DNA from: a virus
IMG/VR virus record: IMGVR_UViG_3300030099_007661
Span: 7,484 to 30,527 of that record
Length of the DNA: 23,044 nucleotides
Strand: one strand, 5' to 3'
Both the position numbers and the translations under genes were made by a program. Below, piece after piece: positions 1-23,044 of the stretch (within the stretch, counting starts at the first letter, position 1; each line of letters starts with the position of its first letter). The notes under the pieces were generated by a model that ran no database searches, was not told where the DNA came from, and worked only from the letters and a program-made list of their open reading frames with translations.

Positions 1-308
1 GTTGAACGATACTGGTCTGGTACGAGTATTGCTGTGCCTTTGTGCCGGACTGATTTGATTGGGTTCTTCAGGATGCTTGTCCCCGGCTCAGTAGTTGCTG
101 GATATATATCACACACCCAATTGCCATTCACTTTATAGAAAACATTCAGGAAGTCGTCAAACTTTGAAGCATCTCCTGATTCATTCCTGACTCCTACGAT
201 ATTCAGGTTATAATTTCCATTCTCAAAAAAAGCATACCCCTTTTGAGAGAAAGCTTTCTTATATTGTTCTACCATAACTTTGGCAGAAAGTCCAGTTAAT
301 TTAGCCAT
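1..308 (-). CDS. Phage hypothetical protein, N-terminal part (runs off the window)
   Basis: An open frame starts at ATG 308-306 and continues past the window edge, giving at least 102 residues. The start is supported by an AGGAG Shine-Dalgarno about seven bases upstream, and it lies 10 bases after the polymerase stop codon, so it is probably co-transcribed. The protein begins MAKLTGLSAK and later reads NIVGVRNE, FDDFLNVFY, TTEPGTS and KGTAILVPDQY. This order (VGVR, FDD, TTxPG, GTAIL near a QY) resembles a domain I recall from many phage hypothetical proteins, some near lysis or tail genes. I cannot assign a function. No signal peptide or membrane segment is visible in the part present. Confidence 0.75.
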   Translation of the reverse strand, partial: MAKLTGLSAKVMVEQYKKAFSQKGYAFFENGNYNLNIVGVRNESGDASKFDDFLNVFYKVNGNWVCDIYPATTEPGTSILKNPIKSVRHKGTAILVPDQYRS

Positions 309-318
309 TTTTATTCTC

Positions 319-3300
319 CTATGCTAAAAGCTTAAACATTTTTCTGACACTGAAGGTGGAAAACCCCCAATTTGGGTCATACTTCAACCTTGCCATGTAT
401 GGTCGGTTAATATGTATGATATCCCTCTCCGGGTCAACGCCCCAGCATCTAATTGTATTAGTTTCATTGTTGTCATCAATAACCTTGACGACAAAAAAGT
501 TTTTACCGTTCTTTGACTTCTTTAGTTTACACTCCCTTGGAATGAACCAAGTCACACCCAGCTCTGGGTCATATTCTGAAATGGGGGGGATATAAAGTTC
601 GTTAAGTTTGTTTCTTACCGTTTCAGTTATGACAGAGCTAATCGGGAAAACACCGGTTAGATTAACTAAGGATTCGAGCTTCTCTTCTTCACTGAAGTCC
701 CCCTCTGGTTCGTACTTTGCGATATTTTCCTCTAGGTTTTTCAGCTTCCTTGGGCGGTCGACGCAAACTGCCGACCAAAAATGGCGGAGGCCCGAGAACC
801 TCTCGTCAACCAAGTCGTTGAGTGCTTGTGCGCGACATAGAGCATCTAGAGCCTTTTTATTGAGCTTTGAATATTTAACCTTGTCGTGAAACAAAAAGTC
901 TTCAACCGTGTTAAATGGCCTGTGTTCAATAATCTGCTGAATAGCGACTGCGCCGAGGCCCTTGATAGATGTTAGGGGTTGGACCAATGTCTTACTATCT
1001 TCGCTAATCTCCCAATTCACACCCGAAGTGTTTATGTTCAGAGGCTCAACGATATATCCCATTGATTTTGCGGTGGCAATAGCTCTCTCTTTTCTGGTTT
1101 CGGGCTCCTTATCCAAGAAGGCAGCTAGCCATTCGGCTGGATAGTAGTTGAGTAACCAAGCGCACTGATAGGACAAGATACAGTAAGAAACTGCATGAGA
1201 TTTATTGAAGCCATAGCCTGAAAAGTATTCAAACTTGTTCCAAAGCTCTCTTGCCTCGTGCGAGGCCATACCCTTCTCGAGGCAGCCCTTATGAAATTTG
1301 TCAAAGATTTTATCTTTCTCTTCTGCAACTACCCCTGTACCTTTCTTGGTTAAGAGTTTGCGGAGCTTGTTGCCTTCATCTAGGGTCAGGTTCTTGCCAA
1401 GCTTGTGAGCCAGAAGCGCGATTTGCTCTTGAAAAATAAGAAAACCATACGTTTCCTGAGTTACATCACGAACAGTTTGGTTCTGATACTCTACCTCATC
1501 CGGCTCTTGTTTTGCTCCGATGAACATCTTGTCAACGCCGGCTGACAGTGGGCCGGGTCGGTAGATAGAGGTAATCGCCGCAAGGTCTGTAATATTGTCT
1601 GGCTTTGCATTTTTGCAGAACGATTGTGCTCCGGGTTCTGTAAATTGGAAGATACCAGCCCATTTGCCTTTGTGGAATACATTTCGCCAGACCTGACTGT
1701 CATCTAGGTCAATCTTGTCTGGGTGCAGATGCTCATTGTAAAAGTTCCTGACCTGTTCAAATGTTGGGTTATCGATTCCATGGTGTCTCTTTAGGATACG
1801 CTCAACGGCGCCTTCTACCATTCTAAGAGAAGCCAAACCAAGAATATCAAACTTAATAAAACCCATGGGCTCAAGATGTCTAACATTTTGTCCTTCACTC
1901 CAAGGTGTCTGACGGACACCACCACTATTAATTAGTGGCATCCACTCATCTAGTCTCTCGCCAATCACCACACCACCGGCATGACGACTAGCAGAACGAG
2001 TCTGGCCATAGAGCGTTTCGACATGGGTCTTGATGTGTGGATATTTCTCCAAGAATTTTTGAAGCGTTTCAGAATACATCATTAGTTCTTCGAATGTCGG
2101 AGCATAAACACCAGCTGTAATGCCGTGTGCTTTCTTCGCAGGCGGCGTAGCTTCATGAACCATCTTACTGGTCACATTGTTCACCTCTGTAAACTCAATA
2201 CCATAGAACTTTGAAATGTCCTTGATAAGAGAACGAAGCTGTAATGTGTTCCAGTTAGTGATAGGCACAACTGTATCATCACCCCACTCATCAATCAGAT
2301 ATTCCTTCAGAACCATCGGGTCGGATACATCATAGTCAATATCTGGATAGCCTGAGCCGCCCTTGGTTAAAAACCGCTCAAACTGAAGACCATACTTGAT
2401 TGGGTCAACCTGCGTAATGCCAAGAACATAAGACACCAAGGAGCCGGCGGCAGAGCCGCGCCCAGGACCAACAAGCTGTTTCTCGACAGCCATATCAGAA
2501 ATAGCTTTCATTGTCAAGAAGTATTTAGAGAAGCCTCGACCATCAATGATATCGACCTCGTACTTCAACCTCTCGGCATATTCTTTGTTCTCTGCGAGAC
2601 CAAGGCTCCTAGCTCCCTCAACACATAAAGCAGCAAGAGTTTGCCCTGCCGTACTACCTTCTGGCACAACAAAGTCTGGAAGGCGAACCTCATTGTCTGG
2701 TAGAAAGTTTGCGATACGCTCGTGGGCAATATAGTAAGTTCTCTTGATGGACTCAAGAACAAGCTTGTCGTCATACTCTACTCCAACTGACTTGGAGTAA
2801 TTCTTGTATGCTTCCCACATCTGGTCTCCGTTCTTGGGATACAACTCGTATCCAATCTCCTCGACAGAAATAGGCAATTCCTCAGATAAATAATCTGGTC
2901 TGCCTTTGCCCAACCAGCCGAGGCGCTTGTATAACTCTCTGTCTTTCCAGACATTCTCATTGTAGTAGTGAGAATCCGCAGTTGATATCAAGTCGATGCC
3001 AAACTCATAGTGCATCTGAATGATATACTGGTTTAGTTCGTGCTGTTCTGGAATGTTGTTCCACTGTAACTCGCCATACCATCGGTCACCAAAGATAGAC
3101 TGCATCTTTTGTGTCGTGCTTCTCATTGCATCAAGGACAGCATCCGGGCCTTCGTCACGATTTTCCCAATAGTTTCCAGCGTATACACCACCAAGACAGG
3201 CACTGGCTGCAATGACGCCCTTGTTGTATTTCTTCAGCAAAGCATAGTCAACTCGTGGATAGCGATAGAAGTTATCGCCAACATAACTGGTTGAAATCAT

Positions 3301-3753
3301 TTTGAAAATGTTTTGTAAACCTTCTTGGTCTTGCGCAAGGAGAATAAGGTGTCGTCTACGATTTAGGACAGACTTCATCTTTTTCTTTGAAGCTTCGTTC
3401 TCGACGGTTGTACCCGATGAGCCATCTTCATACTCTGACTTCTTCTTCGCTGCTGCTTTGATTTGTTCGTATTCTTTCTTCCACTTTGCAACAGATGGAA
3501 TGAAATATGCCTCAACACCAAAGATTGGTTTGAAGTCTTTTCCTGACTTCTTCATTTTCTTGGCATGAAGAACTTGTCCTGCGAGACCATTAGCATTCCC
3601 ATGGTCAGTAAGTGCAAGGGCGTCCATGCCATTTTCATAAGCAAAGTCCATATGTTCTGCTGGGTACCCGAGGGCGTCAAAGGGTGAGCCCGCGACGGAA
3701 TGGGCATGAAGCCCGACAAAAGGAATACTAGGCTTATTTCTGGACATTTGCAA
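319..3753 (-). CDS. dnaE: DNA polymerase III alpha subunit (DnaE-type, family C), phage replicase
   Basis: This 1144-aa protein is a family C DNA polymerase, probably the main phage replicase. The N-terminal PHP domain (about 10-265) keeps the usual metal ligands: H16, H18, D26, H51, E81, H135, C186, D260 and H262. The palm has GPGRGSAAGS near 429-438, PDIDYD at 470-475 (D471 and D473 match E. coli D401 and D403) and FDILGL at 635-640 (D636 matches D555). RHAGGVVI, YRPGPLSAG and GYGFNKSHA follow in family order. A C-terminal OB-fold-like stretch lies near 1070-1130. The length is normal for DnaE. The start is either TTG at 3753, six bases after GGAGG, or ATG at 3747, twelve bases after it; I keep the TTG. 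It overlaps the 76-aa gene upstream by 20 bases. No separate DnaQ-like proofreader is seen in the window. Confidence 0.96.
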   Translation of the reverse strand: MQMSRNKPSIPFVGLHAHSVAGSPFDALGYPAEHMDFAYENGMDALALTDHGNANGLAGQVLHAKKMKKSGKDFKPIFGVEAYFIPSVAKWKKEYEQIKAAAKKKSEYEDGSSGTTVENEASKKKMKSVLNRRRHLILLAQDQEGLQNIFKMISTSYVGDNFYRYPRVDYALLKKYNKGVIAASACLGGVYAGNYWENRDEGPDAVLDAMRSTTQKMQSIFGDRWYGELQWNNIPEQHELNQYIIQMHYEFGIDLISTADSHYYNENVWKDRELYKRLGWLGKGRPDYLSEELPISVEEIGYELYPKNGDQMWEAYKNYSKSVGVEYDDKLVLESIKRTYYIAHERIANFLPDNEVRLPDFVVPEGSTAGQTLAALCVEGARSLGLAENKEYAERLKYEVDIIDGRGFSKYFLTMKAISDMAVEKQLVGPGRGSAAGSLVSYVLGITQVDPIKYGLQFERFLTKGGSGYPDIDYDVSDPMVLKEYLIDEWGDDTVVPITNWNTLQLRSLIKDISKFYGIEFTEVNNVTSKMVHEATPPAKKAHGITAGVYAPTFEELMMYSETLQKFLEKYPHIKTHVETLYGQTRSASRHAGGVVIGERLDEWMPLINSGGVRQTPWSEGQNVRHLEPMGFIKFDILGLASLRMVEGAVERILKRHHGIDNPTFEQVRNFYNEHLHPDKIDLDDSQVWRNVFHKGKWAGIFQFTEPGAQSFCKNAKPDNITDLAAITSIYRPGPLSAGVDKMFIGAKQEPDEVEYQNQTVRDVTQETYGFLIFQEQIALLAHKLGKNLTLDEGNKLRKLLTKKGTGVVAEEKDKIFDKFHKGCLEKGMASHEARELWNKFEYFSGYGFNKSHAVSYCILSYQCAWLLNYYPAEWLAAFLDKEPETRKERAIATAKSMGYIVEPLNINTSGVNWEISEDSKTLVQPLTSIKGLGAVAIQQIIEHRPFNTVEDFLFHDKVKYSKLNKKALDALCRAQALNDLVDERFSGLRHFWSAVCVDRPRKLKNLEENIAKYEPEGDFSEEEKLESLVNLTGVFPISSVITETVRNKLNELYIPPISEYDPELGVTWFIPRECKLKKSKNGKNFFVVKVIDDNNETNTIRCWGVDPERDIIHINRPYMARLKYDPNWGFSTFSVRKMFKLLA

Positions 3754-3964
3754 TTACGGCCTCCAAATCAGACTTAATCAAATTAAGGTCTTCTAGAATT
3801 TCTTCTTGTTTTTGTTTGTTTTGCACAATTCCACCAAACAAGTCACGAAAAAATAACTGCTGGTCTGTGCTCATTGTAGCAAAAGTAAGTGGCAGCTTGG
3901 CTGCTTCCTTCGTGTGATATGCCAAGTCATCGTAGACTTGCTCTAATGTTTCTCTATCTTTCAT
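3734..3964 (-). CDS. Small acidic helical protein of unknown function
   Basis: A 76-aa protein starting MKDRETLEQVYDDL. Charged and hydrophobic residues alternate in a helical pattern; the last 30 residues, from about NKQKQEEIL to the end, look like a short coiled coil. It has no signal peptide, membrane segment or cysteine. The frame extends to a TTG at 3988 that overlaps the previous stop as TTGA, but ATG 3964 has a good Shine-Dalgarno (AAAGGA, about seven bases upstream), so I choose it. The gene overlaps the start of the DnaE-type polymerase, so translation of the two is probably coupled. An accessory role at the replisome is a guess from position only. Confidence 0.7.
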   Translation of the reverse strand: MKDRETLEQVYDDLAYHTKEAAKLPLTFATMSTDQQLFFRDLFGGIVQNKQKQEEILEDLNLIKSDLEAVIANVQK

Positions 3965-3984
3965 TTTTTTCCTTTCAGGATTTT

Positions 3985-4818
3985 TCAAATAAAATAAGGC
4001 TTTCTCATGTTTTTGGACATGCCCTTAAAGATTAAATTACTAGCATAGAAGCTCCTCAAGGAGTCCCAACTGTCAAGTGTATAATATTTTTCTATCTCTA
4101 TCATTTCTTGTACATCTATTTTATCATGTTTAAATATTTTGTCAAGTGTAAAATGCCTAGCTGACCAACGTTCTTCGATGGGTAAGCCTTTATCCCCGCC
4201 AGTGTTACTCTCATTGAGTTGCCTGCGAAAAAGCAACCAGTCCTCAGGCGTGAAGCTGAAGGGGAGATATAAGCCATCCCTAACTGACTTTCCTTTATGA
4301 AAGCCGTATATCTTTTTGCCGGCCCTTATATCTGCGCGGTGTTTTTTCATTGCCAATGGAGAATATATTGCACAAGGGAATGATACAAAGTAGCTGCTTG
4401 GTATTGCCCATTTTGATATTTTTTTTGAAACCACAAAAGATGTTAAAGCGCCGTGCAAAACAGACCACCCTAAGCTATCTATCCTGTTTCTATGCTTCTG
4501 TAGAATAGGAGTATAAAATATTGAAATGTATTCTTTTTTGTAGTCGGGATATTTTTTAAAGTTCCAGCTATCGTATATTACAGGGTCTAATATATAGTCT
4601 CCAAGTCTTTTCCTAATTAGTGGTGACGTACTGTCATTGCACACTATCCAAATGCTCTTACAACCCACATAAGCGCACTCCTTTACAGAACGCTCGACTG
4701 CTAAAAAGTCCGGTGCAATAGGCTGCAGCACGTCTGGCCATGGGAGATTAAGTTCTTCTTTTCTTCCCGCAATTGGGACAATGCCAACTAAATTCCTATT
4801 TACATGTGGTGTATCCAC
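3985..4818 (-). CDS. Nucleotidyltransferase-like protein (putative)
   Basis: A 277-aa protein. The N-terminus (about 10-62) has the layout of NTP-transferase (sugar nucleotidyltransferase) folds: a strand ending in GIVPIAG, a conserved PWPDVLQPIAPD loop, a helix VERSVKECAYVGC and a strand IWIVCND. A later stretch, ISIFYTPI followed by SLGWSVLHGAL (about 98-125), would fit the next strand and helix of that fold. The classical GxGTRL signature and a clear metal-binding Asp pair are not obvious, so activity is uncertain. I recall similar unnamed proteins from other marine phages. The start is GTG at 4818, supported by GAGGA about eight bases upstream. It overlaps the preceding gene by 23 bases. 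It could modify a sugar or nucleotide, or keep only the fold. Confidence 0.6.
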   Translation of the reverse strand: MDTPHVNRNLVGIVPIAGRKEELNLPWPDVLQPIAPDFLAVERSVKECAYVGCKSIWIVCNDSTSPLIRKRLGDYILDPVIYDSWNFKKYPDYKKEYISIFYTPILQKHRNRIDSLGWSVLHGALTSFVVSKKISKWAIPSSYFVSFPCAIYSPLAMKKHRADIRAGKKIYGFHKGKSVRDGLYLPFSFTPEDWLLFRRQLNESNTGGDKGLPIEERWSARHFTLDKIFKHDKIDVQEMIEIEKYYTLDSWDSLRSFYASNLIFKGMSKNMRKPYFI

Positions 4819-5587
4819 TATAAAATTCCTCTACTGAAGGGTTTATAAACTTGATTCTATCGCTGTCAAAATATTCATTGTTATCTTCCTCGAATAAAAT
4901 TCTCTCTACATGCTCGACGGTGACCCTCCTAAGCTTAGGTTTGGAGTTTGGTTGTGGAGCTTTTTCATAAACTCCTGCATAGCCAGCATCAGCCAGACAA
5001 CTCCTTAGCTTGAACATTGCCATTGTATCTGAATAATTAAAATCATGCAAGTCTTTTTCTTCTAGTCTTGACAGCGTTATCGCATCTGTTACCCTTTTTG
5101 CTCCATCGACTCGGCCAGAATTGTAGAAACAGGCCTTGAAAACTAATTTATCTAGCGTGTTAATTGGCGATAAGTTTTCTTTCTTGGTCCCCAGCCTGGA
5201 AAGCTTGAAGTCGTCAATAACTAAAAATGTTTTCGGTTTTGCGATTTTTACAGGGTTTTCAAAAGTAATATTCGCATTGTCGCAAATGTAACACTTCTCA
5301 AAAGTATAACTCGCCAAAAGGTCATTTCCAAATAATTTTAGACTATTATCCGACACCCTTATTCTTTTTGTTTCTTTCTCTGTCAGGTTCGCACCCACGA
5401 AACTTAAGATGTTTTGAATTTCATCAAATATCTCTCTCTTTCCCTTCATTCCGAGAAAAGACTGCTTTTCTGGGTCATCAAAGAAGAAAGGACGAAAAGT
5501 ACAATTCGCAATGAAATGGTATTGATTGTAGAAAGCGTACATTATTGAGGCAAGAGAGTGGCCGATAACGATGTTCTTTATAAACAC
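4796..5587 (-). CDS. Unknown protein with a Rossmann-like N-terminus
   Basis: A 263-aa protein that I do not recognise. It opens with a hydrophobic strand and a glycine turn, KNIVIGHSLASIMYAFY, as seen at the start of nucleotide-binding Rossmann-type folds; this is only a resemblance. The middle has a hydrophobic strand FLVIDDF (about 121-127) and the C-terminal half is rich in charged helices. No signal peptide or transmembrane segment is seen. The start is GTG at 5587; no strong Shine-Dalgarno precedes it, but it overlaps the end of the lipoprotein gene by 10 bases, suggesting translational coupling. It also overlaps the nucleotidyltransferase-like gene downstream by 23 bases, so the two may act together. 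Confidence 0.7.
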   Translation of the reverse strand: MFIKNIVIGHSLASIMYAFYNQYHFIANCTFRPFFFDDPEKQSFLGMKGKREIFDEIQNILSFVGANLTEKETKRIRVSDNSLKLFGNDLLASYTFEKCYICDNANITFENPVKIAKPKTFLVIDDFKLSRLGTKKENLSPINTLDKLVFKACFYNSGRVDGAKRVTDAITLSRLEEKDLHDFNYSDTMAMFKLRSCLADAGYAGVYEKAPQPNSKPKLRRVTVEHVERILFEEDNNEYFDSDRIKFINPSVEEFYSGYTTCK

Positions 5588-7644
5588 ATCAACTCTGACG
5601 CGAAAATATAAGCAGGTTCAAATGGATAAGACATAAGTGCTGCCTGGGGACCCTCCTCTCTCGGAAGACACGCCTCGTCAATTATAGACATCAAATCATT
5701 ATACATGCTTAGTGCATCAGATGTGAGCTGGAAATTGCGACCCCCGGTCGCAATTGCCATATCTTCCCAATCTCCGTTGAAGGGTTTAGAGAATGTGTAC
5801 AACTTTAAATTGATTGAGGCCGCGGCCGTGGCAGCAACAATCTCCGCAGTTATAGGGCGCCCGGGGCCCTCAGGGTCATCTGCATCTCGGAGATAAGATT
5901 GTTCATCCTCATCAGAGAACACAATAATGACCCTAGCCGAGTTATCTCTCCAGTTTATAATAAAATTCTCCTTATCTGGTAAACTACTCGTATCCCTCCA
6001 CCAACTGGTTGCTGCTATGTCCACAGGAGCATCCTGTGAGATGTTTCTTGTGGATAGATATATAGCATCGAGTAGCATTTCACTGCCTGTATCCATGCCT
6101 TCGTCGCCTAAAGCAGAAAAACTTGCAAGAAATTGTTCGAAGGGAGAAATATTTGATACCAAAACCAAGGTTTCATCCCCATCCTCAACAAACTCTTTTG
6201 GACCCACAATCAGCCCCCACTGAAGTGGTTCTTCCGCCCTAAAGTGAGTGGAGAACCGATTGAGAGCTATTTTTACTGCCTCGATTTCATCATCCATAGA
6301 CCCAGACCAATCAATTATAAACAAAATATCTGTTTCCCTTATTTCCTCTCCGTAATCAACAACTCCATCACAGTCATTATCGGCGCCGTCACATATCTCT
6401 TCCTGAGGTGTCACTTCGCCCAAACAAAAGCCGGCTTGAAAATTATTATCTACATCGTTGCCCCAGGCGCCGCGTGAGCAGTACATCTCTCCGGGCGAAC
6501 AGACTCCCACAAACAATGTTTCTGGCTGGGCCGTATAACAAGCTTGGGTTAAATCCTCGTCGATGGACTCATCACAATCCTCGTCGAAATTGTTGCAATC
6601 CTCCTGCTGTAAGACAATACCGATGCGCGGGTCGCATGGTGGTGGCTCTGGTACTGGGAGATATGTGCACAATGCCGCACAGTCAGTCATTCTCATCTCT
6701 GTGCAGTTCTCATCTACGCATTCACACGTCTTAAAACCCTGGCCGCACAAAAGCGGACTCTCAAAGCAAGGCATCAAGTTTCCCACATCGTCCGCGGTGC
6801 ACAGGCAATTCAGTTCTTCGTCTATTTGTCCGTCGCAATCGTTGTCTTCGCCATCACATTCCTCATCCGAAGGCTGAGTTGCGGTGCATGATATCCAATT
6901 GCCAGCCATACATGTTTCTATCCCCCTTTCACAGGCGGTCTCGCATGGCCGGACAAGTTCTTCATCAATTGTTCCGTCGCAGTCGTTATCAACGTTATCG
7001 CAGATATCTTGGGGCACTGGGCCGCAGGCATCGCAAACATTCCTTTGCTCTTCATCAATTTCGCCGTCACAGTCGTCGTCCTTATAGTTACACCTCTCTT
7101 CTTCCGGTTCGCAAACTATACACTCTCCATACTCAATATTGCCTTTGGAACATAAGATTTGTTGTTGACCCTCAACGCCCTCTATTTCACATCGAACAGA
7201 AATTGTAATATCATTCTCAATCCCCGGGGGGCACTGAAGGATAGTGTTGCAGCCACTCCTAGACAACACCTCGTTTGGAGGGCATGTCAAGTCCTGGCTC
7301 CTGTCGCAAACTTCGAACATGTCATTACAGATATTCATCACAACTTCGGACGCTTGCACGCCTAACCCACTAGGAGGGCAATACCACATCTGACGCTGGC
7401 AACACTCAGGCTTACAATCGCAAAAGTTATCCTCTGAGCTGGTAACCCTCTCACATGGGTCGATATATGCGTCAGGAAAGAGAAAATCAATATAATAAAT
7501 ATCTGCGTATGCAGCATCTAGCAGGCTCGAATCTACAGATATTCTATGTGCATCTGGATTCATGGAGGAACTGACAGAATTATCGCTGCAAGATACAAGT
7601 GCAGAGACCGTAAGAAAACAAATAAGATTTACAGTGTTGTTCAT
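5578..7644 (-). CDS. Secreted lipoprotein with MopE-like DxDxDG repeats and a C-terminal vWA domain
   Basis: A 688-aa protein with a short N-terminal signal sequence ending in a lipobox (LVSC, lipidated Cys 19). The n-region lacks positive charge, which is atypical. The middle is rich in Cys and Asp and contains five copies of a Cys-anchored DxDCDGxID-type motif (about 185-199, 215-229, 263-277, 350-364, 418-434), like the putative metal-binding MopE repeats of deltaproteobacterial surface proteins. The C-terminal vWA domain (about 438-655) keeps a full MIDAS: DWSGS at 445-449, T519 and D578. It is probably cell-surface attached and binds Ca2+ or Mg2+. The start is ATG 7644, sharing ATGA with the thyX stop; a 31-residue longer reading lacks signal-peptide character. 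Function is unknown: adhesion, surface masking and superinfection exclusion are all possible. Confidence 0.88.
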   Translation of the reverse strand: MNNTVNLICFLTVSALVSCSDNSVSSSMNPDAHRISVDSSLLDAAYADIYYIDFLFPDAYIDPCERVTSSEDNFCDCKPECCQRQMWYCPPSGLGVQASEVVMNICNDMFEVCDRSQDLTCPPNEVLSRSGCNTILQCPPGIENDITISVRCEIEGVEGQQQILCSKGNIEYGECIVCEPEEERCNYKDDDCDGEIDEEQRNVCDACGPVPQDICDNVDNDCDGTIDEELVRPCETACERGIETCMAGNWISCTATQPSDEECDGEDNDCDGQIDEELNCLCTADDVGNLMPCFESPLLCGQGFKTCECVDENCTEMRMTDCAALCTYLPVPEPPPCDPRIGIVLQQEDCNNFDEDCDESIDEDLTQACYTAQPETLFVGVCSPGEMYCSRGAWGNDVDNNFQAGFCLGEVTPQEEICDGADNDCDGVVDYGEEIRETDILFIIDWSGSMDDEIEAVKIALNRFSTHFRAEEPLQWGLIVGPKEFVEDGDETLVLVSNISPFEQFLASFSALGDEGMDTGSEMLLDAIYLSTRNISQDAPVDIAATSWWRDTSSLPDKENFIINWRDNSARVIIVFSDEDEQSYLRDADDPEGPGRPITAEIVAATAAASINLKLYTFSKPFNGDWEDMAIATGGRNFQLTSDALSMYNDLMSIIDEACLPREEGPQAALMSYPFEPAYIFASELMCL
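6343..7092 (-). repeat. Five imperfect coding repeats for DxDxDG metal-binding motifs
   Basis: Inside the lipoprotein gene five imperfect direct repeats of about 45 bases encode the pattern C-x3-D-x-D-C-D-x2-ID-E. Copies 1, 2, 3 and 5 keep DCDG; copy 4 reads DCDES. Spacing is irregular (15 to 75 residues). The DxDxDG spacing is that of EF-hand-like calcium loops, and the flanking cysteines probably form disulfides in the envelope. Confidence 0.8.
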
Positions 7645-8348
7645 TCTTCTCTCTTTCTTTGGAAAGCGCTTACAGAAATTGGGTAATGCTGGAGCGCTAT
7701 CTCCATACACGCCTTTGCAACCTGCTGAATCTCCCATTGGGCCCCGTCGTGAATGCGCAGTGAAACAAACTTTAATAAATTGTGCAAATTTACGGTTCCA
7801 TAGTATTCGGTGTATAAATTTTGCGGCAAAACTCCGCGGGCCTGCTCTCTACAAACTCCCGCTTCAATCATAGCGTTGTAAAGATTCAAACTTCTAGAGT
7901 TATGCATTTTGACAGCATTCGAGGCAGATTCATACCCTATTTGTAAATAAGCAGAATCAAGAGTTGGGTTAACCAACTCATTGTTGCTAGCCTGGCGGTT
8001 GCTTTTGTGCTGTGTTCTAAATTTTGGCGGACTATAGAACCTCATGTCAACACCGGTGTACCTTCTGCTAATCTCATTGTAGGCCCAGGTTCTATGCCTG
8101 TGGTGCTGAGAACGTATGAACAGTGGAACAGTAAAACGCATAGTAATCGTACAGTGTTCAAATGGACTGGTGTGGTTGTGCTGAATAAGGTAATTTATAA
8201 GTTTAATGTCTTTCTCGTCGAGAAAGTGCTTCTCTGCCCCGAAAGAGACTCTTGCTGCATTAACGACTGTTAAATCACTACCCATGTGGGAAACGTATTC
8301 TACTTTTCCTATTCCATCTTCGAATAAATCATAAGTCTTCTGCTTCAT
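7641..8348 (-). CDS. thyX: FAD-dependent thymidylate synthase ThyX
   Basis: A 235-aa ThyX, which makes dTMP from dUMP using methylenetetrahydrofolate, NADPH and FAD. The family motif RHRx7S is at 84-94 (RHRTWAYNEIS) and continues as RRY at 95-97. The conserved C-terminal block is present: REQARGVLPQNLYTEYYGT at about 167-185, then a LRIHDGAQWEI segment. Length is normal for the family. ATG 8348 lies inside the end of the GroES-like gene (20-base overlap), and the stop codon shares an ATGA with the lipoprotein start. With the ribonucleotide reductase nearby it supplies DNA precursors during infection. Confidence 0.97.
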   Translation of the reverse strand: MKQKTYDLFEDGIGKVEYVSHMGSDLTVVNAARVSFGAEKHFLDEKDIKLINYLIQHNHTSPFEHCTITMRFTVPLFIRSQHHRHRTWAYNEISRRYTGVDMRFYSPPKFRTQHKSNRQASNNELVNPTLDSAYLQIGYESASNAVKMHNSRSLNLYNAMIEAGVCREQARGVLPQNLYTEYYGTVNLHNLLKFVSLRIHDGAQWEIQQVAKACMEIALQHYPISVSAFQRKREE

Positions 8349-8676
8349 TGAACCCTCTTAAAAAGCCCATCACATAATTCTCTAAAATTACCGTGTATTT
8401 CTTATCTCTATACTCGATTTCCTCAGTCATTGAAGAGTCAATAATTATTGTCCTCTTTTCTCTTTCTAGGGATTTAATCTTCTGAAAAGCCATCGAGCAA
8501 TCTGGTGCAATTTCTAGAACGGTAGCCGCGACGTAGCGGCTGTTTTTGTTCTCTTTGTAGTCATCGGGCAGAATGACTGCGCTTTTTTGCTCTTCTCGGT
8601 GTTCTAGATTTTTATGTACTATAATTGTCAAGTGCCTATTCAAAGGCTTCAAAACCGGGGCTACCTTATTATACAT
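8329..8676 (-). CDS. GroES/gp31-like co-chaperonin (putative)
   Basis: A 115-aa protein that reads like a diverged GroES-type beta-barrel. It opens with VLKPLNRHLTIIV, comparable to the PLxDRVLV strand of Cpn10. It has a KSAVILPDD segment where GroES has its mobile loop and GIVLP strand, and ends with VILENYVMGFL, comparable to the final vxExDIlail strand. T4 gp31, a phage co-chaperonin used for capsid folding, has a similar size (111 aa). Identity is low, so the call rests on strand order. It overlaps the GapR-like gene by 8 bases and thyX by 20. The start is ATG 8676 with AAGGA about ten bases upstream. Confidence 0.5.
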   Translation of the reverse strand: MYNKVAPVLKPLNRHLTIIVHKNLEHREEQKSAVILPDDYKENKNSRYVAATVLEIAPDCSMAFQKIKSLEREKRTIIIDSSMTEEIEYRDKKYTVILENYVMGFLRGFNEAEDL

Positions 8677-8941
8677 TGTTAATTGTCCTTACTGTTCTCT
8701 TTAATCTGTTAAAGTAATCCGTCAATTGCTCCATATCGGTGTCTGATTTCACCAGCCTGTAAGCCTTTACAGCTAGTCTCATTTCTTCCTTCGAGAGCCA
8801 GCCATTTTCATCATAAGATTCACGTAGGTCTCTTCTTTGTTCTTTGAAGGGTTCCATTGCATCTTCAATGGCAGCAAATTCTTTTACAAAATTGGAAAGG
8901 TGTTCTTCGGTTGTTAGTAGTTTATCATCGTTGGAACTCAT
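8669..8941 (-). CDS. Small helical protein, GapR/DUF2312-like (putative)
   Basis: A 90-aa, all-helical, highly charged protein. The stretch from LSNFVKEFAAIEDAM through LSKEEMRLAVKAYRL (about 15-62) follows the pattern of DUF2312/GapR proteins, which bind overtwisted DNA ahead of forks: a first helix of the type FVxxxxxIExxxxxxKE, a Gly-containing turn, then a helix with basic and aromatic residues. I infer this from pattern only. It is the first gene after a strong promoter and has a good Shine-Dalgarno (AAGGAG, about six bases before ATG 8941), so it is probably made early and in quantity. Confidence 0.55.
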   Translation of the reverse strand: MSSNDDKLLTTEEHLSNFVKEFAAIEDAMEPFKEQRRDLRESYDENGWLSKEEMRLAVKAYRLVKSDTDMEQLTDYFNRLKRTVRTINNV

Positions 8942-8971
8942 TTTTACTCCTTCGTGTTAAGTTCTTTTAAT

Positions 8972-9000
8972 ATGATATTATATTATATCGTAGATGTCAA
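8972..9000 (-). promoter_or_regulatory. Sigma70-type promoter for the GapR-like/GroES-like/thyX/lipoprotein operon
   Basis: On the minus strand a perfect -35 box TTGACA (9000-8995) is followed by exactly 17 bases and a -10 box TATCAT (8977-8972, five of six matches). The predicted transcript begins near 8965, leaving a leader of about 24 bases before ATG 8941. It lies in a 64-base gap just after the IscA-like gene, a natural operon boundary. Confidence 0.75.
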
Positions 9001-9005
9001 GAGGT

Positions 9006-9320
9006 TTAAACAGAAAAACTCTCACCGCAACCACAAGTTCTTTTTGCGTTTGGGTTTAAAAATTTAAATCCAGACTGATTTAATTCATTTACAAAATCTA
9101 TTTGTGTTCCCATCAAATAAAGATAGCTTTTTGGGTCAACATAGATGTTGATACCACAACTCTCTAATATCCGGTCGGTAGGTTCCGGGTTGTCAAACTT
9201 TAAATTATATGTGAATCCTGAGCATCCCCCTCCTCGCACTCCAGCTCTGACACCAGTTTCTTCTTTATCTTCGAGAAGTGCTTTTATCTTCGCCGCGGCG
9301 GATTGAGTTAAAGCTATCAT
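9006..9320 (-). CDS. IscA/ErpA-like (HesB family) iron-sulfur carrier
   Basis: A 104-aa A-type Fe-S carrier protein. The three conserved cysteines are present: C33 in GGGCSGF and C96 and C98 in the C-terminal TCGCGESF. Length and fold pattern match bacterial IscA, ErpA and HesB. Such genes occur in several marine T4-like phages. The start codon shares ATGA with the stop of the ribonucleotide reductase, so the two are translationally coupled. The partner apoprotein is not evident, because a class II reductase uses cobalamin rather than an Fe-S cluster; it may sustain host Fe-S enzymes. The stop codon lies just before the promoter of the next operon. Confidence 0.93.
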   Translation of the reverse strand: MIALTQSAAAKIKALLEDKEETGVRAGVRGGGCSGFTYNLKFDNPEPTDRILESCGINIYVDPKSYLYLMGTQIDFVNELNQSGFKFLNPNAKRTCGCGESFSV

Positions 9321-11179
9321 ACGAACTTCACTTCGCAGGAGCCACCGGCGCAGGCGACCTCACCTTTGAGGTCAGTGTTATCTTCTTCTTCCGTAACCTT
9401 GGTAAGGTCGATACTAGTAAGAGATGCCATAAGCGCTTCGTAAGTTTCTTTCGAACAATCCTCAAATGGTGCTTGTTTATAAGTGTGGTCCGAGAATGGT
9501 AGGACAGATAAGCCATTGTAACTACTACGATTTTCCCACATCCATTCACCAACATCAACCCACTCTGCATCCTTGATGGAGATGGTGGCAGAAATATTAT
9601 GAGTATTTTGACCTTTACGAAAGCCCGGGCGGACCCACTCATCAGTTACATATTTTACTCGCTTTAACAATTGCAAAGCGGACTCAGACCTAAGAATTGA
9701 GCCCTCTGGGGCCTTTTGCGGGATAGAAATAACAGCAGTTGTATGTGGGCTGAAGTATTCGTCCTCAATAAGCTCTGGGTGATTTGCTGCCAGGTGTGCA
9801 TATATTGGTTCATTTTTGCCAACGCGGATGCGGCGGATATAATAATCGTTATGCCAAGCATGGATACCAGAACTGGTACCCAAAGTTAAACTTGTTGTGC
9901 CGGCGGGCTTAACGCAGGTTGTTCTCGCCGCGGGTTTAATACCGATTAACTCTGCAACCCGGGCGTTCTCTTCTTTGACTCGGCTAGCCGCTTCTTTCAT
10001 GTCTAGGGCAAGAATGGCGCCTGAGGCAATGCCTGTCATCGATACGCCGATAAGTGCGTCCCTTTCTGTTGTTCTTCGCCAAACGTCGCGAAGATAGTGA
10101 AAATCTGTGTAGCTGGCCTGTAGGGTGCCGATAAATGCTGCGGCCTTTACTCTTTCGTTCAAGTCTTCTTGGGACTCGACATTTGATACATTCACCTCTG
10201 TGAGGTTACAGAACTGAAATGGCCTAAGGCCAATCTCACAACAAGGGTTTGTTCCCCAGTCTTTATCATTAGAAAAGTAGAAGCCAGGCTCACCAGCACC
10301 AGATGCCTTCACTCTATCCCACAAGTCCATAAAATATTCTCTATCAATCTTATGGCGAAGAAGGACGACAGAGTTGTTTGCCCTACCGCGTTGGGGGTTG
10401 GTTTCCCACCAATTGCCAGTCTTTGCAGCAATCATATCCTCGTCATCAGCCGAGAATAGTGAAATCAGAGCTGCACGGCGGATGCCGCCGGCTAAGACGG
10501 CATCTGCAATATGACAAATTATGTCATGTACCTCGATTGGGGCCAATTTATCCCCGTTGTCCTTCTGAGATAACATTCCCTCTAATTTCACTAAACACTC
10601 ACGTAGTGGTTGCGGCCCGGGGGCCTTGCCCCCAGAAGTAATGAGTGCTGCGCCTTTTGGGCGGATATCTGAATAATCGAAGCGGAGGCGAGAGCCCCCA
10701 TTGAAGTATGAGCGCACCAAAGCCTTTACTGCGTCAGCCCACCCTTCAATTGAGTCATTTACAAGAAAGCGGCGTGTTCTCTTTGGGTTTGGTTTTGTAA
10801 TCTCTGGCAGCTTTTCTACATGGTGCTTTTGCACGCTGTAGCCAACACCAGTGCCTCCAAGTAACAAGAACATTGCCTCTCCAAAGCAGCGCCAGTCGTC
10901 TGCTGGCATGAATGCACAATTAAAAATTCGATTCGGTGCAACCTCGATGGGCTTGCCCCCAAACTGCATCGAACGCATTGATGGCAACACTTTCCTATCA
11001 AAAACCATCTTGTAGGCTTTTCTTATCTGAAGTTCAAGTTCTGGGAAATTTTTTAGATGCATATTCATGTTTCTGGTGACTAATTCGTTCCAGGTTTCTC
11101 TTCTCTTCTCACTCTCCAAGTATCTTGCATACTTCATATGCACTGTAATTTCAGATAATATCTTGTTCGATAGCTTCAT
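9317..11179 (-). CDS. nrdJ: Adenosylcobalamin-dependent (class II) ribonucleotide reductase
   Basis: A 620-aa class II reductase resembling monomeric RTPR, which reduces ribonucleotides using coenzyme B12. By comparison with Lactobacillus leichmannii RTPR, C88 (FNCAF) and C324 (FCNLTE) are the redox pair, C313 (NPCCEIGL) the thiyl-radical cysteine and E315 the catalytic acid; the 11-residue spacing from C313 to C324 is conserved. The C-terminal tail has a CAGGSC pair (610-615) for re-reduction by thioredoxin. It is about 120 residues shorter than the roughly 740-aa RTPR, suggesting a trimmed allosteric or peripheral region; no N-terminal ATP-cone is seen. ATG 11179 directly follows the helicase stop codon. 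Activity would depend on host cobalamin. Confidence 0.95.
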   Translation of the reverse strand: MKLSNKILSEITVHMKYARYLESEKRRETWNELVTRNMNMHLKNFPELELQIRKAYKMVFDRKVLPSMRSMQFGGKPIEVAPNRIFNCAFMPADDWRCFGEAMFLLLGGTGVGYSVQKHHVEKLPEITKPNPKRTRRFLVNDSIEGWADAVKALVRSYFNGGSRLRFDYSDIRPKGAALITSGGKAPGPQPLRECLVKLEGMLSQKDNGDKLAPIEVHDIICHIADAVLAGGIRRAALISLFSADDEDMIAAKTGNWWETNPQRGRANNSVVLLRHKIDREYFMDLWDRVKASGAGEPGFYFSNDKDWGTNPCCEIGLRPFQFCNLTEVNVSNVESQEDLNERVKAAAFIGTLQASYTDFHYLRDVWRRTTERDALIGVSMTGIASGAILALDMKEAASRVKEENARVAELIGIKPAARTTCVKPAGTTSLTLGTSSGIHAWHNDYYIRRIRVGKNEPIYAHLAANHPELIEDEYFSPHTTAVISIPQKAPEGSILRSESALQLLKRVKYVTDEWVRPGFRKGQNTHNISATISIKDAEWVDVGEWMWENRSSYNGLSVLPFSDHTYKQAPFEDCSKETYEALMASLTSIDLTKVTEEEDNTDLKGEVACAGGSCEVKFV

Positions 11180-12559
11180 TTATCCTGCTCCTCCTTGTTC
11201 TCTTTTAAATGATTGGTACTTTTTCTTTAGATTCTCTAGCCTTTCTTTGGAAGACTTCTCCATTATATCGCTGACCGATTCGTTAGTCTGGTTTAAAACC
11301 TTCACTTTTACGCAACTCGTATCCATAAATATGGGATAAACCAAGCCATCAGGTCCGTTTCTATTTTTTGCCACAAAAATGCGACCCTGGTTATTGTTTT
11401 TATCTTCAATAGTCCTTGAGACTGTAAAAATAAAATCTGCCACAAAACACTTATTAAAAGCCTCAGAAATTGACTCCATGGTGATGACTTCTGCGTTTAG
11501 CCCAGACCTGTTCGTTTGTGAGGCCGTCCACACAGGGCATTCAAACTCTTGAGCCATGCCTCTCAATTCTTCGTAAATAGTCTCCAGCTGGTGTCTTTTT
11601 TCATCTCTTTTTGTTGATTCTGGGCGGATGAGGTCACCATAGTCAACGATTATCATATCAGGAGAAAAATCTCTCCTTCTTAATTTATCAATATGGTTCC
11701 TAATGGTCTGAATGGAAGCTGACCGTGTTGGGTACTCCTTTACAATCAGCTTTCCTGACAGGTCTTTTATTTCATCATATATCTTCTCTTTGAAGACGCT
11801 GAGATTTTTCAGCTCTACGCCTGTGATGGCTGAGTCGTACCTTCCTGCTACTATGGTGTCTCCAAGCTCCAGAGTATAGTGAAGGACGTTCTTACCTGCC
11901 TTAATTGCTTGAGCGCCTAAATGAACAAGAACCATCGACTTTCCGGCGCCAGTAGGCGCCACCACAACTCCTAATTCACCTTTACCCAGGCCGCCCTTCG
12001 CGATGTCGTCTATTTGCTTCCATCCGGTTGTTATTGGGTTTCTAGCCTTTATTTCAAAACGCTTCTCAAAGTCAGCCAGATATTCATAACCCAAAGTGTT
12101 ATCTGAGCCTAATTTTAGTGCTCCGTCGATAATCTTGGACACCTCGTCAAAAGAAGAGGACTTAATCAAATCAACTGACTTAATCAGAGCTTCTTTCAAT
12201 TTTTGCTTTTTGCAGAAATCAAGTGCAGTATCTTTGATATAATCAGCACTATTCGGTATCTTCCCATTTGCGAGTACTCTCGCGTAATATTCTCGTATTC
12301 TAACTTTGACCGACTCTGCTTCGCCATCCAAACCTGTTCGTATGATGGAATGCATAATATTAGATGTGGGGTGGACTCCATACTTTTTCCTATAATCCTT
12401 GATTTTTTTAACAAACACTCTAAGATGTTTGAGTTCCAAAAAGCCCAGGTCTAGCACTTCAAACATCTGGTCTGCAAACGCTCTATCGTTTAGTACAAGA
12501 TGGCACAAATCTTCTTGAAATGATTTTCCAAATTTTGAAAAACTAACTGTGACTTCCAT
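11180..12559 (-). CDS. dnaB: Replicative DNA helicase, DnaB/gp41 family
   Basis: A 459-aa hexameric RecA-fold helicase that would unwind the fork 5'-3'. The N-terminal helical region (1-150) corresponds to the DnaB/gp41 collar. The motor domain has Walker A APTGAGKS at 201-208, catalytic E231 in YTLELG, Walker B MIIVDYGD at 302-309 (D306), the sensor-like SQTN at 347-350 and the KNRNGPDG loop at 398-405 holding the trans arginine region. Length is close to T4 gp41 (475 aa). The C-terminal 40 residues are charged and may contact a primase or loader. No primase is seen in this window. It starts at ATG 12559 after a purine-rich AAGAGAG and is the first of three tightly joined genes (helicase, nrdJ, IscA-like). 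Confidence 0.94.
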   Translation of the reverse strand: MEVTVSFSKFGKSFQEDLCHLVLNDRAFADQMFEVLDLGFLELKHLRVFVKKIKDYRKKYGVHPTSNIMHSIIRTGLDGEAESVKVRIREYYARVLANGKIPNSADYIKDTALDFCKKQKLKEALIKSVDLIKSSSFDEVSKIIDGALKLGSDNTLGYEYLADFEKRFEIKARNPITTGWKQIDDIAKGGLGKGELGVVVAPTGAGKSMVLVHLGAQAIKAGKNVLHYTLELGDTIVAGRYDSAITGVELKNLSVFKEKIYDEIKDLSGKLIVKEYPTRSASIQTIRNHIDKLRRRDFSPDMIIVDYGDLIRPESTKRDEKRHQLETIYEELRGMAQEFECPVWTASQTNRSGLNAEVITMESISEAFNKCFVADFIFTVSRTIEDKNNNQGRIFVAKNRNGPDGLVYPIFMDTSCVKVKVLNQTNESVSDIMEKSSKERLENLKKKYQSFKREQGGAG

Positions 12560-12609
12560 TTTCTCTCTTCTTGTTGTGTGTATTAGGTACTTAGGTTTTG
12601 TTTTTTTGT

Positions 12610-13572
12610 TTATTCCGAAAAGGAAGTAATAATATCATTAAATTTTTGTTCCAAGTCTTGCATATTGACGGTTAAGACTCCGTCTTTTATCATCAATTTC
12701 CGCATTTCGGTTTGGTTGTAGTGTGGCGCATATTCTTCAAAGGTTTCGTCGATTCTGCTTTTACACTGGACTGACATCTGCGGAGAGGAAAGCTGCATGA
12801 TGTTATAGTTCTCTTCTATGATTCTTTCAGAGTCCAAAACACTGCTGTATACCTTTTGCTTGTTTTCCTCTTTCTTACACTCGTGTAGGATATCATCAAT
12901 AAAGCAATCATTATCCTCCTTGAGGAAAGAAAACCGCTTGGCGACTGTACCAAGACCAACACGAGGCACACCAGCAAGGTTGTCGCTTGGGTCTCCAGCC
13001 ATGGCGCGCGCCAAAGCGAAGTTTCTAGGGTGGATACCAAACTTCTCGATTACAGTATTAGTGTTCAATACCTCTTTCTGAATTGGTCTGAATAGCAGGG
13101 TTTTGTTATCTAGCAGTTGAATAAAATCCTTGTCAGCAGATACAATAACCTTTTGCCAGTCCTCAAACATCGAAGAAGACTTGATATATGAGATTACATC
13201 GTCTGCTTCTACTTCTGGTTCCATGAATTGGACCATTGGTGTTTGGTTCAGGTATTCAATGACCCGTAGCTGCTGCCAGAGCTTGTTGTTGTCTGTATCT
13301 TGGGCTGTCATCTCATCAGAGTTCCAATTGACCCTAAGGGGTTTTCTACCCGCCTTGTAATTTTTGTTCATGGCTCTGCGTTTCTTAGAGCCGCCCTTAC
13401 CATCCCATACCACAACAATCATATCAGGGTCGATTTCCCTGGTAATTTTATTCATGATATTTATAAATGTCCTCATGCCGCCAATAGGCTGACCATTAGG
13501 GTTCTTGCTTGGGTCTACAATATAGCCTCTGATAAACTGATTGAATGCGTCGACAATCATTACTCTCTTCAT
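12610..13572 (-). CDS. 5'-3' exonuclease / flap endonuclease (FEN, T4 RNase H-like)
   Basis: A 320-aa structure-specific nuclease of the Pol I 5'-nuclease/FEN family, which removes RNA primers and 5' flaps. The acidic sites are visible: D8 (MIVDAFN), D57 (VVWDG), EADD at 122-125, DKD at 147-149 and the GDPSDN motif at 193-198 followed by the helix-hairpin-helix GVPRVGLGT. Length is near T4 RNase H (305 aa). A four-residue longer frame would use a TTG inside the ribosome site; ATG 13572 sits six bases after GGAG and is preferred. The ribosome site directly follows the U-tract of an intrinsic terminator, so expression needs read-through or an internal promoter. Confidence 0.93.
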   Translation of the reverse strand: MKRVMIVDAFNQFIRGYIVDPSKNPNGQPIGGMRTFINIMNKITREIDPDMIVVVWDGKGGSKKRRAMNKNYKAGRKPLRVNWNSDEMTAQDTDNNKLWQQLRVIEYLNQTPMVQFMEPEVEADDVISYIKSSSMFEDWQKVIVSADKDFIQLLDNKTLLFRPIQKEVLNTNTVIEKFGIHPRNFALARAMAGDPSDNLAGVPRVGLGTVAKRFSFLKEDNDCFIDDILHECKKEENKQKVYSSVLDSERIIEENYNIMQLSSPQMSVQCKSRIDETFEEYAPHYNQTEMRKLMIKDGVLTVNMQDLEQKFNDIITSFSE

Positions 13573-13582
13573 TTTCTTCTCC

Positions 13583-13609
13583 AAAAAAAAGCCCGGCTTA
13601 GAGCCGGGC
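13583..13609 (-). terminator. Intrinsic terminator between the recombinase and exonuclease genes
   Basis: On the minus strand a GC-rich 8-bp stem (GCCCGGCT pairing with AGCCGGGC, loop of three) is followed at once by eight U. It starts 12 bases after the recombinase stop codon and its U-tract touches the GGAG of the exonuclease ribosome site. This is a textbook Rho-independent terminator and would lower exonuclease expression relative to ssb and the recombinase. Confidence 0.92.
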
Positions 13610-13621
13610 AGGGTGTGGGTG

Positions 13622-14758
13622 CTAATCGACTTCTACCGGGGGGTCTTCCGTATCATAGAAGTCATCAGCTTTGCCTTCTCTATTCTTGAATTTCATAATA
13701 ACATCTTCGTCCATAATTGTCAAGACACTTGTTCTAAAGTCTTCCTTCTGAAGTTTTTCAGTCCACATCTTGCGTTGGAACTTCTCTTCCGAGCCGTCAT
13801 TTTTCACAAGCGTAAACCAGGCCCCGGATTGCTTAAGTCTCTCGGATACCTGAATGGCGTCGAACCAACTTTCCTCATCTTGGACACCGATATCCTCGTC
13901 ACCCCAAAGAATCTTGAAGTTACAGGTTCTGCCGGCAGTGCCGAAGCGAGACTTTTCAAGCTTCACCTTAACTTCAGAGCCAACGCGGTAGCCGTTATCA
14001 TCCGTAATAAAGGATGCTTTTGCTTTTCTAGCCGTGAGCCAAACTCGAAGAGAATAAGCATAGGACATAGCTTTGCCTCCCGGTGTGAAATAGGGGGTTG
14101 TCATTGCTTCTGCTGGGGTCCTCGCCGCCATGTTAGTCTTTAATTGATTAAGAACCAGCAACGTCGCATTTGCATCAGCAATAGGAATGGTCAGCTTAGC
14201 CATCCCTTTTGACAGAATCCTTGGCTTTACAGCCATTGATGACTGGGGGTTGAAATCACCCTCCACATCGGAAATTGAAGGTGTCAAGGCTAACGAATCC
14301 CAAATGAATAGCCATTTATTGCCCGTCCCCAATAATTCTTCAATCGTCTCCAGAACAAATTCTACGGATTCCGCCTGAACATACATAAGTCTTTCCAAGT
14401 CGCAGCCGGCGCGCTCGAGAAAACTTGGGTCAAGGGCCGACTCAGAATCAAAGTAAACCACATCAATGCCCATTTTTTGGGCATTTCCAGCCACCTGTGC
14501 TGCCATAAACGACTTGCCTGTCGCTTCTAGGCCTGCAATCTCTGAAATTTTACCAACTGGAATACCTGCGAGTTTACCCTTGCAAATGATTGAGTCAAGC
14601 CACCTTGAGCCCGTGGGAATCCACTCGTTCACCTCTGTTGGGTTATTGTTTTGTAACGAATGGGCAACCTCTCGGCCTGCTTTTTTATTGATAATACTTC
14701 TAACTGAAGCGATGTCGAGAGAGCCTTTTTTTAGTTTTGCAATTTTTGACTTAGCCAA
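13622..14758 (-). CDS. uvsX: RecA/UvsX-family recombinase
   Basis: A 378-aa strand-exchange protein. The core shows Walker A GLEATGKS at 76-83, the catalytic glutamate E106 in FDSESALD, Walker B FIWDSLA with D154, and the L2/DNA-binding region from NQLKTNM (204-210) to YFTPGGKAMSYAYS. The acidic C-terminal tail (DFYDTEDPPVEVD) resembles the regulatory tails of RecA and UvsX. Length is close to T4 UvsX (391 aa). The start is TTG at 14758: GGGGAG lies about eight bases upstream, and no in-frame ATG or GTG exists before the conserved core. It follows the ssb gene by 13 bases and ends at an intrinsic terminator, so ssb and the recombinase form one transcription unit. Confidence 0.95.
   Translation of the reverse strand: MAKSKIAKLKKGSLDIASVRSIINKKAGREVAHSLQNNNPTEVNEWIPTGSRWLDSIICKGKLAGIPVGKISEIAGLEATGKSFMAAQVAGNAQKMGIDVVYFDSESALDPSFLERAGCDLERLMYVQAESVEFVLETIEELLGTGNKWLFIWDSLALTPSISDVEGDFNPQSSMAVKPRILSKGMAKLTIPIADANATLLVLNQLKTNMAARTPAEAMTTPYFTPGGKAMSYAYSLRVWLTARKAKASFITDDNGYRVGSEVKVKLEKSRFGTAGRTCNFKILWGDEDIGVQDEESWFDAIQVSERLKQSGAWFTLVKNDGSEEKFQRKMWTEKLQKEDFRTSVLTIMDEDVIMKFKNREGKADDFYDTEDPPVEVD
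13695..13723 (-). promoter_or_regulatory. Candidate promoter inside the 3' end of the recombinase gene
   Basis: On the minus strand TTGACA (13723-13718) is followed by 17 bases and TATTAT (13700-13695, five of six). It lies within the recombinase coding sequence, about 85 bases before the terminator. Transcripts from here would meet the terminator and then the exonuclease gene, a possible promoter-attenuator pair. Intragenic location lowers confidence. Confidence 0.35.
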
Positions 14759-14771
14759 AATATTTTCTCCC

Positions 14772-15524
14772 CTAAGTGTTTAATAGGTCGTTAAAAGCAG
14801 CCTCGACTGCTGAGGTTTCAGAATTTTCTGTTCCGTACTTTTCAACCTCTGAGTTTCCCTCTCCTGAGCAGAGAAATTGGTCTAAAATGCTTTGCACCTC
14901 TTCGGTTGTTTTTCTTTCAAAAATTTCATCAAAGTTTGGGATAGTCTCTAACAGTTCTGCGCATCGCTCGTCTCCGCCGACTACATCGTCGCAAAGAACT
15001 GTTTTTCTCGGTCGGGGTCGAATGTCTGTTCGTGGAAAGCTTGCGCCGGGCAACTTACCATACATTAGCTTCAAATCGTTTCCAGTTTCCGGGTCGGTGA
15101 TGTCCCCATAATCTGGGTCCAGAACGATAGTGAGTAACTTCTCATATGCCATCTTGCCATATCCCCAAACCTTAATGCCCTCAGACTCCTCACCTCGCAC
15201 TAAGACAGGCGAGAAGAAGCGCTGCTTTGCAAACAAGTCTTTCGCCTGCTTTTTGCTATCTTCGGTACCCTCGTTCCAAAGTTTGTTTGCGAAATCACAA
15301 ACAGGACAGTTATCACCAAAGTTTCTCTTTGGGCACAAAAAGCTTCGTGCATCCCCCACGTTATAGTGGAAGTACCTCTCCTTAAAGGGGTCTCCATCCG
15401 GGGTAGAAACAATTCGAATATTGCTTTCGCCGTCCTCTGGGCGCCAAAAATTATTTCTCTTTCCGTCACCCTTTCCATTAAGCTTATCAAGCTTTGCCTT
15501 CATTGCGTCTAAATTAAGTGCCAT
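14772..15524 (-). CDS. Single-stranded DNA-binding protein, T4 gp32-like
   Basis: A 250-aa ssDNA-binding protein of the gp32 type. The core holds a zinc site with H53, C64, C73 and C76 (His-x10-Cys-x8-Cys-x2-Cys), close to the H64/C77/C87/C90 site of T4 gp32. The basic N-terminus (KLDKLNGKGDGKR) suits cooperative self-association. The C-terminus is acidic with a hydrophobic end, EAAFNDLLNT, the kind of tail that recruits replication partners. It is somewhat shorter than T4 gp32 (301 aa). ATG 15524 has a perfect AGGAGG eight bases upstream. It is the first gene after a near-consensus promoter and a structured leader, so strong and controlled expression is likely. Confidence 0.93.
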   Translation of the reverse strand: MALNLDAMKAKLDKLNGKGDGKRNNFWRPEDGESNIRIVSTPDGDPFKERYFHYNVGDARSFLCPKRNFGDNCPVCDFANKLWNEGTEDSKKQAKDLFAKQRFFSPVLVRGEESEGIKVWGYGKMAYEKLLTIVLDPDYGDITDPETGNDLKLMYGKLPGASFPRTDIRPRPRKTVLCDDVVGGDERCAELLETIPNFDEIFERKTTEEVQSILDQFLCSGEGNSEVEKYGTENSETSAVEAAFNDLLNT

Positions 15525-15598
15525 ATTTATATCCTCCTATGGTCGTGTTGTTTTTTTGCACCTTGGCTATAGCAGGTCGGCAAATATCCCGACCAACT
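15525..15598 (-). promoter_or_regulatory. Structured 5' leader of ssb (possible translational autoregulation)
   Basis: The predicted leader starts with a 6-bp hairpin (GGTCGG at 15594-15589, CCGACC at 15580-15575, 8-base loop). Next comes CCTGCTAT (15576-15569), which can pair with the ribosome-site region ATAGGAGG (15540-15533) with one central mismatch, then an A-rich run. The anti-ribosome-site element overlaps the hairpin arm by two bases, so the two pairings compete. A second CGACC copy lies just before the ribosome site. T4 gp32 represses its own mRNA through a structured leader; a similar role here is inference. Confidence 0.45.
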
Positions 15599-15604
15599 TT
15601 AATA

Positions 15605-15633
15605 ATCATACTATAAAATTAGTTTTCTGTCAA
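15605..15633 (-). promoter_or_regulatory. Sigma70-type promoter for ssb and the recombinase
   Basis: On the minus strand a perfect TTGACA (15633-15628) is followed by 17 bases and TATGAT (15610-15605, five of six). The -35 box overlaps the last codons of the upstream FtsZ-like gene. The predicted start of transcription is near 15598, giving a leader of about 74 bases before ATG 15524. It is the best promoter in the window by position and match. Confidence 0.82.
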
Positions 15634-16473
15634 TAGATAATTTTGAATTTTTGGCGAATGATATTCTACATAGACATAGTCTGACTCGTACTTTGTCGGG
15701 TAAATACCGAAATACACTTTCATGTTGTCTGAAATTTTACTTTTAATGTTTTCAGTCAATTCTCTTAATAAATTCCCTTCAGACTTTAGTTTTTGCTCAT
15801 TTATACCAAAATAGTATATCACCTCCGTTCCCTGCTTGAAAGGAAAAAACACTTTGTCTTCACACTGCAGGTTGCTAATCCCGATAGTCTTTATCCTTGA
15901 TGATTCTTTTATCTTAGAAAAAGTTGAAAAAATTGGTTTTGTGTTTTTGAAGACCTCAATCATGTGATAAGAATCGCAAAAAATATCATTAATTTGTTCA
16001 AAGTATTCGAATACGTTTATGGACTCAACCAAGCTTTCCACAGCCCGATTTGAAACTAGCGTGATTTCTTCGAACAGCCCAGAGCGCGCATATTCTTGAA
16101 GCACGTTTTTAACTGTTCTCTCTTGCAATTTTTGCTGCTCTGAGCATAACTCTGTGTCTGGTTCAAAATAGACTACTTTAATATTTATTGATTTTTTATA
16201 AAAATACTCTAATAATCTAAGAGCCATGGCACTGGTTTTTGATGCTCCGCAAACAAAGAGTGTCACTTCCTTTTTGATGTGTTTCAAGAAATTAATTTTA
16301 GATATATTCTCAAAAGACTCATACTCTTCAGGGTCTGTGTATTCTGGGATAATGTAAGAATTTTTTGACTTGCTTCCTGAATTTTTTACACTATATAAAG
16401 CATAGTTGCCGTATTTTTCCAGCGAAGAAGCAATTGCATCTGCAGCATTTCCAAGTGTCAAGATATTTTTCAA
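15619..16473 (-). CDS. Divergent FtsZ/tubulin-fold protein with degenerate GTP-binding motifs (putative)
   Basis: A 284-aa protein whose strand and helix order follows FtsZ. The N-terminus KNILTLGNAADAI stands in place of the FtsZ T1 segment, followed by a strand YALYSVKN. VTLFVCGASKTSAMA (70-84) sits where FtsZ has the strand and GGGTGTG signature. IKVVYFEP (98-105), a VLQEYARSGLF helix and ITLVSN match FtsZ strands S5-S6, and FEQINDIF (158-165) matches helix H7 with its guanine-stacking Asn. VIYYFGI to SDNMKVYFG (218-256) mirrors the C-terminal domain. The T4 glycines and the T7 catalytic NxDxxD are missing, so GTPase activity is doubtful. The start is TTG 16473 after AAGGGTG, overlapping the polymerase stop as TTGA. 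Role unknown; I inferred the homology by eye. Confidence 0.6.
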   Translation of the reverse strand: MKNILTLGNAADAIASSLEKYGNYALYSVKNSGSKSKNSYIIPEYTDPEEYESFENISKINFLKHIKKEVTLFVCGASKTSAMALRLLEYFYKKSINIKVVYFEPDTELCSEQQKLQERTVKNVLQEYARSGLFEEITLVSNRAVESLVESINVFEYFEQINDIFCDSYHMIEVFKNTKPIFSTFSKIKESSRIKTIGISNLQCEDKVFFPFKQGTEVIYYFGINEQKLKSEGNLLRELTENIKSKISDNMKVYFGIYPTKYESDYVYVEYHSPKIQNYLLTEN

Positions 16474-17618
16474 ATTTTCACCCTTCTCATTTCTCCGTAA
16501 TTCTTACCGATACTGACTGTTGAAAGAAACTCTCCAAACATATTTTTCTCAAACTCCTTCTTCAAAGGAGCAACCAAGTGATGTTCACTTTGTGCAAAAT
16601 CCAGCACCACAGAGTCATGCATAGTAAAGGCAACAAAGCTCTTCTTTCCTCTCAATAGGTTCATTATATTATAACAGCTATTTAAGACTATATCACTAGT
16701 TGTAGATTGTGTCAAGTAGTTTAGAGCCCTTCTTTCGTCAGTCTCTAGCTTTCTTCCAAAGGGAGTCTTTATCCGTCCGTTTTCATAATGCTTTTCATAA
16801 GCGCGCTTGTCATAGAACTTTTCTAGGTTTTTATCCTTTGCTTCTGGGTTATAAAGCCACGCAAAAAATTTTGCTTTTACTTCTTTTCTTGATTTTGAGC
16901 TTTGCTTTATGATTTCTCTGTTAAATTCATGAATATCATAATTCGGTTGTGGTTGACCTGAGAGAGAAAGCAGAGTTCTTACCTCTGCCCCATTTAGGTC
17001 TATTTCCAAAAAAACATCGTTTTTAGGAAGAAGATTTTTCCTTTCTTCTTTTGAAATATTTAAAATAGGAAAGGAACCCCTTTTAGTCGCAAGGCGACCA
17101 GTGGAAGAAGAGAAAATATCATACTTTATCTTTCTTTCAGAATCAGAAAAAGTTATTTTTTGCCTTGCTATCTCTTGGGTTATTACGTGTATTTTGTGCA
17201 AAATATCATAATGACTAGGGGCTGATAGTCTCTTGGCAGATTCTCTAATTATATCTTCTCTACAAGAAAACCACTTACTCATCATGTGGTCAGGCAACAA
17301 GTCAAAAAAGCAACCTTTGCGAATGTCTACTTTTGCCGTGACTGCGGCTAGTTTTTGGGCTTTTATCATCTGCTCGTAAGACCTAATCTGATTAAGTTGG
17401 TCTGCTGACGCGGACGATAGGGTTTCAAATCTCCCATTATCGGAATAGAGAGATAAAAAAACTATATTCTTTTCATATTCTGCAAAAACTGGTGAGTACG
17501 TCCAAGAATAGCTGGTCTCTTGCAGACTTTGGTCGATGGTGTCTCTATCAAAAATAAAGCGATTTTTAAAAAAGGCGCCATGGCAATTATTTTCAAAATC
17601 TAGTGTCTGTATAATCAT
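16470..17618 (-). CDS. Minimal family A DNA polymerase (palm and fingers only)
   Basis: A 382-aa protein with the full family A active site but no 3'-5' exonuclease domain and little room for a thumb. TGRL (173-176) and the following FPILNIS match TGRLSSxxPNLQNIP. Motif A is EIDLNGAEVR with D207 and E212 (E. coli D705, E710). The O helix has R244, K248, F252 and Y256 at the exact spacing of R754, K758, F762 and Y766. YLTQSTTSDI (301-310) matches QGTAADI. Motif C is MHDS with H334 and D335 (normally HDE). The region between the O helix and QSTTSDI is shorter than in Pol I. It starts at ATG 17618 and may act in repair, primer-gap filling or specialised synthesis alongside the DnaE-type enzyme. 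Confidence 0.85.
   Translation of the reverse strand: MIIQTLDFENNCHGAFFKNRFIFDRDTIDQSLQETSYSWTYSPVFAEYEKNIVFLSLYSDNGRFETLSSASADQLNQIRSYEQMIKAQKLAAVTAKVDIRKGCFFDLLPDHMMSKWFSCREDIIRESAKRLSAPSHYDILHKIHVITQEIARQKITFSDSERKIKYDIFSSSTGRLATKRGSFPILNISKEERKNLLPKNDVFLEIDLNGAEVRTLLSLSGQPQPNYDIHEFNREIIKQSSKSRKEVKAKFFAWLYNPEAKDKNLEKFYDKRAYEKHYENGRIKTPFGRKLETDERRALNYLTQSTTSDIVLNSCYNIMNLLRGKKSFVAFTMHDSVVLDFAQSEHHLVAPLKKEFEKNMFGEFLSTVSIGKNYGEMRRVKI
16687..16715 (-). promoter_or_regulatory. Weak candidate promoter inside the family A polymerase gene
   Basis: On the minus strand TTGACA (16715-16710) is followed by 17 bases and TATAGT (16692-16687, five of six). It lies within the coding sequence for the conserved QSTTSDI motif, about 215 bases before the FtsZ-like gene. 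The protein sequence constrains these bases, so it may be chance. Confidence 0.2.
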
Positions 17619-17624
17619 TCTCTT

Positions 17625-17653
17625 AGTTTACAACAAAATAAGCTGAAAGTCAA
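17625..17653 (-). promoter_or_regulatory. Weak candidate promoter before the family A polymerase gene
   Basis: TTGACT (17653-17648), 17 bases, then TAAACT (17630-17625, four of six) lies in the 31-base gap after the virion-module gene. Transcription would start at about 17618, at the ATG itself, implying a leaderless message. Good spacing and an operon boundary speak for it; the poor -10 box and lack of leader speak against it. Confidence 0.25.
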
Positions 17654-18774
17654 GAAATAATCATCTTAAAAATTTCAACACATATTTGTCCAATTTTGCC
17701 ATACGCCTGCTCTACTCCGTAGAGCTCGTGAGCTAGCTCAACTTGCTTGAAAGTTATATCTAAGTTTATCTGGTCAAGTACTCCAAACTCTAAAAGCCTA
17801 ATCTTTAACAGCATTTTAAGCATCCGCAGCTCTGACACTGGGTCAGAAAAAAAACTCATTCTCCAGTTGTTGCTCGCAGAAAGAGGGTCTGAAAGGAACA
17901 ATTGGTTATAAGTGCGCATCAAAAAATCCTGAATGTCATAAAGGTCGTCGTTTTGCGAGTTATCTCTGTAAATTGAATCCAATACTTCATGAGAGTTAAA
18001 AGAACTGTGGTTTTCACTAATCTCATAGTCTACTGTTTCGTGCCTTATTAGGGTCTTGACTATCTCACTTTCTAAGTCCGCATACAGTCTCCAGGGAATA
18101 TTTTTATCAACCATAAACCCGGCGGCATGGGCATATTCACAGTAGCATCTAAAGTCTTCACTCTGCACCATTCTTCCTTTGATTTCATCGTCATCAAAAT
18201 CCTCTCCGGCTAAATCAAGCACTAGTCCGGTTGTATAAACTGTGTTTTTGTCCGATAAGAGAAACCCTGACCTTGACACAGGTATATCCTCAAGGGTCCG
18301 CTCCATTAAAAACTCTACAGAGTTTAAAAAATCTAAAAAATTAGGATTAACCATGCCGGACTGCTCTAGCTCATTTGCATAGTGAATAATCATGTTTTTC
18401 TGGTGGGCCTCGTAAGCTTCTTCAAAATCCTGATAGGAATGCACAGGGTTGATTCCCAGGAGACCTTCGGGAAAGTTTCTGGTTGAGGCCGATATGCGCT
18501 CCAGATAATCTTCTCTAAAGAGAGAGAAAGCTCTTTCAACAAAATTTATAGCTCGCAATGACGAAGGGTTGTCAGGTATATCATTCAAAATAGAATCTTC
18601 AGACAAAAAATATACCGGTTCGAACCGGTGATTTAAAAATCCATAGTAATGGCTCTCATAAAGTGTATCAATTTGGCCCGGAATGCTGATGAGCCTTTTA
18701 TACTTTTCTCTCTCTGAGAACTCTGTTCTCAAGTTAGACGTCTGGCCCCCTCTGAATACTATTCTTACTGTCAT
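17650..18774 (-). CDS. Hypothetical protein of the virion module
   Basis: A 374-aa protein that I do not recognise. It is acidic, mostly alpha-helical in pattern and has no signal peptide or membrane segment. It opens MTVRIVFRGGQTSNLRTEF. A conserved-looking patch AHAAGFMVDKNIPWRLYADL lies at about 214-233, and the C-terminal third is a run of helices (LRMLKMLLKIRLLEF). ATG 18774 overlaps the stop of the 953-aa gene by one base (TAATG), so it is almost certainly translated with it and probably belongs to the tail or baseplate. It ends the structural block, just before the replication genes. Confidence 0.75.
   Translation of the reverse strand: MTVRIVFRGGQTSNLRTEFSEREKYKRLISIPGQIDTLYESHYYGFLNHRFEPVYFLSEDSILNDIPDNPSSLRAINFVERAFSLFREDYLERISASTRNFPEGLLGINPVHSYQDFEEAYEAHQKNMIIHYANELEQSGMVNPNFLDFLNSVEFLMERTLEDIPVSRSGFLLSDKNTVYTTGLVLDLAGEDFDDDEIKGRMVQSEDFRCYCEYAHAAGFMVDKNIPWRLYADLESEIVKTLIRHETVDYEISENHSSFNSHEVLDSIYRDNSQNDDLYDIQDFLMRTYNQLFLSDPLSASNNWRMSFFSDPVSELRMLKMLLKIRLLEFGVLDQINLDITFKQVELAHELYGVEQAYGKIGQICVEIFKMIIS
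18614..18629. repeat. Perfect 16-bp palindrome inside a coding sequence
   Basis: ACCGGTTCGAACCGGT is its own reverse complement over all 16 bases, with no spacer. It encodes HRFEPV in the 374-aa gene. It could be a dyad protein site or a cruciform, but one such site in 23 kb is not far from chance. Confidence 0.5.
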
Positions 18775-21635
18775 TAGGTTTTTCCTTTCCCTTTCGGTGG
18801 CGTGTATTCCGTTGCAGTAGCCCCTCTAGAGGTATCATCCCTTGCTATTGTTCTAGGGTTGGTTCCTATTTCTTTTTCTCTTGCGAGGCGCTCGATAGAC
18901 TTATCACTTTCTTTTGTGATAGCTGACGAGGAAACACCACCGCTGGAGTCTATCCTTACGACCCTGATGCCGGTAGGCGTACTGACTTCATATTTGACTG
19001 AGCCGTCTGAATTTGATGTTCGACTGATTACTCCCGAAATATTTGAGGCTAAACTGTCATCATTTGGATTCATTAGATAATCATTAGCTAACGCGTCGGC
19101 AGTGGCAACAGAGAGAACTCGGGAGCCGCTTGAGTCCCTTATGTTTTCCAAGCCTGTCCTAGTTACGCTTGACTGTGCGCTGCGTAAGCGCGGGGATGGA
19201 GTTGAAGAAATCTGGGCAACAGAATCTGGCGTAGCACTTAAAACCTGAGAAGGCGTTTCTCCCAAAACAGAATCTGCGACTGGAACAGCGCTGGTTAAAC
19301 CTCCGGAAGCTCTGGCATGGTCACCAAACGTACATTCAAGAACAGTTTCAGCTGCACCGTTGGTTATTGTAGTTACAACTCTTAATATGGTGTAGTATCC
19401 CCCAAGGCCCAGACGGTAAGAAGGCGAAGCTTTATCCGAGGGGCTGCCAAACCCTATACTACTTGGGTTCACGAATATTCTTGCCCCAGGCACGAACAAA
19501 TTGTTTCCAAACATTGTTATAGTCGCGTTATATGGCACCTTTAGTTCATCATATAGTCCAACCTGATTAGTCATAAGCTGTTCTCTTGCGTATGGCACGT
19601 CAAAGCGACTAAAATTAATTTCTTTTATTAGTCCCCTGTTTTTACCTATAAGGAAATGATATATACCCGCTTTTATGTCTTCCCACTGGAGGCCTCGACG
19701 TCCTGAGCTGTTTTGCTTATCGGGACTCTGATAAATAAACAAGTAATCACATTCATCATCGATTCTTAATGGCTCTTTATCCCTTAATGGTGCTGGCATT
19801 TTCTCTATATTTACCTTCACATTATTGCTTATCTCTCCCCTGAGGTGGGTTGCTGAAAAGGTCGAAGAAGTAAAGACAGGCCTGGTTTTAAGTATTCTAG
19901 GTGCAATGTCAGAAGTGGCCCAATAAGACTCTCCGAACGCCTTGGGAAGAAGTTCTTGATGGCAATCTTTTAAAAACTCACTAAGAGTGTAGGTGCTTCT
20001 ATCTTTTGTGTATATCTTATCATACATATACTTTTGGTACAATTCAAGAGATATTGGAACGTCAGCAATGTTTACTGTTGTGGCACCCACGTCTCCGTTG
20101 GGGCCGCCGCCTTCGGGCTTGACATACTTATAAGTTACGTTTGATAGCATAACTCTATACCTAGTTAAATTTAACCTGCTTTCTTCCAAAACTTTTATTA
20201 TTTTATCTCTTTCTTTCTGTGTTTTCTTTTTAAGCTTTTCGTAAAAATGGTGTTCAATTGTAAGATGTGTAGGCAAATTATTTCCTGCTGCGGCCCTTCT
20301 CACTATCTCTATAGACTCGTTAAGAGTCTGAACATATCTTTCAAAAAAGCTTTCTACTAAATCACCAAAAAATATATAATGAATCTCTCTTTTAGAGTTG
20401 TCGAAAGCGTTTAGGCGTTCCTGAAGAGTTTTTCCCTGCTTCAGCAGTCTGATTGTTTGTTCGGCTGTTTTTGTAGGTGTCTTCTTGGCTCTTTTTATTT
20501 CGGTCGTAGTCAAAGTCGACCAGTTTTTCATGTATAGGAGCTGTTCTTTCGTTAGGTGAAATGTACTGAATTTTTCCATCTCTTTTGGAGATACAGTTAC
20601 TGATAACAATTTGCCTCTAGACTCTGCATATGCTAGTATTGCGCCGGCCTCTGATGCTTTTGCCGACTGCGTTCTCTGTAGTTCTGCTTCAGACTCTGCG
20701 GATGCATTGCTTGGAACTTGACTAGGCGAAGACTCCTTTTTACTATCGTCTGCTAAGGTTCTAATGTCTGCTTCTCTTATTACCTCTTCAACAGAGGAGA
20801 CTACACTGTATATGCTGCTTCTTATTGTGTTCACCCTAGCAGTATAATCTATAGAGATAGTTGCAGTGCCGTCTTGGTTAACATTTATAGAATGATTGAA
20901 TACATTCATTCTCAGCGTCTGGCGGGTTGCTATAATTTCATCAATTTCTTCTTGTGTAAAAATATCCCTTCTATCATCGGATATCGTATAACCTAAAGTT
21001 GCCTCTATCTCTATGGGTCTGGCTAGCTCATTGCCAGTCACTGGTACACCCCCCACAGAGGATTTCGTATTTGTCTGGCCTGCAATGGACAAAGTAAACA
21101 AATCTGCCAGGGGCGCATAGCCTGGAGGGGGGTTGAAAATATTATCTAGCTGGTCTACAAAAATTTCTAAATTTGCAGTTAAATATTTCGGTGCAGTGAA
21201 GGGGTCTGTGCCTTCTGTCTTTACAGAAAAGGTGCGGACACCCACAGCGCCGGCAGTTTTGCCCTTGGCGCTTGCTGCTCTGTATTCTGAATTAAAATCG
21301 GAAGTTATTGGCAGATAAAAAGGCTGGAACCGACCAGTTCCGCCAAAAACCTTCCTAAATCTCAGCTCTGGGACGAGTGCCGTAATTTTCTGAGTTTCCA
21401 AATTAAATAAATGCGGATATATCGCGGGCTTTCCAGAGCGCTTGGGCGTGGCGGCGATAGAAATAAGATTTTCAGGTGTGTACTTTCCTAACAGCTTATG
21501 AACTTTGGTCTTCTTTCCCCGAGGGTCGACTTTCGAAGACTTAATTGCATCAGGCTGGTGAGACAGCAAATATATCAGCATCGCTTGGGGGTGAAAGCTG
21601 TTTAAGGTTGGCTTTGGTCTTTTAGTTAAAGTCAA
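18774..21635 (-). CDS. Large tail/baseplate hub-like structural protein (putative)
   Basis: A 953-aa protein in the virion block. The N-terminal half has several beta-rich stretches (for example 190-215 and 240-275), followed by a helical, lysine-rich middle (about 355-490). Residues 625-775 include a strand-rich region in which FGNNLFVPGARIFVNP, LGLGGYYTILRVVTTI and TVLECTFGDHA follow one another; this order resembles the beta-barrel region of hub proteins of the gp27/gpD type (pG..i.v, lgl.GyY.v..v). The last 175 residues are Ser/Thr-rich and low in complexity. There is no signal peptide. The start is TTG at 21635, about eleven bases after AAAGG; an in-frame TGA just upstream limits any extension. 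It lies next to a LysM-like baseplate protein. The exact role is inferred. Confidence 0.6.
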   Translation of the reverse strand: MTLTKRPKPTLNSFHPQAMLIYLLSHQPDAIKSSKVDPRGKKTKVHKLLGKYTPENLISIAATPKRSGKPAIYPHLFNLETQKITALVPELRFRKVFGGTGRFQPFYLPITSDFNSEYRAASAKGKTAGAVGVRTFSVKTEGTDPFTAPKYLTANLEIFVDQLDNIFNPPPGYAPLADLFTLSIAGQTNTKSSVGGVPVTGNELARPIEIEATLGYTISDDRRDIFTQEEIDEIIATRQTLRMNVFNHSINVNQDGTATISIDYTARVNTIRSSIYSVVSSVEEVIREADIRTLADDSKKESSPSQVPSNASAESEAELQRTQSAKASEAGAILAYAESRGKLLSVTVSPKEMEKFSTFHLTKEQLLYMKNWSTLTTTEIKRAKKTPTKTAEQTIRLLKQGKTLQERLNAFDNSKREIHYIFFGDLVESFFERYVQTLNESIEIVRRAAAGNNLPTHLTIEHHFYEKLKKKTQKERDKIIKVLEESRLNLTRYRVMLSNVTYKYVKPEGGGPNGDVGATTVNIADVPISLELYQKYMYDKIYTKDRSTYTLSEFLKDCHQELLPKAFGESYWATSDIAPRILKTRPVFTSSTFSATHLRGEISNNVKVNIEKMPAPLRDKEPLRIDDECDYLFIYQSPDKQNSSGRRGLQWEDIKAGIYHFLIGKNRGLIKEINFSRFDVPYAREQLMTNQVGLYDELKVPYNATITMFGNNLFVPGARIFVNPSSIGFGSPSDKASPSYRLGLGGYYTILRVVTTITNGAAETVLECTFGDHARASGGLTSAVPVADSVLGETPSQVLSATPDSVAQISSTPSPRLRSAQSSVTRTGLENIRDSSGSRVLSVATADALANDYLMNPNDDSLASNISGVISRTSNSDGSVKYEVSTPTGIRVVRIDSSGGVSSSAITKESDKSIERLAREKEIGTNPRTIARDDTSRGATATEYTPPKGKGKT

Positions 21636-21643
21636 TTTGCATC

Positions 21644-21991
21644 TTACCTTTCACGAGTGGCTATAGAGAGCATCTTGTCGACAGGGAAGGGTATGTACAC
21701 AGTATCCCCGATTTTAAAGTGTAAATCTGTTGGCTTTTTATTATACCAAGCTATAACCCACCAATAATCTGGATTTCCATAGTATTTATCTGCCAATTTA
21801 TACAGCTTTGTCCCTATCTCGAAAACTTCTCTTTTCTCAAACAGCCCGTCCAGCCTATCCTCTTCTGTTATAGCATTGTATGGCATTTTTGTTAAGATTT
21901 TCACTTTTTCAACAAATCTTCTATCGTGTATGCTTTCTCTCATCTTAGAATCATTTATAACTATGTCTCTATAGTCGTTCCTATTTGGCAT
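21644..21991 (-). CDS. LysM-like baseplate protein (gp53/gpX-like)
   Basis: A 115-aa protein whose C-terminal half carries a LysM-like fold: GTKLYKLADKYYGNP, the diagnostic YWWVIAWYN and GDTVYIPFP. This W-x-I-A-x-x-N plus G-D-x-x-x-I-P pattern is typical of small baseplate proteins of contractile phages (T4 gp53, P2 gpX families), which fix the baseplate to the tube rather than bind peptidoglycan. ATG 21991 has GGAG about ten bases upstream. It is followed after 8 bases by the 953-aa gene and preceded by a tube- or baseplate-like gene. Confidence 0.82.
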   Translation of the reverse strand: MPNRNDYRDIVINDSKMRESIHDRRFVEKVKILTKMPYNAITEEDRLDGLFEKREVFEIGTKLYKLADKYYGNPDYWWVIAWYNKKPTDLHFKIGDTVYIPFPVDKMLSIATRER

Positions 21992-22015
21992 TTCAGGGCT
22001 TCTCCTTTTTTGTCA

Positions 22016-22684
22016 CTATCTTCCATTCAATAAATCGTCCGCGGTGGTGGGCGAGACGGTGGTCGCGGGTCCAGTTCTGCGATTATTTGTGTCCGAGCCG
22101 TATGGAAATCTATCTGTTATAAAGTTTTTATCTGCACTACTCCAACCAAGCTCCTGTTCGTGCTGTGGTGTGAAGTTAAGGTCTATGTTAAACTCTTTTG
22201 GGTATAAGTTTCCGCTTTTCTCATCAAAAAAGCCCATTTCCTTGTTCGGATTAAGAGATACGCCGTCGATGCAGCCCAAAAGTCCACCGCCAAGTGGTGT
22301 AGTTATGAAATTTACAAATTTTATCCTCACAAGTGGTGGGCCCTGGATTGTTCTTCCAGAATTAAATCCTTTGGCTAATTTTTCACTGTATACAGGATAC
22401 AGCATTTTTGTTAAAATTGCAAATTTATCAAGATTCTCTTTTGCCGACCTAAAATTTGGAGATAAGACCGAAAATCCAATCTTTATCGTTCGGGCGGTCG
22501 CAGAGTATGGTTTAACTGGGTCGTTTCTTCCATAAATTTGCTCGGTTCCCCACGTAACTGAGTAGCTATCTTGAAAATCCGTGAGAAATGCTGGAAATTC
22601 AACCACTGATGCAGTTGCTACATGGGTTATTCTTATAATTTGATTTTTAGCTTTTGCTATTTTTCCAAAGTCTGTGTAAGACAT
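22016..22684 (-). CDS. Baseplate/tail-tube-associated structural protein (putative)
   Basis: A 222-aa protein with the pattern EFPAFLTDFQDSYSVTW, then YGRNDPVKPYSATARTIKIGFSV (about 28-73), and a later GGLLGCIDGVSLNP segment, LYPKEFNIDLNFTPQHEQELGW and a disordered Ser/Thr-rich tail. I recall this pattern from tail or baseplate proteins of marine myoviruses, where it precedes a LysM-like gene as it does here. The beta-rich layout would suit a tube-initiator or baseplate role. ATG 22684 is preceded by GGGAG. No signal peptide or membrane segment is seen. Confidence 0.65.
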   Translation of the reverse strand: MSYTDFGKIAKAKNQIIRITHVATASVVEFPAFLTDFQDSYSVTWGTEQIYGRNDPVKPYSATARTIKIGFSVLSPNFRSAKENLDKFAILTKMLYPVYSEKLAKGFNSGRTIQGPPLVRIKFVNFITTPLGGGLLGCIDGVSLNPNKEMGFFDEKSGNLYPKEFNIDLNFTPQHEQELGWSSADKNFITDRFPYGSDTNNRRTGPATTVSPTTADDLLNGR

Positions 22685-22707
22685 AAAATATGCTCTCCCA
22701 TATATGT

Positions 22708-22713
22708 ATTATA
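22708..22713 (-). promoter_or_regulatory. Possible -10 box (TATAAT) before the tail-protein gene
   Basis: A perfect TATAAT lies immediately after the stop codon of the preceding gene, 24 bases before ATG 22684 and followed by GGGAG. No -35 match exists at 16-18 bases, so it would need an activator or a phage late-promoter system that reads only the -10 region. Confidence 0.25.
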
Positions 22714-23044
22714 TTAAGCGCCCATCAAATTCATTTTTAGTTCCGTGTCGGCGCCAAATAGACTGCGATGCCGAGTTTTGCCCATGCTGGCGAGCTTGCT
22801 GAGGAAATTTTCAGTAGCCTCCTTATCAAGTTCAACGCTAACCTTAGTCGCTTTTACCTTTGTTTCGCCCTGAGCCACAAATGTAGGGCTTCTTGTTATA
22901 ACTTTGGCCTGTGGTCCAATATCACTGGTGGGGCGCGGCGGCTGCTTGACCGGCGTTGGGTTGTTTCTTCCTGTTGGTGCTGGCATGCCCGGGCGTGGGA
23001 CGATGACCGACTCTCGAAGAAACGCGCGCGACAATTTGGCGGCG
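22714..23044 (-). CDS. C-terminal part of a Pro-rich virion-module protein (start outside the window)
   Basis: The frame is open from the window edge to the stop at 22716-22714, giving at least 109 residues. A TTG at 23034 could be a start, but codons upstream of it are also open, so the true start probably lies beyond the window. It has a Pro-rich linker (PRPGMPAPTGR, PVKQPPRPT) followed by a compact charged segment VSVELDKEATENFLSKLASMG near the C-terminus. The order suggests a disordered arm plus a helix, as in tail or scaffold proteins. I do not recognise a family. Confidence 0.6.
   Translation of the reverse strand, partial: AAKLSRAFLRESVIVPRPGMPAPTGRNNPTPVKQPPRPTSDIGPQAKVITRSPTFVAQGETKVKATKVSVELDKEATENFLSKLASMGKTRHRSLFGADTELKMNLMGA

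Follow-up and report, generated by a model that had tools for sequence, protein, structure and literature searches.

A gene on the minus strand of an uncultured phage genome encodes a large predicted lipoprotein with a von Willebrand A (vWA) domain, here called vWAlp, which represents a conserved family carried by large and uncultured phages that are probably marine (the marine origin being our assumption from the IMG data sets). We propose, with a probability of about 40%, that vWAlp is a phage-encoded adhesin-type outer-membrane lipoprotein that changes what the infected-cell surface binds, superinfection exclusion being the most likely benefit. The parts of the protein are known; as far as our searches reach, no description exists of their combination in a gene that is fixed in a phage lineage. 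The window (the whole stretch of DNA analyzed, 23,044 nucleotides) is part of a virus record of 30,527 bases, and the same stretch lies within a 130,653-base IMG/VR contig (L001). Its relevant features are as follows.

319..3753, minus strand: DNA polymerase III alpha-like replicase, closing the cassette (phrog_405, 6.5e-220)
3985..4818, minus strand: NTase277, predicted sugar-nucleotidyltransferase-like fold (structure prediction)
4796..5587, minus strand: o263, conserved downstream gene with no known relative, also present in sister phages without vWAlp there
5578..7644, minus strand: vWAlp, the vWA lipoprotein gene (688 residues, pI 4.05, 49 Cys; 121 distinct IMG/VR relatives)
5659..6348, minus strand: vWA domain, residues 433 to 662, predicted integrin-beta-I-like fold (structure model)
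5911..5913, minus strand: MIDAS residue D578, invariant in 40/40 homologues
6088..6090, minus strand: MIDAS residue T519, T in 28/40 homologues
6298..6312, minus strand: MIDAS motif D445-x-S447-x-S449, invariant in 40/40 homologues
6349..6381, minus strand: MopE-type motif 5, DNDCDGVVDYG, residues 422 to 432 (Pfam and motif count)
6553..6585, minus strand: MopE-type motif 4, DEDCDESIDED, residues 354 to 364 (motif count)
6814..6846, minus strand: MopE-type motif 3, DNDCDGQIDEE, residues 267 to 277 (Pfam and motif count)
6958..6990, minus strand: MopE-type motif 2, DNDCDGTIDEE, residues 219 to 229 (Pfam and motif count)
7048..7080, minus strand: MopE-type motif 1, DDDCDGEIDEE, residues 189 to 199 (Pfam and motif count)
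7471..7587, minus strand: disordered linker after the lipid anchor, residues 20 to 58 (pLDDT <50)
7588..7644, minus strand: signal peptide and lipobox LVSC, residues 1 to 19 (Cys19 invariant in 40/40 homologues)
7641..8348, minus strand: thyX, upstream neighbor of vWAlp (PF02511, 5.8e-48; ATGA overlap)
8329..8676, minus strand: GroES/Cpn10-like gene of the conserved cassette (PF00166, 1e-4)
9317..11179, minus strand: B12-dependent (class II) ribonucleotide reductase, start of the cassette (profile matches and context)

The coordinates and features that an initial annotation had assigned to vWAlp were right, the strand having been left unstated; there is no comparable reading frame on the plus strand of 5578 to 7644. 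From the N to the C terminus, the protein consists of a signal peptide with lipobox, a linker, a Cys-rich region with five MopE-type motifs, and the vWA domain. It begins with MNNTVNLICFLTVSALVSC-SDNS, and the annotated lipobox is there, reading LVSC with Cys19. The signal peptide of the window protein carries no Lys or Arg, in which most relatives differ. The five MopE-type motifs, starting at residues 189, 219, 267, 354, and 422, compare with a mean of 0.07 and a maximum of 2 in shuffled sequences of the same composition, and the Pfam model PF11617 (Cu-binding_MopE) matched four stretches (E value of 3e-9; 37.4 bits, cut-off of 27). The count of five motifs stands, although not all are of the DxDCDG type as first described, since one reads DEDCDE. 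The motif residues are present, and metal binding is predicted from them.

The AlphaFold2 model of vWAlp (mean pLDDT of 81.8) matched solved vWA domains, including those of TFIIH subunits and integrin beta I domains, with Z scores of 16 to 17 over 173 to 200 residues. The vWA models of Pfam remained below their cut-offs (VWA_4, 14.2 bits versus 27; VWA, 13.8 bits versus 23.8). Integrin beta I and other MIDAS vWA domains have the predicted fold and the MIDAS residues in common with vWAlp, but at 10 to 18% identity, the kinship is one of fold alone. A complete MIDAS had been reported for the window protein, and all of its residues (D-x-S-x-S, T, and D) are indeed present; in the alignment of 40 homologues, C19, D445, S447, S449, and D578 were invariant, while position 519 (T in 28, G in 11, and S in 1) was not conserved.

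Scans of IMG/VR contigs yielded more than 100 vWAlp-related loci, from which the 121 distinct sequences were gathered. Among homologues with a complete N terminus, 102 of 115 passed a strict lipobox rule; of 995 other genes taken from these loci, 13 did so. In several of the 13 homologues that failed the rule, a lipobox was still visible by eye (e.g., LASC and LMGC). The residue at position +2 was Asp in just 3 of the 102 passing homologues. The order of repeats followed by vWA was the same in all phage homologues (116/116). For two close, nonidentical copies (L176 and L179), dN/dS was 0.052 across the gene and 0.04 when taken for the vWA domain; vWAlp is under strong purifying selection. No match was found in the INPHARED collection (about 50,000 phage records), so that isolated phages show none, and sequence searches of PHROGs, NCBIfam, and PDB gave nothing above chance. 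Our literature searches found no description of the family.

Given its position within a replication operon, vWAlp may be expressed early, together with the genes for nucleotide metabolism and replication. The signal peptide would direct the protein through Sec, Cys19 would be lipidated, and Ser rather than Asp at position +2 would send it to the outer membrane, the rules for such sorting deriving from Escherichia coli. A disordered tether of ca. 40 residues and a Cys-rich, putatively metal-binding repeat stalk would then keep the vWA domain off the membrane, where its MIDAS could bind an acidic ligand via a divalent cation. In this way, the surface binding of the infected cell would be altered, and with the receptor occupied or masked, further phages would fail to adsorb, i.e., superinfection exclusion. 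The features on which this scheme builds (lipobox, repeats, MIDAS residues, purifying selection, and a conserved site) are those that can be read from the sequences.

Among the possible benefits, we rank superinfection exclusion first because there is a precedent of a phage lipoprotein, T5 Llp (PMC9586334), ahead of an influence on adhesion or gliding like that of CglB, envelope remodeling or lysis, and a role in the virion, in this order. T5 Llp acts in superinfection exclusion by jamming FhuA; being small (about 61 residues) and periplasmic, it offers a loose parallel (PMC9586334). Exclusion lipoproteins of the Llp/Cor type are phage-encoded envelope lipoproteins, as predicted for vWAlp, but they have about 60 to 80 residues and neither vWA domain nor repeats, compared with the 688 residues of vWAlp. 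We class vWAlp among the phage-encoded envelope lipoproteins but outside the Llp, CglB, and bacterial vWA-MopE families (CglB judged by description).

A small exported protein, KFYDF...QLIDGEIKKPTTLY (alignment A6), bears on the host. Of 25 large phage records, 16 encode it, among them the 130-kb copy of the window's phage (G055:51461-51637; E value of 6e-22). In the phylum containing the Myxococcota record L075, 91 of the 188 genomes searched have it, versus 0/149 and 0/148 genomes of two control phyla. This suggests that the hosts are Myxococcota-like, on evidence that is good but, with two control phyla compared, not conclusive, and lends independent support to the hint at the host given in the initial annotation. 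Clear Shine-Dalgarno motifs in the vWAlp phages fit with such hosts and disfavor the Bacteroidota, which had been considered because of the C-x-D start. Further phage copies of KFYDF...QLIDGEIKKPTTLY lie at L058:10099-10341, L033:16831-17088, and elsewhere; the bacterial gene adjoins that of a TPR-like protein in L311 and L314.

With hosts of this kind, the next candidate, possible though clearly less probable than superinfection exclusion, is interference with adhesion or motility. Infected cells would stick together or to particles, or a host vWA adhesin would be outcompeted and gliding stopped, raising the local host density for progeny. To our knowledge, no stalk of MopE-type repeats exists in CglB, which would be the model for such an effect and is a host gene of the focal-adhesion machinery. 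CglB, the gliding adhesin of Myxococcus xanthus, is a substratum-binding lipoprotein of the cell surface and has a von Willebrand A domain (PMC12288465, PMC13104615). The match of the vWAlp model to integrin beta I domains and the Myxococcota signal of the KFYDF marker are in line with this; however, the likeness to CglB is by description, and a search with the vWA profile against 282 genomes of the Myxococcota-containing phylum returned a single match, on a phage-like contig. This 34.9-kb contig (G287:C1; loci L319, L320, and L326) is of phage origin, carries a lipobox-MopE-vWA gene, and has 45% GC in a genome of about 67% GC (66 to 71% in the rest of G287), so contamination of the bin is possible. 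We rejected it as proof of a host.

Some phages carry at the same site a second vWA type, with VAVMMVVDVSGSM replacing DILFIVDWSGSM. The two types (DWSGSM and DVSGSM) share the locus, alone or in tandem (L014:7977-12603, L059:7425-11034, L170, L171, L187, L188, and L065), the tandem of L014 being reversed in L059/L066. In L005, a type A vWA domain is fused to a type B-like N-terminal part, in which we see signs of domain shuffling. Two types at one locus fit the behavior of a specificity module. An exchange of alleles peculiar to vWAlp was rejected: between L150 and L151, the DNA polymerases are 97% identical, while identity falls to 49% in vWAlp and comparably in o263 (39%), cpn10 (48%), and NTase277 (65%). 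Since its neighbors diverge about as much, we read this as general mosaicism across the cassette genes, and because vWAlp diverges no faster than o263 or NTase277, it shows no arms-race signal of its own.

The genes around vWAlp are arranged in a cassette whose order is kept throughout the window's clade: ribonucleotide reductase, (IscA), o90, cpn10, thyX, vWAlp, o263, NTase277, and DNA polymerase III. The vWAlp start codon overlaps the thyX stop as ATGA, confirming the operon with thyX proposed at first, and the adjacency to thyX recurs in most relatives. L011 has the same pairing and overlap despite otherwise different neighbors; the pairing is absent in L002, L004, L005, and L017. A polymerase scan delimited the distribution, with the loci falling into two sharply distinct groups. 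Where the DNA polymerase was at least 73.8% identical to that of the window, all readable loci had vWAlp at the cassette site; where it was at most 69.8% identical, cpn10/thyX was followed by o263, and vWAlp was absent at the site. In sister genomes, the gene occurs at other sites (G031 and G035; G005, G007, G009, G012, and G024), and each of the 11 contigs of 100 kb or more that the scan returned has a copy somewhere; the 95-kb contig G033 has none. As o263 and NTase277 stay where sister phages miss vWAlp, they are not obligate partners, and we rejected a functional tie; both are fixed beside the DNA polymerase III gene in the window's phage group. The conserved C[LFY] ending of vWAlp is accounted for, within the clade, by the overlapping o263 start codon.

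Several other genes of these loci may be recorded here. A cytidylyltransferase-like gene (VSGGFDPIHVGH) lies between thyX and vWAlp at L026:6598-7053, L027:7585-7995, and L178:989-1405, and a PurA/PurZ-like adenylosuccinate synthetase gene, perhaps for base modification, follows vWAlp at L049:9994-10989. The class II ribonucleotide reductase of the window (9317 to 11179) shares 61 to 67% identity with its counterparts in Microcystis phage Mel-JY01, an Oceanospirillum phage, and a Vibrio phage; for the DNA polymerase, relatives this close are lacking among isolates.

Frequent occupants of the slot between thyX/cpn10 and o263 are exported genes, namely, SLT lytic transglycosylases (PF01464), a GH25 lysozyme, and a matrixin-like lipoprotein. 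In about a dozen loci, and also in the different context of L007/L008, the gene immediately upstream of vWAlp encodes an SLT transglycosylase with a signal peptide, and a lipoprotein of ca. 200 residues with an HELVH motif follows vWAlp in L033, L034, L035, L039, L040, and L046. (This metalloprotease-like gene, at L033:9725-10336 and L040:9977-10582, belongs to a second phage group.) With such neighbors, vWAlp might instead act together with the adjacent exported cell-wall enzymes, opening the envelope late in infection. We consider this unlikely: an SLT match was found in just 7 of 26 large records and not in the 130-kb copy of the window's phage, sister phages without vWAlp in the slot keep SLT there, and the window vWAlp lies within a replication operon. 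A lysis module was rejected, as most large records have no SLT.

It is more improbable still that vWAlp is part of the particle, for instance, a decoration protein or a tail-tip adhesin. For some viruses, proteins with vWA domains have been implicated in the assembly of the virion (PMC7824862), and the full-length homologues were found in phage contigs alone. Yet the initial annotation had itself named a structural role as the case against its reading, and neither the conserved lipobox nor the location, among replication and nucleotide genes rather than virion genes, supports it; the N terminus also lacks the capsid-targeting-like start seen in neighboring genes of some such phages. These starts, MKxxFENWRxYL or MKITKxxLxxIIKEEI, open many of the phage genes (L033, L036, L040, L042, L049, L058, and L319) and look like the T4-type capsid-targeting sequences of internal head proteins. 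The MoxR-vWA and TerF proteins of jumbo phages are likewise vWA proteins of large phages, but they belong to chaperone or Ter systems, have no repeats, and have not been described as lipoproteins (PMC7824862).

The initial annotation had suggested that vWAlp may be a gene captured from the host. Its codon use was the most typical of the 14 window genes tested (r = 0.912), and on this ground, together with the purifying selection and the wide distribution in phages, a recent capture is rejected; we regard vWAlp as an old phage gene. The architecture had also been ascribed to surface proteins of deltaproteobacteria, which holds for the single parts but not for their combination. Scans of bacterial genomes returned matches to the repeat region alone, mainly in Myxococcota and other Deltaproteobacteria, and found no chromosomal protein of the same layout. 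Like vWAlp, the PF11617 proteins of Myxococcota and other bacteria are Cys rich with DxDCDGxxDE repeats; however, among 92 bacterial open reading frames with at least three repeats, a MIDAS motif was present in 14, where it almost always preceded the repeats, and 3 combined it with a lipobox-like start. That vWAlp is a captured host gene carried as passive cargo, of no benefit to the phage, is very improbable: MopE-type repeats are abundant in Myxococcota, but the gene is under purifying selection (dN/dS of 0.05), fixed in the whole clade, and typical in codon use, and the genome scans found no full-length bacterial homologue.

Returning to the reading of vWAlp as a surface adhesin, the surface-acting phage lipoproteins known so far are small and block one receptor, while vWAlp is large and fixed in an uncultured lineage. 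If it acts on the surface, these phages would rebuild how probably predatory or social bacteria adhere or display their receptors. A bolder and rather unlikely version is that large phages of Myxococcota-like bacteria have, as a whole lineage, an adhesin of their own that resembles the CglB-type surface vWA lipoprotein of the host by convergence. This phage adhesin would control adhesion, motility, or kin contact of infected cells, with the exchangeable vWA types as specificity modules. The vWAlp family also helps host assignment for an abundant orphan phage group, for which the KFYDF marker points to Myxococcota.

Follow-up and report, generated by a model that had tools for sequence, protein, structure and literature searches.

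A phage protein family with a predicted tubulin fold, without the hallmark GTPase motifs and encoded next to a family-A DNA polymerase gene

The protein encoded on the minus strand at positions 15619-16473 of the window (the whole stretch of DNA analysed, 23,044 nucleotides, being bases 7484-30527 of an IMG/VR virus record of 30,527 bases) belongs, on our best reading of its predicted fold, to a new phage family within the tubulin/FtsZ superfamily; it was not filed as FtsZ, TubZ or PhuZ because the family fails the motifs by which these are defined. A compact protein of this superfamily that has lost GTP hydrolysis and works within the phage replication apparatus is the explanation preferred here, at what we regard as an even chance. 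The more specific proposal, that the GTPase-stripped tubulin fold is a dedicated subunit of the phage replication complex, partnering a minimal family-A polymerase and a gp32-type single-stranded DNA-binding protein (ssb), is put forward tentatively, and we know of no tubulin or FtsZ relative with such a role. The gene itself is more than a chance reading frame, with 101 orthologues, purifying selection and two independent models of one fold.

The initial annotation had placed an ORF of 284 residues at these positions, which proved exact, and the plus strand across 15619-16473 is full of stops with no open frame there. The TTG start shares a 4-nt overlap (TTGA) with the end of the polymerase gene upstream, and an identical copy of the gene is present in a 130.7-kb contig. 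Its location beside DNA replication genes, also pointed out initially, was borne out by the polymerase upstream and the ssb downstream, and the same-strand cluster runs in the order family-A polymerase, tubulin-like gene, gp32-type ssb, RecA/UvsX, 5'-3' exonuclease and DnaB helicase:

16470-17618, minus strand: short family-A DNA polymerase gene (PF00476, E=1.3e-8; PHROG 17 DNA polymerase, E=4e-19)
15619-16473, minus strand: gene of the predicted tubulin/FtsZ-fold protein, 284 aa, TTG start (ORF, AlphaFold2, Foldseek, 101 distinct full-length orthologues)
14772-15524, minus strand: downstream gene of the gp32-type ssb (PF08804, E=4.8e-12)
13622-14758, minus strand: UvsX/RecA-like recombinase, the next gene of the replication cluster (PF00154, E=8.4e-35)
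12610-13584, minus strand: 5'-3' exonuclease, FEN-type (PF02739, E=1.9e-27)
11180-12559, minus strand: DnaB-like replicative helicase (PF03796, E=6.4e-23)
319-3753, minus strand: DnaE-type polymerase III alpha with PHP, NTPase, finger and HHH domains, towards the opposite end of the window

Two polymerases are encoded by this phage, the DnaE-type polymerase III alpha and the minimal family-A enzyme (382 aa, with no recognisable exonuclease domain). Amid nucleotide and replication genes lies that of a 719-aa protein (5578-7737, minus strand) with MopE-type metal-binding motifs (PF11617) and an apparent VWA domain, which is unusual in a phage. Genes for an IscA/HesB-type Fe-S assembly protein and a GroES-like protein (9006-9320 and 8329-8676, respectively, both minus strand) adjoin those of ThyX and a B12-dependent-type ribonucleotide reductase and represent auxiliary metabolic genes.

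Single-sequence searches of Pfam, PHROG, PDB sequences and cultured phages gave nothing significant for the window protein, and 50,697 deposited phage records contained no match to it. A second contig, reached by searching with the polymerase, encoded a protein of 61% identity at the corresponding place, and iterated IMG/VR searches then raised the number of matches from 27 to 110 and 477. The family set, assembled from fetched loci, comprised 101 distinct full-length proteins with intact ORFs of about 276-293 aa, divided in the tree into clade A (n=15, including the window protein), clade B (n=26) plus the isolated member L099, and the larger and divergent clade C (n=59), which is about 35% identical to the window protein. 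Purifying selection was evident between close pairs (dN/dS 0.03-0.12), the gene was single-copy in 13/13 large contigs, and no other Pfam tubulin was detected in 10 large contigs. The relatives occur in hundreds of marine phage contigs and are named by no annotation library; the family is nowhere described in the papers found, in a literature search confined largely to open-access journals. Among bacterial and archaeal genomes there was a single match, L268 (CP070664.1, WOR-3 bacterium MAG bin77), which was rejected as a cellular homologue; because its genes follow the phage order pol-tub-ssb-recA and the sequence contains a run of N, it is probably a phage fragment scaffolded into a 2.8-Mb MAG chromosome, that is, a chimera in a public assembly.

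The strand and helix order of both FtsZ domains, including an H7-like helix, had been proposed from the sequence and was seen in a first AlphaFold2 model, built from an alignment of 37 clade A/B sequences (window protein: mean pLDDT 89.4, pTM 0.88). The model comprises E2-7, H9-21, E24-30, E69-75, H79-93, E97-104, H112-131 and E136-141 in its N-terminal part, followed by H154-176 (H7), E194-200, E217-225, H235-244, E251-260 and E266-273, with about 11 unstructured residues beyond the last strand. Its central and C-terminal features map to the window as follows:

15946-16014, minus strand: predicted long central helix H7, residues 154-176 (helix in the model; register from hhalign)
15643-15894, minus strand: predicted C-terminal alpha/beta domain, residues 194-277, with no long H11 after it (secondary structure of the model)

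In a Foldseek comparison of the window protein with the PDB, the best 50 matches were all FtsZ or TubZ. The top match, 4dxd (FtsZ), covered both domains (E=1.8e-13, TM 0.72 by query length, 313 columns), and the structural matches mostly had TM 0.66-0.74 by query length over about 310 alignment columns that include the C-terminal domain. The top match in the viral library (TM 0.78) was a phage protein of 452 aa that carries the annotation FtsZ cell division GTPase; PhuZ-type proteins ranked next, followed by a clear drop, with non-tubulin matches at TM about 0.4. A second model, based exclusively on 38 clade C sequences (pLDDT 92.5, five out of five models in agreement), retrieved CetZ, FtsZ, TubZ and eukaryotic tubulin independently of the first. 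Structure prediction with Foldseek, the check put forward in the initial annotation, gave tubulin-superfamily proteins as top matches over both domains in two clades about 35% identical. By computation the protein is a two-domain tubulin fold, the two independent models sharing the Rossmann-like N-terminal domain, the alpha/beta C-terminal domain and the H7 between them that characterize the superfamily.

Comparison by sequence alone points weakly in the same direction. Pfam PF00091 gave no significant match (best E 0.089, for L198, 13.3 bits against a cut-off of 33), and most clade C members matched NCBIfam TIGR00065 (ftsZ), none significantly (best E 0.04). Profile comparison, also suggested initially, agreed weakly: the hhalign local alignment with the FtsZ profile was in register from T4 to H7, with an E-value of 0.065-0.12 that is not significant and a score equalled by 3/200 block-shuffled profiles, while hhalign against phiKZ PhuZ detected no sequence similarity (24 columns, probability 0.3%). 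The C-terminal SDNMKVYFG stretch had been compared with SDNATVVIG of E. coli FtsZ; the strands are equivalent, and since the family does not conserve SDN, the literal match of these letters is a coincidence. FtsZ matches in deposited phages were near-canonical bacterial sequences (OR84xxxx, MT83xxxx, CAKLQ*), and the records are probably bacterial contamination since the ftsZ is of canonical bacterial type and one copy lies beside ftsA/lpxC; these sequences were used solely to build the FtsZ profile.

Replacement of the T4 glycines by CGASKTSA and loss of the catalytic T7 NxDxxD, both read from the window protein initially, were confirmed and extend to the whole family, with 0/101 members carrying the T4 signature [SAG]GGTG[SAT]G and 0/101 carrying NxDxxD anywhere in the protein. 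As both are missing in 101/101, the GTPase is very probably dead, and GTP hydrolysis lost throughout the family. The corresponding elements are:

16432-16458, minus strand: T1-like loop, residues 6-14 TLGNAADAI (family consensus GxGxAGCNI; G8 in 101/101, A10 in 93/101)
16219-16254, minus strand: T4-like loop and start of H4, residues 74-85 VCGASKTSAMAL, GGGTG[ST]G lost (signature in 0/101)
16048-16050, minus strand: Asn142 at T6, in the register of E. coli FtsZ Asn165 by hhalign (Asn in 97/101)
15907-15945, minus strand: T7-equivalent loop, residues 177-189 NTKPIFSTFSKIK, catalytic NxDxxD absent (0/101 members)

The loops differ between clades. Clade C has a T1 of GLGxAGCNIAD and a glycine-rich T4 loop, VGGSGNISGA; clade B has GIGTAGCNVV and CGASNSSG; and clade A has ALGNAACNI (TLGNAADAI in the window copy) and CGASKTSA. 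This apparent graded loss from C through B to A is described as a series rather than a direction because the tree is unrooted. Four residues (G8, Y24, Y51 and E52) are invariant in the 101 members, and conservation around the pocket is high at G76 (99%), P105 (97%), N142 and N162 (96% each, 97/101). By profile register in hhalign rather than by coordinates, N162 in H7 would correspond to E. coli FtsZ N186, and residue 158 in H7 (Phe in the window protein; Tyr, Phe, His or Asn in the family) to FtsZ F182. In FtsZ, N165 and N186 form the guanine side of the nucleotide site and F182 is the stacking residue. Coil on the pocket side (top face) was better conserved than coil elsewhere in a permutation test (p=0.004) on ten positions that the author had selected according to where T loops were expected. 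The description of the protein as nucleotide-free, as given initially, hence went beyond the evidence, in view of the high conservation of Gly8, Tyr51/Glu52, Gly76, Asn142 and Asn162 and of the glycine-rich T4 loop of clade C. Since T1 and the putative guanine-contact equivalents are retained in most members, the protein may bind a ligand without hydrolysing it.

Gene context was analysed in 245 plus-strand loci, which are not independent as several contigs give more than one locus. In all 224 loci whose flank was long enough, a polymerase of the same family lay upstream, at 1.6 kb in one case and within 1.2 kb in the other 223. On the downstream side, where 237 loci had sufficient flank, a gp32-type ssb was found within 1.2 kb in 208, farther away in 28 and not found in 1; by clade, it was within this distance in 120/148 testable A/B loci and 88/89 C loci. 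A link this strict with PolA and ssb speaks for a role in replication. In 44/52 distinct tabulated genes, which are all the A/B ones but one, the start codon begins within the stop of the polymerase gene, as TTGA or ATGA, so that translational coupling to the polymerase is implied. In clade C, either the overlap with the polymerase gene measures 1, 2, 7, 10 or 13 nt or the two genes are separated by a small inserted one (often MazG-like, about 103 aa). As the overlaps differ between clades, the sequences suggest that coupling to the polymerase has itself been maintained and reached in several ways. A reading of the TTG start as a sign of weak expression was dropped; the codon is preceded by a good Shine-Dalgarno-like AGAAGG, ATG is mostly used in clade C, and TTG may serve as a start codon elsewhere in this phage too.

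Against a replication role, the order of phage genes can mirror expression timing instead of physical contact. Moreover, such a replisome can do without a tubulin fold, since similar PolA...ssb clusters carry a different protein of about 130 aa, as found in the slot of related clusters outside the group (Microcystis phage Mel-JY01, Flavobacterium phage immuto and LR756508). The polymerase-ssb slot of Mel-JY01 and immuto contained no FtsZ-like gene, with other proteins in its place, and two small immuto genes considered as a split tubulin were rejected from their sequence. The slot proteins of Mel-JY01, immuto and a 484-kb uncultured phage form a family of about 130-150 aa (HRKKxSNTLYTINxLNxLI; L108:3867-4256, L109:1346-1801 and L267:4374-4763). 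The interval between the tubulin-like and ssb genes is a variable spot, with inserts of 1-3.6 kb in L010, L011, L024, L060, L078, L079, L083 and L086. The inserted genes resemble DNA methyltransferases (DPPY/NPPY motifs) and GHKL-type ATPases, others being of no known type, and the interval is reminiscent of a defence/counter-defence cargo site.

In comparison with known systems, the family shares with FtsZ the two-domain fold and element order, the T4-H7 register in hhalign and, by that register, putative counterparts of the Asn residues at T6 and H7. It is, however, only about 11% identical to FtsZ, shorter, devoid of GGGTG[ST]G, NxDxxD and a recognised C-terminal FtsA/ZipA-binding tail, and encoded in a phage replication operon rather than a division cluster. 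CetZ provided the best PDB match of the clade C model (3zid, E 5e-12), which also matched TubZ (4ei7 and 2xka). Both CetZ and TubZ are larger than the family and keep the nucleotide motifs, and TubZ additionally possesses a long C-terminal helix as well as a partition locus with TubR and a centromere, whereas no TubR-like partner was recognised among the annotated neighbours of the family. PhuZ and TubZ filaments make contacts via a long C-terminal H11 helix and tail, which are missing from the model of the window protein. PhuZ is likewise a phage-encoded member of the superfamily (Foldseek match to Noxifer PhuZ, E 2e-7), but it belongs to nucleus-forming jumbo phages, whereas the present family lacks the GTPase motifs and lies beside PolA in contigs of up to 190 kb (<=190 kb). 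PhuZ hydrolyses GTP and forms dynamic, GTP-driven spindle filaments (PMC7950403). Divergent cellular families of the superfamily, some without recognisable elements, were described as FtsZl1 and FtsZl2 by Makarova and Koonin in 2010 (PMC2875224). FtsZl1 keeps the GGGTG(S/T)G loop and occurs in membrane-remodelling operons, and FtsZl2 keeps T1, T4, T6 and T7 (PMC2875224); the phage family, in contrast to these cellular ones, has neither the T4 nor the T7 signature.

The tubulin fold would also suit a static cytoskeletal filament, a head-to-tail polymer of the PhuZ/TubZ type that positions or segregates replicating phage DNA without hydrolysis. This is an unlikely yet serious alternative: known phage tubulins perform DNA positioning, PhuZ T7 mutants still form filaments, which are non-dynamic (PMC7950403), the genomes are large (contigs up to 190 kb), and both longitudinal faces are conserved in clades A/B, at the top loops and at P180, S183 and T184 of the T7-equivalent loop, which are invariant there. 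Across the whole family, however, this loop is among the less conserved regions (mean entropy 2.08 versus 1.63-1.78 in the domains), and the absence from the model of a long H11 or extended tail, together with the lack of a recognised TubR-like partner or centromere array among annotated neighbours, argues against filaments of this type.

The protein might instead mimic FtsZ, capping the host FtsZ or joining its assembly so that the Z-ring is blocked, an effect that SulA and MciZ achieve with other folds; this is judged improbable. An FtsZ-like fold with a defective T7 side would be the expected design of a cap, the best structural matches are FtsZ, and this is the sole tubulin-like gene found in the contigs. 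Against such an antagonist of host division, identity to FtsZ is merely about 11%, the gene is coupled translationally to a DNA polymerase and not to early host-takeover genes, and it is kept across very divergent phages under the purifying selection noted above, with no sign of host-tracking diversification.

That this is an ordinary Rossmann-like enzyme or binding protein whose model only looks like FtsZ is very unlikely; weak single-member Pfam matches to Rossmann families (YjeF_N, E=0.0008; TrkA_N) and the non-significant FtsZ similarity by sequence are outweighed by matches that span the C-terminal domain, by the exclusively FtsZ/TubZ best 50 PDB matches, by the independent clade C result and by the fall of non-tubulin viral matches to TM about 0.4. 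A former tubulin drifting neutrally in a compact operon is scarcely credible: the branch leading to the window copy is long (0.49) and the T1 of this copy no longer has N13, but the low dN/dS, the 101 distinct intact ORFs, the invariant residues spread along the protein and the constant single copy contradict decay.

Under the preferred reading, of a tubulin-like protein at work in phage replication, the conserved pocket (T1, T3, T4 Gly, T6 Asn and H7 Asn) would still hold a ligand, probably a nucleotide, or might alternatively serve as a longitudinal contact face. Lacking a T7 that could set off hydrolysis, the protein would behave as a stable adaptor or a short static polymer and not as a dynamic motor. 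It could bind the co-translated polymerase and/or ssb-coated DNA, and may organise the replication fork or the pool of replicating DNA.

The known phage tubulins, PhuZ and TubZ, are hydrolysing filament formers of large or plasmid-like phages. The present family, abundant and formerly unannotated, would have kept the tubulin fold while dropping both hallmark GTPase motifs, and its gene is nearly inseparable from that of a DNA polymerase. This would widen the uses of the tubulin fold, the near-constant polymerase neighbourhood pointing to a replication-linked job not described before, and the pocket series from the glycine-rich clade C through CGASNSSG in clade B to CGASKTSA in clade A offers material on how a cytoskeletal GTPase changes its job. 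It would also permit a function to be assigned to a gene that is carried by hundreds of marine phage contigs and unnamed in annotation libraries.
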